Shown here one piece after another: positions 1 to 64,000 of a stretch of 64,000 nt of DNA (positions are counted from its first letter, which is position 1; every line of letters starts with the position of its first letter). Made by a program: the position numbers and the translations under genes. The notes beneath the pieces were generated by a model. The model worked only from the letters and a program-made list of their open reading frames with translations. It did not search any database and was not told where the DNA came from. Origin of the DNA: Stanieria sp. NIES-3757 (lineage in GTDB: Bacteria > Cyanobacteriota > Cyanobacteriia > Cyanobacteriales > Xenococcaceae). Location: assembly GCA_002355455.1 (NCBI GenBank), contig AP017375.1:4703640-4767639 (forward strand), read 5' to 3'.

Positions 1-1721
1 GGTAAATTAGCATTAATAATTACTTGAGTGGCATAGGTTCCTTGGGCTTCTTGTTGTGCTTGTTTGGTAGCTTCTAGTTTATCTAATTCTCTTTGTTTAT
101 CTCGTTGTTCTTTCAGCAGACGTTTTTGAGTATCTTGTTGAATGGTACATTCATGTTCAGTAATAGCTAATTGTTGAGCAAGATGTTTGATCTGTTCTTC
201 TGCTGTTTTGACTTGATCAGATAAATCATTGAAATTGTTTTGTTTATTAACCAGTTCCTCTTGAGTGGTTTGCAGAAGTTGAGTTTGCTCCGTAATTTTA
301 TTTTCTAGTTGAGATTGTCTTTCTATAATAGTTGCTTGTTCAGTACGTTGAGGATTAAGACTATCTTGAATGGCTGAAATTTGACGAGTAAGATTAGCTT
401 GTTCTTGTACCCAAGCTTCTGATGCTGCTGCAACTTGATCGGCTGCTTCTCTGGTTTGAGCTAATATTTGTTTAGCTTGTTGAGATTTAGAAGATAACTG
501 AGGAATAGTTTCTGTTTCTAATTTATTTTTGACTAAAGTAAGTTGTGCTAAATCCTGCTGATAGTTGTGCAGTTCTTGTTCATTTTTTTCTTTGGCTAAT
601 TGCTTTTGTTTGATTAGATGTTGTAATTCTGTTTGTCGTTGTTGTAGTTGATGACGTTTAGCTTTTTGAGTAGCTAAACTAGACGCGATCGATAATTGTT
701 CTTCCTCTCCCAAGGCTTTGACACGAGCATTTAATTCATCTAATTGGGTGGCAGTTTCTGTAATCTTTAACTCTAATTGTTGTAATTCTTCAGTTAATTG
801 ATTTGACTCTGTTTCCCCTTGATTTATTTCTGCTAAAAGTTGCTGTTGTTGCTGTGTTAAGGATCGCCAAACCAACACTACTTCCCATAGCTTTTGTTGC
901 TGAATCTTTTCCTTTAATTTCCGATACCTTTCTGCTTTAATTCGATCCGCAGCCAAGCGATCGCGACTACTAATTAGTTCTTGTTCAATAATATGACAAT
1001 GTTCTTCTCTTTCGCGAACTTTTTCTAAGGTACGTCTACTTTGTTCAATTTTGCGATCAAATGCTGCTACTCCTGCTAATTCATCAATAATTTCCCTTCT
1101 TTCTTTGCCATTCATGGAAATGATGCGCGTAACATCTCCTTGTAAGACAACATTGTAGCCTTCAGGATAAATTCGCAAGCGACTCAACTGTTCATGTAAT
1201 TCTGTGGCGGTACAAACTTCCCCATTCATATAAAAAGTTGAGGAATAATTACCGCCTTTGCCAACTTTGAGACGACGGGTAACTGTCCATTCATTGGAGG
1301 TTGATTTATCAATTACACCAACATTATTTTTTTGAGCTTCAAAGGAATTATTTTCTTGATCGCTATGATGATTAATTTCTTCTAATGCAATTGAATTAGC
1401 TGAAGATTCCACTGACGAGATCGCTTTTTGTTCGGCTAAATCTTCTAAATCCGAAATATCAAAAGTAACTGAAACAATTGCTTCCGATGTGCGACCATTA
1501 CCATTATTATTCTGTTTATGATTGACTAAATCTGGCAAGCGATCGGCACGCATTCCTTTAGAACTAGCTAAACCTAAGCAAAACAATAGCGCATCAAGAA
1601 TATTAGACTTTCCCGAACCATTTGGACCTGATATAACTGTAAAACCAGGTAAAATCGGAATTTTTGCCGTGCCACCAAAAGATTTGAAGTGAGATAGTTC
1701 AATGCGCTTGATGTGAACCAT
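1..1721 (-). CDS. smc: Chromosome segregation protein SMC, N-terminal part (3' end outside window)
   Basis: The protein starts MVHIKRIELSHFKSFGG and has the Walker A motif GPNGSGKSN at residues 32-40. The N-terminal ATPase head is followed from about residue 170 by a long Gln/Glu/Lys-rich coiled coil. About 573 codons are present; SMC proteins run to roughly 1200 residues, so the window edge falls close to where the hinge should begin and the second arm and C-terminal ATPase half are missing. SMC is the ATPase of the bacterial condensin that compacts and separates chromosomes with ScpA and ScpB. A low-complexity Asn/Ser/Glu-rich stretch at about residues 70-135 sits inside the head, as an insertion relative to shorter homologues. 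The start is the ATG at 1721; no strong ribosome binding site precedes it. The family assignment is secure. Confidence 0.95.
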   Translation of the reverse strand, partial: MVHIKRIELSHFKSFGGTAKIPILPGFTVISGPNGSGKSNILDALLFCLGLASSKGMRADRLPDLVNHKQNNNGNGRTSEAIVSVTFDISDLEDLAEQKAISSVESSANSIALEEINHHSDQENNSFEAQKNNVGVIDKSTSNEWTVTRRLKVGKGGNYSSTFYMNGEVCTATELHEQLSRLRIYPEGYNVVLQGDVTRIISMNGKERREIIDELAGVAAFDRKIEQSRRTLEKVREREEHCHIIEQELISSRDRLAADRIKAERYRKLKEKIQQQKLWEVVLVWRSLTQQQQQLLAEINQGETESNQLTEELQQLELKITETATQLDELNARVKALGEEEQLSIASSLATQKAKRHQLQQRQTELQHLIKQKQLAKEKNEQELHNYQQDLAQLTLVKNKLETETIPQLSSKSQQAKQILAQTREAADQVAAASEAWVQEQANLTRQISAIQDSLNPQRTEQATIIERQSQLENKITEQTQLLQTTQEELVNKQNNFNDLSDQVKTAEEQIKHLAQQLAITEHECTIQQDTQKRLLKEQRDKQRELDKLEATKQAQQEAQGTYATQVIINANL

Positions 1722-1870
1722 GTAAATTGTTTACTTAGCTAGTTAAACAGTATAAATGTATTAGACAAAAGGTAGACTATCACAAACACTATCTTGTTTG
1801 ACACATTTCTGAGGTATTAGTGGTAAAAAAACAGTTTTTTTTAACAGTTAGTAATATTTGTTGATGGTTT

Positions 1871-1916
1871 GTCGCTAGACTTCGTCACCCTTCGGGAACG
1901 CGCGCCTTCGGTGAGG
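1871..1916. repeat. HLR-like GC-rich palindromic repeat
   Basis: A short GC-rich block with nested TTCG-loop hairpins (CCCTTCGGG, and CACC paired with GGTG) stands out in an AT-rich intergenic gap between smc and rsmH. Its style matches the highly iterated small repeats of cyanobacteria; similar blocks lie at about 19531, 30936 and 63329 in this window. The rest of the 1722-2003 gap shows no gene. Confidence 0.35.
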
Positions 1917-2003
1917 TTAATTATTTGTCCACAGATGAAGTTATCAGTTAGTAGTGTTTTTTGTTGATTGCTAGTTATATCCTTCGCACTTTTTACTTGC
2001 TAC

Positions 2004-2891
2004 TTATGAACTAGAAAGAATTTTCCTGGCTAATCTCAATTTAGCAGAACGAGAACGAGGGTTTTGCTGTTGTTCGTCGCTTTGGGGAATAATTGGTTTT
2101 TTGGTAATAACTTCTAATAACTGATTGTTACGAAATTGATGTTTAACAATGCGGTCTTCTAAACTATGAAAGGTAATAATAGCAATTATGCCTGTTGGTT
2201 TGAGCCAATGAGGTGCTATTGATAAAAAAGTTTCTAAAGATTGTAGTTCTTGATTGACAACTATTCTTAAAGCTTGGAAGACTCTGGTTGCAGGATTAAT
2301 TCTACCATAGCGATATTTGGGAGGAACAGAAGACGCGATCACGTTGGCTAATTCGGTAGTAGTATTAAAGGGACGCTGTTGGACAATTTTTCTGGCTATT
2401 CGACGAGATAGTCTTTCTTCTCCATATTTGAAAAAGATATTAGCTAATTCTACTTCATCCCAATGATTGATAATTTCCGCAGCAGTTAAAGCTTGATTTT
2501 GATCCATGCGCATATCTAAGGGTGCTGTCTGGCGAAAACTAAAGCCTCGTTCCGCCACATCTAACTGAGGAGAACTTACTCCTAAATCTGCGGCAATTCC
2601 ATCAAATAAGATTTTATTTGGTTGATAATCAGCAAAGTTGCCTTGCCAAAATTCTAATTGTTGAGGATAGTATTGAGAAAGTCTGGCTTGAGTAGCTGCG
2701 ATCGCATTATCATCTCGATCTATGGCTGTTACTTTAACATTTTCCGCAGCCGATAAAATTAATTCACTATGTCCCCCTCCTCCTACAGTTGCGTCTAAAT
2801 AATGTCCTTCTGGAGAAATATTTAAGCCTGTAATTAATTCTCTACTTAAGACGGGGATGTGAATAAAAGAAAGATTTTCTACTTGTGACAC
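2004..2891 (-). CDS. rsmH: 16S rRNA (cytosine1402-N4)-methyltransferase RsmH (MraW)
   Basis: The 295-residue product matches RsmH in length and layout. The SAM-binding motif [11 protein letters not shown] is near residues 33-43, [14 protein letters not shown] is near 97-110, [14 protein letters not shown] follows, and the late motifs [12 protein letters not shown] and [10 protein letters not shown] are present. The enzyme methylates N4 of C1402 in the ribosomal P site of 16S rRNA. The start used is GTG at 2891, with AGGAG about 12 bases upstream; no nearby ATG gives a complete N-terminus. It is not in a division (dcw) cluster here, which is usual for cyanobacteria. Identification is secure. 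Confidence 0.95.
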
Positions 2892-3197
2892 TAAAAAAAT
2901 TTGCTCCTAATTTACTGCGCTTTTTAATTGAAGAGAACACAGTCTCTCACAAATTATAAATAAAACTTTTAGCTAAGAGCTAAGAGCTAACAGCTTATTT
3001 GTTTTTAGTGTGGTTTACCGATATGAACACTTCTCTAAATCCAATCGGTTAAGGTTTACTTCTAATTGAAGGGATGCTTTGGGTAGTTATTTAAAATTGA
3101 CACAATTCTAATTTTGAAAACAGGTATTTCTAGGCGCACCTTTTTCACCATATACATAATATCATGTCAAGTTAACAAGTCAAACTTTTTTTTTTGA
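2892..3197. other. Non-coding gap with heptamer repeats
   Basis: No gene is visible. At 2971-2991 there are three tandem seven-base units (AGCTAAG, AGCTAAG, AGCTAAC), an STRR-type repeat typical of cyanobacteria. The promoter and leader of rsmH should lie at the low-coordinate end; no clear terminator for the upstream glycosyltransferase gene can be named. Confidence 0.5.
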
Positions 3198-5003
3198 TTA
3201 CAAATTTTTTTGACACCAATTTTCTCTAGCAGTTACATTACCGTAGAGTTGGCGAGGAGCTATTTCTAATAAAGGTTTTCCCGAATCTTGAGGTAAATTC
3301 AAATCGGGAGGATCGTTTTGATCGCCTTGTTGACGCAAAAAATCGGTCACAAATACCAACGAGCGATCGCTATCCCAATAGGATTGTAATTGTGCTTTAG
3401 TAATTAAATAGGATGGTGATTTGCCAGGAAACTGCGGTGGAAGGCGATTATTTCCTCCATCAGCTAATACCATTACGATCCGATAGGAATTACCTTGCTT
3501 TCCTGTTACCCAACCAAGTTGATTAAAAGTTTTAGGCGCAGACTTATTTTGATTGAGATAGAAACTCATGGCACCAGCAGTACCAATTTCTCTTGAACCT
3601 TCAAAAACCCATAAAGTATCTAAATTGAGACAAGAAGATGCGGTTTGAATTAAAGATTTAGAAGAACGAAGCTCTTGATAAATAGTAAACCCTTTTGTTA
3701 CTGCCAGATAAGTAATTATCAAAGTAAAAAATAGAGATAGTAAAGATAATAAATATAGACTTCTGATTATTGCTACTCCTGCTACTAAAAATCCTATTGC
3801 AAGGGTGATTAAAACAGGAGTAATTAGTTGATTAATTTCTATTTGATTGTTAATAGCTGGTAATAAAATTAATAACTGAGGTAAAAAAAAGATTGCACCT
3901 AAACAACTAATTCCAATGAAAATCGAAATGATACCATATATTCTAAATGACTGATAATTGATAACTGATAACTGATAACTAAAATATCCAGCACATAAAA
4001 TAATATAAGGTGGAAGAGCAGGAATACTGTAATAAATAAGTCGAGAAGAAAGAGGCAGAAAAACTAGAATTGGTAGAGCAAAAGCGATCGCAATTAAAAT
4101 AATAGCGTTCTGATGTTTGTTTTGATATTGTTGCCAGACAAATTTAATTACCGAAGGAAGAAATAAAATCCAAGGTAAACACCAGACAGCCGTAATTCCT
4201 AAATAACCTAAAGCGCTAATTTTTGAGACTTCATAGTCAGGCGGAAAACGACGATCAAAAATGCGATCAAGATGTTCGTTAAAAATAAAATAATGCAAAA
4301 AACCAGGATTAGCTTTTTCTACAGCAATAAACCAAGGCAAACTAATAGCTGTAACTAATAATATTCCGTGATAAAGTTTAATTTTTTGAGGAATTTTATC
4401 GTTTCGTTTAATGATAATTAATCCAAGTAACCCAGCTAAAGGAAAAACAATGCCAATGAATCCTTTAGTTAATAAACATAAACTTAGACACAAATAGAAA
4501 GCCCAGAAAAAAACATAAGATTTAGGTTGAGATAATAATTTCCATAAAAAATAATTACTTACTAGCAATAAAGTCCCTAACAAAACATCAATTAATAACT
4601 GATGGGTAAAAATAAACCACCCAGTAGTCACAGTTAACATGATTACGGCGATCCGACTAGCTTGAATTCCCCATAATTCTCTAGTCCATAACCAAGTTAC
4701 AATAATCCCGATCCATCCAGCTAAAGCGATCGGTAATCTAACAGCAAATTCTGTAGTACCAAAAATTTTGAGCGAGATAGCAATTAACCAATATAAAAGT
4801 GGTGGTTTATTTAAATAAGGTGCGCCATTAAGATAAGGTGTAATCCAGTCTTTTCTTAAAAGCATTTCTTGTGCAACCATTGCAAAATGACCTTCATGAG
4901 GTTCATATAAACCATAGTTGCCAATACCAAAAATGATTATTTCTAAAGCTAAAATTAATAGTAGACAATCAATTTTTAGTGATTTTTTATTAATTAACTT
5001 CAT
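3198..5003 (-). CDS. GT39/ArnT-like membrane glycosyltransferase
   Basis: This 601-residue polytopic protein has about 11-12 hydrophobic segments. Its first periplasmic loop reads LYEPHEGHFAMVAQEML, the place where ArnT/PMT-type (GT-C fold) enzymes carry their catalytic acidic residue, followed by LNGAPYLNKPPLLYW, a family hallmark. Such enzymes move a sugar from a polyprenyl-phosphate carrier to lipid or protein on the outer face of the plasma membrane; donor and acceptor cannot be told from sequence. The C-terminal 130 residues form a soluble domain. Residues about 342-351 (YQLSVINYQS) are encoded by four tandem heptamers at 3952-3979, so a repeat sits inside the gene. The start is ATG at 5003. 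The family is fairly sure, the substrate unknown. Confidence 0.82.
   Translation of the reverse strand: MKLINKKSLKIDCLLLILALEIIIFGIGNYGLYEPHEGHFAMVAQEMLLRKDWITPYLNGAPYLNKPPLLYWLIAISLKIFGTTEFAVRLPIALAGWIGIIVTWLWTRELWGIQASRIAVIMLTVTTGWFIFTHQLLIDVLLGTLLLVSNYFLWKLLSQPKSYVFFWAFYLCLSLCLLTKGFIGIVFPLAGLLGLIIIKRNDKIPQKIKLYHGILLVTAISLPWFIAVEKANPGFLHYFIFNEHLDRIFDRRFPPDYEVSKISALGYLGITAVWCLPWILFLPSVIKFVWQQYQNKHQNAIILIAIAFALPILVFLPLSSRLIYYSIPALPPYIILCAGYFSYQLSVINYQSFRIYGIISIFIGISCLGAIFFLPQLLILLPAINNQIEINQLITPVLITLAIGFLVAGVAIIRSLYLLSLLSLFFTLIITYLAVTKGFTIYQELRSSKSLIQTASSCLNLDTLWVFEGSREIGTAGAMSFYLNQNKSAPKTFNQLGWVTGKQGNSYRIVMVLADGGNNRLPPQFPGKSPSYLITKAQLQSYWDSDRSLVFVTDFLRQQGDQNDPPDLNLPQDSGKPLLEIAPRQLYGNVTARENWCQKNL
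3952..3979. repeat. Four tandem TGATAA(C/T) heptamers inside a coding region
   Basis: The plus strand reads TGATAAT followed by three TGATAAC units, an STRR-type repeat lying in the GT39-like gene between two membrane segments. The unit length is not a multiple of three, so gain or loss of one unit would shift the frame. Confidence 0.75.
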
Positions 5004-5486
5004 TTTGAAACTAGTTATTCTTTAAAATAATTATTTTTTCTAAAATTAAAAAATTAATTAGACATAATAGAATTTTTGTATTGATCGACCTAAACATTTG
5101 TTGATTATAGTATTAAAATTGTTTTTTGCAAATATCAGAATTTCGTAAAAAAGACTAAGAAAATTTAATGCTTAAGTCAGCTATTTGCGCGTTTATTATA
5201 ATTTTTAAAGATAAGAGTTGTCGTGGATCGGATTATTTAATATTAAGTCCTTTGAATTAATTTAGACAAAAAGCAAACGATCGTTGATCCTGATAACACT
5301 CAATCTTTGTTTGATTTAAATAAAATTAATCAGCGTTGGTGATGAGCAAGTATGAAGCCGAGAGTAATACTGTTCAAAAAAATTGTCAACAGATAAAACT
5401 ACTTTTAACCGCATCAGTTGATACAGTTTTCGTTCCCGTTCTAAGACAGTCTGAATTAAGAAGCTCAAGATCGGTAGGGCTAGCTT
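5004..5486. other. Divergent intergenic region with a dispersed repeat
   Basis: This AT-rich gap separates two divergently read genes and must contain both promoters. At 5331-5375 it carries a 45-base block that recurs at 25790-25834 with about five mismatches and a shared core of about 21 bases (begins GATGAGCAAGTATGAA). No credible gene was seen; a minus-strand reading across 5316-5531 is only an open frame through this repeat. Confidence 0.5.
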
Positions 5487-6590
5487 ATGAATAAAAAAAT
5501 CTATAATCATGACATTATGATTTGCACCCATGAAGCGGTGAGAGGAAACTATCTATTCTCTGGTAGAGTATTGGGTACAACTGATCCAGACGATTTGATT
5601 CAACTACATCCCGATCTTAAATCTCAATGGCAATTTATTACGGCTCATTACGATCGCATTGGTTTAAGTCATAGCAAAAATGTAATTTGGGATGTATCGC
5701 ATACTTTGATGAGTGAATATCCAGATTACGATATTTCTGTTTTTATTTTTGGTGATGTAGTTCACAATCGCAGTGTTGATCACAAATGGTTTCATCAAAT
5801 CGATCCAAATTGGTTTGAAGTAGTTGAGTATGTTAACTCAAAAAATAATTTCATTGAGTTAGCAGAAAAGTTAGATGTTAAAGTTCCTCAAACTCGATGT
5901 TTTGAAGATAAAACTAAGATTACTAACTGGGATGATTTTATTCATCCTTGTTATCTTAAACCAGCAGTTTCAGTTGATGGTGTAGGCATTTTTCGATGTG
6001 AAGATTCACAACAACTGAGGGAAGCTTTAAAAGAGTTTGATGATAAAGTACCATTACAAATTCAACAAGAAGTCAATTCTTTCAATTTTCTTAATTTACA
6101 ATATCGCATAAGCGATCGCGGTTTAGAACGTTTTGCTGCCACCGAACAAGTTTTGGATGGATATGCACATCAGGGTAATCGTTATCCTACCAAACATCAG
6201 CCTTGGGAAGTTGTCGAACCAATGGCAGAATGGATGTATCAACAGGGAATGAAAGAAATATTTGCTTTTGATGTCGCGGTAGTAGAAACAGAAACCGAAC
6301 CAAGTTATTATGCGATCGAATGTAATCCTCGTTTTAATGGTGCATCTTATCCTACTGGTGTTGCTCAAAAACTTCAAATACCTAGTTGGACTTGTGAGAA
6401 TTTTGAAACTAAATATCGTTCTTTAGCAGAAATCGATCTTAAAGATTTAGAGTTCGATCTTGGTAAACAAACAGGAGTAATTATAGTTAATTGGGGTACG
6501 ATTTTAATGGGAAGAATAGGGATTTTATTAGCTGGAACAATTGAACAACAAAAAGAATTAAGAGCAATTATCAAACAACGACTTAGTTAG
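5487..6590 (+). CDS. ATP-grasp superfamily ligase-like protein, substrate unknown
   Basis: The 367-residue soluble protein has the ATP-grasp layout. There is an N-terminal region of about 110 residues, then a central part with CYLKPAVSVDGVGIFRCE (ATP-binding lysine and glycine-rich loop, about residues 153-170), a strand with IQQEV, and a C-terminal metal-binding segment YAIECNPRFNGASYPTG (about 274-290) whose Glu and Asn are typical Mg-ATP ligands. ATP-grasp enzymes join a carboxylate to an amine or thiol through an acyl phosphate. No biosynthetic partner is adjacent: glycosyltransferase-like membrane proteins flank it on the opposite strand. In-frame stops lie just upstream of the ATG at 5487; the ATG at 5517 (MICTHEAVRGNYLFSG) is an alternative start. 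The fold is confident, the reaction unknown. Confidence 0.75.
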   Translation: MNKKIYNHDIMICTHEAVRGNYLFSGRVLGTTDPDDLIQLHPDLKSQWQFITAHYDRIGLSHSKNVIWDVSHTLMSEYPDYDISVFIFGDVVHNRSVDHKWFHQIDPNWFEVVEYVNSKNNFIELAEKLDVKVPQTRCFEDKTKITNWDDFIHPCYLKPAVSVDGVGIFRCEDSQQLREALKEFDDKVPLQIQQEVNSFNFLNLQYRISDRGLERFAATEQVLDGYAHQGNRYPTKHQPWEVVEPMAEWMYQQGMKEIFAFDVAVVETETEPSYYAIECNPRFNGASYPTGVAQKLQIPSWTCENFETKYRSLAEIDLKDLEFDLGKQTGVIIVNWGTILMGRIGILLAGTIEQQKELRAIIKQRLS

Positions 6591-6604
6591 GATTAAAACC
6601 TGAT

Positions 6605-8281
6605 TTAATGTGTTTGATTAGAACGAATAAAATCTTTAATACAACTAGCAGGTAAAATTTTAAACTCTGAGTTAGGAAAAATATTACATTCATTTCCTAA
6701 CTTAGCTAAAACTAATCCTTGTTCTTGTTTGACAATGGAAATAGCATTGTTAAATTCAGGCTGAAATTGTTTTAACCAAAGATTATTGTTTAAATATTCT
6801 ACTTGAAACGCATTTCGGTCTATTAACCAAAAATTAATCTGATATTGATTAATAAAGTTTTGGATTTCTGTTAAATCTTGACTATATTGAGCTTTAATTA
6901 AATCTTTAACTCGTTGACGAATTTGTTGATAATAATCAAGATGATAAGGAATGGCATATTCTTGACTAACTAAAACTTTACGCTTGGCAAAAGTAGGAAC
7001 AAAATCTGCTTCTGAACTTAGAGTAGTAATTAAAGAATCTTTAGGTTGCTGTTGTAGAAATTGATATAGTTTTACTTCCTTTCCTTCAACATAACCCAAA
7101 CGATAAGGATAAGCTTGCACTGCATAAGTAGGATATAAAAATAAACTAATTAATAGCACAGAAATTAAATTTTTAATTAATGGTTGAGATTGAGTAAATT
7201 TTTGCTCAAACCAAGAACGAAAACTATTTAATAAAATTGCAACAGTAATCCCATCAATCAAAGCAATTAAAATTCTTAGAGTATGCTGGCTGTAACGACT
7301 AGGTAAATGTAATTTAAATAAAAACAAATGAGCTAAACCAAACATTACCAAAGCAGCCAGAAAAACTTGCCAGATAATCCTGAAATTGCTATTTATTTTA
7401 GTTACTAAAGGAAAGCGATTTGGAAACAATCTCAACCAAGGTAAAATTAAACCAAAAGAACATAACAAAACATATTGCCATTCCCTGGGAAAAAATCCGC
7501 TTCTTTGTGCGGATAACCAAAAAGCGACAGGATTATCTAAGAAAAAAGTATTTCTTCCTTCAGCATAAAATTCTGGTAACAGTTTAGCTTCACTAATATT
7601 AATAACATTACCAAATTCGGAAGTTTTTAAACTGTAGATTAATAAAATAACTCCCGCAGCTACCAAACCAAATAAATAAAGCAATCGTTTATTGTTTTCA
7701 GTAATAAACTTAATAATTAAAACTATTGCGGAAAGTAACACAGTTTGAGGATAAAATAATCCTTGCAAAACTATTGTCAGTAAACAAAGTAATAAAGATT
7801 TTTTTAAAAGGTAATAGATAAAAGCAAGAAACAAAGGATAAAAAAAAGCTCTCGGCGTACCAGAAGACAAATCATCCAGCATCCACAGATTTTGATTTAA
7901 TAACAAACTAGCAAGAAAACCAGCCAAGGGAACAGGAAAAATTTCTAAACAAACCAGAAAACAATAGATACTGGTAACAACACCAATTAATAAAGGCGAG
8001 ATTTTATTAAAGAAAAATATATCAATACCTAAACCATTAATTAATTTATATAAATTAGTAAATCCCCAAGGTGCAACTGATTTAAAATAATCAGCAATTA
8101 AATCTCCTGAAAATAATTCTGGATCGCTAAACTGCTGCATCCAAAAGATATGTTGCCTGGCATCATCTTGAATTATATAGGGAGATTGAAAAGTTAGTTT
8201 TAATCCAGACAAGCTAAATAATATTGCTGTAGCAATACTTAAAGCGAACCAAAAATTATATTTAGATTTTAGAAAAAACAT
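6605..8281 (-). CDS. Polytopic membrane protein, possibly GT-C-fold glycosyltransferase
   Basis: I do not recognise a named family. The 558-residue protein has about 10-12 hydrophobic helices in its first 390 residues and a soluble C-terminal part of about 150 residues. The first long loop contains an acidic pair, YIIQDDARQHIFWMQQF, in the position where GT-C enzymes place catalytic acids, and a later loop reads DDLSSGTPRAFF. It faces the ATP-grasp gene tail to tail with about 15 bases between the stops. A role in surface glycan or lipid modification is inference from topology and from the GT39-like gene nearby. The start is ATG at 8281. Confidence 0.55.
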   Translation of the reverse strand: MFFLKSKYNFWFALSIATAILFSLSGLKLTFQSPYIIQDDARQHIFWMQQFSDPELFSGDLIADYFKSVAPWGFTNLYKLINGLGIDIFFFNKISPLLIGVVTSIYCFLVCLEIFPVPLAGFLASLLLNQNLWMLDDLSSGTPRAFFYPLFLAFIYYLLKKSLLLCLLTIVLQGLFYPQTVLLSAIVLIIKFITENNKRLLYLFGLVAAGVILLIYSLKTSEFGNVINISEAKLLPEFYAEGRNTFFLDNPVAFWLSAQRSGFFPREWQYVLLCSFGLILPWLRLFPNRFPLVTKINSNFRIIWQVFLAALVMFGLAHLFLFKLHLPSRYSQHTLRILIALIDGITVAILLNSFRSWFEQKFTQSQPLIKNLISVLLISLFLYPTYAVQAYPYRLGYVEGKEVKLYQFLQQQPKDSLITTLSSEADFVPTFAKRKVLVSQEYAIPYHLDYYQQIRQRVKDLIKAQYSQDLTEIQNFINQYQINFWLIDRNAFQVEYLNNNLWLKQFQPEFNNAISIVKQEQGLVLAKLGNECNIFPNSEFKILPASCIKDFIRSNQTH

Positions 8282-8336
8282 TATAAAATGATAATAATCT
8301 TCAATGCTTTAGAATATCATTACATTGAAAATTACT

Positions 8337-8510
8337 TCATTGATTAATATTTTTTAAAATTTTTTCTAGCTTTAATTTTAGATCGGGTAAATAAGTACTT
8401 AATACTTGCCAAATAATATCTAAATCGATTCCGTCTAAATAACCATGAACTAAAATATTTCTAAAACCTGAAATACTACGCCAATTTTCCTCCTTGGCAA
8501 TAGCTTTCAA
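8337..8510 (-). pseudogene. HepT-like (DUF86) toxin, C-terminal fragment
   Basis: The frame reads LKAIAKEENWRSISGFRNIL and continues VHGYLDGIDLDIIW. It contains the RNxLVHxY signature (here RNILVHGY) of HepT/DUF86 HEPN ribonucleases and ends in the usual LKxxLEKIL helix. About 57 residues remain; the family is about 110-120 residues, so the N-terminal half is gone, with an in-frame stop immediately upstream. No MntA-type nucleotidyltransferase antitoxin is present. It is the relic of a toxin-antitoxin pair next to another relic (HicB-like) and a restriction gene. Confidence 0.75.
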
Positions 8511-8537
8511 TTAGATTAATACAATACAAAATATACT

Positions 8538-8702
8538 TTATAATTGATAAGCATCTAAAATGTTTTCTTCTAATTCTTCTAAAATTTCACCCTAACTAAA
8601 TACACCAGGTATTCCTTGAAGACGACCAACAAACCAACCATCATCGATCCAATACTCTAATGTTAGCGCGATCGCTTCGCTGCTGCTACGCAGTCGCATC
8701 AT
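8538..8702 (-). pseudogene. HicB-like antitoxin, interrupted by a TAG codon
   Basis: Translation from the ATG at 8702 gives LTLEYWIDDGWFVGRLQGIPG then VFS-stop-GEILEELEENILDAYQL. This matches the short HicB-type antitoxins of cyanobacteria, which normally have Gln at the stop position (CAG to TAG is one base change). The first dozen residues (MMRLRSSSEAIA) come from a GCGATCGC-containing repeat that has replaced the usual N-terminus. A GGAG lies upstream. No HicA toxin is seen nearby. The gene is inactive unless the stop is suppressed. Confidence 0.75.
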
Positions 8703-8791
8703 TTTTAATCTCCATTATTTTATCTGTATTTTATTTTATAAAAATTCAGTAGATTAAAAATTTTTAAACTAAATTATTTATTAATTGTTCA

Positions 8792-11545
8792 TTAATAATT
8801 ATCATCTATCCCGATAACTTTCTCTCCTCGTTGTTCTTTAACTGCTAATTCTAGATTTAGTTCTAAAAGTTTCTCTAAAATATTATCATCTGCTTTAAAA
8901 CCATAAGCTTGCATTACTAAAGCATCTAATTGTTGATGAAGTTGATAGAGTTTACTAGCTGGTTCATGGAAAAATTTATTATAAAGTTGGGTAATTCCCC
9001 ATTGTTTATTTTCCATTTGTTCGGTGCGATATTGATGTAATTCGATGGTTTTATTGCGAATTTGTTCGATGATTGTTCCTGTAGGGGCGAACCGCCGTTC
9101 GCCCTTACCAAAATCGTTCCTATCCGATCCGTCTAGATAAGAATATTGTGGAAAAGGAAATGTTTCAAAACAAGTTGTATTTGTATAACGTGTATCTCCT
9201 TTTAAAGTAGAACTTTGTGCTTTTACCCAAAGTTGATGAACATTTGAATTTAAAATTCCCAGAATATAATAATCATCTGAAGCTATTACCATGTTAGCCT
9301 CACAAGGTAAAATTGAAACATCTACAGGACTAAAAATAATGTATTTAGCAACTTTAGGAATAGCAAAATAACAAGATAAACCAGTTAATGCTTTTCTCAT
9401 TGCTGGTCTTTTTTCACCATATTTCCACCAATTCATTTTTCTGGCTTTTCGGCGATTTAAATCTCTTTCAGGTTTAACTTTTTCTTGTACCCTTTGAAAG
9501 GGTAGTTTATAATCACAAGCCTCTTCAAGAGACATATCGTTAAAATCAATTACCCAATCTTTTTTTAGATGTAAATCAATTAAGCTTTTTCCATCTAACA
9601 TTGGTTTTAAAACATCTTGATTTTTAGAATCTTTATTTATCCATTCTTTTGCTTCTGCTTCTGAGATAATAAATCCTTTTCCTGCTAAAGCACAAGATTC
9701 AAAGGAAAAATTTTTATTAGCTTTTAGTTGTTTAGCTGAGTGTACTGAAGTTTCATTTTTTAAAGATGTAGATATTCTCTTAACAGATAAATCATCTAAA
9801 AATAGTTTTTCGGGTTTTTGTTTTGACCAATTAACAATACTGACATGAACATTAGCTTCACCTGACCAAACTTGAGAGGAGATAGCTTCATGAATATAAC
9901 CACCATTGTTAACAATATAATCTAAACTTGCTGTACGACTTACGTTTTGAGTAATTGAATTAGTACCAACAAAACCCACTCTTCCATTTTCATCTAAGTT
10001 ATCATGAGCTTTTCTAAACCACAGCGTACAAAAATCAGGTTGTCCTTTTACCTCTTTGAATTCTTTATATACTTTTTCGGTATACTCATTTCCTAATTCT
10101 TGTCTTAGTATTTTTCCTCCTAAAAATGGAGGATTGCCGATAATTGCATTAGCTTTTACCCAGGGAGTAAACAAAGCATCAGCACAAACAATATTGCTAT
10201 CCAAACTATCCAGAGGTAAATCTCTTTCCGTCAAATTCAATTTATCAATGGCGACTTTCTTGGCGATGGTTAAAGTTACCTTTGCCAACTCGACAGCAAA
10301 AGGATTGATATCCATGCCATAAAATTGTTGGGGAGTTACTAACCCAATTTGTACCTGTTGTTTGAGAGTATCTGATTTTCTCAGGGAAGATATTTTAGTT
10401 AGCAAAGAAGATTCGATTTGTTTTAATTCCTGATAGGCAAGATAAAGAAAATTACCCGAACCACAAGCAGGATCGAGTACCTTATAATCTTGTAATTCCA
10501 GTTGCAGTGTATTTAATTCTTTAATAGTATTCGCAGATTCAATTTTCTCTTCCCAATAACGGGTAATTGTCGGACGTACAATTTTCATAATGTCTGCTTC
10601 TGAAGTGTAGTGCATCCCAAAAGCATGACGTTCTTTTTGATTTGCCGTCCCTTCAAAAATATTACCAAAAATCGCAGGACGAATTTTGTGCCAATCTTCT
10701 TTTGCTGCTGCTTCTAAATAATTTAATTCTTCTTTAGTTAATTCAATCGGATGAATAGAAGCAAATAAACCACCGTTAAAATAATCTACCCCTTTATATC
10801 TTCCCGCAGGTGTAATGCCTGGTTGATTCATTTCCCGAAACAACCCACCCAAAACGTCATAGGAACTTTTACCGTTGAGACAGTCTTGAATACAACTGAC
10901 AAATAAATCTCGCGGTAACAATCCCCTGTCTTCAGCAAACATTGCTAAAACACATTGCAAGATCAATCTTTGGGCAGCTAGAGTATCAAAACCTTCTTTT
11001 TTACCCCTATGTTTCAGGATTTCACATAACTCACCCATTTTTCGGGCTGCTTTTTCCGTAACTTCTACCTGATTGTTACGAAAGACAGGAGTTTTCTCTT
11101 CCAACTCCATAAACCCAAATGCACCCGCCCTTTCTGGTAAATGGTTTAGCGGTACAATATCGACAGGATCGTCTAACTGAAGATCGAAATTAAAAATCCA
11201 AAATTCATCAAAATTGCAGAGAATCACATATTTTGGACGTTGAGGAACTAATCTAGTCCAATAATCAAAAGCTTGTCGGTAGTGTTTACCTAAATTTTCC
11301 CCCTGCTTTTTCATTTCAATTAAAACACGGGGTTTCCAAACCAAATCAGCAAAACCAGTCTTTCCTTTTCTGCTTGCTTTTTGGATTGCTACTTCGTATT
11401 CTGCCCCTGCTTCAAATGAACCCTGATGTCCAAAAGCTTGAAAAAAACGTTCTAAAAAAATCTGTGCCTGTTTTCGTTCTTCCCCTGTAATATATTGCAG
11501 ACGAAAATTAACAAACTCTTGCAAACTGTGAGGAGTAGCTACCAT
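8792..11545 (-). CDS. MmeI-type (type IIL) combined restriction endonuclease/DNA methyltransferase
   Basis: The 917 residues have the single-chain MmeI layout. The N-terminal nuclease domain has D67 followed by E77-M-K79 (PD-(D/E)XK), a helical connector covers about 160-340, an N6-adenine methyltransferase has motif I DPACGSGNF at 358-366 and motif IV NPPF at 471-474, and a C-terminal target-recognition region ends in a helical tail. Such enzymes methylate one strand of their site and cut about 20 bases away; specificity lies in the recognition part and cannot be read here. No separate specificity or helicase gene is present or needed. A palindromic repeat is inserted in frame at 9081-9108. 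The start is ATG at 11545. The family is confident and the enzyme looks intact. Confidence 0.85.
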   Translation of the reverse strand: MVATPHSLQEFVNFRLQYITGEERKQAQIFLERFFQAFGHQGSFEAGAEYEVAIQKASRKGKTGFADLVWKPRVLIEMKKQGENLGKHYRQAFDYWTRLVPQRPKYVILCNFDEFWIFNFDLQLDDPVDIVPLNHLPERAGAFGFMELEEKTPVFRNNQVEVTEKAARKMGELCEILKHRGKKEGFDTLAAQRLILQCVLAMFAEDRGLLPRDLFVSCIQDCLNGKSSYDVLGGLFREMNQPGITPAGRYKGVDYFNGGLFASIHPIELTKEELNYLEAAAKEDWHKIRPAIFGNIFEGTANQKERHAFGMHYTSEADIMKIVRPTITRYWEEKIESANTIKELNTLQLELQDYKVLDPACGSGNFLYLAYQELKQIESSLLTKISSLRKSDTLKQQVQIGLVTPQQFYGMDINPFAVELAKVTLTIAKKVAIDKLNLTERDLPLDSLDSNIVCADALFTPWVKANAIIGNPPFLGGKILRQELGNEYTEKVYKEFKEVKGQPDFCTLWFRKAHDNLDENGRVGFVGTNSITQNVSRTASLDYIVNNGGYIHEAISSQVWSGEANVHVSIVNWSKQKPEKLFLDDLSVKRISTSLKNETSVHSAKQLKANKNFSFESCALAGKGFIISEAEAKEWINKDSKNQDVLKPMLDGKSLIDLHLKKDWVIDFNDMSLEEACDYKLPFQRVQEKVKPERDLNRRKARKMNWWKYGEKRPAMRKALTGLSCYFAIPKVAKYIIFSPVDVSILPCEANMVIASDDYYILGILNSNVHQLWVKAQSSTLKGDTRYTNTTCFETFPFPQYSYLDGSDRNDFGKGERRFAPTGTIIEQIRNKTIELHQYRTEQMENKQWGITQLYNKFFHEPASKLYQLHQQLDALVMQAYGFKADDNILEKLLELNLELAVKEQRGEKVIGIDDNY
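9081..9108. repeat. Palindromic repeat inserted in frame in the restriction gene
   Basis: GTAGGGGCGAAC and GTTCGCCCTTAC form a 12-base inverted repeat with one mismatch and a four-base loop (CGCC). It is GC-rich against an AT-rich gene and encodes residues GKGERRFAPT (about 813-822). It looks like a small mobile palindrome tolerated in a loop of the recognition region. Confidence 0.65.
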
Positions 11546-11760
11546 AATAGCCTAGATAGTAAGCATTTACTCCCCTTAGTTTTCCCAAATCAAGTTTGAG
11601 AATCGCTAATTTAGTAATTTAAGGCAGGAGGCAACGGAATTGAATTTATTTTGGCAATAAGTTTCTTTGTTCTCATTTAATTGGGATTTAATTACATAAA
11701 TTTTCAATAAAGTCAATATTATAATTATTAATTTTTGTAAAAATATATCTGAGTAAATAC

Positions 11761-11840
11761 TTACAAAATATGTCAATCTTTGTTACAAAATATGTCATTA
11801 TTTTTATCGAATTGTGTCAAATCAGCGTAATGCTGACATT
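11761..11840. promoter_or_regulatory. chlH upstream region with three TGTCA sites spaced exactly 22 bases
   Basis: TGTCA occurs at 11771, 11793 and 11815 on the plus strand. The first two sit in a 15-base direct repeat, TTACAAAATATGTCA (11761-11775 and 11783-11797). Next come an inverted TCAGC/GCTGA pair (11822-11836) and an opposed TGACA at 11834. The 417-base gap between the divergent restriction gene and chlH must hold both promoters. Two-turn spacing suggests a protein bound to one face of the helix: either chlH regulation or the remnant of a transposon end. No other gene is seen in the gap. Confidence 0.4.
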
Positions 11841-11962
11841 TGCACAATGTTTTTTGATACAAACACTTAACAGAGCATAATTAATCTGGGTAAAAAATAA
11901 TCATCTTACCCGAACATAATCTGATTGCAATTCGCCAGCATAAATTAAGGAGAATCAAATAT

Positions 11963-14900
11963 ATGTTCACTCACGTCAAGTCCACCATTCGTCGCGTAAC
12001 ACCCGAAGCACTTAATGGACGTGACTTACTTAAGGTGGTCTATGTCGTGCTAGAGCCTCAATATCAAAGTACGCTTACTGAAGCAGCTAGGTCAATCAAT
12101 AGTAATAATCCTTATTTAGCCATTGAACTGAGTGGTTACTTAATTGAAGAATTAAGAGATGAAGAAAATTATGCCAATTTTAAGGAAGATGTAGCAGAAG
12201 CTAATATATTTATTGCTTCGCTTATTTTTATCGAAGATTTGGCACAAAAAGTAGTCGCAGCAGTGCAACCCCATCGCGATCGCTTGGATGCTGCTATTGT
12301 CTTTCCTTCAATGCCTGAAGTAATGCGCCTCAATAAATTAGGTAGCTTTTCGATGGCGCAGTTAGGGCAATCCAAAAGTGCGATCGCTCAGTTCATGCGG
12401 AAGCGGAAAGAAAATTCTGGGGCTTCTTTCCAGGATGCGATGCTGAAGTTATTGCGTACTTTGCCTAATGTTTTAAAATATTTACCTGTGGAAAAAGCAC
12501 AGGATGCTAGAAACTTTATGTTGAGTTTCCAGTATTGGTTGGGAGGGAATTCGGAGAATTTAGAAAACTTCCTGCTGATGCTGGCTGATAAATATGTTTA
12601 TAAAGATAAAACCATCAATAGAGGTGTTCCTTACGCCGAACCGATAGTATATCCAGATATGGGTGTTTGGCATCCTTTAGCACCAAAGATGTTTGAGGAT
12701 GTTAAAGAATATCTCAACTGGTTCAATAGTCGTCAAGATATTTCTGAAGATTTAAAAGATCCCTTAGCAGTTTGTGTTGGTTTAGTATTACAACGTACTC
12801 ACCTAGTTACCCAAGATGATGCCCATTATGTAGCGATGGTGCAAGAACTAGAAGCAATGGGTGCCAGGGTAATTCCCGTTTTTGCTGGTGGGTTAGACTT
12901 TTCTAAACCAGTAGATACTTATTTCTGGGATACCCTTAAAGGAACCGAACCCCAACCCTTAGTAGATGTAGTGGTATCTTTGACAGGATTCGCCTTGGTA
13001 GGGGGTCCCGCCAGACAAGATCATCCCAAAGCAATTGACTCCTTAAAACGCCTCAACCGTCCCTATATGGTAGCCTTACCCTTAGTCTTCCAAACCACGG
13101 AAGAATGGGAAGAAAGCGAACTAGGATTACATCCCGTTCAAGTCGCCTTACAAATTGCCATTCCTGAATTAGATGGGGCAATTGAACCGATTATTGTATC
13201 TGGTAGAGATGGTTCTACAGGTAGAGCGATCGCCCTACAGGATCGGATTGAAGCGATCGCTCAAAGGGCAATGAAATGGGCAACTCTGCGTAAAAAGCCT
13301 AAATTACAGAAGAAAGTAGCAATTACAGTTTTTAGTTTCCCTCCTGATAAAGGGAATGTCGGGACTGCTGCTTACCTAGATGTGTTTGGGTCGATTTATG
13401 AAGTCATGAAAGCCTTGAAGGGAAATGGTTACGAAGTCGAAGATTTACCAGAATCTCCTCAAGCCTTAATGGAAGCAGTAATTCATGATGCCCAGGCACA
13501 ATATGCTTCTCCCGAATTAAATATTGCCTATCGGATGTCGGTTCAACAGTATGAAAGATTGACTCCCTATTCAGTTAAGTTAGAAGAAAACTGGGGTCCA
13601 CCGCCAGGACATTTAAATAGTGACGGAAAAAACCTCCTAATCTACGGTAAGGAATTCGGTAATGTTTTCATCGGGGTACAACCTACCTTTGGTTATGAAG
13701 GCGATCCGATGCTGTTGCTGTTCTCCCGTTCCGCTTCTCCCCACCACGGTTTTGCAGCCTACTACACCTACTTAGAAAGCATTTGGAAAGCCGATGCAGT
13801 ACTGCACTTCGGTACTCATGGTTCTCTAGAATTTATGCCAGGTAAACAGATGGGTATGTCTGGAGAATGCTACCCCGATAGTTTGATTGGCAGTACTCCC
13901 AACATCTATTACTACGCAGCTAACAATCCTTCGGAAGCAACCATTGCTAAACGTCGTAGTTATGCAGAAACCATTTCCTATTTAACACCTCCCGCAGAAA
14001 ATGCAGGACTATATAAAGGTTTGCAAGAGTTAAGTGAACTAATTGGTTCTTACCAAACCCTTAAAGACGGCGGACGGGGTATCCAAATTGTCGACACGAT
14101 TATGGATAAATGTCGCATTGTCAATTTAGACAAAGACATTGCCCTCCCCGAAACCGATGCCAAAGACATGACTCAGGAACAACGGGATACTATCGTTGGT
14201 TTGGTTTACAAAAAACTGATGGAAATCGAATCTCGCCTGTTACCCTGTGGCTTACACGTCATTGGTAAACCGCCTACAGCAGAAGAAGCGATCGCAACTT
14301 TAGTTAATATAGCTTCTTTAGATCGAGAAGAAGAGGAAATTGTTTCTTTACCTCGAATCATTGCCCAAAGTATCAAACGAGATATCGAAGAAATCTATTC
14401 TAATAACGACCGTGGTGTTCTCGCCGATGTTCAACTGTTCCAAGAGATTACTCAAGCAACTCGCGCTGCGGTAGCTGCTTTAGTTAAAGCCCAAATCGAT
14501 GCGGAAGGAAGAGTTTCGATGATTTCTAAACTCAATTTCTTCAATCTGGGTAAAAAAGCACCTTGGATTACAGTTTTACACGAACATGGTTATAAAAACG
14601 TCGATCCCGAACTACTCAAACCCCTGTTTGAATACCTCGAATTTTGTCTAGAACAGATTTGTGCAGATAACGAATTAGGCGGACTGCTGAAAGCTTTAGA
14701 AGGAGAATACGTTTTACCAGGACCAGGAGGCGACCCCATCCGTAACCCCAACGTCCTACCTACAGGAAAAAATATCCACGCCCTCGATCCTCAATCTATC
14801 CCGACTCTAGCAGCAGTAAAATCGGCTAAAATTGTCGTAGATCGTCTGTTAGAACGACAAAAGCTAAATAATGGCGGAAAATATCCCGAAACCATCGCTT

Positions 14901-15952
14901 GTGTTCTCTGGGGTACAGATAACATCAAAACCTACGGTGAATCTCTCGCCCAAATTATGTGGATGGTAGGTGTGCGTCCCGTACCCGATGCGTTAGGAAG
15001 AGTCAATAAACTGGAATTAATTTCTTTAGAAGAATTAGGTCGTCCCCGTATCGACGTAGTAGTAAACTGTTCTGGTGTTTTCCGCGACTTGTTTATCAAT
15101 CAAATGAACTTGTTAGACCAGGCGGTAAAAATGGCAGCCGAAGCTAACGAACCTTTAGATCTGAACTTTGTTCGCAAACACGCCTTAGAACAAGCTGAAG
15201 AAATGGGAATTAATCTGCGTCAAGCAGCAACTCGTATCTTCTCCAATTCTTCTGGTTCTTACTCCTCCAATATCAATCTCGCTGTCGAAAATAGCACTTG
15301 GGAAGAAGAAAAAGAATTACAGGATATGTACCTCAACCGCAAATCCTTCGCCTTTAATTCTGATAACCCAGGAATAATGCAAGAAAATCGTCAAATTTTT
15401 GAAAAATCTCTTAAAACTGCGGAAGTTACTTTCCAAAACCTTGATTCTTCAGAAATCAGTCTGACTGACGTATCTCACTACTTCGATTCTGACCCCACCA
15501 AAGTAGTAGCAAGTTTGCGCGATGACGGGAAAAAACCCACTGCTTTCATTGCCGATACTACTACCGCTAATGCCCAGATCCGTACTCTTTCTGAAACCGT
15601 CCGTTTAGATGCCCGTACCAAACTACTCAATCCCAAATGGTATGAAGGAATGCTAAGTCACGGTTACGAAGGTGTCCGTGAATTATCCAAACGATTAGTT
15701 AATACGATGGGATGGAGTGCCACTGCTGATGCCGTGGATAATTGGGTGTATGAAGATGTTAATACTACCTTCATTAACGATCCTGAAATGTGTCAGCGTC
15801 TGATGAACCTCAATCCTAATTCCTTCCGCAAGATGGTCGGTACTCTTTTAGAAGTTAACGGTCGTGGTTACTGGGAAACTTCTGAAGAGAATCTAGATAG
15901 ATTGCGGGAATTATATCAACAAGTCGAAGACAAGATTGAAGGAATTGAATAA
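11963..15952 (+). CDS. chlH: Magnesium chelatase subunit H (protoporphyrin IX-binding subunit)
   Basis: At 1329 residues it has the standard length of ChlH/BchH and aligns by eye over its whole length ([20 protein letters not shown] at the start, [19 protein letters not shown] mid-protein, [13 protein letters not shown] near the end). ChlH binds protoporphyrin IX and is the catalytic subunit of the ChlI-ChlD-ChlH chelatase that inserts Mg2+, the first step committed to chlorophyll. ChlI and ChlD are not in this window, as is usual in cyanobacteria. GGAG stands about 12 bases upstream of the ATG at 11963. The gene is richer in C/G-ending codons than its neighbours, which fits high expression. 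Secure. Confidence 0.98.
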
Positions 15953-15986
15953 TTTCTAATTAATCTGGGTAGCTTAATAATATCCC

Positions 15987-16024
15987 TTGGTAGAGAGACG
16001 CGATAGATCGCGTCTCTCTACCAA
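15987..16024. repeat. REP-like perfect palindrome after chlH
   Basis: Two 18-base arms (beginning TTGGTAGAGAGACGCGAT) are separated by two bases. The core GTAGAGA-CGCGA is shared with the palindrome at 16334-16361 inside the adjacent REP-associated transposase. In RNA it would be a strong hairpin and may also end chlH transcription, although only a short T-run follows. Confidence 0.7.
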
Positions 16025-16040
16025 TTTGTTCAAATGAATC

Positions 16041-16615
16041 ATGACGTTATATAAAAACAAATATCGGATTGAATCAATAAGATTACCAAACAGAAATTAT
16101 GCAGCTAATGGCTATTATTTTGTAACAATTTGTACTCATAAAAAAATATGTTATTTTGGCAATATTGTTAATTATCAAATGCAATTATCTTCTGTTGGTA
16201 AAATAGCTCAAAAATTTTGGCAAGAAATACCCAATCATTTCGAGCATATTCATATTGATGCCTATGTTATTATGCCCAATCACTTACATGGAATTATTAT
16301 TATAGATCGCCCTAACCAAACATCCAATGTAGAGTAGAGACGCGAAATTTCGCGTCTCTACAGCAACCATTGTCACCAACCGATAAATCAAATAAATTTG
16401 CACCATTAAAACCAGGTTCATTATCAGCAATTATTCACGCATATAAAGCATCAGTTACCCGATGGTGTCGTAAAAATAGCGATGACAGTTTTGCTTGGCA
16501 GTCTCGATTTTATGAACACATTATTCGCAATAATGGTTCTTTAGATAACATTCGCCAATATATTGTTAATAATCCTCTCAAATGGTCAGAAGATAAAAAT
16601 AATCCCCATATTTGA
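16041..16615 (+). pseudogene. REP-associated tyrosine transposase (RAYT, IS200-like), interrupted
   Basis: The first part (16041-16337) has the RAYT N-terminus, with NGYYFVTICTHKK and the metal-binding HUH motif at H81-L-H83 (YVIMPNHLHGIIII). The second part (from about 16364, in another frame) carries PLKPGSLSAIIHAYKASVTR and the catalytic tyrosine region FYEHIIRN. Together they equal a full RAYT of about 190 residues. Between them lies a 28-base REP-like palindrome that brings in a TAG and shifts the frame. RAYTs are single-strand endonucleases thought to move REP palindromes; an identical core flanks this gene at 15987-16024. As it stands the gene makes no full-length protein. Confidence 0.8.
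16334..16361. repeat. REP-like perfect palindrome inside the RAYT gene
   Basis: Two 14-base arms, GTAGAGACGCGAAA and its exact complement, abut with no loop. Its first codons in the transposase frame include TAG, ending the N-terminal part. It shares the GTAGAGA/GACGCGA core with the palindrome at 15987-16024. Confidence 0.8.
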
Positions 16616-16710
16616 TAGCTTAAACCTAAAGTAAATAAGTTATTTGAATAATCTTGATTACTAATAAAAGTATAGATATAATTTTGAGCTATTAAAAATT
16701 AATTGATTTA

Positions 16711-18867
16711 ATGAATAATTCTACTCTTGAAGTTTTTCTCAATCGATTTCCTGTTAAACGTCTTACTGAAGTTGAAAGAACTGTACATACCTACACCTAT
16801 ACATTTAATCCTTCTCCAGAACCAGGTAAAGAATATTCAGCAATTAATCGAATTACCTGGAACATTGGCACACCAGGAGTAAGATTTGGTTCGACAATTA
16901 TCACAAAACAAACAATAGCAGAGGGATATTTACAAGGTGAAAATTGGCAATTGCGATCACAAGGTACACAATTATTAGAGCTAAATAAATCTAACGAAAG
17001 AGAAGCTTTAGAAAATTTAGAAAGACGTTGGTTAGGTTGGAAACTCAGACAAACATCTGAAAAGTCTAGGATCGAAAATTCGCCAGAAGGAGGATTTATT
17101 TGGTGGAATGCACAGAAGACTATTGTACAAGGTTTAGGTTGGGAAGTTCATACAGGAGTGCGTTTAAATCTTGCTCTTCATCATTCAGGAGCAGTTCTTA
17201 CCGAAATTGATATCCATCATCGTTTTTATACTTCTTGGACACTCGAACAATGGCTGCAAACTTATCCAGATATACCAATAAATTGGGTTCGTAATACTTA
17301 CGATGAACGCTCTTGGAAATTTGAGAGAGTTAGTAACGAAAATCCTGAGACTACTATGATTCCTAATTTGGGAAGTTTAGCTGATTATCATCGAAATTTA
17401 TCAAAAAATCCAGCAACGGAAGCCGAAATTAGGAACGCAAGAGTTGTTTATGTAACTAGTAAAGGCAAAGAAATACCTCATCTTTCTACTCGACTTCAAC
17501 CAAGCATCACAATGGAAATTTTGAGTTGTTTACAAGAGCGAGGCTCAAAAGAAGCAGCTAAAGTATTTAAACAGATTCGTCAATCTTCTCAAGTCCGTTT
17601 TGATCGAGGAAGAGAAATAGCGAAATGGCTTGCCAGCAACATATATAATATCGACCAAAAGATTATTGATGCAAAAATAAATCCTCAAAAAGCCGAAGGA
17701 ATTATGGTGAGACATAAATCTCCTTTGCTAATGATTAAATCAAAAAAAGTTTATCGTCCAGAAGCGAGTTTAGAACAAGGTTGTTTTCAAACAGGAGAAA
17801 AACAATTTGGTTGTTTGGATTTAACTGGAAATGGGGATTGGTCAGAATTGATTAGAAATAAGCTAGAAACTGTAGCTAAAAAAAGTAATGTAGATATTGT
17901 ATTAGAACCAGTCAAACACAAAACTGATTTACCAGATAGTTTATTGACTCGTAAACAATTTTGGCACGATTGGGCAGATCGAGGAACTCATACCGTTTTA
18001 GTAGTTACTCCTTGGCTACAAAATACGGAAAAAGCTCGACTTCAACGAGAAGCTTTGGCAGCTAATATTGCTCTTCAATTTATGCAACCAATGTCTAGAC
18101 CAGACAATTATCGAGCCGTTAACATTATTTTAGGTTTGTTGCTTAAGGCAAAATGGCAACCAGTCGCATTAGAACCTTTACCAAATGAATATGCAGCCGA
18201 GTTAGTAATTGGTTTTGATGCAGGAACAAATAGAAGTCTTTATTATGGAACTAGTGCTTTTGCAATTTTAGCTAACGGACAGAGTTTGGGTTGGGAACTA
18301 CCTGAAGCACAGCCAGGAGAAAAGTTAAGTGGACAAGCTGTTTTACGTACTGTAGCTCATCTTATTCATAGATTTCAAAGAATAGAAAATCGGCTACCTA
18401 AGCGTATCTTGCTGCTACGAGATGGCATTGTACAGCGTGACGAATTTGCAAGTGCGATCGCTGTTTTACAACAAGATCACATTGCTGTGGATCTTTTAGG
18501 TGTCAGAAAAAGTGGTGCAGGAAGAATGGCAGTTATTCCATATCAATCAGAGAAGTTAATTGATGCGTTACCAGGAACAACAGTACTTTCTGAAGATGGT
18601 GATACTTTCCGAATTGTGACTTCTGAGGCAAAAACAGGAGGAAGTGCGCGTCCTTTACAAGTAGTCAGAGATTATGGTGATGCACCCCTAGAAATTTTAG
18701 CTAGACAAGTCGATCGCCTTTGTTTGTTAAATCCAGCTAGCGGTTATTCGTTTAGTCGCTTACCTTATGTAATTCATTTCGCTGACAAAATGGCAAAAAC
18801 AGTTCAACGAATAGGAGAAGTAGGAATTTTGCAAGGAATTGATCGTCAAAAAATTTTCTTTGCTTAA
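16711..18867 (+). CDS. Long prokaryotic Argonaute with complete DEDD catalytic tetrad
   Basis: The 718-residue protein has the N-L1-PAZ-L2-MID-PIWI order of long pAgos. The PIWI domain begins near residue 495. Its catalytic residues can be placed at D503 (VIGFDAGTN), E537 (QPGEKLSG, the glutamate finger), D571 (LLLRDGIVQ) and D692 (VIHFADKMAK); the D-E and E-D spacings of 34 residues equal those of Thermus Argonaute. The MID domain (about 370-480) has LLKAKWQPVALEP, with a lysine suited to 5'-phosphate binding. Length and tetrad suggest a guide-directed DNA nuclease like other cyanobacterial Argonautes, acting on invading DNA. It stands alone, with no helicase, Cas4-like or short-pAgo effector partner, 95 bases after a broken RAYT. 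The start is ATG at 16711, without a clear ribosome site. The family is confident; guide type is inference. Confidence 0.92.
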   Translation: MNNSTLEVFLNRFPVKRLTEVERTVHTYTYTFNPSPEPGKEYSAINRITWNIGTPGVRFGSTIITKQTIAEGYLQGENWQLRSQGTQLLELNKSNEREALENLERRWLGWKLRQTSEKSRIENSPEGGFIWWNAQKTIVQGLGWEVHTGVRLNLALHHSGAVLTEIDIHHRFYTSWTLEQWLQTYPDIPINWVRNTYDERSWKFERVSNENPETTMIPNLGSLADYHRNLSKNPATEAEIRNARVVYVTSKGKEIPHLSTRLQPSITMEILSCLQERGSKEAAKVFKQIRQSSQVRFDRGREIAKWLASNIYNIDQKIIDAKINPQKAEGIMVRHKSPLLMIKSKKVYRPEASLEQGCFQTGEKQFGCLDLTGNGDWSELIRNKLETVAKKSNVDIVLEPVKHKTDLPDSLLTRKQFWHDWADRGTHTVLVVTPWLQNTEKARLQREALAANIALQFMQPMSRPDNYRAVNIILGLLLKAKWQPVALEPLPNEYAAELVIGFDAGTNRSLYYGTSAFAILANGQSLGWELPEAQPGEKLSGQAVLRTVAHLIHRFQRIENRLPKRILLLRDGIVQRDEFASAIAVLQQDHIAVDLLGVRKSGAGRMAVIPYQSEKLIDALPGTTVLSEDGDTFRIVTSEAKTGGSARPLQVVRDYGDAPLEILARQVDRLCLLNPASGYSFSRLPYVIHFADKMAKTVQRIGEVGILQGIDRQKIFFA

Positions 18868-18871
18868 ATAC

Positions 18872-19699
18872 TTAAAGAACAAGTCTTGATAACCAAACTC
18901 CTAACTGATAAATGATCGGCGCGATCGCGATCGCTGGTAAAAAAGAAGCCACCCGAATTTTAGTTATTTCTAACAAATTAATGCCAATCCCAATAATCAT
19001 TAACCCTCCTACTCCTGTAACCAAAAAAATCCGAGGGTCATTAGCTGGATCGCTGATACTATTGGCTAATAATCCTGCTAGCAGAGATAGTCCTCCCTGA
19101 TAAAACAAAATTACTAATAAAGAAAAACCAACTCCAATCCCATAGATATTAGCTAAAGCGATCGCCACAATTCCATCCATCGTAGCTTTGAGAGAGAGTA
19201 AAGTATTGTCTCCAGTTAAACCATTATTGAGACAACCAACCAGAGTCATTGGGCCGACACAAAAAAGTAAACTACTAGCAACAAATCCTTCTGTAAATCG
19301 TCCTTTACCTCGAAATCTTCGTTTCAACCAATTACCGATGTTGGCTAATTTCTCTTCAATTTCTAACCATTCTCCTAAAACACCTCCTAAAATAATGGCA
19401 AGCAAACCTAAAATTGTCCCATCGATTTTATCTGCTTGGACTTTCGTGAGGTGATTTGTCATGCTGAAACCAATCCAAAGAGTCAGTAAACCAACCCCTT
19501 GAGTAATAATTAGTTGAATTTTCTGAGGTTGCGATCGCTCTGCGCCTCGCCCTTGGTGAGACTGCGTATGCGCCAGCGAAGCCGATCGCGAAGAATGAGC
19601 GAACTTTTCGCGCAAAATTAAGCCGATGGTCGTACCGATTAATACTGTCAGAATATTGATCCAAGTCCCACTTGTCTTCAACCAAAAATCTAGTGTCAT
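18872..19699 (-). CDS. DUF554 membrane protein
   Basis: This 275-residue protein has about seven membrane segments and DUF554 signatures: an N-terminal GTWINILTVLIGTTIGL, then GLLTLWIGFSMT, and a central LFCVGPMTLVGCLNNGLTGD followed by LKATMDGIVAIALA. The family resembles small-molecule transporters but has no settled substrate. Residues about 34-57 (starting AHSSRSASLAHT) are not family sequence; they are encoded by a GC-rich repeat block at 19531-19601 lying in frame in the first cytoplasmic loop. The stop lies five bases from the Argonaute stop, tail to tail. The start is ATG at 19699. Confidence 0.85.
   Translation of the reverse strand: MTLDFWLKTSGTWINILTVLIGTTIGLILREKFAHSSRSASLAHTQSHQGRGAERSQPQKIQLIITQGVGLLTLWIGFSMTNHLTKVQADKIDGTILGLLAIILGGVLGEWLEIEEKLANIGNWLKRRFRGKGRFTEGFVASSLLFCVGPMTLVGCLNNGLTGDNTLLSLKATMDGIVAIALANIYGIGVGFSLLVILFYQGGLSLLAGLLANSISDPANDPRIFLVTGVGGLMIIGIGINLLEITKIRVASFLPAIAIAPIIYQLGVWLSRLVL
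19531..19601. repeat. HLR-like repeat inserted in frame in the DUF554 gene
   Basis: The block starts with GCGATCGC and contains GCGCCTCGCCC, GTGAGACTGCGTATGCGCC and AGCGAAGCCGATCGCG, far more GC-rich than the surrounding gene. Its 71 bases encode about 24 foreign residues in a loop while leaving the frame open. Confidence 0.65.
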
Positions 19700-19765
19700 T
19701 AAGTTAACAAAAAAAATTAACTAGGATTTTTTCTTAACGCTAAAATTAAAATAGCTTTTGTCAAT

Positions 19766-19990
19766 TTATTGCCTTTGAATTTCAACTAACTTATTTTTAC
19801 TGGACAAACTAGATTTAATCGTAATTTGAGATTTGGCAACTTGAAATTTTTTGGCTAATATTTCAATTAGTTTTTGATTGGCTTTGCCATCTATCGGCGG
19901 TGATTTTAAACGAATTATTAAACTTCCATCAGCTAATTCTTCAATTTTTTGTTGCTGAGAATTTGGTTTTACTTTTACCGAAATTTTCAT
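19766..19990 (-). CDS. DUF167 (YggU-like) protein
   Basis: The 74 residues match the YggU/DUF167 family: [18 protein letters not shown], then [20 protein letters not shown] with the conserved PPxxGKANxxLI core, and the final [16 protein letters not shown]. This small alpha/beta family has unknown function. It is read in the same direction as the DUF554 gene, 66 bases upstream of it, so the two may share a transcript. The start is ATG at 19990. Confidence 0.85.
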
Positions 19991-20236
19991 TTTTATGTGT
20001 TTTAATAAGCTGTTAATATTTAAAAAATATTTTTAACAATTTTGTTTACGAATTTAGTTAAAATTATTAATTAATTGCTTTAATAATTAGGCTTATTTTT
20101 TTTTATTCTATGTATAAACATAAATTTTATTACAAAAAATTCAAAGATTGGCTGGAGTTTATCTAATCAAGAACCGCTAAATATTTTTAACTACATGGTA
20201 ATAAGATACTATCTACTTGTTAATTAAAACATAAAG

Positions 20237-23200
20237 ATGAAAAAACCATCCCCTGATAATTGGGAAAAAGAGTCTGAACAATCAAAACTCGCTCATCCTT
20301 CTCCTGTTCAATCTCGTAAATGGCTAAAACTAGTGGTGGGAGTAGGTATCTTTTTATTAGCAAGTACTGGGGTCAGTTTAACCTATGGATGGTGGTTAAT
20401 TTCTCGCAAACTGATCCCTCTAGTCGAACAAGAAGTAGGTGATTATCTTCATCGCCCGATTGAGATTGGTCAATTAGAAAGTTTATCTTTATCTTCTGCA
20501 CGTTTTGGCGAAAGTATTATTCCTGCAACAAAAAATAATCCTGATACAGTTTCTGTTCAAGCAGTTAAAGTTGATTGGAAATCCTTAACATCTTTACTCA
20601 AACAAAGATTAGCTTTAGACCTTACTTTAGTTAAACCTGATGTTTATATCGAACAGGATGAAAAAGGTACTTGGACACCAAGTAATTTTGGTACTGGTTC
20701 ATCTTCAGAAAAAGGTTTTAAAGTAGATGTTCAAAGGGTTATTCTTCAACAAGCTGATCTGACTTTAGTATCCCGTAATAAAGAAACTAAACAATTACAG
20801 CCTCAAGTTCAAGGTCAAATTAATCGCGGTATAATTCGGATTTTAACTGACCAAGATTTAATTAAGTTTGATGTTCAGGGAAAATTAAATCAAGGAGGAA
20901 ATTTTGATGTCAATGGTGAGGGAAATACGGCAACAGATATTATTGATTTAACTGTTATTGGCAATCAATTAGCAGGGACAGAAATCGGTAATTTACTTGC
21001 TTTACCTTTAAAAATTGGATCAGGTACAGTTGATGGCAAAATTGGCGTTAAACTTAGCAACGATCCTCTACCCTATCTGACTGGTACGGCAAAATTAAAT
21101 CAGGCGACTGTACAAATTCCTGAATTAGTTAAACCTTTTGTTGATAGTAATGGAGAATTACATTTTCAAGGTTCAGAAGTTACTTTTGATCGGGTTAAAA
21201 CCCACTTTGGTGAAGTTGTAGGAGTTGTCGATGGGAGTTTAGATTTTAATGAACCAGGAAAATATCAACTGACTGCCAAAACAGATCCAATTGAAGCAGA
21301 AAAAGTTATTGAAGCTTTAGAGTTAGAACCACCACCAATTTTAATTAAAGGCAAAATCGCAGGAAATATTGCTATTAAGGGTTCATTGTTGAATCCCGTG
21401 ACTAGTTTTGCCATTGCTACTACTACTGCTAGTCAGATTGATCGCGTAGATTTTGATAAAATTACAGCCAACTTAGATTTGATTGGCAATAATCTATACG
21501 TCCGTTCTTTACAAGGTAATCCTAAAATTGGTGGGGTAGTTCAAGGAAATGGCACAATCGAACTAGCAGGAAAACAAAATCTGGTTTTAGATGTTGTAGC
21601 GAAGAATATTCCAGGGACAAAACTAGCTCGTAGTTACAATAATGATTTACCTGTCAAAATTGGTAATATGGCTGGAACTGCCAGATTTTTGGCTCAAGCT
21701 AATAATTTGGCTACTTTAAGAGTAGTCAATGGTGAGGGAAATTTGGCTTTAGGCAATGGTACAGTCAAAGTTAATAACCTCAACTATGGCAAAGGGCAAT
21801 GGCGATCGCAACTACAAGCCAATGGAGTAGAGTTTGGTAGTCTGCCGATTGGTAAGGATAGTACGCCTACTATTGCTAAGGGTTTAGTTGATGGCGTGTT
21901 TGAAGTTTCAGGAAAAAACAATGCGGTTGATATAGACAAAATTCAAGCTACAGGTAAGGCAAATTTAACTACCGTTGGGGGTAAGGTTGTTATTCCCGAC
22001 ATTAATTTAAATAATGGTAATTGGCAAGCAGCTTTAAATACAAGCAATCTTCGTCTCAAAAGATTATTTCCTGAAGTTCCTCCAGAATTTAATGATAATT
22101 TGAGCGGTGACTTTCTGCTGACAGGAAAGGTTGAAAGCAAACCGAATACGGAAACAATTATTGATGGTTTTGGTGATTTAACTCTAGCTCAAGGCAATGT
22201 TAAGGTAAATAGTCTAGCTATTAGGGGTAATAATTGGAATGCCCTTGCCCAAGCTAGGAATCTTCAATTAAAAGAATTAAATTCTGAAACTCCCGATCAA
22301 TTTGCGGGTTTAGTTAATGGCAATTTTCAAGTTGCAGGTACGGTAGATAATATTACTCCCGAAGGTATTAAAGCTAAAGGTGATGCCAGTTTAACTCTTC
22401 CTGAAGGAGTGTTCGAGCTTAATAATTTGGCGATCGCAAATGGCAAATTTCAAACCCTAGTAATTCCGCAAGGAGTCGATCTAAGTTTATTTGCCGATCC
22501 TAATTCTGATGAGTTGGAATTGAATGGACAATTAGGCGGAGAATTAAATGTTACGGGCAATATTAATAATATTAGTCCTACGGCGGTAGTAGCTAAAGGA
22601 AATGTTTCCTTTAGTCAGGGAATCGATCTTCTTGAACAACCTTTTAGTGCAGCAATTACTTGGAATGGCAGACGTTTAGATGTCTTACAAGCAAAAGGCG
22701 ATGGTTTAGATGCAACTGGTTATCTTGTCTTAGACAATTCTTTCTTTAGTGATATTCCCGATAAATTGGCTGCTGTAACCGACTTCAACTTTGATGTTAC
22801 TGAAGCGCAATGGATTGATGTCAACAAAATTCGTCTGACTCTTCCTAGTTGGGCAACTAATCTAGATTATTCGGGTAGGGTGGATTTCACTGGCACAATT
22901 GGTGGTATTCCCTCGGCGATGAAAATTAACGGGGATTTACTGGTACGTGACTTTGTAGTCGAAAATCTGATCTTCAATCCTACTTTACAAGGCACAGTCT
23001 CAGTCATTCCTACTGAAGGGGCAAGACTCGCAATTGATAATGGACAACAAGCATCGGTTGGCAACAATCAAGACAAAATTGAATTAGTTTTGGAAGAAAA
23101 TTTTCTACCCGAATCTTTCCTAATACAACACCAACAGATTGATGTAGTAGGTACAGGCGAAGGAGAAATTGTTCAAATCGAAGCTAGAGATGTTCCCGTC

Positions 23201-25750
23201 GAGTTGTTAAAAACTGTCGCTGTCAAAAATCCCGATTTTAATATACCCGAACAAGTCGCCTTACAACCTTTAACGGGAACGTTATCAGGAAACTTTATAA
23301 CTAACCTGAATACCTTAGCAACTTCAGGAGAAAATATTATTATCAGCAATCCTATCTTAGGTCGGATTAAAGGCGATCGCTTGACAGGAAATTTTGATTA
23401 TGCTGATGGTAATTTTGCTTTAGACAAGGTTCGCTTTCAACAAAGAGAAAGCATTTATCAAATCGCAGGAAATATTATTCAGCAACCAGATGATCTTGCC
23501 TTTAAAGGAGACATTACAGTCGAACAAGGACAAATCCAAGACGTACTGATTGCCTTAGAAATTTTTGAACTAACTGATCTAACCCAAGGCTGGAGCGATC
23601 GCAAATATGGTTTGACTAAAGACTTATACCAGCCTCCTCTATCTTCAGCCCCCCAACCGCCTGAAACTCTTTTTTCTGTAGGCACACCCAAGGCAACAAT
23701 TTTTCAACAATTGCAACAGTTGGCAGAAATTCAAGCTAAGTTAAAATTAGCGCAACAAAGCGAACAAGACAAATTTTTTGTGCCAGAATTAAAAACTTTA
23801 ACTGGTAAATTTGATGGCAAACTAAGCTTTAATGGTTCTTTAAACAAAGGAATTACAGCGGATTTTGATTTCCAAGGAGGACAATGGCACTGGGGACAAT
23901 TTACCGCTGAGAAAATTATTGCTAATGGAAATTTGCAAGATGGTATTCTGACTCTTATACCCGTTAGTATTCAATCAGATAACAGTTTAATTGCCTTTTC
24001 GGGAAGCTTTGGTGGTGAAACTCAATCAGGTCAATTAAGATTACTAGATGTTCCTGTTAGTTTAATTGAAAAATTTGTTAATTTACCCCCAGATTTAGTT
24101 TTTGGCGGGAATATTAACGCAAGTGCAACCCTGGCAGGTAGTCAAGCTAACCCTCAAGCTAGAGGCGAAATTAATGTTAACGACGCAACTATCAATCAAA
24201 CATCGATCCAATCAACCCAAGGTAGTTTTAGTTACAATGATTCCCGTTTGAACTTCTTTGCCAGTAGTGTAGTTGCGCCAAATGCAGATCCATTAACAAT
24301 TACAGCTAGTATTCCCTATCAATTACCTTTTTCAAAAACTCTTCCCGATAGCGATCGCTTAAGTTTACAATTGAATGTCACCGACGAAGGATTAGCATTA
24401 CTCAATATTCTTTCTCGTGGAGAAGTCAATTGGATCGATGGTGAAGGAAATGTCAGTCTCGATATTTCTGGTAATTTTGACCAAGCGCAGAATCGCCCTA
24501 GTAAATTAGTCGCCAAAGGAAAAGCCTCTGTAAATCAGGGTAAAATCGCGGTGAGATCCTTACCCGATGCTTATTTGACCGAAGTTAATGGAAAAATCAA
24601 TTTTGACTTTGATCGCATTCAAGTAGAAAGTTTTCAAGGTAATTTTGGTGGTGGGAATATCTCCGCAATGGGTAGTCTACCGCTGACTAAAAACCTCAAT
24701 CAAAAGAATCCTTTAAATATTAATCTTAATAATTTAGTAGTCGATTTAAAAGGCTTTTATGAAGGGGCAGTAGCAGGACAACTCAAAATTTTAGGAACGG
24801 CAGTAGAACCAGATTTGACAGGAAATTTAACCTTGACGAATGGCTCAATTCTAATTGCTGATACTAGTACCACGGCGAATAGTGCAGCTACGGTTGAAGA
24901 TAACAGTATTACTGCTTTAACCGAATATAAAAACTTGCAAATCCAATTAGGCAAAAATATTCAAATCATTCAACCACCGATTTCTAACTTTACCGCTACA
25001 GGAAAAATTACGATCAATGGGACGTTTAATTTTCCTCTGCCAGAAGGAACTATTGCCCTTAAACGTGGTCAAGTTAATCTTTTTACTACTCAATTAAGTT
25101 TAGCTGGAGACTATCCTAATACGGCTCGTTTCTCCCGTAACAATGGATTAGACCCCTATTTAGATGTTCGGTTAGTTGGTTCGGCAGTAGAAACTACTCG
25201 CAGTCCGATTCCTAACGATCCACTTTCGGCTGAAATTAATGATATTCCTGCTTCTAGCTATGGAACTTTAGAAACCGTGCGTATTTCTGCCAGAGTCAAA
25301 GGATTAGCCAGCCAATTGACTGATAGCATCGAACTAACTAGCAGTCCTCCCCGCAGTGAGACAGAAATCCTGGCACTCTTAGGAGGAAGTTTTGTCGATA
25401 CCTTGGGTCGGGGAGACAGTACTTTAGGACTAGCAAACTTAGCTGGTTCGGCCTTATTTGGCAGTTTTAATACAGTTCTTAGTGATGCTTTTGGATTGAG
25501 CGAATTTCGTCTCTTTCCCACTCAAATTATTGACGAAAAACGAGATGGCGATCGCATTATTGGTTTAGCTGGAGAAGCTGCGCTCGATCTGACTAACAAT
25601 ATTTCTTTTTCTGTACTCAAGATTCTCAATGTAGATTTGCCCGCTCAATTTGGTTTTCGCTATCGTCTTAACGATAAATTCATCCTTCGAGGTTCGAGTA
25701 ATTTTGAAGATGATACTAGGGGGGTACTTGAATACGAATTGAGATTTTAG
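20237..25750 (+). CDS. tamB: TamB-like inner-to-outer envelope protein (DUF490)
   Basis: The 1837-residue protein has one N-terminal membrane anchor (about residues 32-55, LVVGVGIFLLASTGVSLTYG), then a very long run of beta-strand repeats of the AsmA/TamB type (recurrent LxxGxxxVxxL patterns). It closes with a C-terminal TamB (DUF490) domain with SETEILALLGGSFVDTLG and LFPTQIIDE, finishing ...EYELRF with a terminal Phe. TamB-type proteins span the periplasm as a hydrophobic groove and are linked to outer-membrane protein assembly and lipid transfer. The length suits cyanobacterial homologues, which exceed that of E. coli (about 1260). It stands alone on the plus strand. The start is ATG at 20237; the 19991-20236 gap before it shows no gene. 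Confidence 0.9.
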   Translation: MKKPSPDNWEKESEQSKLAHPSPVQSRKWLKLVVGVGIFLLASTGVSLTYGWWLISRKLIPLVEQEVGDYLHRPIEIGQLESLSLSSARFGESIIPATKNNPDTVSVQAVKVDWKSLTSLLKQRLALDLTLVKPDVYIEQDEKGTWTPSNFGTGSSSEKGFKVDVQRVILQQADLTLVSRNKETKQLQPQVQGQINRGIIRILTDQDLIKFDVQGKLNQGGNFDVNGEGNTATDIIDLTVIGNQLAGTEIGNLLALPLKIGSGTVDGKIGVKLSNDPLPYLTGTAKLNQATVQIPELVKPFVDSNGELHFQGSEVTFDRVKTHFGEVVGVVDGSLDFNEPGKYQLTAKTDPIEAEKVIEALELEPPPILIKGKIAGNIAIKGSLLNPVTSFAIATTTASQIDRVDFDKITANLDLIGNNLYVRSLQGNPKIGGVVQGNGTIELAGKQNLVLDVVAKNIPGTKLARSYNNDLPVKIGNMAGTARFLAQANNLATLRVVNGEGNLALGNGTVKVNNLNYGKGQWRSQLQANGVEFGSLPIGKDSTPTIAKGLVDGVFEVSGKNNAVDIDKIQATGKANLTTVGGKVVIPDINLNNGNWQAALNTSNLRLKRLFPEVPPEFNDNLSGDFLLTGKVESKPNTETIIDGFGDLTLAQGNVKVNSLAIRGNNWNALAQARNLQLKELNSETPDQFAGLVNGNFQVAGTVDNITPEGIKAKGDASLTLPEGVFELNNLAIANGKFQTLVIPQGVDLSLFADPNSDELELNGQLGGELNVTGNINNISPTAVVAKGNVSFSQGIDLLEQPFSAAITWNGRRLDVLQAKGDGLDATGYLVLDNSFFSDIPDKLAAVTDFNFDVTEAQWIDVNKIRLTLPSWATNLDYSGRVDFTGTIGGIPSAMKINGDLLVRDFVVENLIFNPTLQGTVSVIPTEGARLAIDNGQQASVGNNQDKIELVLEENFLPESFLIQHQQIDVVGTGEGEIVQIEARDVPVELLKTVAVKNPDFNIPEQVALQPLTGTLSGNFITNLNTLATSGENIIISNPILGRIKGDRLTGNFDYADGNFALDKVRFQQRESIYQIAGNIIQQPDDLAFKGDITVEQGQIQDVLIALEIFELTDLTQGWSDRKYGLTKDLYQPPLSSAPQPPETLFSVGTPKATIFQQLQQLAEIQAKLKLAQQSEQDKFFVPELKTLTGKFDGKLSFNGSLNKGITADFDFQGGQWHWGQFTAEKIIANGNLQDGILTLIPVSIQSDNSLIAFSGSFGGETQSGQLRLLDVPVSLIEKFVNLPPDLVFGGNINASATLAGSQANPQARGEINVNDATINQTSIQSTQGSFSYNDSRLNFFASSVVAPNADPLTITASIPYQLPFSKTLPDSDRLSLQLNVTDEGLALLNILSRGEVNWIDGEGNVSLDISGNFDQAQNRPSKLVAKGKASVNQGKIAVRSLPDAYLTEVNGKINFDFDRIQVESFQGNFGGGNISAMGSLPLTKNLNQKNPLNINLNNLVVDLKGFYEGAVAGQLKILGTAVEPDLTGNLTLTNGSILIADTSTTANSAATVEDNSITALTEYKNLQIQLGKNIQIIQPPISNFTATGKITINGTFNFPLPEGTIALKRGQVNLFTTQLSLAGDYPNTARFSRNNGLDPYLDVRLVGSAVETTRSPIPNDPLSAEINDIPASSYGTLETVRISARVKGLASQLTDSIELTSSPPRSETEILALLGGSFVDTLGRGDSTLGLANLAGSALFGSFNTVLSDAFGLSEFRLFPTQIIDEKRDGDRIIGLAGEAALDLTNNISFSVLKILNVDLPAQFGFRYRLNDKFILRGSSNFEDDTRGVLEYELRF

Positions 25751-25789
25751 AAATATAAAACTAAAAAAGCCTAACATCTCAGTCAAAAT

Positions 25790-25834
25790 CGGCGTTGCTG
25801 ATGAGCAAGTATGAAGCCGAAAGTAATTTTGTTC
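25790..25834. repeat. Dispersed 45-base repeat, second copy
   Basis: Matches 5331-5375 with about five mismatches. It lies just after the tamB stop, before two STRR-like AGCTTTT units (about 25836-25850). No further copies were recognised with confidence. Confidence 0.55.
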
Positions 25835-25931
25835 TAGCTTTTAGCTTTTAGTTTCAAGTGAACTTAAAAAAAGTAGATTGATACGATCATTTACTATTTT
25901 TTATACCCACCATGAGGCAATGCCATCAAAA

Positions 25932-26492
25932 TCAATTAGCTTGACTAATTATAGAAAAGCGACAATATCGAGGACGAGCGATCATCTTCTCCTGTTCCAA
26001 TTGATTAATTAACCGTGTCACGGTTACTCTAGACGAACCAATTAAATCTGCTAATTCCTGATGAGTAAGAGGTAATTCAATTAACGTCTCTTCTTCAATT
26101 TGACAACCAAATTTATTAGCCAACCAACACAAAGCATAATACAAGCGATCGCTCATTTTTTCTATTCTTAAAATACAAAGCAGTTCCTCAGTTTGTTGAA
26201 TGTAGTTACAAATTGGCTGTAATAAAACATTCCAATTTTTTAAAGGTGTATAAATTGCTTCGACAAAAGTTAGACATTTCATTTGATCAGAACTTGCTTG
26301 AGATAAAGTTTGCCCAATGACATCTCCAGTTCCCCAATAACCTAAAGTTATTATTTTACCTTCTGGGTTCCAAGCTGTCGTTTTAACAATTCCTTTTCGG
26401 ATCAATAACAGAGACTCTGATTTTAAAGGTATTGTTTCGTGAGCTTTAAAAGTACTTAGTTTTGAATTGGTTGGTAAAATCAATAAATTCAT
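25932..26492 (-). CDS. Crp/Fnr-family transcription regulator
   Basis: The 186-residue protein has an N-terminal cyclic-nucleotide-binding-like beta barrel (about 15-90, with LLLIRKGIVKTTAWNPEGKI and LGYWGTGDVIGQ) and a C-terminal winged helix whose recognition helix reads LTHQELADLIGSSRVTVTRL, the Crp/Fnr signature. It is shorter than NtcA or Crp (about 220) and lacks the Arg-Ser-containing phosphate-binding cassette of cAMP-binding members, so its ligand is unknown. No FeS cysteine set is present. It is monocistronic and convergent with tamB. The start is ATG at 26492. Confidence 0.8.
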   Translation of the reverse strand: MNLLILPTNSKLSTFKAHETIPLKSESLLLIRKGIVKTTAWNPEGKIITLGYWGTGDVIGQTLSQASSDQMKCLTFVEAIYTPLKNWNVLLQPICNYIQQTEELLCILRIEKMSDRLYYALCWLANKFGCQIEEETLIELPLTHQELADLIGSSRVTVTRLINQLEQEKMIARPRYCRFSIISQAN

Positions 26493-26616
26493 CTAATTTT
26501 AATTGTGTGAGGAATAATTATTTATGTTTTGGTCTGAAAGTATTAGTTTTTATTTATAAGTGATTGACTAAACTAGATATGATGTTCAGCTCTGTATTCT
26601 GTTATTTTTTATTTTG

Positions 26617-26901
26617 TTAGAAAACAATTTCTAGTTTTGGACAAGGAATAACATCAATAATTGAAGTGCTATTTTGATCGTCGTAAATTTCTAATTCTGA
26701 TTTTAATAAAGCTTTAAATGAAAAACATTCTCCAGGCAAAACAATTTGTTGCCAATTTTCATTACAATTATTGCTTATTTTAATTAATTGTATTTTTTTA
26801 GTTTGATTAACATAGCAACAAAAAATTTGATAAGAATCTTGTCTTAAAAATAGATTTTTAAGACTAACAAGAAACTTTTTAAAGTTTTTTATCAAAATCA
26901 T
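26617..26901 (-). CDS. DUF1830 family protein
   Basis: This 94-residue protein resembles DUF1830, a small family largely confined to cyanobacteria. It has FCCYVNQTKKIQLIKISN, then QQIVLPGECFSFKALLKSELEIY and ends IIDVIPCPKLEI, keeping the CCYxN start and the IPCxxL end of the domain. The N-terminal 25 residues are basic and extra to the domain. Function is unknown. The start is ATG at 26901. The following 330 bases up to 27232 show nothing recognisable. Confidence 0.7.
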   Translation of the reverse strand: MILIKNFKKFLVSLKNLFLRQDSYQIFCCYVNQTKKIQLIKISNNCNENWQQIVLPGECFSFKALLKSELEIYDDQNSTSIIDVIPCPKLEIVF

Positions 26902-27232
26902 TAGCTATAATTTCTTTTTTTAAAGATAACTTTTGAAGCTCAAGTATAAATCACCTCTAAAATCAATTGAATTACTTAAATTCAATGCTAAATAATTTAG
27001 AGCGACGCTTTGAGACAAAAATTAAAAACTCAAGAAAATAAACCAGATTTTTTGATTTTTGATGATTTTATTTAAATAATACTAGCTGGGCAAAGAAAAA
27101 AAAGTTACTTATTCGAGCAAAAATAGTTGATTTTTGGAAAAAAACTTGTTTTTGAACAATTTTAATATTAATGTACTAACGAGATTTTCCGTTTAAAATC
27201 TGTAGAATAACCTTAATAAGGTATGAGGAGAA

Positions 27233-27461
27233 ATGACGATAGATGAGCTATTGTGTCTAATCTATGCCAAAGAACCTAATTATTTAACAAATGATGCCCA
27301 AAACTTATTACCAATTAAAACAAAAATAACCGAAACAATTGAACATACTAATAACTTACTCCAAATTGAAACGAAAACAGGAAATAATTAAACAAATACA
27401 AGAAACAATCGAGCAAAGAAAACAAATAATTGAGCAAATCCAACAAAGCAAAACTTCCTAA
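27233..27461 (+). pseudogene. Small coiled-coil protein, probably frameshifted
   Basis: GAGGAG two bases before the ATG at 27233 starts a frame of 52 codons (MTIDELLCLIYAKEPNYLTN...) ending at 27391. Near 27375 a second frame stays open to 27461 and reads KRKQEIIKQIQETIEQRKQI with a heptad-like pattern that suits continuation of the same protein. The natural reading is a protein of about 75 residues with a one-base shift near 27375. I recognise no family. If the first frame alone is real it is a 52-residue orphan. Confidence 0.4.
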
Positions 27462-27504
27462 CTCCGTTTTAAATTTTTGCCTTGAAAGAAATACTCAGCC
27501 AAAT

Positions 27505-28638
27505 TTAGGCTACAAAAGGCAAAGATTGCGCTTTAACTATACCTCTGTAATAAGTTTGTAACTGACGTGTAGCAACAGCCCAACCCCAACGTTCCGCTTC
27601 TAAACGGGCATTTTCTCTGAGTTGTTCTCTTTCTGCTTTAGCTGAGAGTAAACGCTTAGTAGCTGTAATTGCCCCTTGAGGATCGTCTGGTTCAAATAAA
27701 TAACCATTAACTCCATCGGTAACAATATCAGGAATACCACCAGAGTTAGCAGCTACCACAGGACAACCAGCAGCCATTGCTTCAAGTAAAACTAAGCCTA
27801 AAGTTTCTGTACGGGAGGGAAAAATAAACGCATCTGCCGAGGCATAAGCAGCAGCTAATTCTAATCCTTGTAAATAGCCAACAAAATGAGTGTTTGTCCC
27901 TGCAAAATGGGCTTCTAAAGCTTCTCTTTGGGGGCCATTACCAACGATCGCTAAACGAGCTTCAGGAATAGCTTCCAAAACTGGTTTAATTTCATCAATT
28001 TGTTTTTCGGCGGATACCCTTCCGACGTAAAGTAATAGGGGACTTTCAGGGTTCCCTTGAGACAGACGCGATCGCATTTGGGTAGATTTGAGATGAGGTT
28101 GGAACATTTCAGTATCTACTCCTCTTTGCCACAAGTCTACTTTTTCAATACCACGACTTTCTAATGCTTCTACCATTGCGGTAGAAGTACAAAGATTTAA
28201 TTGTGCTTGGTTATGGATAGTTTTTAACAATTCCCACAACAATCCTTCTAAAGCACCTAAGCCATAATGCTGTAAATATTGAGGTAAATGAGTGTGATAA
28301 GAAGCCATTAAAGGAATATTGAGGTTTTTAGCGTAATAGATCCCACTGATTCCCAAAAAGGCTGGATTAACTACATGGATTAAATCTGGTTGAAATTTTT
28401 CAAGTATATTTCTTGTCCCAATGGGAGGTAATGCGAGTTTTAGTTCGGGATACAAAGGAAGAGGTACACCAGGTACACCGTAAACTTTTGCCCCTTTATA
28501 TTCTGTCAAACCGCCTTCAGGTGCTACAACTAGAACTTGGTCGCCATTGCGTTGTAGATGTTCGATGGTATGACGCAGACGAGTAACAATTCCGTCAACT
28601 TTAGGGAGAAAGGTTTCTGTAAAAAGGGCAATACGCAT
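27505..28638 (-). CDS. sqdX: Sulfoquinovosyldiacylglycerol synthase SqdX
   Basis: The 377-residue GT4 glycosyltransferase matches SqdX in length and sequence: MRIALFTETFLPKVDGIVTR with the nucleotide-sugar/acceptor loop, ASYHTHLPQYLQHYGLG, then the donor-binding part with LLYVGRVSAEKQID and PSRTETLGLVLLEAMAAGCPVV (the E-x7-E-like motif). It transfers sulfoquinovose from UDP-sulfoquinovose to diacylglycerol at the membrane, the last step of sulfolipid synthesis. sqdB lies upstream on the same strand, supplying the donor; the 414-base gap argues for separate promoters. The start is ATG at 28638. Confidence 0.93.
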   Translation of the reverse strand: MRIALFTETFLPKVDGIVTRLRHTIEHLQRNGDQVLVVAPEGGLTEYKGAKVYGVPGVPLPLYPELKLALPPIGTRNILEKFQPDLIHVVNPAFLGISGIYYAKNLNIPLMASYHTHLPQYLQHYGLGALEGLLWELLKTIHNQAQLNLCTSTAMVEALESRGIEKVDLWQRGVDTEMFQPHLKSTQMRSRLSQGNPESPLLLYVGRVSAEKQIDEIKPVLEAIPEARLAIVGNGPQREALEAHFAGTNTHFVGYLQGLELAAAYASADAFIFPSRTETLGLVLLEAMAAGCPVVAANSGGIPDIVTDGVNGYLFEPDDPQGAITATKRLLSAKAEREQLRENARLEAERWGWAVATRQLQTYYRGIVKAQSLPFVA

Positions 28639-29052
28639 AAATTTTTAAAAAACAAAAATTGTAGATTTTGACCGCTCTCACAACCAATCAAAAAATAGTT
28701 GACTGGCAAGAAATCAACAAAATTATTTCAGTTATCAGTTTGAATCTCGTTAATATAGTTCTCGAACAAATTTAGATATATTTTCTAAATCATTATTGTG
28801 TCAGAATCTGACGACTAGTTTGAAGAAATCTAGCTGATCAAGCTCAATTCGACTTTAATAGTAATGTGCAAGTAAATAGATAGATAATTTGACATCCCTC
28901 CAGTTCTCCCCGGTTAGGGGAGACACCAAGAAAAACGAAATTACGCATTCATGGTAATAACCTAATTTCAGAGTTTCTTAAGGGATTTAGACTAGTGGAG
29001 AAATCTCAATTGCTAGATTGAAAAAGCAATTTATGATTTTAAAATTAATTGC
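28639..29052. other. sqdB-sqdX gap with a short hairpin
   Basis: Non-coding. At 28905-28923 TCTCCCC and GGGGAGA form a seven-base-pair hairpin with a five-base loop but no T-run on either side, so it is more likely a repeat or IS200-type remnant than a terminator. Nothing else was recognised. Confidence 0.4.
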
Positions 29053-30282
<1,230 letters not shown>

Positions 30283-30418
30283 TCATTTGACTTAGCTCAT
30301 TAATATGATAATCAGAAAATTTAGATTGCTTCTAAAGGCTACAATCTCGATTATTAATTCTTTTCAGCAATTCATATTAAAAAGTTATAAAAAAATATTT
30401 TTTTTATTTAAAAACCTT

Positions 30419-30460
30419 ATTGACAAAAATTCTATAATAATTGACAAAAATTCTATAATA
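30419..30460. repeat. Perfect 21-base tandem duplication upstream of a secreted-protein gene
   Basis: ATTGACAAAAATTCTATAAT plus one A occurs twice head to tail. Each copy holds a TTGACA and a TATAAT, but only seven bases apart within a unit, so neither unit alone is a normal sigma-70 promoter. It lies 56-97 bases before the ATG at 30516. The rest of the 30208-30515 gap has no credible gene. Confidence 0.7.
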
Positions 30461-30515
30461 GTAGTTAGAGAAGCTAATTCTCTTTGTTAAAACTAGATTA
30501 AAACAGGAGGGCAAA

Positions 30516-30857
30516 ATGATTAAGAAAATTGCACTTGCTCTTGTTTTAGTTATTGCTGGCTCGACTGATGTTGCTCAAGCTAGTTCACTTTCACCAACTA
30601 CAAGAACATTTTTAGCAGAGAAACTTGCTTTAGATAATAGCTATCCAGATATCAACGGCTTATTTACCCCAACAGCATCTCAGAGATACTTTGAACAAGG
30701 TAGGCAACAATTTCAACAAGAAGAACAAAAATTTAAAGATAATTATGGTTTTTCTACCGAGAAGCTCTTGAAATCTCCCGAAAACTTTGATTTTAATACT
30801 CCACTAAAAGACCGCGGGCGCGAGTTTTTATTGCAACCAAAAGATATCTCTCAATAA
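30516..30857 (+). CDS. Small secreted protein of unknown function
   Basis: The 113-residue product has a clear signal peptide: MIKKIALALVLVIAGSTDVAQA, with likely cleavage after AQA at residue 22. The mature part is about 91 residues, hydrophilic and helical, with a Gln/Glu-rich segment RQQFQQEEQKFKDNYG. There are no cysteines and no family that I recognise. A very good ribosome site (CAGGAGG) precedes the ATG at 30516. It is monocistronic. Export to periplasm or beyond is likely; the role is unknown. Confidence 0.7.
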   Translation: MIKKIALALVLVIAGSTDVAQASSLSPTTRTFLAEKLALDNSYPDINGLFTPTASQRYFEQGRQQFQQEEQKFKDNYGFSTEKLLKSPENFDFNTPLKDRGREFLLQPKDISQ

Positions 30858-30935
30858 TATCTCTCTCAATTGTCCTAACCAAGAGCCATTTTTGCGGACT
30901 CGAACTTCTTTAAGCGTCGAAGACTAGCCAAGGTA

Positions 30936-30972
30936 ATGCGCGGTCAGGCTTCGCCTGGCACTTCGTGATCGC
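30936..30972. repeat. HLR-like repeat fragment
   Basis: GCGCGGTCAGGCTTCGCCTG followed by GCACTTCGTGATCGCT is a GC-rich, TTCG-containing block in the style of the other small repeats here. It abuts the 3' end of the split DUF423 gene. Confidence 0.35.
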
Positions 30973-31087
30973 TATTTAAAATTCCAAGCTGCAACTGCCA
31001 GACAAACCCAACCAACTATAAAGGCTAAACCACCAACAGGGGTAATTGCTCCCAACCACTGAATACTACTCAAACTAAGAGCATATA

Positions 31088-32069
31088 GAACCCATTTGAG
31101 ATCTCACGAAGAGACTGAAAGCCGCTTAAGCATTAATCTGACGAAGCAGAGATCGATCTTGGCAGTCGCATGAGATAAAGTTCGCTCAACAGCGCGATTC
31201 TACAAGCGGAGGAAACCTCCGCGTATCTCGCGCTCAAAGTTTTTAACCAAACTTTTACAACGCTCCATCCAAGCGTTTGAGCGTTCAATCACCCAGCGAG
31301 CAACAGCAGGAACAAATCCAGATTTCCCTTGCGCTGCCTTCTCTTGTTTCGAGGGTTTGGTGGACAGTTCAAACTTGATTTTCGTCATGATCTCGGGATA
31401 AACTTGCTCCAATTGCTCAGTCAAATGTTCGGGATGATATCCGTGGTCTAGCAAAATAGTGAGCTTCGGAAGGTTAACGGGTTTTGACTGGAAATAGTCA
31501 ATATTTAGCGTCAGCATCTCAATCAATCCTGCATCATCCGAGACATTTGCTGGTGTGCAGTGGGTAAAGAAAGGAAATCCCAGTGTATCAATTGCCAGAT
31601 GTCTTTTAATCCCATTCGTGGCTTTGTAAAAACAAAAGCCTTTGGAAGCGACACTGGCATTACAGGTATTTTTCACGGCTTGAGAGTCAATGATTATTAA
31701 TGTTGTCCACTTAGGTTTTTTTTAACCTGCTGACGTACTTGTTCATGTAAGGCATTCATGAGCTTTTCAAACACCCCTACCTTTCGCCACTGCTTGTAGT
31801 GCCAATAGACAGTTGAGTAGGGAGGTAAATCTTTGGGCAAGTCTGCCCAATTACAACCATTTTTGAGTTGATAGAGTATTCCGTCAAGGATTTCTCGCCT
31901 TGTCCAATTGGCAGGTCGGGTTTGCTTCTTAGTCGGCAATATCTTAACTAACAGGGGTTCTAGAATTTCCCATTCTTCATCGCTAAGGCTACTGGAATAC
32001 TTCATGGTCAATGAATTTTGATACTTTCGAGAACTTTAAGTCCATACTTGGAAGATGTCAAATGGGTTC
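31088..32069 (-). mobile_element. IS5-family insertion sequence, 982 bases, in DUF423
   Basis: Both ends read inward GAACCCATTTGA, then one mismatch and ATCT, a 16-base inverted repeat with a single difference. The element is flanked by TATA at 31084-31087 and 32070-32073, the target duplication. It encodes one transposase in two overlapping frames. Both ends, the duplication and the frames look whole, so the insertion is probably recent. Confidence 0.9.
31200..32011 (-). CDS. IS5-family transposase made by -1 frameshift
   Basis: The first frame (32011-31697, 104 residues: YSSSLSDEEWEILEPLLVK, PPYSTVYWHYKQWRKVGVF) is the DUF4096-like N-terminal domain. The second frame (to 31200) has the DDE catalytic core: IDSQAVKNT, LLDHGYHPEHL and ERSNAWMERCKSLVKNFER. 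The frames overlap at 31721-31715, where the mRNA reads A-AAA-AAC in the zero frame, a standard -1 slippery heptamer; slipping there joins the frames exactly. The fusion is about 270 residues, normal for the family. The second frame alone has no good start. Confidence 0.85.
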
Positions 32070-32364
32070 TATAAACTACCAGAAAAAAGAGTAATCCCTG
32101 CAATAAAGGCAAAACCAGCAGCAACTAAAGGTTTTGAATTGATTTCGCTACGGCTTAACCATAAAGCAACTAGGCATAAAGCTAAGGCATGGTACATCTG
32201 ATATTTAGTACCAATTTCCCAGATTTCCAAAGCATGACTAGTTAATTTTGCCTTGAGAGCATGGCTAGCAAAGGCACCTAAAATGACGGCAGAGCCAGCC
32301 AAAATAGAAGCTAAAATCAAAAAAACTCGCGTCACTATAATTTATTTCTTAACTAATTACTATT

Positions 32365-32460
32365 TATAGCAATTCTCATACTGGTGAGGTACAAAGTTTT
32401 TACCTTTAAGACAGGAGGCAGGTGTTGGGTGTACCTCATGAATCCGAGAAAGGCTTTATA
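32365..32460. repeat. MITE-like element with inverted ends
   Basis: The left arm TATAGCAATTCTCATACTGG...GAGGTACA and the right arm TGTACCTCATGAA...GAGAAAGGCTTTATA are imperfect inverted repeats about 30 bases long around a core of about 40 bases. There is no coding capacity. The remainder of the 32336-32696 gap shows nothing else. Confidence 0.4.
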
Positions 32461-32696
32461 GTGCTGTTATCCTAAATAGGATTAGAAATAATTCTAGATT
32501 AATTTACATAAGTTTAAGAGTTTAATTGAAATTAAGTTGGTAAAAAGTTTTTTTATTTAAAGTTTATATTAAGCCAAAAAGGTTAAATCTTTTTTATATC
32601 AAGATTGGATAAATTTTAAAGTTTAGCCTGGTTATTCTTGAGGAATAATTTTAAAATTAAAGCTATTCAAAAATATTTTTTTTTAATTTCAAATAA

Positions 32697-33488
32697 ATGC
32701 TTCAAGAGTCCTTACAAATTTATTTTGTTGAACAAGATAGCTTTATTTATAAAAAAGGATATACTTTTGCAAAAGAGTATTGGTAAGAAAAAAAATATTT
32801 AATTAACATCCCAGATCAAAATGATTACGGAATAGTTATTTTTTGGAGAAATGATTTAGTTGGCAATATCAATATTCAACTTAAACAACCTAATAGATTA
32901 TTAACCAGCGAATCATTTTTTGGTGAACAACATTGGCAGCCTTATTTTCAAGCAAATAATTTTCAAATTACTGAAATATCTGCTTATACTTTATCTAAAA
33001 AAATGCCTAGGTTGTTAAGGCAAGGAACAATAATTGCTCTAAGTTTAAGTGTAATCACTTTACTCAATATTCTTGGGGTTAATTTTATTACTACTATCCA
33101 ACATCAATGGTTCTATCAAGCTTTAAATAAAGCATTAAAATTGCCTTTTTTTGAAAATAAAATCATTCAAAACAGTTCAAGATACTCCGCCCTAAACAGA
33201 CAGAGTATGATTGAACTTCATCAAAATAATCTTGCAGATTATTACTATTGGCAAAGCGAAGAATCAGCAAAAATATATTATTTAAATTTAGCTGATTTAG
33301 AAACAATTAAAACTTATAATTCTTTTTTTTGTTATCTCAATTATTTGGGTATTAATACTAATTTCATTCCTGGTTTTAAATTAACTAATTCAATTGAACA
33401 TAGTTATGCTAATTTTCGTCAATATGTTTGGCAGTTAGATTGTTTTTTAAATTTTCATCAATTTCCAGATAAATTACAAATTGTTTAA
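32697..33488 (+). pseudogene. Possible GNAT/hemolysin-like acyltransferase gene with one in-frame stop
   Basis: One frame runs from ATG 32697 to 33488 (263 codons) with a single TAA at 32784-32786. It reads MLQESLQIYFVEQDSFIYKK..., stop, EKKYLINIPDQNDYGIVIFW, then NDLVGNINIQLKQPNRLL, FQITEISAYTLSKKMPRLLR and a hydrophobic stretch. The beta-rich middle followed by an EISxxxL segment loosely recalls the autoinducer-synthase/thermostable-hemolysin branch of N-acyltransferases, but I am not sure. Translation after the stop could start at the ATG at 33003 (161 residues). It is either a one-mutation pseudogene or a shorter gene with a degenerate upstream part. Confidence 0.45.
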
Positions 33489-33522
33489 TAATTATTTCCT
33501 GGCTATAATATTTTTTTAAATT

Positions 33523-34182
33523 TTAATGAGATGCTAATCGATCTGCCCAACGAGTTGTTTCTGGTAAACGATATTTAGTTAGACAACCCATGACGTAATT
33601 AATGGCAGTATTTAAGCTAATTTTATGTCCAATTGAAATATAAAGCGGTTTAACATTAGAACGAGATCTTAATACAACTCCAATAGTTTCTCCTCGATCT
33701 ATTAAAGGTGTCCAACCTCCTTTTTCTGGTGGAACTTCTTGATGTTTTCCGATTAAGATTGATTTAGCTACGCCAATAGTTGGTACATCAATTAATACTC
33801 CTAAATGAGAAGCTATCCCTAAGCGACGAGGATGAGCTATTCCTTGTCCATCACATAATATTAAATCTGGAGTGATTTTTAATTGTTTTAAAGCTTCAAT
33901 AATTGCAGGTATTTCTCGAAAAGAAAGAAATCCAGGAATATAAGGAAATGTAGTAGGAATAGTAGCTAGGGCTTGTTCTACTAATGTTAATTCAGGATAA
34001 CTTAAGACTGCTACTGCTGCTTGAGTAATAGTATAGTTATTTTTAAAACCAACATCGACTCCTGCTACATAATTCACTTCAGATAATCGATCTTCTTTAA
34101 TAACTTTAAATCTTAATTCTTCTTGAATTTTTTTTGCTTCCTCAATAGTTTTTACCCAGGTTGGAATTGAATCTAGATTCAT
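33523..34182 (-). CDS. nfi: Endonuclease V (deoxyinosine-specific)
   Basis: The 219 residues match EndoV in length. D43 (AGVDVGF), E90 (YIPGFLSFREIP, with the wedge residues PYIPG) and D111 (LILCDGQGIAHPRRLGIASH) are the metal-binding catalytic set. EndoV nicks DNA or RNA one base past inosine and so starts repair of deaminated adenine. The frame is open upstream to a TTG at 34206, but the ATG at 34182 places D43 exactly as in characterised family members. It is the last gene of a minus-strand run, about 70 bases after the cyclase gene, so may be co-transcribed with the signalling cluster. Confidence 0.93.
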   Translation of the reverse strand: MNLDSIPTWVKTIEEAKKIQEELRFKVIKEDRLSEVNYVAGVDVGFKNNYTITQAAVAVLSYPELTLVEQALATIPTTFPYIPGFLSFREIPAIIEALKQLKITPDLILCDGQGIAHPRRLGIASHLGVLIDVPTIGVAKSILIGKHQEVPPEKGGWTPLIDRGETIGVVLRSRSNVKPLYISIGHKISLNTAINYVMGCLTKYRLPETTRWADRLASH

Positions 34183-34248
34183 AATTATTCTTGAGTAAAT
34201 ACTCAATGTTTGTTGTTAAATTTTGATTTTTGCTTTTTTCTATTAATT

Positions 34249-36231
34249 TTATTTTTTCCCAGTCAGTAAATAAGTTTTCATTTCGCCTTTTCCTTTGACA
34301 TTAATTAGACCTCTAGTTTGAAAATAATATTTGTCTTTTAATAACTCATAGGTAGTAGCACTAACTTGAATAGTATCAGGTATTCCTTGAGATTCCATGC
34401 GACGAGCAATATTAACTGCATCTCCCCACAAATCATAAGTAAATTTTTTGGTACCAATGATTCCTGCTACTACTTCTCCCGTGTTAATTCCAATTCTTAA
34501 ACTTAAAGTTTTATCTGTTTCGGCATTAAATTGAGCGATCGCTTTTTGCATAGCTAATGCCATTTCTGCAATAGCTTCAGCGTGATTATGAGACAGTTGA
34601 GGTAATCCTCCCACTACCAAATAAGCATCTCCAATAGTTTTAATTTTTTCTAACCCAAACTGTTCGCTAAGGCGATCAAATTCGGAGAAAATTTCGTTGA
34701 GAATTTCGACTACCTCGGTTGGTGGTAAAAGATTAAACCATTCAGTGAAGTTAACCAAATCGGCAAAAAGTACACTTACTGCTGCAAAATTATCGGCAAT
34801 TGTACTTTGTTGAGTTTGAAGACGTTTAACAATTAAGTCTGGCAAAATATTGCGGAGTAGACTTTCGGTTTGTTGTTGTTGCTGTCGTAAAGCTAATTCT
34901 GCTTTTTGACGCTGAAGAAATTGACCGATTTGATTACCAATAGTTAAAAACATTTGCTGTAATTCTTGATCTGGTTCGATTGTTTGTTGACTAAAAAAAT
35001 TCATTACTCCTAAAACCAAACCATCATTAATAATTGGCATACTAAATCCTGCAACTAATCCAATTTCTAAAGCAAGATTTTGTCGTTGTGGTTCAATTAT
35101 TTCAGCAAGGTTATCAACACAATAAAATAATTGATTTTGCCAAACTTGACCAGCTATTCCTTCTCCTATTTGAAGTAGAAGTTGTTGAGTAATTGTTTTC
35201 AAATTAGATATTTCAGTTGAATTTTTAATTAAATCTGATTGAATCCAAGTTGTTTTACAGTGTAATAATTGATTTTTTTCAAGATTTATTAAATCATTTG
35301 AATATGGTAACCAAAATTCTCCCCATACCCAACTAAAATGCTCACAAATTGTTTTGATAATTTTAGGAGCAGCTTGTGTAAAATTATGACTATTAGCAAG
35401 AATTTGAGAAATATCATATTGAGTAATTTGTTTGTTTTGATAACGTTTGATTTTAGTAATATCTCGACCAAGATAAACGAAGTCATAAGAATCTTCTGAT
35501 TCTCTTTTAATAATTGAGCAAGCAAGACCAAGAGTTATTAACTGATTTGATTTGGTCTGAAAAGAAACTTCAAAATTTTTGAGATAATCGCCTTGACTGA
35601 GAAGATATTGTTGAATTTCGTCTAAAGGTAAATTTGGATCGGCAAGAATTTGAGTAATAGGACGCTCAATTAGTTCTGTTTGACTATAACCCAACCAATC
35701 TAAAGTAGTTTGATTAATGGCTTTAATAATTCCTGTTTCGGTGGTAACGATTAAAGCATCTGCCATAGCAGTAATAATTTGCTCATAATAATAATTAGAT
35801 TTAGCGAGTTGATTCAATAAAGAAGTTGATTCGTGAATTAAACTATATTCATTAAACTTTTGAGTTAAAATTTGTTCTAAATTAATCTGTTGAGTAACAT
35901 CTTCAATAAAAATGATTAAAGCTTGATGATCTGCTAAATTATATTTTTCAATATATAAATCGAAGTAAATGGTTGATTCTGAATTAATTTGACGATTAAT
36001 TGCTTTGAGAGAATAGTCTACTTGTTTTTCTTGATAAACATCGTTCAAAATAGCTTCATAACCCAATAATTCTGGTAAAACTTTTCTAATATCTACTCCT
36101 TTTTTTAAAAAATCAGGTTCTTCTAGAAAACGAATAAATTTTTCAGAATAGTCAATAATGGTAAAATGGCAATCTATAATGACGTATTCTATATGTTTGG
36201 GCAAAAAAACTTTAGCTGAAGTTAATACCAT
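34249..36231 (-). CDS. PAS-PAS-GAF adenylate cyclase (class III)
   Basis: In the 660 residues, an N-terminal PAS-like sensor (about 15-125) is followed by a second PAS (about 150-265, with ALIVTTETGIIKAINQTTLD), a GAF domain (about 275-440) and a class III cyclase domain (about 470-655). The cyclase has VSVLFADLVNFTEWF (metal Asp), EKIKTIGDAYLVVGG (adenine-selecting Lys and second metal Asp) and TYDLWGDAVNIARRM (adenine-selecting Asp, transition-state Asn and Arg). All catalytic residues are present, so it should make cAMP. No membrane segments. The first 125 residues closely parallel those of the histidine kinase at 40013-41497. It follows the GTPase gene. The start is ATG at 36231. Confidence 0.9.
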   Translation of the reverse strand: MVLTSAKVFLPKHIEYVIIDCHFTIIDYSEKFIRFLEEPDFLKKGVDIRKVLPELLGYEAILNDVYQEKQVDYSLKAINRQINSESTIYFDLYIEKYNLADHQALIIFIEDVTQQINLEQILTQKFNEYSLIHESTSLLNQLAKSNYYYEQIITAMADALIVTTETGIIKAINQTTLDWLGYSQTELIERPITQILADPNLPLDEIQQYLLSQGDYLKNFEVSFQTKSNQLITLGLACSIIKRESEDSYDFVYLGRDITKIKRYQNKQITQYDISQILANSHNFTQAAPKIIKTICEHFSWVWGEFWLPYSNDLINLEKNQLLHCKTTWIQSDLIKNSTEISNLKTITQQLLLQIGEGIAGQVWQNQLFYCVDNLAEIIEPQRQNLALEIGLVAGFSMPIINDGLVLGVMNFFSQQTIEPDQELQQMFLTIGNQIGQFLQRQKAELALRQQQQQTESLLRNILPDLIVKRLQTQQSTIADNFAAVSVLFADLVNFTEWFNLLPPTEVVEILNEIFSEFDRLSEQFGLEKIKTIGDAYLVVGGLPQLSHNHAEAIAEMALAMQKAIAQFNAETDKTLSLRIGINTGEVVAGIIGTKKFTYDLWGDAVNIARRMESQGIPDTIQVSATTYELLKDKYYFQTRGLINVKGKGEMKTYLLTGKK

Positions 36232-36394
36232 CTGCTTTGATTAGAAAAATATGGAAATTTCTAGTTTTACTATGCCCGATCGCTTTCTTAAAATTAATAT
36301 TGTTGAGTCAAAAAATTTGTCTCGAGAAGAGAAAGGTTATTTTAATGAGTTAGAGTCAGTAAAGATGTAACAGAGTTTATATGTACTTTAATAA

Positions 36395-36922
36395 TTAATT
36401 AAATTCCAAAATTTTAAGACCTAGAACTTCAAAAATTTGATTAACGTAAACTCCAGTTCTAGCAGAAGTTGTATAGGTTTTTACTACCTGGGGATGGTTA
36501 TCAAAATTATATAAACTAGCTAATTTCTGTAATTTTTCTGAAGCAATTAGATCCGATTTATTTAAAGCAACAATAGCAAATCCTTGAGGATTAATTTTGA
36601 GAAAAAGCTCAAGATGAGTTTTTATTCGATCTAAAGTTTCTTTGCGAGTCACGTCACCAACAATAATTGAACCGCTTGCACCAGTAATATAGTTAGTAGT
36701 AATCGATTTGAATTTAGTATGACCTTCGACATCCCAAATAATCAAATTGAGTTTTTGATACTCTTGTTCTGATGATAATAAAATTGATTTACGAGAAATT
36801 TTAACTCCGACAGTAGATAAATAATCATCACTAAATTTGTCTTCTACAAAACGACGAATTAAGCTAGTTTTACCTACACTAAAATCTCCTACTAAGCAAA
36901 TCTTTTTCGCAATTTCTGGCAT
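36395..36922 (-). CDS. Rab/Ras-like small GTPase
   Basis: This 175-residue single-domain protein has all G motifs: G1 GDFSVGKTS, G2 Thr in YLSTVGV, G3 WDVEGH, G4 NKSD and G5 TSA. The arrangement is that of eukaryotic-like Rab/Ras GTPases found in some bacteria. The catalytic Gln after DxxG is His, suggesting weak intrinsic hydrolysis or help from a partner. There is no C-terminal Cys for a lipid anchor. The frame opens at TTG 36952, but the ATG at 36922 (MPEIAKKICLVGD) gives the normal start. It sits between the transmembrane OmpA protein and the cyclase on one strand, so it may switch signalling between them. Partner proteins are inferred, not known. Confidence 0.88.
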   Translation of the reverse strand: MPEIAKKICLVGDFSVGKTSLIRRFVEDKFSDDYLSTVGVKISRKSILLSSEQEYQKLNLIIWDVEGHTKFKSITTNYITGASGSIIVGDVTRKETLDRIKTHLELFLKINPQGFAIVALNKSDLIASEKLQKLASLYNFDNHPQVVKTYTTSARTGVYVNQIFEVLGLKILEFN

Positions 36923-37056
36923 ATTTTCATAGTTTATTGGATTGATGAGCAAGCTTCTCGCAACACTCTCAATAATAAATTAAAAGTTAAAAATAACGCT
37001 CCGCGTGTGCCTACATCCCGAACTTTTGTTTAAACGGTGTGATACCGATGAATAAT

Positions 37057-39273
37057 TTATTTTTTTTTCGGCATCAAAGGTTCAAACTGCACACATCGAC
37101 TCAACCAGATTGGATCATCTTTGGTTATGTTAGGAGGGTAGTCTAAACTAAAAGTTACTTCTAAGCGTTTAGGATCTACTCCTTGAGCAACTAGTGCAGC
37201 CTTGACATTACTCGCACGCTCTTCGCTAAGTTGTTGATTTTTACTTCTCGAACCAAGGCGATCGCTATAACCAGTCAATCGCAAATTTAATTGTGGATAT
37301 TGCTTAAGAAAATTCTTAACATTCTTAATCTTACTATAAGTTTCGTCAGATTTTAATTGACTTACACCAAGCTCAAAGTACACTTGGGTATCAATTGTAG
37401 GTAATTGTTTACTAGTATTAATTACTACAGTGTCTACCCCAGGTATTTGCCGAAATGCGGTCGGTAGAAGTGGTAATTGACGCTGATCGAGAACAAATCC
37501 TGACACGGTAACAGTTGTTGCTTGATAACGACTTTGAATCGCTACATCTGGTAGTTGATTAACTAAATTGGTTACTCTTTGAACCTCTTGAGCAGTTAAA
37601 CTGAGGTCTGGTGGGATATTTACCGCAACAATTTGATTATTTAGTTCTAAATTAGCTTCTTGAGCAATTTTACTTGCGATCGCTTCTGCTTGAGTGCGAA
37701 GTCGCTCATTAGGTACTCTTCCTACTAACGTTAATTTACCTTTGGCAACAGTAGGAGTTAAACGATAAACAGATAATTCTGGTGCTGCATCTAAAGCGAT
37801 CGCAGTTTTTTGTTCAAAACGGTTAGCTACCTGACTACGATAGTGAATTGTTCCCCAAGGAATTAAAATACCACTCAGCAAAATAACTATTAACCAGAGT
37901 AGGGTTTTTGGAGAGCCTGATTTTTCCGAGCTATCGTTTACTTCGATTAGTTGTTGGAGTGAAGCGTCGATTGAATTAGGAATAGTCCGAGGATCGCCAT
38001 TATATTCTCGAATTTCATCGCTACATTGCAACACGATCAAACTAAGAATGTTGCGAATCTTTTCTCGATACTGTTTAGATGGATTGCCTTTAATTACTAT
38101 GGCGAGGTAACAGTATCCTGCTACTTCAATAGCTATTTGAAAGTTGCCATAATCGATTAAATCTAACTCTGAATCCGATGCCATACAATCATTAGCAAAA
38201 CTTCGGATCGCTGTTAGCATTCCTGCTACTAAATCTGCCTCTAAATGATATTCAGTGTGGGGTTGAATTTCACGAATGATTAAACCACTAGCTTTATGAA
38301 TTAAAAAAATAGCTTGAATCTGACAGTCAATCGCTTCAGAAAGAATTAATTCTGCTTCCGATACTCCTCGAAGTTTGGCTCGAATTTTGCGTTTAATTCC
38401 GTCAAGACTAAGAGTATTTTCAACCTTTTCATTGATTGATTTGATTACCTCTACCATATATTTGGAGATGGTATTGCCAATCACAGGATAAAGCGCATCT
38501 ACCATTGCGTCTTTTTCCAGTTCGATTTGGCTTTTAATCGCTCTCCCCATTTCTGAACCTAAAGCTTTTGAAATCGCATTGCGATCGAGACGAATTTGTT
38601 CTGTGATCGAATGAGCTATTTCTGGAGCGATCGCTTTGGCAATGGTTTGAGGCTCAATTTTGATTTTTTGGGTAATGGCATTAGGTAGAATTTCCGCGAT
38701 CGCCTCTGCCATACTTTGCGGATCTTTGCGCGATCGTTGTTTAATGACACGATCTATAACAGGAACGAGTGCTTCTAAAATAGATTCTTGAGAGTTTTTG
38801 AGTTGGAAACGCAATAATTCACTAATTAACGGTAATAAAGAATTCAGTGAATCAGCGATCTCTTTCACTTCAGATTGGTTACTGATTATTTGTTGCTCTA
38901 ATTTAACAATCGATTGCTGTATTTCTGTTTCTCTAAAAGAAGTGATCTCGGCAATCAAAGGTTGTTTAGGAATCGAATTAGCAAGCTTTTTTGAGGATTG
39001 AGGATGAGAAGAAGCAAAAGAAATAGAGGAACTAGCCTCGACACTTGGTTGAGGTGAATGCTGTTGAGGCGCAATTATTTTTTTTTTATTTCTATCGGAC
39101 GCAGAAGAATTAAAATTTAAATGATTAGCACTACTATAGGTAGAATGTCTGTTTTGTTCCCCTACCTCAACTTTTTGAGTAGATTCAGTTTCTTTTAACT
39201 CGGACAATAAATCTAGTAATTTGCCTAAAGATTCTATTGCTTGAGGATTAGATTGACTAGAATCATGGGTCAT
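37057..39273 (-). CDS. Transmembrane protein: helical repeats, roadblock/longin-like, BON and OmpA domains
   Basis: The 738 residues fall into parts. 1-120 is a low-complexity Ser/Gln-rich tail. About 161-275 holds four to five tandem amphipathic repeats of about 24 residues (IKIEPQTIAKAIAPEIAHSI, then IRLDRNAISKALGSEMGRAI, and so on). About 305-425 resembles a roadblock/longin fold (AIFLIHKASGLIIREIQP, DLVAGMLTAIRSFAND, IAIEVAGYCYLAIVIKG). One membrane helix is at 457-474, a BON-like domain near 500-550, and a C-terminal OmpA peptidoglycan-binding domain at about 627-735 (YFELGVSQL, LTGYSDRLGSRSKNQQLSEE). Roadblock/longin domains often bind or regulate small GTPases, and a Rab-like GTPase is the next gene, so a cytoplasmic GTPase platform anchored to peptidoglycan is a reasonable inference. 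The coiled-coil gene ends 17 bases upstream. Confidence 0.8.
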   Translation of the reverse strand: MTHDSSQSNPQAIESLGKLLDLLSELKETESTQKVEVGEQNRHSTYSSANHLNFNSSASDRNKKKIIAPQQHSPQPSVEASSSISFASSHPQSSKKLANSIPKQPLIAEITSFRETEIQQSIVKLEQQIISNQSEVKEIADSLNSLLPLISELLRFQLKNSQESILEALVPVIDRVIKQRSRKDPQSMAEAIAEILPNAITQKIKIEPQTIAKAIAPEIAHSITEQIRLDRNAISKALGSEMGRAIKSQIELEKDAMVDALYPVIGNTISKYMVEVIKSINEKVENTLSLDGIKRKIRAKLRGVSEAELILSEAIDCQIQAIFLIHKASGLIIREIQPHTEYHLEADLVAGMLTAIRSFANDCMASDSELDLIDYGNFQIAIEVAGYCYLAIVIKGNPSKQYREKIRNILSLIVLQCSDEIREYNGDPRTIPNSIDASLQQLIEVNDSSEKSGSPKTLLWLIVILLSGILIPWGTIHYRSQVANRFEQKTAIALDAAPELSVYRLTPTVAKGKLTLVGRVPNERLRTQAEAIASKIAQEANLELNNQIVAVNIPPDLSLTAQEVQRVTNLVNQLPDVAIQSRYQATTVTVSGFVLDQRQLPLLPTAFRQIPGVDTVVINTSKQLPTIDTQVYFELGVSQLKSDETYSKIKNVKNFLKQYPQLNLRLTGYSDRLGSRSKNQQLSEERASNVKAALVAQGVDPKRLEVTFSLDYPPNITKDDPIWLSRCVQFEPLMPKKK

Positions 39274-39290
39274 TGGTAAATAAGTAATAA

Positions 39291-39944
39291 TTAAATATTG
39301 TTATCATGGCTCTTTAAATTATTATCGGATTCTTCGGGCAGAATAAAATCGGCTTTTACCTGATTTTCTACAGCTTCTTTAAGATCGGGAACAAATTCCG
39401 ATCCTTTAACTTTCAAACATAATTCAAATAATACCTCGGCTAAATCAGCACGAGAAACCTTAGTTTCGGTTAAATCTGATAAACTCTTTTCGAGTTTTTC
39501 CAAAACTTGTTGTCTGAGATTCTTAATGTTTTCTTCAGATGCTTCGCGAGTTTTAGTTAATTCATTTTTGAGATAATAGGTTTCCTGGTTTAAATTATTT
39601 CGCAACATACCAATATTTTCAGAACTAAGTTTAGCTGTTGCTTGAATTTCTTGTCTTAGTTGACTAGTTTCTTCGTGAGTAGTTAAGCTCAAATACTTGA
39701 GTTTTTTTTCTAAAGAAGAAGTTGAAGCGTCAATTTTTTGAGTTAAAGAATTTTGCAAATCTTTCAAGCGATCGCTTACCACTACTTGAAATTGCTTTAA
39801 TTGTAATTCAAGCTGATTTAATCTTTGATCTAGTTGGTCAAAGCGAGTTTCATAGGCTTCAATTTTGTCCCCAAATAACAAATCTTGAAGATGACTAATA
39901 TTTCCTAATCTTTGACGCATTTCTTCTTTGGTAAGTTCGTTCAT
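39291..39944 (-). CDS. Coiled-coil protein of the GTPase cluster
   Basis: The 217 residues are almost wholly predicted coiled coil (FDQLDQRLNQLELQLKQFQV and similar heptads to about residue 160), with a small C-terminal part (KVSRADLAEVLFELCLKVKG) and an acidic tail. No enzyme motif. The ATG at 39944 (MNELTKEEMRQRLGNISHLQ) is chosen over the in-frame GTG at 39953 because GAGAGG lies eight bases before the ATG and overlaps the GTG. It is tightly linked to the OmpA-domain gene (17 bases), so it is probably a structural or scaffold partner. Confidence 0.75.
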   Translation of the reverse strand: MNELTKEEMRQRLGNISHLQDLLFGDKIEAYETRFDQLDQRLNQLELQLKQFQVVVSDRLKDLQNSLTQKIDASTSSLEKKLKYLSLTTHEETSQLRQEIQATAKLSSENIGMLRNNLNQETYYLKNELTKTREASEENIKNLRQQVLEKLEKSLSDLTETKVSRADLAEVLFELCLKVKGSEFVPDLKEAVENQVKADFILPEESDNNLKSHDNNI

Positions 39945-40012
39945 GGTTGACACCTCTCGATCTTAAAACTTATTACGTTTGGCTTGATTAAATTTTAATT
40001 AGTATCAATCCT

Positions 40013-41497
40013 TCAGCAGGATTGATTATTAACTGGCAAAATAACAGTGATTGTTGTACCTAATCCTAGTTTACTATCTAATTCGATTTTGCCTCCATGT
40101 AAATCAACCGCTTTTTTGACAATTGATAATCCTAAACCACTTCCTGGAATATCTCCTACATTGTTCGCTCGATAAAAAGAATCAAATAAGTGTTTTTTAG
40201 CTTCAACAGGAATACCAATTCCGTAATCTTGGATAATTATTTTAACTATTTCTTTTTCAGAAATATATAAAATTTTAAAGTCAATTTTTTCTTCTTGAGG
40301 AGAATATTTAATCGCGTTAGAAAGTAAATTGTTAATAATTAATTTTAAGATTTTTTTATCAGACCAAATCACTAAATGTTCTACATTAGTCGAAAATGAA
40401 ATATTTTTTTGATTGGCTGTAATTTTTAACTCTTTGATAATTCGCTGACAAACTTTATTCAAATTAAGCAGAGTAGGATTGAAAGTTAGTTTACCTTCTT
40501 CTGTTTGGCTGATTACTAAAATATCTTCAACTAAAGATTGCATATTTTGAGCAGCATTATTGATAGTGTTTAAATAAAAATTCCAATTTTCTTGAGAAAT
40601 ATTATTTTTATTTTGAGCCAAAAAATTAGATGCAATGAGAATACTACTTAAAGGATTACGAAACTCATGAGAAGCCATAGAAATAAAACGTGATTTAATT
40701 TCTCTAAGTTCTTTTTCTTTTTGTAAGGCTTGAAGTATTTCTGCTTCTGCTTGTTTACGAGCAGTAATATCTCTGCCAATATAAACACAATTAAAAAATT
40801 CTTTAATTTCTGTTTGCACTATTGAACAACTAAATTCAATTTCTCTTGATTCTCCTGTTTTTGTCTGACAAATAGAATCTATTTTTTGAACTTTATTGCG
40901 ATTTTTTAATAAATAATCATAAATTTTTTGATGGTTAAATTTATCATTTTTAATAATAAAACTAATTGTTTTTTTTGCTAATTCTGTTTGATTGTAACCA
41001 AAGATTTTTTTAGCTGCTTGATTTATTTGTTCGATTTCTCCCGATGGTGTAGTAATCAACAAAACATCACCCATTGAGGTTAAAATCTTTTTGGTGCAGT
41101 CTTCAAATCTTTTTAAAGTACTTAGTAATACTTCAGCTTCATTAACTTGTTGAACTAAGGATTGCTTCAGTAAAATTATTTCAGTAGTATCTTCAAGAAA
41201 AATAATTAAATTATTTTCAAGTTTTTTAATTAATAAATTAAAATATAAATGAGAGTTATGATTAACGTTACGAGCGATAGTCTCAAGCAAAAAAAGTTCT
41301 TGTTTTTTATTAAGAATTTGAGTCAAAATACGTTCTAACCCAATTAATTCTGGAAAACTCAGTCGAATATCTTGTCCAGGAATAAGATTTTCAGGAGATT
41401 CAGCAAACTTTTGCGCTGTAGTCGATCTCTGCAAAACATTTAAATTTTGATTAATTATTACATAATCTCTTTGATCGAAAATTAGTAACTGATTCAC
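40013..41497 (-). CDS. PAS sensor histidine kinase
   Basis: In the 494 residues, an N-terminal PAS-like sensor (about 5-120) resembles that of the adenylate cyclase of this cluster. A second PAS (about 135-250, ILTSMGDVLLITTPSGEIEQ) is followed by a HisKA domain with the phospho-acceptor H277 in MASHEFRNPL and a HATPase domain with LLSNAIKYSP (N box), DYGIGIP (G1) and GSGLGLSIVKK (G2). There is no membrane segment and no fused receiver; no response regulator is adjacent, so its target is elsewhere or is reached through the cluster. The start is GTG at 41497 with AAGGA nine bases upstream. It is the first gene of the minus-strand run. Confidence 0.92.
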   Translation of the reverse strand: MNQLLIFDQRDYVIINQNLNVLQRSTTAQKFAESPENLIPGQDIRLSFPELIGLERILTQILNKKQELFLLETIARNVNHNSHLYFNLLIKKLENNLIIFLEDTTEIILLKQSLVQQVNEAEVLLSTLKRFEDCTKKILTSMGDVLLITTPSGEIEQINQAAKKIFGYNQTELAKKTISFIIKNDKFNHQKIYDYLLKNRNKVQKIDSICQTKTGESREIEFSCSIVQTEIKEFFNCVYIGRDITARKQAEAEILQALQKEKELREIKSRFISMASHEFRNPLSSILIASNFLAQNKNNISQENWNFYLNTINNAAQNMQSLVEDILVISQTEEGKLTFNPTLLNLNKVCQRIIKELKITANQKNISFSTNVEHLVIWSDKKILKLIINNLLSNAIKYSPQEEKIDFKILYISEKEIVKIIIQDYGIGIPVEAKKHLFDSFYRANNVGDIPGSGLGLSIVKKAVDLHGGKIELDSKLGLGTTITVILPVNNQSC

Positions 41498-41727
41498 TGT
41501 AGCTTTCCTTATTTTAATCTCAATTAAACTAGCTAAATTAAAATTATTGTTTGTGAAACTCTGCTTTTGAGAATTAATTGAGTAATTTTATTCAAACAAA
41601 AAAATATCAAATAACAGGAGACAATATATTCACTTTAGAAAAGTTAGATAAAAAAATTATTATTAGAATTATTTATAAATTTATATATTTTTGAGCTATC
41701 TTTAATTTTTTAAGGATAACTATTCCA

Positions 41728-42063
41728 ATGAATCAGTCTCCTAATAAGTTTAATTTTAATGATGATGGCTTCAATTTTTCTGATTTAGAAGAAAAAGCTG
41801 CCAAAGAACTTGAAGAAATCGAAAATTTATCCCCTGAAAGCAGAGAAAGATTAATTATTCATAAAAAACAGCTTGAACGCTTAATTATTTATCTAGCTGG
41901 TTTGGGTTTGGGTTTAGGTTTATTATTGGCAATTGTTTTAATTATTGTGCTCAATAAGCTGGGAATGACAAAAAAGCCTTATGAATTACCACGACAAGAA
42001 AACGAAAAACTAGAACACATTCAATATCATCCTGACCAAGGCTCTTATGTCATGGTTTCTTGA
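41728..42063 (+). CDS. Single-pass membrane protein of unknown function
   Basis: In the 111 residues an acidic N-terminal part (FNFSDLEEKAAKELEEIENL) is followed by one strong membrane helix (about 51-75, IIYLAGLGLGLGLLLAIVLI) and a short polar tail. No family recognised. It is read divergently from the histidine kinase with a 230-base promoter gap. Its last codons are copied 50 bases downstream (30-base direct repeat). The start is ATG at 41728. Confidence 0.55.
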   Translation: MNQSPNKFNFNDDGFNFSDLEEKAAKELEEIENLSPESRERLIIHKKQLERLIIYLAGLGLGLGLLLAIVLIIVLNKLGMTKKPYELPRQENEKLEHIQYHPDQGSYVMVS

Positions 42064-42116
42064 CATATTTAAGTGTCTTGATTTTGCAAGGCTCTTATGT
42101 CATGGTTTCTTGACAT
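42037..42116. repeat. 30-base direct repeat over the 3' end of the preceding gene
   Basis: CAAGGCTCTTATGTCATGGT plus ten bases occurs at 42037-42066 and identically at 42087-42116, a period of 50 bases. The first copy contains the stop of the 111-residue gene. The second creates an ATG for an 83-codon frame to 42348 that looks fortuitous. Confidence 0.85.
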
Positions 42117-42347
42117 TTTGATCCCCGAAATACTAATAAATTCGTTGTTGAGCAATTCTTTTCCTCAGCAAGACTTGATCCCAACCCAGATATTTTTGTT
42201 ACATATAGTTAAGCGTTGTATTGCATACTCAATAAAACAAACCAAAGATAATAAGACAACACAGATAGGGAATATGCCCTACCGATTGAGTCTAAAATGC
42301 TGCCAACAGCTAATTGCCGTCTTAACTAAATCGGAGGCTGTAAATTA

Positions 42348-43595
42348 ATGGCAAGAGAACGTCCCCCTATAGATGAAATGACTTTACGGCAACTGAGAAG
42401 AGTTGCTAGCGAACTGGGTATTTCCCGTTATAGTAGGATGCGAAAATCGCAGCTACTAGCAGAAGTCAAACAAGCGATTCAAGAATTAGAACAAAGAAGA
42501 TTTTCTCAAAATCCTTTAATTCAAACCCAGGAGGAGCAACAAGTGGAAGCAACTAAATTTGACATAGGTCAAGACGATCGCGTTGGTGGTCCCTTATCAT
42601 CGGTTGATGAAGATTTAGGCGAACTCCCAGGTGGTTATGGAGAAAGCCGAATTGTCTTAATGCCAAGAGATCCTCAATGGGCTTACACTTATTGGGATGT
42701 TCCCAATGATCATAAAGAAGAGTTACGCCGTCAAGGAGGACAACAAATTGCGCTGCGTTTGTATGATGTAACTGATATCAGCTTAGAATATCAAGCTCCT
42801 CACAGTGTTCAAGAGTATCTTTGTGATGAATTAGCGCGGGAATGGTATTTACCTCTACCTGTTAGCGATCGCGATTATGTACTTGATATTGGCTATCGTT
42901 GTGCCGATGGTCGCTGGTTAGTTTTAGCGCGTTCTGTACCAGTTCGCGTTCCTCCTGTCTATCCTTCTGACTGGATCGAAGATGTTTTTGTCACAGTTAA
43001 CTGGGAAGAAGAGTTAGTAGGTAAAGCTGTTTATGAACTTGTACCTCCTAGCAAGAAACAACCTGTTACTGCTACTGGTGAAGGCACTAATGGTATTTAC
43101 GAACAAATCTTTGGTATGGCAAAATCTGCTGAAGCAATGCGCGTAGCAGGTTCTCTATTTGGTTCGATGCAGCAAGTACCAGAGCAAGCAGTTAGCTCTT
43201 ATATCTTCCCCTCTGGGGTTGGTATGTGGGCAGTACCTACCGTATCTGGATTAAATATGTCTGGTGTAGGTATGATGTCTGGGGTTGGTTTCTCTGCCTC
43301 TGCACCACCCATTCGTCCTCGCCAATTCTGGTTGATTGCTGATGCGGAACTAATTGTTTACGGTGCAACCGAACCTGATGCGACGGTTACTATTGGTGGT
43401 CGTCCAATCAAACTCAATCCCGATGGCACATTCCGCTTCCAGATGTCCTTCCAAGATGGTTTGATCGATTATCCGATTGTAGCAGTAGCTGCTGATGGGG
43501 AACAAACTCGTTCAATCCACATGAAGTTTAACCGCGAAACTCCTTCTCGTAATACTAATACTAAAGAAGAAGCAATCGAGGAATGGTTTGTTTAA
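42348..43595 (+). CDS. DUF4912 protein with Rho-N/SAP-like N-terminus
   Basis: The 415 residues start with a SAP/Rho-N-like helical motif (MTLRQLRRVASELGISRYSR, about 11-45), which often binds nucleic acid. A DUF4912 domain follows (about 95-230, with RIVLMPRDPQWAYTYWDVP and DYVLDIGYR), then a Gly/Met-rich linker and a C-terminal beta-sandwich-like part (about 320-400, ELIVYGATEPDATVTIGGRP). The function of DUF4912 is not known to me. GGAGG stands 11 bases before the ATG at 42348. A terminator follows the gene. Confidence 0.75.
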   Translation: MARERPPIDEMTLRQLRRVASELGISRYSRMRKSQLLAEVKQAIQELEQRRFSQNPLIQTQEEQQVEATKFDIGQDDRVGGPLSSVDEDLGELPGGYGESRIVLMPRDPQWAYTYWDVPNDHKEELRRQGGQQIALRLYDVTDISLEYQAPHSVQEYLCDELAREWYLPLPVSDRDYVLDIGYRCADGRWLVLARSVPVRVPPVYPSDWIEDVFVTVNWEEELVGKAVYELVPPSKKQPVTATGEGTNGIYEQIFGMAKSAEAMRVAGSLFGSMQQVPEQAVSSYIFPSGVGMWAVPTVSGLNMSGVGMMSGVGFSASAPPIRPRQFWLIADAELIVYGATEPDATVTIGGRPIKLNPDGTFRFQMSFQDGLIDYPIVAVAADGEQTRSIHMKFNRETPSRNTNTKEEAIEEWFV

Positions 43596-43635
43596 ATTAA
43601 CTTTCTTTTCAAACCAATCTAATTAACTAAATTAC

Positions 43636-43672
43636 AACCTCTAACTTTAACTGTCAGAGGTTGATTTTTTTT
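43636..43672 (+). terminator. Intrinsic terminator after the DUF4912 gene
   Basis: AACCTCT and AGAGGTT form a seven-base-pair stem over a 13-base loop, followed by GA and eight T residues, 41 bases after the stop codon. Confidence 0.75.
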
Positions 43673-43768
43673 GTGTTGCTAATTTGAGGTATAAAATTGA
43701 GTTCGTTAACCCGTTAGACAAAAACTTACTACTCAAACTAATTCTCTTACTCCTGCCCTCTGCCTTTT

Positions 43769-44437
43769 CTAATTTCTTTCGCCAAAAATAATACTACCTA
43801 AACGAATCATAGTAGCCCCAGCTTGAATTGCGAATAAATAATCTCCAGACATTCCCATCGATAGTTGAGACATTAATAAATGCTCAAAATTTTGTTGTTT
43901 AATTTTTTCGGCTAATTCCTTAGTTTTTTTAAAAGCAGCTAAAGTTTCTGCGTCGGATAACCCTAGGGGCAAAATTGTCATTAAACCTTGAATATTTAAA
44001 TTTTTTAATTGATTTAGTTCAGATAAATCTGTTAACAATTCTTCAATTTGCCACCCATATTTATTGGGATCGAGAAGCACTTTAACTTGTAAACAAACTT
44101 TTGGTTGAATCGCTAATTCTCCTGCAATTCTATTTAAAACTTGAGCAAGTTTGAGGCTATGTACTGAATGAATCCAGCCAAAGTTTTCTAACACTTTTTT
44201 GGCTTTATTAGTTTGTAGATGACCAATAAAATGCCAAGTTACGTCAGATAAATCTTGAAGTTGCTGTTGTTTAACTAAAGCTTCTTGAAGACGGTTTTCG
44301 CCAAAATCTCTGATTCCTGCTTCGTAAGCAATTCGCATTTTTTCTACAGTTACTTGTTTAGTAATCGCAACTAAACGAACATCAGCAGTAATGTGGGTGT
44401 TAATTTCTCTAATTTTTTGGGCGATTAAATCGGTCAT
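43769..44437 (-). CDS. PLP homeostasis protein (YggS/PipY/PLPBP family)
   Basis: This 222-residue TIM-barrel protein carries the PLP-binding lysine at K27 (RLVAITKQV), IRDFGENRLQEALVKQ, WHFIGHLQTNKAKKV, LSMGMSGDYLFAIQAGATMI and a final RLGSIIFGER, all family hallmarks. It binds pyridoxal phosphate and keeps vitamin B6 and amino acid pools in balance; cyanobacterial PipY is usually next to pipX. No pipX is seen beside it here. The start is ATG at 44437. Confidence 0.92.
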   Translation of the reverse strand: MTDLIAQKIREINTHITADVRLVAITKQVTVEKMRIAYEAGIRDFGENRLQEALVKQQQLQDLSDVTWHFIGHLQTNKAKKVLENFGWIHSVHSLKLAQVLNRIAGELAIQPKVCLQVKVLLDPNKYGWQIEELLTDLSELNQLKNLNIQGLMTILPLGLSDAETLAAFKKTKELAEKIKQQNFEHLLMSQLSMGMSGDYLFAIQAGATMIRLGSIIFGERN

Positions 44438-44846
44438 TATATCAATTAGTTGAATATTTGCTACAAATATTTTTTAAAAAGTAATAGATAATAGGTAATA
44501 AGTAATAGGTGAAAAATCAATTTGCTACCTAGGAACTTAAATCTAAAATAATTAATCGTAGTATTATTTTCTATTTCATAATAGATTCGATTGCTTAAGA
44601 AAAACAAGATTGTTCGCTTACCAATGTTAAATTAGCCTACCTTTTCTTGACTCACCAAGTAAAGTTGAATCAGGAAGATTTTGATCGATCTTGATATTGC
44701 CAATTTTTAATCATCACGCTGAAGATTTACAACCAAAGCCCTAACAGGCTAGTAATCATCTCTTTTAAGTTAGATCGGCAATAATGTAGAAGGAAAAGTA
44801 AGATAATTAGAAGTTTGTCCCATTAATCTTCAAAAAATCACCAAGG
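44438..44846. other. Divergent gap with STRR heptamers
   Basis: At 44480-44507 there are four variant heptamers (AGTAATA, GATAATA, GGTAATA, AGTAATA). The rest is AT-rich and must hold the promoters of pipY-like and pentapeptide-repeat genes. No gene or clear operator was seen. Confidence 0.55.
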
Positions 44847-46136
44847 ATGACTGAACCGCCCAATTCTAATTCCCAGACTGATACTAATGTCACTGATGAA
44901 TCAACCAACGAAAATTTTAACCCAGATTCTCAGTCTTCTTCTTCATTGGTTAATCAAACACAGCAACAGTCTCAACCAATTTCTACCTCAAGACATTTTA
45001 TTATCAATCCTAATAAAAAGACTTTTGCTCAACAGTTGAATCTATCTCAGTCTCAATTAATTGCGATCGCTCTAGTCGTGATGGGGATAGGATTGTTTTT
45101 AAATCTATCTTGGTTGGGAATAATCGGTTCTATTAGTGCATTGTTATTTTCTTTGGGTGCAGTTATTAGTGGTGCTTACGATCTTTGGATAAAATTATTA
45201 ACTCCTCAAGAAAGAAAAAATCTGTTAGCTTTTCTCGGTTTTACTTTAGCGATCGCAGGATTGTTAAAATATCTGGGTGTTTACAATCAGGTTGGTGAAT
45301 GGCTGGCTAATTTTAAATACGATGAATTTGGTTCTTGGGCAGAATGGATTGGTGCTTTAGGACAAATTTCGATTGCTATTCTTGCCGTGTATGTTGCCTG
45401 GGCGCAGTATGTTATTTCGAGAGATTTAACCATTCAACAAAACCGCATTACTCAACAACAAACCATCGATGCTTATTTTCAAGGTATTTCCGATCTAGCG
45501 TTAAATGAAGAAGGTTTACTCGAAGATTGGCCTCAAGAAAGAGCGATCGCTGAAGGTCGTACCGCAGCTATTATGTCTAGTGTAGATGCTTCTGGTAAAT
45601 CTAAAATATTGCGTTTTTTATCTCAAGCTCGTTTATTAACACCTCTCAAACGCGATAGCCTTCTAGGTAGAGCGATTCTAGATGGTAGTGGTAGTTATGC
45701 AGAGGATCGTCCCTACGGAGTTCGAGTAATCGATTTGGGAGTGATCTTAGCAGGAGCTAATTTAGCTACCCAAGATTTACGTTGGACAGATCTCAGCGAA
45801 GCCAATATGGTTAGAACTAATTTAACTCGTTGTGATTTGGTGAAAGCCAATTTGTCGCGAACAATTTTATATGATGCCAATCTGAGCGGTGCTGATTTAA
45901 AAGGCACTCGTTTGTTTTATGGTTCGGCAGAAACTGCTAGTCCTCGTAGTCGTAGCGAAGTTCCTAATTATGAAACTGGTGAATATACTGGCGCAGTAGT
46001 CGAAAGAACTAATCTTACCGAAGTAAGAAGAATCAGTGAAGAACAACGTTATTATCTCTGTGCCTGGGGAGGAGAAAAAACTAGAATGACTATTCCTGGT
46101 GGTTGTGAAGGAATTCCTAATTTGTTAGGAAGATAA
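44847..46136 (+). CDS. Membrane protein with C-terminal pentapeptide repeats
   Basis: The 429 residues start with a polar Asn/Ser/Gln-rich part (about 1-65), then have four hydrophobic segments (about 70-190: LIAIALVVMGIGLFLNLSWL, LLAFLGFTLAIAGLL, GQISIAILAVYVAWA). A cytoplasmic region follows, ending in pentapeptide repeats at about 297-352 (LAGANLATQDLRWTDLSEAN, LTRCDLVKANLSRTIL, ANLSGADLKGTRL). Pentapeptide repeats form a right-handed beta helix; the role here is unknown. Related proteins are widespread in cyanobacteria. The start is ATG at 44847. Confidence 0.8.
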   Translation: MTEPPNSNSQTDTNVTDESTNENFNPDSQSSSSLVNQTQQQSQPISTSRHFIINPNKKTFAQQLNLSQSQLIAIALVVMGIGLFLNLSWLGIIGSISALLFSLGAVISGAYDLWIKLLTPQERKNLLAFLGFTLAIAGLLKYLGVYNQVGEWLANFKYDEFGSWAEWIGALGQISIAILAVYVAWAQYVISRDLTIQQNRITQQQTIDAYFQGISDLALNEEGLLEDWPQERAIAEGRTAAIMSSVDASGKSKILRFLSQARLLTPLKRDSLLGRAILDGSGSYAEDRPYGVRVIDLGVILAGANLATQDLRWTDLSEANMVRTNLTRCDLVKANLSRTILYDANLSGADLKGTRLFYGSAETASPRSRSEVPNYETGEYTGAVVERTNLTEVRRISEEQRYYLCAWGGEKTRMTIPGGCEGIPNLLGR

Positions 46137-46360
46137 GTACTTAAACAAAATTGTTTGCACGCTTTTGTACTAACTAAAAATGTCTGTATTCTTTTCCTGT
46201 AGGCAGTTTCTCATTCTTTCTTTGAACTGTGCAATTAATTTGTGTACTCACTTAATTATTGTTTAGATAAAAGCTGTTCAAGCTCAGTAAATTTACATAT
46301 CAAAAATTCTTATTTATAATTTATTCATATTTGTAATTTATGTAAACATAATTGTAGTTT

Positions 46361-47005
46361 ATGACATCTCAATATTCTTGGGGAATTATATTTCCTTCTG
46401 CTATTCCAATTTCAGTAGCAAGTTTATTGTTAAGTTTAGGAATTAGTAAACCTGCGTTGAGTAGTTATTTTACTTTTTCTCGCGATTACAGAAATAGCTC
46501 GGAAAAAATTAAACTTGCTGGTAAATTTCAAGCTACAGATCTGAACGGAGATGGAAAAATATCTCTTTCTGAAGTCAAAAGTTTTGAAGGCATGATTGTT
46601 TTTCAAAGTGAACTACAACCCCAAATATTTTCTGTATTTGACTTAATTACACCAAAGGAAAATATTCAATTAGAAAAATTAAAGTATGACTTGGCTACTA
46701 ATAATTTACAATTTGTCATTCGGACTTTAAACAAAGACCGTACTAACTTAATTAATTCAATTAATTCTTATTGGCCAGTTGATTTTCAAGCCGAACTTGA
46801 TAGTTTTAAGGCTACCGATAGTAGTTTATTGGCGTTAGATCATCAGGGTACAGGTTTAGCTAACGAGCAATCTGGAAATTCATCCAGATTAGATAGTGTA
46901 GCTGTTCTATTGATTTTAACTTTAATGTTTTTCCGAATTAGTCAACAAATCCAGGCTGAAACTAAAACAGACAAAGAACAGAAATTAGAGATTACTACCT
47001 ATTAA
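46361..47005 (+). CDS. EF-hand protein with N- and C-terminal hydrophobic segments
   Basis: The 214 residues include an N-terminal hydrophobic segment (about 8-30), which may be a signal or anchor. One canonical calcium loop runs from D60 to E71 (DLNGDGKISLSE). The middle region is soluble, and a single membrane helix lies near 180-195 before a charged tail. Only one EF-hand is evident, so binding may need pairing between molecules. No family name is known to me. The start is ATG at 46361. Confidence 0.65.
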   Translation: MTSQYSWGIIFPSAIPISVASLLLSLGISKPALSSYFTFSRDYRNSSEKIKLAGKFQATDLNGDGKISLSEVKSFEGMIVFQSELQPQIFSVFDLITPKENIQLEKLKYDLATNNLQFVIRTLNKDRTNLINSINSYWPVDFQAELDSFKATDSSLLALDHQGTGLANEQSGNSSRLDSVAVLLILTLMFFRISQQIQAETKTDKEQKLEITTY

Positions 47006-47179
47006 GTAAAATTGAGCTTATTCCCCCAAAAAATATGCTTGGTTAATTAAGCAATTTATTGAACACTAATTACTTGGCTTTTATAATTTTTATTCTAACT
47101 TCTAGTATTACTCTCCAGAAATACCTTGCATTCCAATAAACTGATATATTAGTTAAGCTATTTAATTGAATTAATTTTT

Positions 47180-47653
47180 ATGGTTGTTAGCAGTCTAAAT
47201 TTACAAGAATCAGAGTTTATCTGTCTTTCTTTAGCAATTAATAAACTTTTTGATAAACAAGAAAAAGATTGGGGATACTTTAGAATTAAAAAGGAAGAAG
47301 ACTTTTATTCACTTTATCTTCCTTATTTACCAAGTTTAAAATTATATCAAAAACCAAACTACCAAATTTATAAGCTTTACTGGCGTAGTTATGTACCTGA
47401 ATTAAACGATAAGTCAGAAAAACCAGATATTTATGTCAGGAAAAAAAGTAAAAATGTTTATGACAAAAAAAATCCTAAAATAGCCAAAAAGCAACGAATT
47501 TACGAAATAATGTATCAATACGCTAATTATACGGAAATCAACCTCATCAATAAAATCATCACTGAATTAATTCGCGAAAAAATCATCGCTAGTCTCTCAG
47601 AAATTCCCGAAAATGAAATGACACCTTTAGTCTTAATTGCCCAAGACGTTTAA
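47180..47653 (+). CDS. Hypothetical basic protein
   Basis: A 157-residue soluble protein, Lys- and Tyr-rich (YKLYWRSYVPELNDKSEKPD, VRKKSKNVYDKKNPKIAKKQ), with no signal peptide, membrane helix or motif I can name. It lies 85 bases before mtnP on the same strand, so they might share a transcript. The start is ATG at 47180. No function is offered. Confidence 0.5.
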   Translation: MVVSSLNLQESEFICLSLAINKLFDKQEKDWGYFRIKKEEDFYSLYLPYLPSLKLYQKPNYQIYKLYWRSYVPELNDKSEKPDIYVRKKSKNVYDKKNPKIAKKQRIYEIMYQYANYTEINLINKIITELIREKIIASLSEIPENEMTPLVLIAQDV

Positions 47654-47738
47654 AAACCATCTGCCACAAATTCGGAACTAGCCAATTTTCTCTTACAATG
47701 ATTTGGGCGAAATTCAAACACAAGGATGACTTGAAACT

Positions 47739-48611
47739 ATGACACAAGCAAAAATTGGGATTATTGGTGGTAGTGGTTTATATAAAATGGAAGCACTCCA
47801 ACAAGTTGAAGAAATAACTATTGATACCCCCTTTGGTTCTCCTTCGGATGCTTTAATTGTGGGTAAGTTAGAAGGTACAACTGTCGCTTTTTTGGCTCGT
47901 CATGGACGCAATCATCATTTATTACCTTCAGAATTGCCTTTTCGTGCCAATATCTACGCCATGAAACAACTGGGAGTAGAATATCTCATCTCAGCTTCGG
48001 CGGTAGGTTCTCTCAAAGAAGAAGTTAAGCCATTAGACTTAGTTGTACCAGATCAATTTATCGATCGCACTAAAAACCGAGTAGCTACTTTTTTTGGTGA
48101 AGGATTAGTTGCACATATTGCTTTTGGCGATCCTGTTTGTCCTAATTTAGCTTCAATAGTTGCTGAGGCGGTAGATACTTTAAATCTATCCGAAGTCAAT
48201 TTGCATCGTGGTGGTACTTATGTTTGCATGGAAGGTCCTGCTTTTTCAACTAAAGCGGAATCTAATCTTTATCGTAGTTGGGGTGCGACGGTAATTGGGA
48301 TGACTAATTTAACCGAAGCGAAATTAGCTAGAGAAGCAGAAATTGCTTATTCAACTTTAGCCTTAGTAACTGATTATGATTGTTGGCATCCCGATCATGA
48401 TAGTGTCACAGTTGAGATGGTAATTGCCAATTTACAACGTAATGCCATTAATGCCCAAAAGGTAATTCAAGCAACTGTTAAAATAATTAGTGCTAATCCT
48501 CCTGAATCTGCTGCACATTCGGCTTTAAAATATTCTTTGTTAACTGCTTTGGATAAAGTTCCTCAAGCTACGTTGCAAAAACTAGAATTGTTGTTAAAAA
48601 AATATCTTTAG
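47739..48611 (+). CDS. mtnP: 5'-methylthioadenosine phosphorylase
   Basis: The 290 residues match [19 protein letters not shown] carries the phosphate-binding motif, [20 protein letters not shown] the conserved histidines, [15 protein letters not shown] the methionine and glutamate that contact the sugar, and [18 protein letters not shown] and LVTDYDCW the adenine-site Asp. The enzyme splits methylthioadenosine with phosphate into adenine and methylthioribose-1-phosphate in methionine salvage. The start is ATG at 47739. Secure. Confidence 0.95.
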
Positions 48612-48643
48612 ATTTAGGCTGATTTTAAGGGGTTACAGCACAC

Positions 48644-48822
48644 AGGAAGTTAAGCTGACACGCTCTTAATTAGTTAAGATTAACGGAAACACAAGTGAGA
48701 CGGAGATACGATTTGATAATTTATTTGCTAGCTCAATAATTTTAAATTTATGGGCGTATTAGCCGATCAGATTGGATAAACTATTACCAACATAATATCT
48801 CCGCCTAACTTCCTTTTTTTTA
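48644..48822 (+). ncRNA. Candidate structured RNA ending in a T-run
   Basis: In the 641-base gap after mtnP, AGGAAGTTA (48644-48652) pairs with TAACTTCCT (48806-48814), which runs into a string of T. Inside, CGGAGATA (48701-48708) pairs exactly with TATCTCCG (48796-48803), and TCTTAA/TTAAGA forms a small hairpin near 48664-48679. The nested long-range pairing plus T-run looks like a transcript of about 180 bases with its own terminator. The size and rod shape recall 6S RNA, but I cannot assign it. The rest of the gap to 49252 shows no gene. Confidence 0.4.
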
Positions 48823-49252
48823 TTAGATACAAAAAATATCTTAATCAATTAGTCAAATTTTCAGTTTCTTTGTGTGGTTTTGCTACAGCCTTCAATATTA
48901 TTTATGCAACAAATAATAAAGTTTTTTTATTAATAGGCAACACTTTGAGCTAAAAAGAGAACATTAAATAAAATTTATTTTAAAATAGTTTTTAATATGA
49001 AATTAAAAAAAATGCTACCAATCGTTTAATTTGGTTAATAGTTTAGCTAAAAGCTAAGAGTTATTAGTTATTATCTATTATTAATTTTTTAAAAAACAAT
49101 CAAGATTTGTTTTTCTAGTCAAATTTATATTTAACCGCAATTAGCTAGAGATGATTTTGTTGCCTGAAAAATTTTAGGGTAAAAAATAAAATTAATCAAG
49201 AATAAATTAAGTTAATATGGCGTTGTTCCATGATTAAACAAAATACGCAGAC

Positions 49253-49525
49253 ATGAATACTTATAATCCAAAAACCTGGTGTCAAGAAAATGGTTGGACT
49301 GAGTTGAGACAGCTAGAAGATGGAATTTGGGTTGCTTTCCCTCCAGGTGGTTTTATTGAAACACCTTTACCCGATCAATTTTCTTTACTAGCAACTCAGT
49401 ATAAAGTTAGTTGGTTGACTTCTATTTTAGATAGTCTGGTGCTAATCTTTTTTGTTTTGTTGGGAGCAATAATAGCTCTAGCTATTTTTCCGTTTTTTAT
49501 GTTCCAAATAATGAAACATGCTTAA
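49253..49525 (+). CDS. Small membrane protein of unknown function
   Basis: In the 90 residues a soluble N-terminal half (WCQENGWTELRQLEDGIWVA) is followed by one or two membrane spans near residues 55-85 (ILDSLVLIFFVLLGAIIALA). The Trp-rich start suggests a conserved small domain, but I know no family. Convergent with the metal permease gene, 27 bases away. The start is ATG at 49253. Confidence 0.5.
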   Translation: MNTYNPKTWCQENGWTELRQLEDGIWVAFPPGGFIETPLPDQFSLLATQYKVSWLTSILDSLVLIFFVLLGAIIALAIFPFFMFQIMKHA

Positions 49526-49552
49526 ATGATTATTTCTAATAATTTATCATCA

Positions 49553-50449
49553 TTAATGATGAGATTGAAAAATTTTTTTTATCTCTTTAATAAGTGCTGA
49601 TTGCTGATTGTTAGAAGTTGGATTAGTTAAAATTCCTTGAGTAGGACTAAATAATAAAGCTAGAATAAATATTCCTGAAGCAACTAAGACAATGGCCGGA
49701 CCAGAAGGAAGATTAAAAAAATAACTTAGATACATTCCTGTAATACTAGAAGTAACTGCGATTGCGACTCCTAAAAACATTACTTGATGCAAGCGATTTA
49801 CTAATAAATAAGCCGTAGCTGCTGGTGTTATTAATAGTGCTAAAACTAAGATTACTCCTACTGCTTTTAAACTCGCTACAATCGTCAACCCAATTAAGAT
49901 CATTAAGCCTAGATCGAGTAGATGCACCGGTAATCCAACTGCTTGTGCGCCCAAGCGATCAAAACTATAGAATAAAAGTTCTTTGTAAAGAAAATAGACA
50001 ACGGAAATTACAATTATAGCAATAATTAAAGTATCAATTACCTCGCTAGAAGTAACACCTAAAATATTGCCGAATAAAAAATGATTGAGGTCGATTTTAT
50101 TATCTTTTTGAATCACTGTGATTAAAGTGATACCAAGAGCAAAAAATGCCGAGAAAACTATTCCCATTGCGGTATCTTCTTTAAGATTGGATCGCGTGCG
50201 AATAATATTAATACAAATAGTACTGACTATCCCGGCAATAAATGCACCGATAAAAATATTAAATCCAACTAAATATGCGATCGCTAAACCAGGCAAAACA
50301 GAATGACTGATAGCATCTCCCAGTAATGCCAGTCTTTGCACCATTAAATAACTACCAACAACCGCACAGATAATCCCGACAATAATCGCCACGACAAGCG
50401 ATCGTTGCATAAAGCTATATTGTAATGGTTCGAGTAAAGTTTCTAACAT
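49553..50449 (-). CDS. Manganese/zinc ABC transporter permease (ZnuB/MntB family)
   Basis: The 298-residue permease has about eight membrane helices and the family's LGDAISHSVLPGLAIAYLVG motif (which contacts the ATPase) and VGVILVLALLITPAATAYLL. It forms the channel of an ABC-3 type importer whose ATPase (50711-51448) lies upstream on the same strand and whose binding protein is divergent. The start is ATG at 50449, inside the 3' end of a degraded small frame. Confidence 0.9.
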   Translation of the reverse strand: MLETLLEPLQYSFMQRSLVVAIIVGIICAVVGSYLMVQRLALLGDAISHSVLPGLAIAYLVGFNIFIGAFIAGIVSTICINIIRTRSNLKEDTAMGIVFSAFFALGITLITVIQKDNKIDLNHFLFGNILGVTSSEVIDTLIIAIIVISVVYFLYKELLFYSFDRLGAQAVGLPVHLLDLGLMILIGLTIVASLKAVGVILVLALLITPAATAYLLVNRLHQVMFLGVAIAVTSSITGMYLSYFFNLPSGPAIVLVASGIFILALLFSPTQGILTNPTSNNQQSALIKEIKKIFQSHH

Positions 50450-50675
50450 TGGTATCGGCAGTTTTTGCTTGATTTTTATAATCGCATTCGATTTTTACTA
50501 GATGTTCTTTTCCCTGATTAAAAGCTACTAAACCAGCTTCTTGAATAGTATTAATTGCTTGAAAAAAGGTTTCGTTACTAAAAATTGTAATTTCGATCTT
50601 GGTAATATTTTTAATTCCATTCGGATGATTTATAAAGCGATTATTTTGATTAAAAACTGATTACAGGAGTAACAT
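50415..50675 (-). pseudogene. Small unknown frame between the ABC genes, stopped at codon 5
   Basis: From the ATG at 50675 the frame reads MLLL-stop and then stays open for about 80 codons (FINHPNGIKNITKIEITIFS, ETFFQAINTIQEAGLVAFNQ, GKEHLVKIECDYKNQAKTAD), overlapping the permease start by 35 bases. The composition looks coding, but no start codon exists after the TAA. It may be a mutated third member of the transporter operon or use a rare start. No family recognised. Confidence 0.4.
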
Positions 50676-50710
50676 TATGGTGATTAATTGTTATTGGTTA
50701 AATAAAAATA

Positions 50711-51448
50711 TTATTGATCGACGAAGAAATTAACCTTACTGCCATAAGCACGCTGAAGATGTTCTTCTTGAAGAACTTGTTGTCTTTGTCCGAAAGCAAT
50801 TAATTCCTTATTAAGTAAAATCAGATCGTCAAAATTCGTAATTGATTCTCCTAAATCATGATTAACTACCACGACAATTTTTCCTGTATCAGCTAATTCA
50901 TGAAATAGATTAAAAATAATATTTTCTGTCTTTTGATCTACCCCAACAAAAGGTTCATCGAAAAAGAATACTTCTGCCTCTTGTGCCAGCGATCGCGCTA
51001 AAAATACTCGTTGCTGTTGTCCGCCTGAAAGTTGACCGATAGGACGGTTTTTATATTCAATCATCTGAACTTTTTCTAATGCTTCTGTCGCTTGGTGACG
51101 ACTAATAGAAGAAAAACGCCGAAACCAACCAGTCTTTCTCACTCTTCCCATCATCACTACATCCCAGACAGTTACAGGATAAGTCCAATCAATTTGCGAT
51201 CGCTGTGGTACATAAGCAACTTTCTCTAGATGATTTTGTAGCGGTTGTCCATCATAAGAAACTGTACCCACATTGACAGGAATTAAACCTAACATCGCTT
51301 TAACTAAAGTACTTTTTCCCGCACCATTGGGACCAAATACCCCCGTAACTTTTCCTGGCAGAAGATTGAGAGAAATATCGCGCAACGCTTCTACTGTGCG
51401 GTAACAAACCCCTAAATTATTAACTGCGATTGCGCCACTGTAACTCAT
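50711..51448 (-). CDS. Manganese/zinc ABC transporter ATP-binding protein
   Basis: The 245-residue ABC ATPase has Walker A GPNGAGKST, signature LSGGQQQRV, Walker B VFFFDEPF and the H-loop VVNHD. It powers the TroA/MntC-type importer with the permease downstream. The frame is open to 51499, but the ATG at 51448 (MSYSGAIAVNNLGVCYR) is preceded by GGAGAG at ideal distance and is chosen over the ATG at 51487. It is transcribed away from the binding-protein gene, which starts 255 bases off on the other strand. Confidence 0.92.
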   Translation of the reverse strand: MSYSGAIAVNNLGVCYRTVEALRDISLNLLPGKVTGVFGPNGAGKSTLVKAMLGLIPVNVGTVSYDGQPLQNHLEKVAYVPQRSQIDWTYPVTVWDVVMMGRVRKTGWFRRFSSISRHQATEALEKVQMIEYKNRPIGQLSGGQQQRVFLARSLAQEAEVFFFDEPFVGVDQKTENIIFNLFHELADTGKIVVVVNHDLGESITNFDDLILLNKELIAFGQRQQVLQEEHLQRAYGSKVNFFVDQ

Positions 51449-51652
51449 AGTTCTCTCCTTAGTTAATTGTTTACATTTAAGTTCCATCAAACAATTCAAT
51501 CAAAATCCCTTTCAATTATGAAAAGATTATGATAAACATTATGAAAGAAATATGAAAAAAATGTCAATGTCAGGAGATAGATATTTGTCTAGCTAAGGCA
51601 AAAGGAAAAACCTGATCTGAAACTTTGATGTTGATCAGTTTATTTGTTAAAA

Positions 51653-51674
51653 ATCAGCAACGCCAAATGCTGAT
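51653..51674. promoter_or_regulatory. Hairpin in the leader of the metal-binding protein gene
   Basis: ATCAGCA and TGCTGAT form a seven-base perfect inverted repeat around an eight-base loop, 30 bases before the ATG at 51704. It could be an operator half-site pair for a metal regulator or a mobile hairpin; a related TCAGC/GCTGA pair precedes chlH. No classic Zur or Fur palindrome was seen in the gap. Confidence 0.3.
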
Positions 51675-51703
51675 AAGCTTATACACTTTATATCTAAAGC
51701 AAT

Positions 51704-52669
51704 ATGAAAACAGTATCGGTATTTAGTCAGAGATTTAGCTGGTTATTAACAGCAGGAATTTTAGTTGGAGTTTGGTTAGGAGGTTGTCAGACACAAACGG
51801 GTAATAATTTAGAACAAGAAAACGACAAACCCAGAGTAGTTTCTACCAGTACGATCATTGCAGATTTAACTACCCAGGTAGGAGGAGATGAAATCGAACA
51901 CGAAGGAATTTTACAACCTGGTAGCGATCCTCACGTGTACGAACCTACACCTAAAGACAGTATTGCTTTAGAAAAAGCAGATTTAATTCTCTACAACGGC
52001 TACAATTTAGAACCTGGTTTAATTAAGATGATGAATGCTACAGGAAATCAAGCTAACACATTTGCTGTCGGAGAAGTAGTCAAACCATTAGACTTTGAAT
52101 ACCAAGGACAAAAACAACCAGATCCTCACGTTTGGGGAGATGCAAAGAATACTATTTTAATGGTGAAAGCTATACGCGATCGCCTGATTGAATTGTCTCC
52201 TGAAGACAAAGCAGAATTTACCACCAATGCAGCACAATTAATTGCAGACTTAGAAAGATTAAATCGTTGGATTAATCAACAAATTGCAACCATTCCAGAG
52301 GAACAAAGAAAATTAGTAACTACTCATGATGCTTTTCAATACTATGCTCATGCTTATGGCTTAGATATTACTGGCACATTAATTGGCATTAGTACTGAAG
52401 AACAACCAAGCGCACAAACAGTTAAAAATTTAGCCGATTCCATCAAACAAACTAAAATAACTACAATTTTTGCTGAAACAACTATTAATCCTAAACTAAT
52501 ACAAACTGTAGCCGAAGAAGCAGGAGTACAACTTGCACCACAACAACTCTATTCAGATTCTATTGGTGCGCCAGGCAGCGAAGGAGATACTTATCTCAAA
52601 ATGTTAGTTACTAATACTAAAACAATAGTCGAAGCTTTGGGAGGTAAGTATCAAGATTTTGCAGAATAA
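51704..52669 (+). CDS. Metal-binding lipoprotein of a TroA/MntC/ZnuA-type importer
   Basis: In the 321 residues a lipoprotein signal ends in the lipobox LGGC (C28). The metal site can be placed at H77 (SDPHVYEPTP), H142 (PDPHVWGD), H208 (TTHDAFQYY) and D285 (YSDSIG). Mn-specific relatives have Glu at the third position, in a (T)CEG/SEG context; His there, as in TroA and ZnuA, allows zinc as well. There is no His-rich loop as in many ZnuA proteins. It collects the metal in the periplasm for the divergent ATPase-permease pair. The start is ATG at 51704. The role is sure; Mn or Zn is open. Confidence 0.88.
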   Translation: MKTVSVFSQRFSWLLTAGILVGVWLGGCQTQTGNNLEQENDKPRVVSTSTIIADLTTQVGGDEIEHEGILQPGSDPHVYEPTPKDSIALEKADLILYNGYNLEPGLIKMMNATGNQANTFAVGEVVKPLDFEYQGQKQPDPHVWGDAKNTILMVKAIRDRLIELSPEDKAEFTTNAAQLIADLERLNRWINQQIATIPEEQRKLVTTHDAFQYYAHAYGLDITGTLIGISTEEQPSAQTVKNLADSIKQTKITTIFAETTINPKLIQTVAEEAGVQLAPQQLYSDSIGAPGSEGDTYLKMLVTNTKTIVEALGGKYQDFAE

Positions 52670-53005
52670 ATTTTTTATGAAAATTAATTCTTCGATTGTG
52701 GCAAACTTTAATTTTTGTCGAGTCAATAAAGTTAATTCCTCTATTTTAGAATAATTCTTCTAGACTGGACATAAGGTCAACAAATTTTGAATTAGATTAG
52801 TATTTTCGGCTTATCTGTTTCTCCTTTCCTGATCCCGAACTTACGTTAAAATAAGCAAGATATACTTCAACTTTGCCTACCTTTTTAGCAAACAAACTTA
52901 ATTAAATTGTCTTGCCTTTTAGTGATTTGTATTGTATCAATTAACCAAAGTTACTTTGAGGCTTTTGGTATTTATCAGAATTGCAATTCTCTTTGAATGA
53001 TTAAA
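52670..53005. other. Non-coding gap
   Basis: AT-rich sequence after the metal-binding protein gene. No gene, repeat or clear terminator was seen. Confidence 0.4.
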
Positions 53006-53146
53006 TTAATTGCCACTTTCAGAAGGAGTTGCATTAGGATGAGAATTTTCTAATTCTAGGCTTTGCCTGAAAAGCAAAAAACTCATACCAGCGTAAGAAA
53101 ACATCCAAACTAAAATAAAGCTTAATCCTGCAATAATAGTTCCCAT
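53006..53146 (-). CDS. 46-residue single-pass membrane protein
   Basis: The product begins MGTIIAGLSFILVWMFSYAG; about 25 hydrophobic residues are followed by a short basic turn (FRQSL) and an acidic tail (ELENSHPNATPSESGN). GAGG lies about ten bases before the ATG at 53146. Size and shape resemble the tiny subunits of cyanobacterial photosynthetic or NDH complexes, but the sequence matches none I know. Confidence 0.5.
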   Translation of the reverse strand: MGTIIAGLSFILVWMFSYAGMSFLLFRQSLELENSHPNATPSESGN

Positions 53147-53626
53147 AATAGAACAACCTCTACCTTATATGTGTGTCAGAGTCTTCTTACTATAAAGACT
53201 TTTGCCATACCAAAACTGTTCCAAGTTAAATATGGCACAAGGAGTTAATTTTGTCTTGTATTTTAGACACAAATAACAAAACCTTTATCTCTATTTTTAT
53301 ATCAGAGACACTAAAAACTCCTCTATAATTGGAGGGAATTATAATTTATTCAGTTTATTAGTTTGTACTCAAGCCAGCCCAAAGATTAATCTAATCAGGT
53401 TAGGAACAATTATTTGAGGTTGGGGAACTATTATTTTTCGACTAAGGGAAAAGTATTGAATTTTTAGGAAGTCAGCATTAATCTACTCAAAACCACACTC
53501 TAGCTTTAATTAAACTAAAGCAAAAAACTATCATACCAAATAATACGGATACGTAATCAATGGTCATTATACTATGACATTCTGTACAAATCGATTTTTT
53601 TAAACTTTTTTTTTAATTTTATTAAT
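53147..53626. other. Non-coding gap
   Basis: Apart from a small inverted repeat at about 53324-53343 (TATAATT, loop GGAGGG, AATTATA) nothing was seen. The leader of the 46-residue gene lies at its left end and the 3' side of the esterase gene at its right. Confidence 0.4.
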
Positions 53627-54559
53627 TTATCTTTTCATTTCTAGAAGCAACTCTAAATAGGCTTGAGCAAAACGTTGACCAATTATTTGATAACTTTCTG
53701 TTGAAAAATGAACGTAATCTTTTAAAGCCAGGTCATCTGTTGTAATCATCGCTGAGAAGGGCAGACGAACTTGACGCTGTTGTTCCTTGACCACTGCCCA
53801 ATTTATAAATCTCTCTGGTTCGGTATTAGTTCCAATTTGGGCAAACACTACAGGTAAGGTAGGTAAATTCAAATCATTGCGCCAATTTTGGACAAAAACC
53901 TTAAATTTATCTGCCCATTGATTAGGTAAAAGTATTTTTTTTGGAAATTCCTTAGTAGGATCTACAGTATCGATTTCTCCTTGAAAAAAAAGTAGACTAG
54001 CCACATTTCCCATTGATGAGGCTACACGTACTCGCTTAAGACAAGAACCATAAAGTGTATTATCAGCTAAGTTTCTCTGCCATTCGTAAATTGAAGAACC
54101 ACCCTTGGCACAGGGTATAAGTCCTACTAACATATCAGGATGTTGTTCTAAAATTGTGGTGGCAAAAGACATCGCTGGACTAAAACCTGCATCGAGATCT
54201 TTGGATACTATATCAACTTGGTTAGTTGCATCATCTATCGGTTCTGTTGCTAACTTCCAATGATAATCATTACCAAATACATAGATTCTGGGGTTGGTGA
54301 CTATCTTTGATGTTGAAAGATCACCCATTCCAGCCATGTTGGACTGACCTGCAAGTATAAACAACTGTAATTTTCCTTGATGCTCTTCAGGAATATTCCC
54401 TTTATTTGTTGTTGTTTGTGAGCGAAAACTTGTCCTATAATTTACACTTATAATTTTAAAAATCTTTCTAAGAGCATAACTGCTTTCTGAAAAAATACCA
54501 AAGGTTAGAATAATAGCAAAGATAATAATAGTTCCAATACTTGCTTTCTTAAAATTCAT
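53627..54559 (-). CDS. SGNH-type carbohydrate esterase (DUF303/SASA-like)
   Basis: The 310 residues start with an N-terminal membrane anchor or signal (about 8-28). The nucleophile block is LFILAGQSNMAG (Ser in GQSNM), then GLIPCAKGGSSIYEW (Gly/Asn-type block), LLFFQGEIDT, and a C-terminal DYVHFSTESY with the catalytic His. This is the sialate O-acetylesterase/acetylxylan esterase type. Position at the end of a polysaccharide locus suggests it removes acyl groups from the exported glycan. It ends the minus-strand run. The start is ATG at 54559. Confidence 0.8.
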   Translation of the reverse strand: MNFKKASIGTIIIFAIILTFGIFSESSYALRKIFKIISVNYRTSFRSQTTTNKGNIPEEHQGKLQLFILAGQSNMAGMGDLSTSKIVTNPRIYVFGNDYHWKLATEPIDDATNQVDIVSKDLDAGFSPAMSFATTILEQHPDMLVGLIPCAKGGSSIYEWQRNLADNTLYGSCLKRVRVASSMGNVASLLFFQGEIDTVDPTKEFPKKILLPNQWADKFKVFVQNWRNDLNLPTLPVVFAQIGTNTEPERFINWAVVKEQQRQVRLPFSAMITTDDLALKDYVHFSTESYQIIGQRFAQAYLELLLEMKR

Positions 54560-54634
54560 TAGTACTTAAGATTTTAATACCAAAAAATAATCTTTGTTTA
54601 GAGGCTAGATAAAGAGTTTTTTGAGTTAGATAGT

Positions 54635-56005
54635 TTATGCTTTTCTTTGATCTTTATATTTAAACGCATGATTTCGTTTTAAATATTGATATTCATGCCA
54701 GCGAAGACCAATGAGAGTCGCCATATAAATCATGTAACCAGGTTCTTCCATTTGACTAAAAATTAGACCAAAAACTAATATAGTAAGGACAAAAAACCGA
54801 GAAAGATCGTCAAAGCAGAGTCTGTCCCATACAACAAACCAAATATAGAGAAACGAGGCGAGTCCTAAAAAACCTAGATCGCCCCATATCCCAGCCCAAC
54901 CAAATAAAGGAGAGAACATACTAGATTGACTACCCAGCCAACTTGCAACAACTGCTTGCCAAATAGCATGACTAGCAGGATGAATGGTAGCACCTAATGG
55001 ACCTAGTAAATTCCAGTAGCTTTCTAACATCCACCCTCCTAAGCGTCCAACCGTATGACCGGGACCGATGCCCAGCCAAGGATCTAGGACAGAATTGTAA
55101 TAGGTTGAAACTATTCTAAATGTAGCAGTCTTTAACAGAGTTGCTTCTCCTTGTGGACCATAGATTTCTGGTCTTGCCCAAGTGAGAAATCCACTCAAAG
55201 CTGGAATATTATAGATAACCCAATATAAAATGTAAATAAGCAAGATTCCAGGAATTAAGTATTGGATTGCCTGTCCGATATTTTTAAATTTAGTCGATAA
55301 CAAAATTACTCCTGCTACTAAAAAGACGAGAAGTACTTGCTTGGCATCAGCCATGTTCATATGCCAAAATGTAGCCAAAAAAACTAAGGCGCGGAGCCAA
55401 ATCGGACGTTGCTTGGCAGTGAAAAAATAATAAATACCAAACGTAAGCGTTACTGAAGCTCCCACAACATGACCAGCTCCTCCGCCGACAAAAACACCCT
55501 TAATATTGTCTTCTAGTCCCTCCTGAAGATGTAATTTAAGAACGTACTTTTGTACATAAGCAAGAAAAAGGTTAGTAAAAGAAGCAAATAAAATATATTT
55601 ACGAAATTGAACTACTTTTTTTATTGTTAAAGGGATACTAATAATGGCTAATAGGAACAAAAAATGTTCGCATAAAAATAAATAATTTAAGCAAGCGTTG
55701 ATTAAAGCAGCATCATTTAAAAAAGCACTAGCAATATTAATTATAAAAAAGACAAATAAAGCAATTGATAAATCCTTAACGATCGCAATTTGATGACGAT
55801 CTTTAAGTTGAGTTTTAATGAGAGTTATGCCACAGATAAAAGGAATAATTCCATAATGAACGATATTGATAATAGCTGGGATTTTTACTAATGTTAGAAG
55901 GCGGGAAAAAAAAACCGAACTAAAAGCAAATAAAATTAGGATTGATAGTGAAATACCTTTTTTTCTTTTTTTGGGCGGGGATACTGTATAAACTATATCT
56001 CTCAT
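54635..56005 (-). CDS. O-antigen ligase/polymerase-like membrane protein
   Basis: The 456-residue protein has about 11 membrane helices and a large loop (about 245-350) with WLGIGPGHTVGRLGGWMLES, the Wzy_C-type periplasmic region that in O-antigen ligases and Wzy polymerases carries the active site. It probably joins repeat units of the polysaccharide or attaches them to an acceptor. The frame is open to a TTG at 56032, but the ATG at 56005 (MRDIVYTVSPPKKRKKG) is preferred. A GT4 gene precedes it by about 45 bases. Confidence 0.78.
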   Translation of the reverse strand: MRDIVYTVSPPKKRKKGISLSILILFAFSSVFFSRLLTLVKIPAIINIVHYGIIPFICGITLIKTQLKDRHQIAIVKDLSIALFVFFIINIASAFLNDAALINACLNYLFLCEHFLFLLAIISIPLTIKKVVQFRKYILFASFTNLFLAYVQKYVLKLHLQEGLEDNIKGVFVGGGAGHVVGASVTLTFGIYYFFTAKQRPIWLRALVFLATFWHMNMADAKQVLLVFLVAGVILLSTKFKNIGQAIQYLIPGILLIYILYWVIYNIPALSGFLTWARPEIYGPQGEATLLKTATFRIVSTYYNSVLDPWLGIGPGHTVGRLGGWMLESYWNLLGPLGATIHPASHAIWQAVVASWLGSQSSMFSPLFGWAGIWGDLGFLGLASFLYIWFVVWDRLCFDDLSRFFVLTILVFGLIFSQMEEPGYMIYMATLIGLRWHEYQYLKRNHAFKYKDQRKA

Positions 56006-56049
56006 GAAATTGTTTTTTATTGAGAAATTCAAACTTTTTCGCTGAAAAT

Positions 56050-57213
56050 TTATGAGCTACAAACCGAAGCATAAATTTTCATCAACTGATTGTAATTTTC
56101 TTGCGCTGTGTATTTATTCTCAAATTCAGCCCTTGCTTCTCGACGCATTTGGGATAGCTTTTGGGGCTGAGTTAAAATCTGGTCTATTTTAGTTGCTAAG
56201 TCTACTGCATCACTAGGGCAAAAATGAAGTCCAGTACGCTCGTTCTCAACCAATTCTGCGATCGCACCTAAATTTGCAGCAATCACAGGAGTTCCTTTGG
56301 CAAAAGCTTCTACAGCTACGCGACCGAAAGTTTCATACCATTTTGAAGGAAAAATTAAAAACATTGCTTCTCCCATAAGTTCGTATACTTCTGTCATTGG
56401 CTTACGTCCCAGCCATTCCACTTGAGGAAATCGTTTGGTTGCTTCGATCACTTGCTGTGCCAAGGGGCCATCGCCAACAATTTTTAGGGGTATTGGTGCT
56501 TTGAGGCGTTCCCAAGCTGCTAAGAGAATATCTAATCCTTTTTCTACCGAAAGTCTTCCCACATAGAGTGCATAACCACCCTGACCCTGACCCACACCAG
56601 GATCAGGATGGACAAAGTTAGGTTTGACTATAATCTTGTCTGCTGGAAATCCTGCCTCAATAAATTTTTGCCGTGCAAACTTGCTCAGAGAGATAAACAA
56701 GTTCACTTGTTTATCCCAGGTCTGTATAACTCTGTGTGTTGTCAGCATGGCAACTGTAGCACTTGTAGCTGCTCTGTTTTTTCGATAACAAGCATGTATG
56801 ATGCCTGGATAAGGGATAAATTTGTCTAAACAATCTTCACAAACCCGATTTTGTCGAAAAAAAAGCCCATTGGGGCAGATGAGACGATAATTTCGCAGGG
56901 TCTGAATGACTGGAACTCCCTCAGATTGAGCAGCGTAGTAAACAGAGGGAGAAATCAGAGGAAAAAAATTCTGAACATGAACTACATCCCTTTTAGACTG
57001 TCTCAGAGATTTTTGAACAATTCGGTAAGCTTCTTGAGACCAAATGGTTTTGAGAGATAACTGAACAGAATTTAATTGAGTAATGCGATTATTATTTTCC
57101 TCATACACATCCACCTGGTGTCCCATTTCCCGTAATAAACGCTCTTCTGATTCGCGGGATTCATCTTCACCACCACGAATTCGATAATTGTTATGAATGC
57201 TTAGAATACGCAT
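56050..57213 (-). CDS. GT4 glycosyltransferase
   Basis: The 387 residues have a GT-B fold with MRILSIHNNYRIRGGEDE at the start, DVVHVQNFFPLISPSVYYAA, a Cys-containing stretch NGLFFRQNRVCEDCLDKFI seen in a subset of this family, and the donor site ALYVGRLSVEKGLDILL then PSKWYETFGRVAVEAFAKG. It adds a sugar from a nucleotide donor to a growing glycan on the cytoplasmic side. Linkage unknown. The start is ATG at 57213. Confidence 0.88.
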   Translation of the reverse strand: MRILSIHNNYRIRGGEDESRESEERLLREMGHQVDVYEENNNRITQLNSVQLSLKTIWSQEAYRIVQKSLRQSKRDVVHVQNFFPLISPSVYYAAQSEGVPVIQTLRNYRLICPNGLFFRQNRVCEDCLDKFIPYPGIIHACYRKNRAATSATVAMLTTHRVIQTWDKQVNLFISLSKFARQKFIEAGFPADKIIVKPNFVHPDPGVGQGQGGYALYVGRLSVEKGLDILLAAWERLKAPIPLKIVGDGPLAQQVIEATKRFPQVEWLGRKPMTEVYELMGEAMFLIFPSKWYETFGRVAVEAFAKGTPVIAANLGAIAELVENERTGLHFCPSDAVDLATKIDQILTQPQKLSQMRREARAEFENKYTAQENYNQLMKIYASVCSS

Positions 57214-57335
57214 CTGCTCAAAGTTTTTTTTGTTTTTTCTGGAAATTCTTACTATAAATTATTTATAGTGGTATTTATTAAACCTCCTGTAAAAGTCGAA
57301 GCAAACTAAGTAAAAGAAAATCTAGAATTGAATTA

Positions 57336-57509
57336 ATGTCTTACAAACAAGTTAAAAGTTTGAAGCCAACAAACTTTAAGCGACGGTGTAAAGTATCTCC
57401 AGAAACATTTAACGATACAGTAACAGTAGTAGCAGTAGAAAAATTATGGCATAAAAAAACAGTTAAACCGAGTAGATTAAGTATAAAAAACCAATATTTT
57501 AATATTTAA
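57336..57509 (+). pseudogene. IS5-type transposase, N-terminal remnant
   Basis: The frame reads MSYKQVKSLKPTNFKRRCKV followed by SPETFNDTVTVV, the helical start of IS5/IS4-type transposases, then loses similarity and stops after 57 codons. No catalytic part or ends are present. It sits in the gap between two GT4 genes, opposite to their direction, and marks past insertion in the locus. The rest of 57214-57638 is featureless. Confidence 0.6.
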
Positions 57510-57638
57510 TTTGATTGCTGGTATTTATAATGTAAACTTTCTTTAAAAAAGAATTTATCAATTAATTAATATTTTTGCAAGGGGTCTCCTTATTTGATGT
57601 AGGCAGATCGTCATTAGAAGATCACTAAGAAACCGAAG

Positions 57639-58823
57639 TTATGATTGAGATTTGGCAACATCTTGGTAAATCTCAGCTAGTTTTTGACCTTGAGTTTGAG
57701 CATCATATTCTGTCTCTATATGTTTTCGCCCAGCATCAAGCATTTTTGCCCATTGAGTAGAGTGATTAATATACCATCGCAAATGATTTACTAATTCTGC
57801 CACATCTCGTTCTGGAGCTAATAATCCTGTAATTCCATGTTTAATTACTTCGGGAATATCGCAGTGAGTAGTGCTGACAATAGGCATTCCTGTCGCTGCC
57901 ATTTCAATAATAGAAACAGGTGCGCCACCTTCTGTATCACCATCACTGGCAGTAATGCTTGGAGATAAAAAAATGTGATGTTTATATGCCTCTTCAAAAA
58001 ATACAGAGTAAGGTTGATATCCTAACAAACGAACTTTCTTGCTTAATTTATATTTATCAATTGTGGCGAGGATTTTTTCTTTTTCAATTTGGCTTTGAAT
58101 TTTTCTATTTTTTGGATTGCTCTGACTTGCATCACCAATAATGGTAACTTCTAAAGGAATCTCATGTTGTAAAATGCCCAAGGCTTCTAAACCATCAGGA
58201 AAACCTTTTTTTTCTATAAAAGATGCTGCCATTAAAATGCGTAGTGGTTCTTCTCGATTCCAGGTTCTGGGTTGATAGTCGATTTGATTAATTTTTACGC
58301 CTAAATGGTGAACTATAACTTTTTCAGGAGGACACCCCAGATTAACAATACATCGACCCATATGAGGTCCTTCACAAAGAACTCGCTCCACATTAGCAAA
58401 TAGTTTTTGATATTTTTTAATCCAAATTGGATTGCTGTTGGGAAGACAATTGACATCGTAGCCATAAAATGTGACTATTTGTTTTAAATTTGCTTTTTTA
58501 GCAGTGTTAATATCACTACAGGCAAGATGTCCAAAATGAGAATGAACGATTTCTGATTGTTTTTTTTTGGCAATTTCAATCAGTAGAGGAGAAGATTGTT
58601 GAAGATTAAGTTTTCTTAATCCTTTTTCCCAATATAATCGAAGTTTAGAAATATTTTCTAGACTGTGAATATTAGGTAAATTAAATTGGTCTAGATTTTT
58701 GGTGCGATCGCAAACGATATGATTTTCGATTTCTTCAGGTAAATAGTAAACTTGGTTGTACATCCAAGTTTGGGTTAACGGTAACCAAGTGGGAAAACTA
58801 TGAATGACTGATAGTTTGTGCAT
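57639..58823 (-). CDS. GT4 glycosyltransferase (colanic acid/exopolysaccharide type)
   Basis: The 394 residues start VIHSFPTWLPLTQTWMYNQV, with IVHSHFGHLACSD and FYGYDVNCLP in the acceptor half. The donor half has LRILMAASFIEKKGFPDGLE and GGAPVSIIEMAATGMPIVST, with the E-x7-E-like motif. It resembles exopolysaccharide GT4 enzymes of the WcaL/AmsK kind; its sugar is unknown. The 425-base gap and a transposase remnant separate it from the next GT gene. The start is ATG at 58823. Confidence 0.88.
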   Translation of the reverse strand: MHKLSVIHSFPTWLPLTQTWMYNQVYYLPEEIENHIVCDRTKNLDQFNLPNIHSLENISKLRLYWEKGLRKLNLQQSSPLLIEIAKKKQSEIVHSHFGHLACSDINTAKKANLKQIVTFYGYDVNCLPNSNPIWIKKYQKLFANVERVLCEGPHMGRCIVNLGCPPEKVIVHHLGVKINQIDYQPRTWNREEPLRILMAASFIEKKGFPDGLEALGILQHEIPLEVTIIGDASQSNPKNRKIQSQIEKEKILATIDKYKLSKKVRLLGYQPYSVFFEEAYKHHIFLSPSITASDGDTEGGAPVSIIEMAATGMPIVSTTHCDIPEVIKHGITGLLAPERDVAELVNHLRWYINHSTQWAKMLDAGRKHIETEYDAQTQGQKLAEIYQDVAKSQS

Positions 58824-58974
58824 AAATTACATTTTGATTTATTTTCCTAATAGAAAAATAATGTTCTTTTGGATGCCATAGCAATTAAGTGACTGTAGTG
58901 ATTGTTCTTGAAAAAAAAATTTACACAATAATTAATATATTGGTTTCAGAGCTTGCTCTAATTAAACAACTCAA

Positions 58975-60126
58975 TCACTTTTGCAAAATTTGGTAAACCG
59001 CCTCAATCACATCCTCTACATCTTGATCCGTCAGCTTTGCTGAAATTGGTAAACTCATCGTTTGTCGTCCTACTTTCATCGCATTGGGATAATCTTCGGG
59101 TTTCCAACCAAAAGTTCTCTGATAATAGGGATGTTCGGGAATGCTTAAATAATGCACCCCAGTTCCAATTTTGAGTTCTGTCATGGCATCAAGAAATTTA
59201 TCTCGTTGAATGCCTGTTTTTTCTTCATCTATCAAAATGGTATAAAGATGATAGGCATGACGAGTATTTGGTTCAATTGGGGCAGGTAACTGAATTGGTA
59301 AATTAGCAAATGCCTCATTGTACCTTTGCCAAATTTCTTGACGACGTAACCAATTTTTCTCCACTCTTTTTAATTGATGAATTCCGATCGCAGCTTGGAT
59401 ATCCATCATATTATACTTAAAACCACATTCTTCAACGAAATAGTGTTTAAATCCAGCATCAGAAAACCGTTGCCAAGCATGTCGGCTCATTCCATGCAAT
59501 CCTAATACCTTGATTCGATTAATCTTTTCTTCATCTGCGGAAATTACCATTCCGCCTTCTCCAGTCACAACATTTTTAGTCACATAAAAACTAAATACGC
59601 CGAAATGACCAAAAGTTCCCGCTTTACGCCCTTTATACTCTGTTTCAATCCCATGGGCGCAATCTTCAATTACTTCTAAATTATATTGCTGTGCCAAATC
59701 CATAATCTCATCCATTTGGCAAGCTCTTCCTGCAAAATGTACGGGTAAAATAGCACGGGTATTGGGAGTGATTTTTTTCTCAATTGCTTCAGGAGTGATA
59801 TTAAACGTATGAGGATCGATATCGGCGATTACAGGGGTGGCACCACTATGAATAATTGCATTAACTGTTGCACAAAAGGTCATTGATGTCGTAATAACTT
59901 CATCCCCAGCCTTTAAATCTAAAGCTGCACAGGAAAGATGTAAACCTGCGGTACAGGAATTTAGTGCAGCAGAATAAGAAACACCTTTGTAGGCAGCAAA
60001 ATCTTCTTCAAAACGCTTAACTTTAGGACCTGTTCCTAACCAGCCAATTTCCATGCTGGCGATGACTTCATCAATTTCGTCTTGATGAATTTGCGGTAAC
60101 CCGAAAACTAAAAATGTATCTCTCAT
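58975..60126 (-). CDS. DegT/DnrJ/EryC1-type sugar aminotransferase
   Basis: The 383-residue PLP enzyme has the SxxALNSCTAGLHL phosphate site, HFAGRACQMDEIM, EDCAHGIETEYKG, the PLP lysine in FSFYVTKNVVTGEGG (about K188) and FKYNMMDIQAAIG. Family members aminate keto-sugars bound to nucleotides, typically giving 4-amino or 3-amino sugars for surface polysaccharides. This suggests the glycan made here carries an amino sugar. No matching dehydratase is in the window. The start is ATG at 60126. Confidence 0.9.
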   Translation of the reverse strand: MRDTFLVFGLPQIHQDEIDEVIASMEIGWLGTGPKVKRFEEDFAAYKGVSYSAALNSCTAGLHLSCAALDLKAGDEVITTSMTFCATVNAIIHSGATPVIADIDPHTFNITPEAIEKKITPNTRAILPVHFAGRACQMDEIMDLAQQYNLEVIEDCAHGIETEYKGRKAGTFGHFGVFSFYVTKNVVTGEGGMVISADEEKINRIKVLGLHGMSRHAWQRFSDAGFKHYFVEECGFKYNMMDIQAAIGIHQLKRVEKNWLRRQEIWQRYNEAFANLPIQLPAPIEPNTRHAYHLYTILIDEEKTGIQRDKFLDAMTELKIGTGVHYLSIPEHPYYQRTFGWKPEDYPNAMKVGRQTMSLPISAKLTDQDVEDVIEAVYQILQK

Positions 60127-60217
60127 AAACTTAAATATATGCTTATTAAGAAAGGAATATTAAACAGTTTTGGGGGATTTTGCCCTGATCACTTAGCATT
60201 CATTAATGGATAAAGAT

Positions 60218-61981
60218 TTAGATGGAGTCATTACTAATACTCTGAATTAGAAAAGCCTGACTGTTTGGAAAAACCGAAAAGGACAGCGACAGCCCGTACC
60301 ATTTTAAGGTCAAGATTTTATCTTTGACTAACTGCTTGACTGGCGGTATGGATTCATACTTGCAAGATAAGCGTACCCCGAGCCCCATCCCCGCAACCCC
60401 TAGCTTAGCTAAATTTACCGTCCGCCGCTTACCCGAAAAAAATACCCAGTCAATATAAGTTTTCGACGACTGCTGAGTCACTTCCCATTGTCCTATCCAA
60501 TCATCAAACTGAGCATAAGCCATTACCAACTGTACCCAAACACCCTCAACACAACATTCAAGATATCCTAACATATTGGTAGAGCGATTAAAATCAGTAG
60601 CAGCCCCCATCAGTTCAAATCGTAGACGCAGATCTTTTACCATAATCACCTGATCTGACAGACAGTTGACGTAAGGATTTCGCCTATCAATATCTGTGGC
60701 AAACATCAAACCTGCTAGTACGTTTCCCTCTTTCTGAACACTGGCGAACTGGGCTGTGGCAAAATCATCTCCATCGCACAAAAACCGCAATCGCAAATAT
60801 CCAGGTGTCTCATGCGTTCCCCAATAAGCTAGCAGTGAATGACGCTGATGCCATAGGTCACTATAGCTAACTGAGCCTAGCGTAAAATCGGATGTTAGGT
60901 AAGTCGTCAACCTTCGCTGCGGCTTTTCATTAACAATAGTCTTGATACGCGTACAAGGTTCTCTAATCTGTAGGAAATCTGACTCTAAATCAACCGGACA
61001 CGGCAATGGTATCTCCCATTGATTCTCCAACATGACTTTTTCAGTCAGTCCAAACCTGACCCTGCCTCCCGTCCCCTGCTCAATCAAAGCCAGCACATAC
61101 GGCTTAAGCAAAGTGCTATAGTTCCGACTGTGGGGGCCAGCCCATTGTTGCGTGGGCCAATGAAAATAATGTGCAATATTTTTCCAAGCGAGCCGATATA
61201 AATCTTCTACCCAGATCTTAGCCTGAGCATCCCTGACATGTAGGCGAAGTCGACCAAAGGCATCTAAAGTGGTTACCCCATATACAGGACTATTGTACTC
61301 AGTAAACATGCCCTGCCGCATTGTATTATGGTGAATCTGATGTAAACGAGTGAACCCATACTCATACAGATCATCAATTCCATAAGTTTCGCCTGCTACT
61401 AGGGTTACATAGACGCCTAGCACTGCGATATTGGTATAATTTAGGGGTACATTGCGTCGTTGAATCGCTCGCGCCGCATGAATGACGGACTTATCTACTT
61501 GAGTTATCAGAGCGGATGGTAGCCGTTGACGATACTCTAAACTTACTAGCAACAGGTAAGATCCCAAAAAATTAGCCCAGTTCAAGTCTGGCTGTGAGAT
61601 TCCACTTATCGTCTCTTCCCAATATTTTGGCCAGACTCCGTAGTATGGACTTGTCGGATCTGTATTCTGAAGAGACAATATTCTGTATAAAATTTTTTGA
61701 GCTCGTAGCCCCATAGCCCGATCTTCGGTTTTCAGAAGACGAATCGCATACTGGAGAGAATCTCGGGTTGAATGCACTCGATAATACTTTAACAAAAACT
61801 TTAAGATAGGACGACTGTAGAAAGGAGAAAACGGAACTCTTAAAAGCTGTACCCAAGGATTGTATTGATGATTTCTGGCATCAAGTATCTGATCGTGATA
61901 ATTAAGGAACGTCGCTAGAGTGGGATTTCCATCAGCGTGATCTCCATAGGTCTTAGAAAACACAAATTCTTCAGAGGACAT
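60218..61981 (-). CDS. Large protein of the polysaccharide locus, fold uncertain
   Basis: From the ATG at 61981 the product is 587 residues (the frame is open to a TTG at 62026). The first 330 residues are helical with paired Trp/Tyr motifs (YGVWPKYWEETISG, NYTNIAVLGVYVTLVAGETY, TEYNSPVYGVTTLDAFGRLR), suggesting an alpha/alpha toroid. The last 250 are beta-rich (LLAYWGTHETPGYLRLRFLC). That order resembles heparinase-type lyases and glycan-processing proteins, but I see no sure catalytic motif. No signal peptide is obvious. The gene is richer in G and C than its neighbours, suggesting transfer. Confidence 0.55.
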   Translation of the reverse strand: MSSEEFVFSKTYGDHADGNPTLATFLNYHDQILDARNHQYNPWVQLLRVPFSPFYSRPILKFLLKYYRVHSTRDSLQYAIRLLKTEDRAMGLRAQKILYRILSLQNTDPTSPYYGVWPKYWEETISGISQPDLNWANFLGSYLLLVSLEYRQRLPSALITQVDKSVIHAARAIQRRNVPLNYTNIAVLGVYVTLVAGETYGIDDLYEYGFTRLHQIHHNTMRQGMFTEYNSPVYGVTTLDAFGRLRLHVRDAQAKIWVEDLYRLAWKNIAHYFHWPTQQWAGPHSRNYSTLLKPYVLALIEQGTGGRVRFGLTEKVMLENQWEIPLPCPVDLESDFLQIREPCTRIKTIVNEKPQRRLTTYLTSDFTLGSVSYSDLWHQRHSLLAYWGTHETPGYLRLRFLCDGDDFATAQFASVQKEGNVLAGLMFATDIDRRNPYVNCLSDQVIMVKDLRLRFELMGAATDFNRSTNMLGYLECCVEGVWVQLVMAYAQFDDWIGQWEVTQQSSKTYIDWVFFSGKRRTVNLAKLGVAGMGLGVRLSCKYESIPPVKQLVKDKILTLKWYGLSLSFSVFPNSQAFLIQSISNDSI

Positions 61982-62214
61982 AAATGAAAAACTTAAGGTA
62001 GTAAAATAAATCTGCGGGAGCGACAACTAGCTCATAAAGCCCATTGTATAAAGGAAACAGCCCTCATACCTTTTTGATAATAGGATTGTTTGTGAAGGTA
62101 AAAAGAGATCAATTCTTGAAGTACATCCTGGAAAAAGGCAATTGAGCCTAACCAGTTTTGATCATGTAATATAAAATACAAAAAAGAACGCTACAAATAA
62201 AAGAGAGGAAATAT

Positions 62215-63165
62215 AGCATTACGCAGTCAGATTAGGACATAATAGACAATGGAAAAAAGTAAAAAACTCAGAAACAAATGCCTTCTCCATACAGTTACGA
62301 TTTAAGAGCCAAAGCTATTAACGCAGTTCATAGAGGTGAAAGAAAAACTCAGGTCTGTAACCTATTCAAAATTAGCCGAAATACATTAGATTTATGGCTA
62401 AAAAGAGAGCAAGAGACAGGAGATTACAGCGCGAGCGCTGGCTATCAAAAGAGCCAAAATTGTAAGATAAAAGACCTCAATCGATTTAAAGAATTTGTTT
62501 TGCAACACAATCAGAAAACACAGAAGCAAATAGCTCGACTCTGGGGCGAGAAAGTGACACAACAAAATGTAAGTAGGGCAATGAAAAAGCTAGGTATAAC
62601 TAGAAAAAAAAACTTATGGGTATCGGGAGAGGGATGAAGAGCAAAGAAAACAATTTCTGGCTAAACTCAGTCAAATAGAAGCCAACAGTATTGTCTATGT
62701 CGATGAGGCAGGATTTGACAACCGAGATGATTATGCCTATGGTTACAGTGCCAAAGGAGAAAGATGTTACGCACTTAGCTCAGGAAAACGAACCGAAAGA
62801 ATTAGTTGGATTGCCGCTTTAAAATCAGGGAAACTTTTTGCTCCTTTAACCTACGAAGGTTGTTGTAATCATTATGTGTTTGAAACCTGGTTAGAACAAA
62901 GTTTAATCCCACAATTGAAACCAGGAGATATTATTGTGATTGACAACGCTACCTTTCACAAAGGACAAACTATCAGAGAAGCAGTAGAAGCAGCACAATG
63001 TGAAATTTGGTATTTACCACCTTATTCGCCCGACTTAAATAAAATTGAACGCTGGTGGTCAGTATTGAAGACATGGATGAAACAAAGAATTCAAGACTTT
63101 GAAACTATTAGAGAGTGTGTCGATGCTGCTTTCAAACAATGTCCTAACGTCTATGCGTAACGCTA
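62215..63165 (+). mobile_element. IS630-family insertion sequence, 951 bases
   Basis: Inward-reading ends TAGCATTACGCAG... and TAGCGTTACGCAT... match over about 28 bases with a few differences (both contain TTAGGACAT). Each end abuts a TA dinucleotide (62213-62214 and 63166-63167), the IS630/mariner target duplication. It contains one transposase gene in two frames. Confidence 0.8.
62278..63160 (+). CDS. IS630-family transposase, frames joined at a run of nine A
   Basis: The first frame (62278-62637) has the helix-turn-helix domain: SYDLRAKAINAVHRGERKTQ, NLFKISRNTLDLWLKR. The second carries the DDE core: VYVDEAGFDNRDDYAYGY, IVIDNATFHKG and LPPYSPDLNKIERWWSVLK. They join at A9 (62604-62612). 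Reading continues as KKTYGYRERDEEQ if one A is skipped, a +1 shift, so either transcriptional slippage makes the enzyme or the copy is disabled. Joined, it is about 290 residues, as expected. Confidence 0.8.
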
Positions 63166-63194
63166 TATATAGATTAAGAAGAGTCGTGAGTGGA

Positions 63195-63553
63195 GTAATT
63201 AAAATAGAAATTTCAGAAACAGTTGATGAATTGAAAGAACTACTCAAATCAACTGAAAATCACTCTTATCAAAGAAAGAATACAGGCATTGTACTGGCTG
63301 AGAAGTGAGCAAGTAAAAACGATAGAAGCGATCTCGCGAAGCGAGGCACTGCACGAGGGGTTCACTCCCTACGGTCGCGATCGCTAATTGAGGAGGAAAA
63401 CATAGGATTACGGAATCAAGATGGTTGAGTAACGATATAACAAAAGGCATAACTGCTTTACTGGCAAAAGGGAAAAGCAGTGGCAAAAAAAGAAACTTAA
63501 TTCCTCGGTGGAAGAAAGTCTCAAGAAAGAATTCTCACTTACTTTTCAACGTT
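63195..63553 (+). pseudogene. Second IS630-type transposase, decayed
   Basis: Fragments in several frames read IKIEISETVDELKELLKSTE, then KERIQALYWLRSEQVKTIEA (typical start of a different IS630 subgroup, just before its helix-turn-helix), then an HLR-like repeat at 63329-63386, then possible remains such as VEESLKKEF. Nothing of the DDE core follows. It lies directly beside the intact IS630. Confidence 0.6.
63329..63386. repeat. HLR-like repeat inside a decayed transposase
   Basis: A block bounded by GCGATCTCGCG and GCGATCGC with AGCGAGGCACTGCACGAGGG between; GC-rich against its surroundings and interrupting the transposase frame after KTIEAI. Confidence 0.5.
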
Positions 63554-63670
63554 CCCCATCGCCCCTGCAAAAAATAAATAAAAGGTCAGGATTGATTGGG
63601 TTTCGCTCCAGAATCTAGTCTGACTCACCCCGTTCAATTGGATTGATGGTGTCTTAAAACCCCGAACATC

Positions 63671-64000
63671 TTAATTCTTTGGCGTGGTCAACTGTGGCTT
63701 GTCATTATTAGAATAGAAAAAATCGTTCATTGAGTAGCGAATTAACAATATCAGCCGATCCTGGCTTTCTGGAGCGACTCCCTTATGAAAAATTTTAGGA
63801 TCTTCAGCAAATCCAAAACCGGACTTACCAAATAGGTGGATGAATTTTTCTTTTCCATAAAAGTCGCTCAGGTCACTATCAGTGCGAAAACGCGAGGTGG
63901 CGAGTTTGTCTCGCCATTTTTTATGAGTATGACTTCCTCGAATAATGACGTGGGGGCCGCAAGACTTATCGACATCTGTAAGGTAAAAGAAAAATCTAAG
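63671..64000 (-). CDS. Phytanoyl-CoA dioxygenase-like protein, C-terminal part (5' end outside window)
   Basis: The last 109 residues are present. LRFFFYLTDVDKSCGPHVII then RGSHTHKKW is the core of PhyH-type Fe(II)/2-oxoglutarate oxygenases, and KIFHKGVAPESQDRLILLIR holds the distal metal-binding His and the Arg that binds 2-oxoglutarate. Such enzymes hydroxylate small molecules or sugar-linked groups. Being in the polysaccharide region on the same strand, it may modify a precursor, but that is inference. The upstream half lies beyond the window edge. Confidence 0.7.
   Translation of the reverse strand, partial: LRFFFYLTDVDKSCGPHVIIRGSHTHKKWRDKLATSRFRTDSDLSDFYGKEKFIHLFGKSGFGFAEDPKIFHKGVAPESQDRLILLIRYSMNDFFYSNNDKPQLTTPKN

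Follow-up and report, generated by a model that had tools for sequence, protein, structure and literature searches.

The five neighbouring minus-strand genes examined here lie in a window (the whole stretch of DNA analysed) of 64,000 nucleotides from Stanieria sp. NIES-3757. They raise the question of whether a Rab-like small GTPase, a peptidoglycan-anchored membrane protein, a coiled-coil protein and two output enzymes belong to one signalling system, and how a signal would pass among them. A sequence-only reading had named five genes and their domains, and the ORFs are found at the positions it gave. Pfam agrees with it for the histidine kinase (HK), the OmpA protein (OMP), the GTPase (RAB) and the cyclase (CYC), and the coiled-coil protein has no Pfam family above the cut-off. 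The genes and their parts are as follows.

40013..41497, minus strand: HK, histidine kinase of 494 aa, with a predicted N-terminal PAS domain, then a second PAS, HisKA and HATPase_c (Pfam)
41084..41497, minus strand: HK residues 1-138, predicted input domain, a PAS fold and then a long helix with Q112-x3-Q116-x3-E120 (AF2, Foldseek, VIA)
39291..39953, minus strand: coiled-coil protein of 220 aa
37057..39273, minus strand: OMP, transmembrane OmpA protein of 738 aa (Pfam BON and OmpA)
38329..38958, minus strand: OMP residues 106-315, predicted to be helical (low confidence in the model), repeats being visible in alignment A1
37927..38328, minus strand: OMP residues ~316-449, predicted longin-like domain (AF2, Foldseek, VIA)
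37846..37902, minus strand: OMP residues 458-476, a lone strongly hydrophobic stretch, presumed transmembrane helix (hydropathy)
37663..37797, minus strand: OMP residues 493-537, BON domain, partial profile match (Pfam BON, 1.4e-7)
37153..37380, minus strand: OMP residues 632-707, OmpA peptidoglycan-binding-type domain (Pfam OmpA, 3.1e-15)
36395..36952, minus strand: RAB ORF; from the ATG, 36395..36922, Rab-like small GTPase of 175 aa
34249..36231, minus strand: CYC, class III adenylate/guanylate-type cyclase of 660 aa, with a predicted N-terminal PAS domain, then PAS, GAF and catalytic domains (Pfam)
35836..36213, minus strand: CYC residues 7-132, predicted N-terminal PAS input domain (homology to the HK N-terminus)

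The gaps of 59, 134 and 163 bases given earlier stand; with the ATG at 39273 as the start of OMP, the one of 26 becomes 17 bases. A distance of 134 bases puts the RAB start at the ATG at 36922, and this start is supported by the Met found there in 91 of 103 distinct RAB homologues. The GTPase is fused to neither OMP nor the PAS domain in the ORFs of the window and 130 loci, and none of 26 pattern matches in viral contigs is a relative.

RAB matches the Ras and Roc families of Pfam (Ras, 1e-26), and its closest sequences in the PDB are rab1a (2e-21) and Rab-22A (1.7e-20). The positions of the G1-G5 motifs are conserved over the 103 homologues. At the position of the catalytic Gln in G3 the window's RAB has His, and over the 103 GTPases this position is H in 49, Q in 20, N in 11, S in 11, R in 4 and another residue in 8. 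A Cys among the last six residues occurs in none of 123 homologous RAB ORFs. For OMP, residues 458-476 give the top 19-residue hydropathy of the protein (2.3). In its OmpA domain D671 is kept in 26 and R686 in all 27 sequences of alignment A1 (from the window and 50 mapped stretches), and both residues presumably take part in peptidoglycan binding.

The cluster had been put forward as undescribed, but its core has been known since 2014, when Wuichet and Sogaard-Andersen (PMC4316618) described it as the Group 1 Rup neighbourhood. Their description comprises a coiled coil, an OmpA protein, a GTPase and an output enzyme with a special N-terminus, and leaves two conserved regions without an assigned fold. 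The window agrees with this description in a Ras/Rab-type GTPase with G1-G5 and without the usual G3 Gln, in a neighbouring coiled-coil gene, in an OmpA protein with a membrane helix and a conserved domain, in an output enzyme whose conserved N-terminal region holds an invariant Gln, and in its occurrence in cyanobacteria. It differs in having two outputs, one of them an adenylate cyclase, whereas a diguanylate cyclase/phosphodiesterase or a kinase is typical in that paper; moreover, the G3 Gln is present in the 20 homologues counted above, and the conserved domain and the N-terminal region are here predicted to be longin-like and PAS, respectively. The published invariant Gln may correspond to Q112 or Q116. 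As a side point, PMC9090330, considered for cyanobacteria and Ras-like GTPases, was set aside, its mentions being confined to the reference list.

The sequence-only reading had suggested a survey of gene order across cyanobacteria, and this finds the order conserved and not confined to the window's genome. The best 80 of 239 related loci were kept, so that the set is biased towards similarity to the window, and some of them come from the same genomes as the set of relatives used below. In this set (best 80 of 239) RAB lies downstream of the OMP gene in 75 of the 78 loci with room for a neighbour, the coiled coil lies upstream in 60 of 77 with room, and a PAS-headed gene is within the locus in 58 of 80. 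The recurrence of the GTPase (75/78) and the coiled coil (60/77) places the gene order above chance. Deviations are also seen in the set of relatives. At 7 of 47 OMP loci the 600 bases downstream hold no GTPase; an output gene stands between OMP and GTPase at L070 and L071, and no GTPase is shown at L045, L074, L075, L078 and L079. The coiled coil is missing upstream at 24 of 44 loci. Furthermore, a Mesorhizobium plasmid retains the order coiled coil, OmpA, Rab, cyclase (BLASTP E for a four-sequence target: OMP 9e-29, RAB 2e-29, CYC 4e-53, coiled coil 4e-8), and an ORF search finds the same order on a Rhizobium plasmid (locus L216).

The genes also occur together, as counted with thresholds of 1e-10 for OMP, 1e-6 for PAS and 1e-12 for RAB; the p-values that follow ignore shared ancestry, and the genome and locus sets overlap. 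Among 60 relatives, OMP and RAB are both present in 43, OMP only in 2, RAB only in 0 and neither in 15 (p 3e-12). For RAB and the N-terminal PAS domain the counts are 39 both, 4 RAB only, 3 PAS only and 14 neither (p 9e-8), and after removal of the genomes with a linked PAS copy they are 18, 4, 3 and 14 (p 9e-5). OMP is found without the PAS domain in 5 of these genomes and the PAS domain without OMP in 2. As a control, Robl_LC7 and RAB show no co-occurrence in the 60 relatives (p 0.75). In a phylum sample of 146 genomes the OMP domain is present in 19, RAB in 20 and both in 19 (p 6e-23), the one further genome, G153, having RAB and no detected OMP. Order and co-occurrence across genomes thus bear out the earlier proposal that the five genes belong to one conserved system.

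The two output enzymes are built on a similar plan. HK matches PAS, HisKA (2e-13) and HATPase_c (9.1e-27) in Pfam, and CYC matches PAS, GAF and Guanylate_cyc (2.3e-62). An H box and G boxes are readable in HK, and specificity-type residues suggest that CYC uses ATP, not GTP. In both proteins a further domain at the N-terminus is not detected as PAS by Pfam. The two N-termini are homologous (39% over 118 aligned positions, E 1e-23), and AF2 predicts a PAS fold on the HK sequence with a mean pLDDT of 87.6, which matches PAS domains in Foldseek (3.8e-5) and photoactive yellow protein in VIA (Z 10.3). We predict that they are a common PAS domain, an assignment that is new here. In alignment A3 (64 of 88 eligible domains and both window copies) the Q-x3-Q-x3-E motif is kept, with Q112 in 65, Q116 in 64 and E120 in 64 of 66 rows. 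In relatives this domain heads kinases, cyclases and GGDEF proteins, and none of the 126 domains found (118 distinct proteins) starts beyond residue 50, 121 of them starting before residue 20. For alignment A4 the 118 distinct proteins were clustered to 62, four of at least 1300 aa and two short ORFs were left out, and 56 were aligned. In addition, a PAS-headed gene comes right after RAB in G153, G088:C11 and G127:C1, where RAB has no OMP beside it, an arrangement that connects the PAS domain with the GTPase itself.

The part of OMP that adjoins the membrane helix had been read as a roadblock/longin-class domain at residues 305-425, and structure prediction yields a longin-like domain at about 316-449. 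AF2 models the region with moderate confidence (mean pLDDT 71.0, pTM 0.58, blocks within model residues 81-210 at 61-89). The strands and helices of the model (E84-92, E98-102, H112-129, E137-141, E144-151, E154-161, H166-188, H200-206) match the longin topology beta-beta-alpha-beta-beta-beta-alpha-alpha, and VIA aligns it with Sec22b (Z 13.8, rmsd 2.7, 126 residues). Longin-type chains lead the 50 VIA matches listed and cover model residues ~82-215, including the C-terminal helix. Chains of the TRAPP, Mon1-Ccz1, Fuzzy-Inturned or signal-recognition-particle receptor type are among the structural matches listed. This single prediction suggests that OMP 316-449 folds like a eukaryotic longin domain, and the assignment appears to be new, judging from a limited literature search of abstracts and passages. 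At the sequence level, profile A2 (built from the 66 of 80 loci that a 93% identity filter left, and spanning OMP 236-315 and 316-449) gave only two unrelated matches in a PDB hmmsearch (E ~0.5), and no relative. No Pfam longin family is above its cut-off in the window's OMP or in the 67 A2 members. Fuz_longin_1 appears in 3 of the 67 (best 4.6e-4), with unrelated families scoring nearly as high, and reaches 15.1 bits in L084 and 13.4 bits in L081 against a cut-off of 26.1. When 32 of the 67 were scanned singly, two of the three, L081 and L084, matched, weakly and in the right place (piece residues 115-189). Since no curated longin match passes its cut-off, we speak of a longin-like fold and do not file the domain as a longin member.

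We assume, at roughly even chances, that in this Group 1 Rup system a wall-anchored longin platform recruits or regulates the Rab-like GTPase, which is read by PAS-headed enzymes. OMP is predicted to be anchored in the inner membrane and, from its OmpA domain, to peptidoglycan, and the longin-like domain beside the membrane helix would face the cytoplasm. There it could serve as a docking platform that controls the nucleotide state of the neighbouring RAB, which, having no C-terminal cysteine for lipidation, would presumably need a membrane partner. The readers of GTP-bound RAB would then be enzymes with the common N-terminal PAS domain and its Q-x3-Q-x3-E helix (HK and CYC in the window, and also diguanylate cyclases elsewhere), so that the state of the wall or envelope may be turned into phosphorylation and second-messenger output. 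The sequence-only reading had named motility or polarity as examples of what such a link could serve. The binding, the direction of the signal and the physiological role are what we infer. The coiled coil is probably an adaptor tied most closely to the kinase: of the 18 loci of the window's family in which a kinase of this type is unlinked, 13 were examined, and in 8 of the 13 the coiled-coil gene stands beside the kinase, away from OMP and RAB (in L221 the sequence stops too close to the kinase for one to be seen).

That the five genes are mere neighbours is very improbable. HK, the coiled coil or the cyclase are located elsewhere in many close relatives, as that explanation would have it, but the co-occurrence holds in genomes with an unlinked PAS domain, the unlinked kinase adjoins the coiled-coil gene in the 8 loci just given, and the order is conserved into Alphaproteobacteria. 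More serious, and still unlikely in our estimate, is a signal that runs the other way, with the PAS-headed enzymes acting as GAPs or regulators and the GTPase as the output. The authors of PMC4316618 raised the speculation that an unknown GAP provides in trans the catalytic glutamine which the GTPase lacks, an idea that in their view made the invariant N-terminal glutamine noteworthy, and they drew a parallel with the actinobacterial conservon. The near invariance of Q112 and Q116 and the His in the window's RAB and in 49 of the 103 GTPases fit this idea. Against it, 20 of the 103 have the Gln, and the output enzymes are kinases or enzymes of second-messenger metabolism; a GAP role common to kinase, cyclase and GGDEF protein alike seems the less economical assumption.

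The role and the class of the OMP domain allow other readings as well. The GTPase might bind elsewhere, for example at the helical residues 236-315, and the longin-like domain might serve the envelope protein in dimerisation or assembly; we judge this just as unlikely as the reversed signal. Residues 236-315 are the best conserved stretch of the protein (mean column conservation 0.75 vs 0.63 for 316-449), whereas, according to PMC3521125 and PMC10933270, small GTPases are frequent partners of longin and roadblock domains. The co-occurrence of OMP in 19 of 20 RAB genomes of the phylum sample does not discriminate between the two regions, because profile A2 spans both. A still smaller chance goes to a roadblock domain of the MglB type. 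The model has a short helix (72-80) before the first strand, and roadblock chains are among the Foldseek matches listed, but it also has a short C-terminal helix, and the matches listed (at most 50) favour longins. The lone roadblock-type chain recognised among the 50 VIA matches listed is Ego3 (Z 9.9 over 106 residues, below Sec22b), and the want of MglB and LAMTOR chains among these 50 excludes nothing. At the sequence level the Robl_LC7 identity was rejected, with an hhalign probability of 0.1% against cyanobacterial Robl_LC7, and the Robl_LC7 profile has no match in the Stanieria sp. NIES-3757 genome.

The wall-anchored longin platform can be set beside known systems. It resembles the MglA/MglB polarity module in having a small GTPase beside a roadblock/longin-class protein, but it has no Robl_LC7 match, its GTPase is nearest to Rabs among solved sequences, and its partner is a transmembrane OmpA protein. 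The actinobacterial conservon (cvn), as described in PMC4316618, is likewise an operon with a GTPase, a histidine kinase and a partner of roadblock type, whereas here there is no MglB homologue by Robl_LC7, and OmpA anchoring and a cyclase output are present. TRAPP, Mon1-Ccz1, Fuzzy-Inturned and the signal-recognition-particle receptor also combine a longin fold with a Rab-type or membrane GTPase, but these eukaryotic systems, the first three of them longin-Rab exchange complexes, are multi-subunit; they are like the OMP domain in its predicted fold, and no kinship was seen at the sequence level. According to PMC10933270, roadblock/longin proteins are probably archaeal in origin, and in an Asgard archaeon the genes for small GTPases as a rule lie outside operons with roadblock, longin or TRAPPC3 genes; PMC3521125 derives longins from prokaryotic MglB-like roadblocks. 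We tentatively suggest, as possible and a little less doubtful than a reversed signal, a bacterial Rab-longin pair, in which the wall-anchored longin would recruit and switch RAB, its GTP form would drive the dispersed PAS-headed kinases and cyclases, and the ancestry would be common with that of the eukaryotic longin-Rab pairs.

For the published, uncharacterised Group 1 Rup system, two regions thus gain predicted fold assignments, and the N-terminal PAS domain may be used as a tag for finding other effectors of the system anywhere in a genome. The coupling of a Rab-like GTPase to a longin-like domain in a bacterial operon would make the age and origin of this partnership testable with two purified proteins, and if the bacterial Rab-longin pair is true, such pairing would have existed outside archaea and eukaryotes.

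The five minus-strand ORFs of the cluster lie at the coordinates that the sequence-only reading had assigned to them:

40013-41497 (-): histidine kinase (HK)
39291-39953 (-): coiled-coil protein
37057-39273 (-): transmembrane OmpA protein (OMP)
36395-36922 (-): Rab-like GTPase (RAB)
34249-36231 (-): class III cyclase (CYC)

They are transcribed in the order HK, coiled coil, OMP, RAB and CYC, and the intergenic gaps in that order are 59, 17, 134 and 163 bases, the second of which had been given as 26. The start of RAB was set at ATG 36922, because Met stands there in 91 of 103 distinct homologues. The domain calls made earlier were confirmed for the five ORFs, except for 'roadblock', for which no tool gave sequence-level support. 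Two adjoining ORFs of 104 and 158 aa at 31200-32011 (-) look like two parts of what is presumably an insertion-sequence transposase. At 41728-43595 (+), divergent from HK, are genes for a protein of 111 aa, in which a single hydrophobic stretch is seen, and one of 415 aa; neither matched a family over the cut-off in the domain libraries tried, and the pair is kept beside HK in three other genomes (G001, G005 and G010; loci L031, L036 and L038).

The cluster cannot be called undescribed, since it matches the Group 1 Rup neighbourhood published in 2014 (Wuichet and Sogaard-Andersen, PMC4316618). According to that paper, this neighbourhood comprises a GTPase, a coiled-coil gene, an OmpA-domain protein with a membrane helix and a conserved domain of no named fold, and an output enzyme, typically a kinase or a diguanylate cyclase/phosphodiesterase, with an invariant Gln in its N-terminal region; the authors propose a conservon-like signalling system and note that experimental work on any member of the Rup family was still lacking as of 2014. 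The window's cluster agrees with the published description in every part examined, namely GTPase motifs, G3 residue, neighbouring genes and output-enzyme N-terminus. In the abstracts and text passages covered by the literature search, the Group 1 Rup domain is not named as longin nor the N-terminal region as PAS, and one review treats 'Longin/Roadblock' jointly, as occurring in bacteria (PMC4917890).

Relatives of OMP were found in 45 of 60 related genomes (E 1e-10), and neighbourhoods were mapped in 50 stretches around OMP matches in relatives and in the best 80 of 239 loci from named genomes. The mapped order is coiled coil, OMP, RAB and then at least one output gene, in unicellular as well as filamentous cyanobacteria, which bears out the conservation of gene order. 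Among the best 80 of 239 loci, RAB lies 3' of OMP, co-directional and no more than 600 bases away, in 75 of the 78 that leave room for it (all but L092, L155 and L156), the median OMP-RAB gap being 3 bases; the coiled coil lies within 700 bases 5' of OMP in 60 of the 77 with room (61/80 overall), and 58/80 hold an output gene headed by the N-terminal PAS domain common to HK and CYC. In the relatives' stretches, where OMP was scorable in 47/50, RAB is downstream in 40/47 and the coiled coil upstream in only 20/44. The system is therefore modular, and the five-gene arrangement is one of its forms. Within the family of the window the arrangement is often split, and a kinase of HK type apart from OMP-RAB still adjoins the coiled-coil gene in 8 of 13 loci examined, one of which (L230) comes from an 82% complete genome where neither OMP nor RAB was found. 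In L063 and L077 of this family (genomes G019 and G013), OMP seems truncated or in pieces. L074 (7211-10819) and L075 (9416-13027) each carry a second copy of OMP, about 1200 aa long, without a GTPase in the stretch, and their genomes, G027 and G058, also hold a complete cluster. Moreover, four loci (L080, L247, L248 and L249) carry a second, divergent cluster type whose GTPase is 39-45% identical and whose OMP, about 590-604 aa long, gives no BON match; coiled coil, OMP and RAB stand in order in three of them, L080 stopping near the OMP start, and the next gene in L248 and L249 encodes a kinase of 372-374 aa that the N-terminal PAS profile does not match.

The N-termini of HK and CYC are homologous (HK 11-124 versus CYC 15-132, 39% identity, E 1e-23). 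Iterated searches of the window and the loci gave 126 ORFs with this domain (118 distinct), which starts by residue 50 in all and before residue 20 in 121. AlphaFold2 predicts a PAS fold (mean pLDDT 87.6), with PAS domains as the top structural matches; Pfam misses it in the window proteins, its first PAS matches starting at 136 (HK) and 148 (CYC). The outputs among 56 representative PAS-headed proteins are HisKA (23), cyclase domain (17), GGDEF (7) and SpoIIE (1). In HK, Q112 is kept in 65/66 rows and Q116 and E120 each in 64/66; being four apart, they should share one face of the helix leaving the PAS domain.

OMP carries a predicted longin-like domain directly N-terminal of a hydrophobic stretch (458-476), with BON and OmpA domains C-terminal of it; in the latter, D671 is kept in 26/27 and R686 in 27/27 aligned sequences. 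The AlphaFold2 model of residues 235-450 (66 homologues; mean pLDDT 71.0, pTM 0.58) is poor in its N-terminal helices, and its residues 81-210 lie in blocks scoring 61-89. The elements follow the longin order of strand, strand, helix, three strands, helix and helix. Roadblock domains, unlike longin, have an extra N-terminal helix (PMC10933270), and a short helix occupies that place in the model too. Foldseek's best matches listed are clathrin-adaptor sigma chains, zeta-COP, Sec22b, Ykt6, TRAPP and Rag-Ragulator chains, with E ≤0.001 for 26 among the matches listed. Those listed for VIA-align include Sec22b (Z 13.8, rmsd 2.7, 126 residues), VAMP7 (13.0) and synbindin (12.5) and, lower down, Fuzzy-Inturned (12.0), TRAPPIII-Ypt1 (11.8), the longin domain 8yqg from Lokiarchaea (11.3), the SRP receptor (10.9) and Mon1-Ccz1 (10.0). 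A profile search of PDB sequences gave no convincing match, and Pfam Fuz_longin_1 appeared sub-threshold in 3/67 members, two of these placed across model helices 1 to 2. Because sequence support is slight, we name the domain longin-like without family membership. Of the roadblock/longin fold proposed for the cytoplasmic part, the model favours the longin side, and the domain profile has no similarity to Robl_LC7.

Among solved sequences, those nearest to RAB are rab1a (2e-21) and Rab-22A (1.7e-20). At position 78 (G3) the window's protein has His; this position varies among 103 homologues, with H in 49, Q in 20, N in 11, S in 11, R in 4 and others in 8. Eukaryotic Rabs are anchored to membranes through prenylation; here no Cys occurs among the six C-terminal residues of any of 123 homologous RAB ORFs, duplicates included, so prenylation is not expected.

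With p-values that ignore the kinship of the genomes, and in samples of 60 and 146 genomes that overlap, OMP and RAB occur together in 43 of 60 genomes (OMP only 2, RAB only 0, neither 15; p 3e-12) and in 19 of the 146 of the phylum sample (OMP domain 19, RAB 20; p 6e-23); RAB and the N-terminal PAS domain share 39 of 60 (RAB only 4, domain only 3, neither 14; p 9e-8), also when restricted to the 18 genomes with all domain copies unlinked (p 9e-5; 17/18 from the window's family); the control Robl_LC7 shows no association with RAB (p 0.75, 60 genomes). Only 37 of 71 PAS domain copies lie within 15 kb of RAB, contigs often being short. In G153, the sole RAB-only genome of the phylum sample, RAB is directly 5' of a PAS-headed GGDEF protein, and in G088 and G127 RAB copies distant from OMP have PAS-headed genes next downstream. 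These arrangements suggest that the PAS domain has RAB itself as its partner. Robl_LC7 has no match in the window's genome; in the related genome G001 (C1:2861087-2862248) a Robl_LC7 gene adjoins a Ras-family GTPase gene, a pair we take to be MglA/MglB-like.

Beyond cyanobacteria, three rhizobial plasmids encode matches to OMP 235-450 that are 28-29% identical over almost full length (best E 3e-23). Mesorhizobium sp. WSM1497 has, in order, a hypothetical protein, an OmpA family protein, a Rab family GTPase and an adenylate/guanylate cyclase, and BLASTP against these four proteins alone gave 4e-8 for the coiled coil, 9e-29 for OMP, 2e-29 for RAB and 4e-53 for CYC; an unannotated Rhizobium sp. 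007 plasmid (L216) has the same order of four ORFs. The PAS profile gives only a weak match (12.1 bits) at the N-terminal end of the Mesorhizobium cyclase, chiefly across the D-x-T...Q...Q...E helix. In translation, the Mesorhizobium OmpA protein (L215, 7689-10754) has about four similar repeats of about 120 aa each in what is presumably its periplasmic portion. One contig (L123) bears the label Candidatus Gracilibacteria, and its OMP reaches 51% identity with that of the window over the best segment; the contig is probably cyanobacterial and mis-binned.

Gene order, co-occurrence and the homology of the two N-termini are direct observations, and both folds are predictions; we infer the topology, recruitment, exchange, effector binding, signal direction and physiological role in the system. 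The main rival would reverse the direction of the signal, with the PAS region acting as a GAP. The most economical view is that the wall-anchored longin-like domain of OMP would recruit or regulate RAB, which the PAS-headed enzymes would then read.
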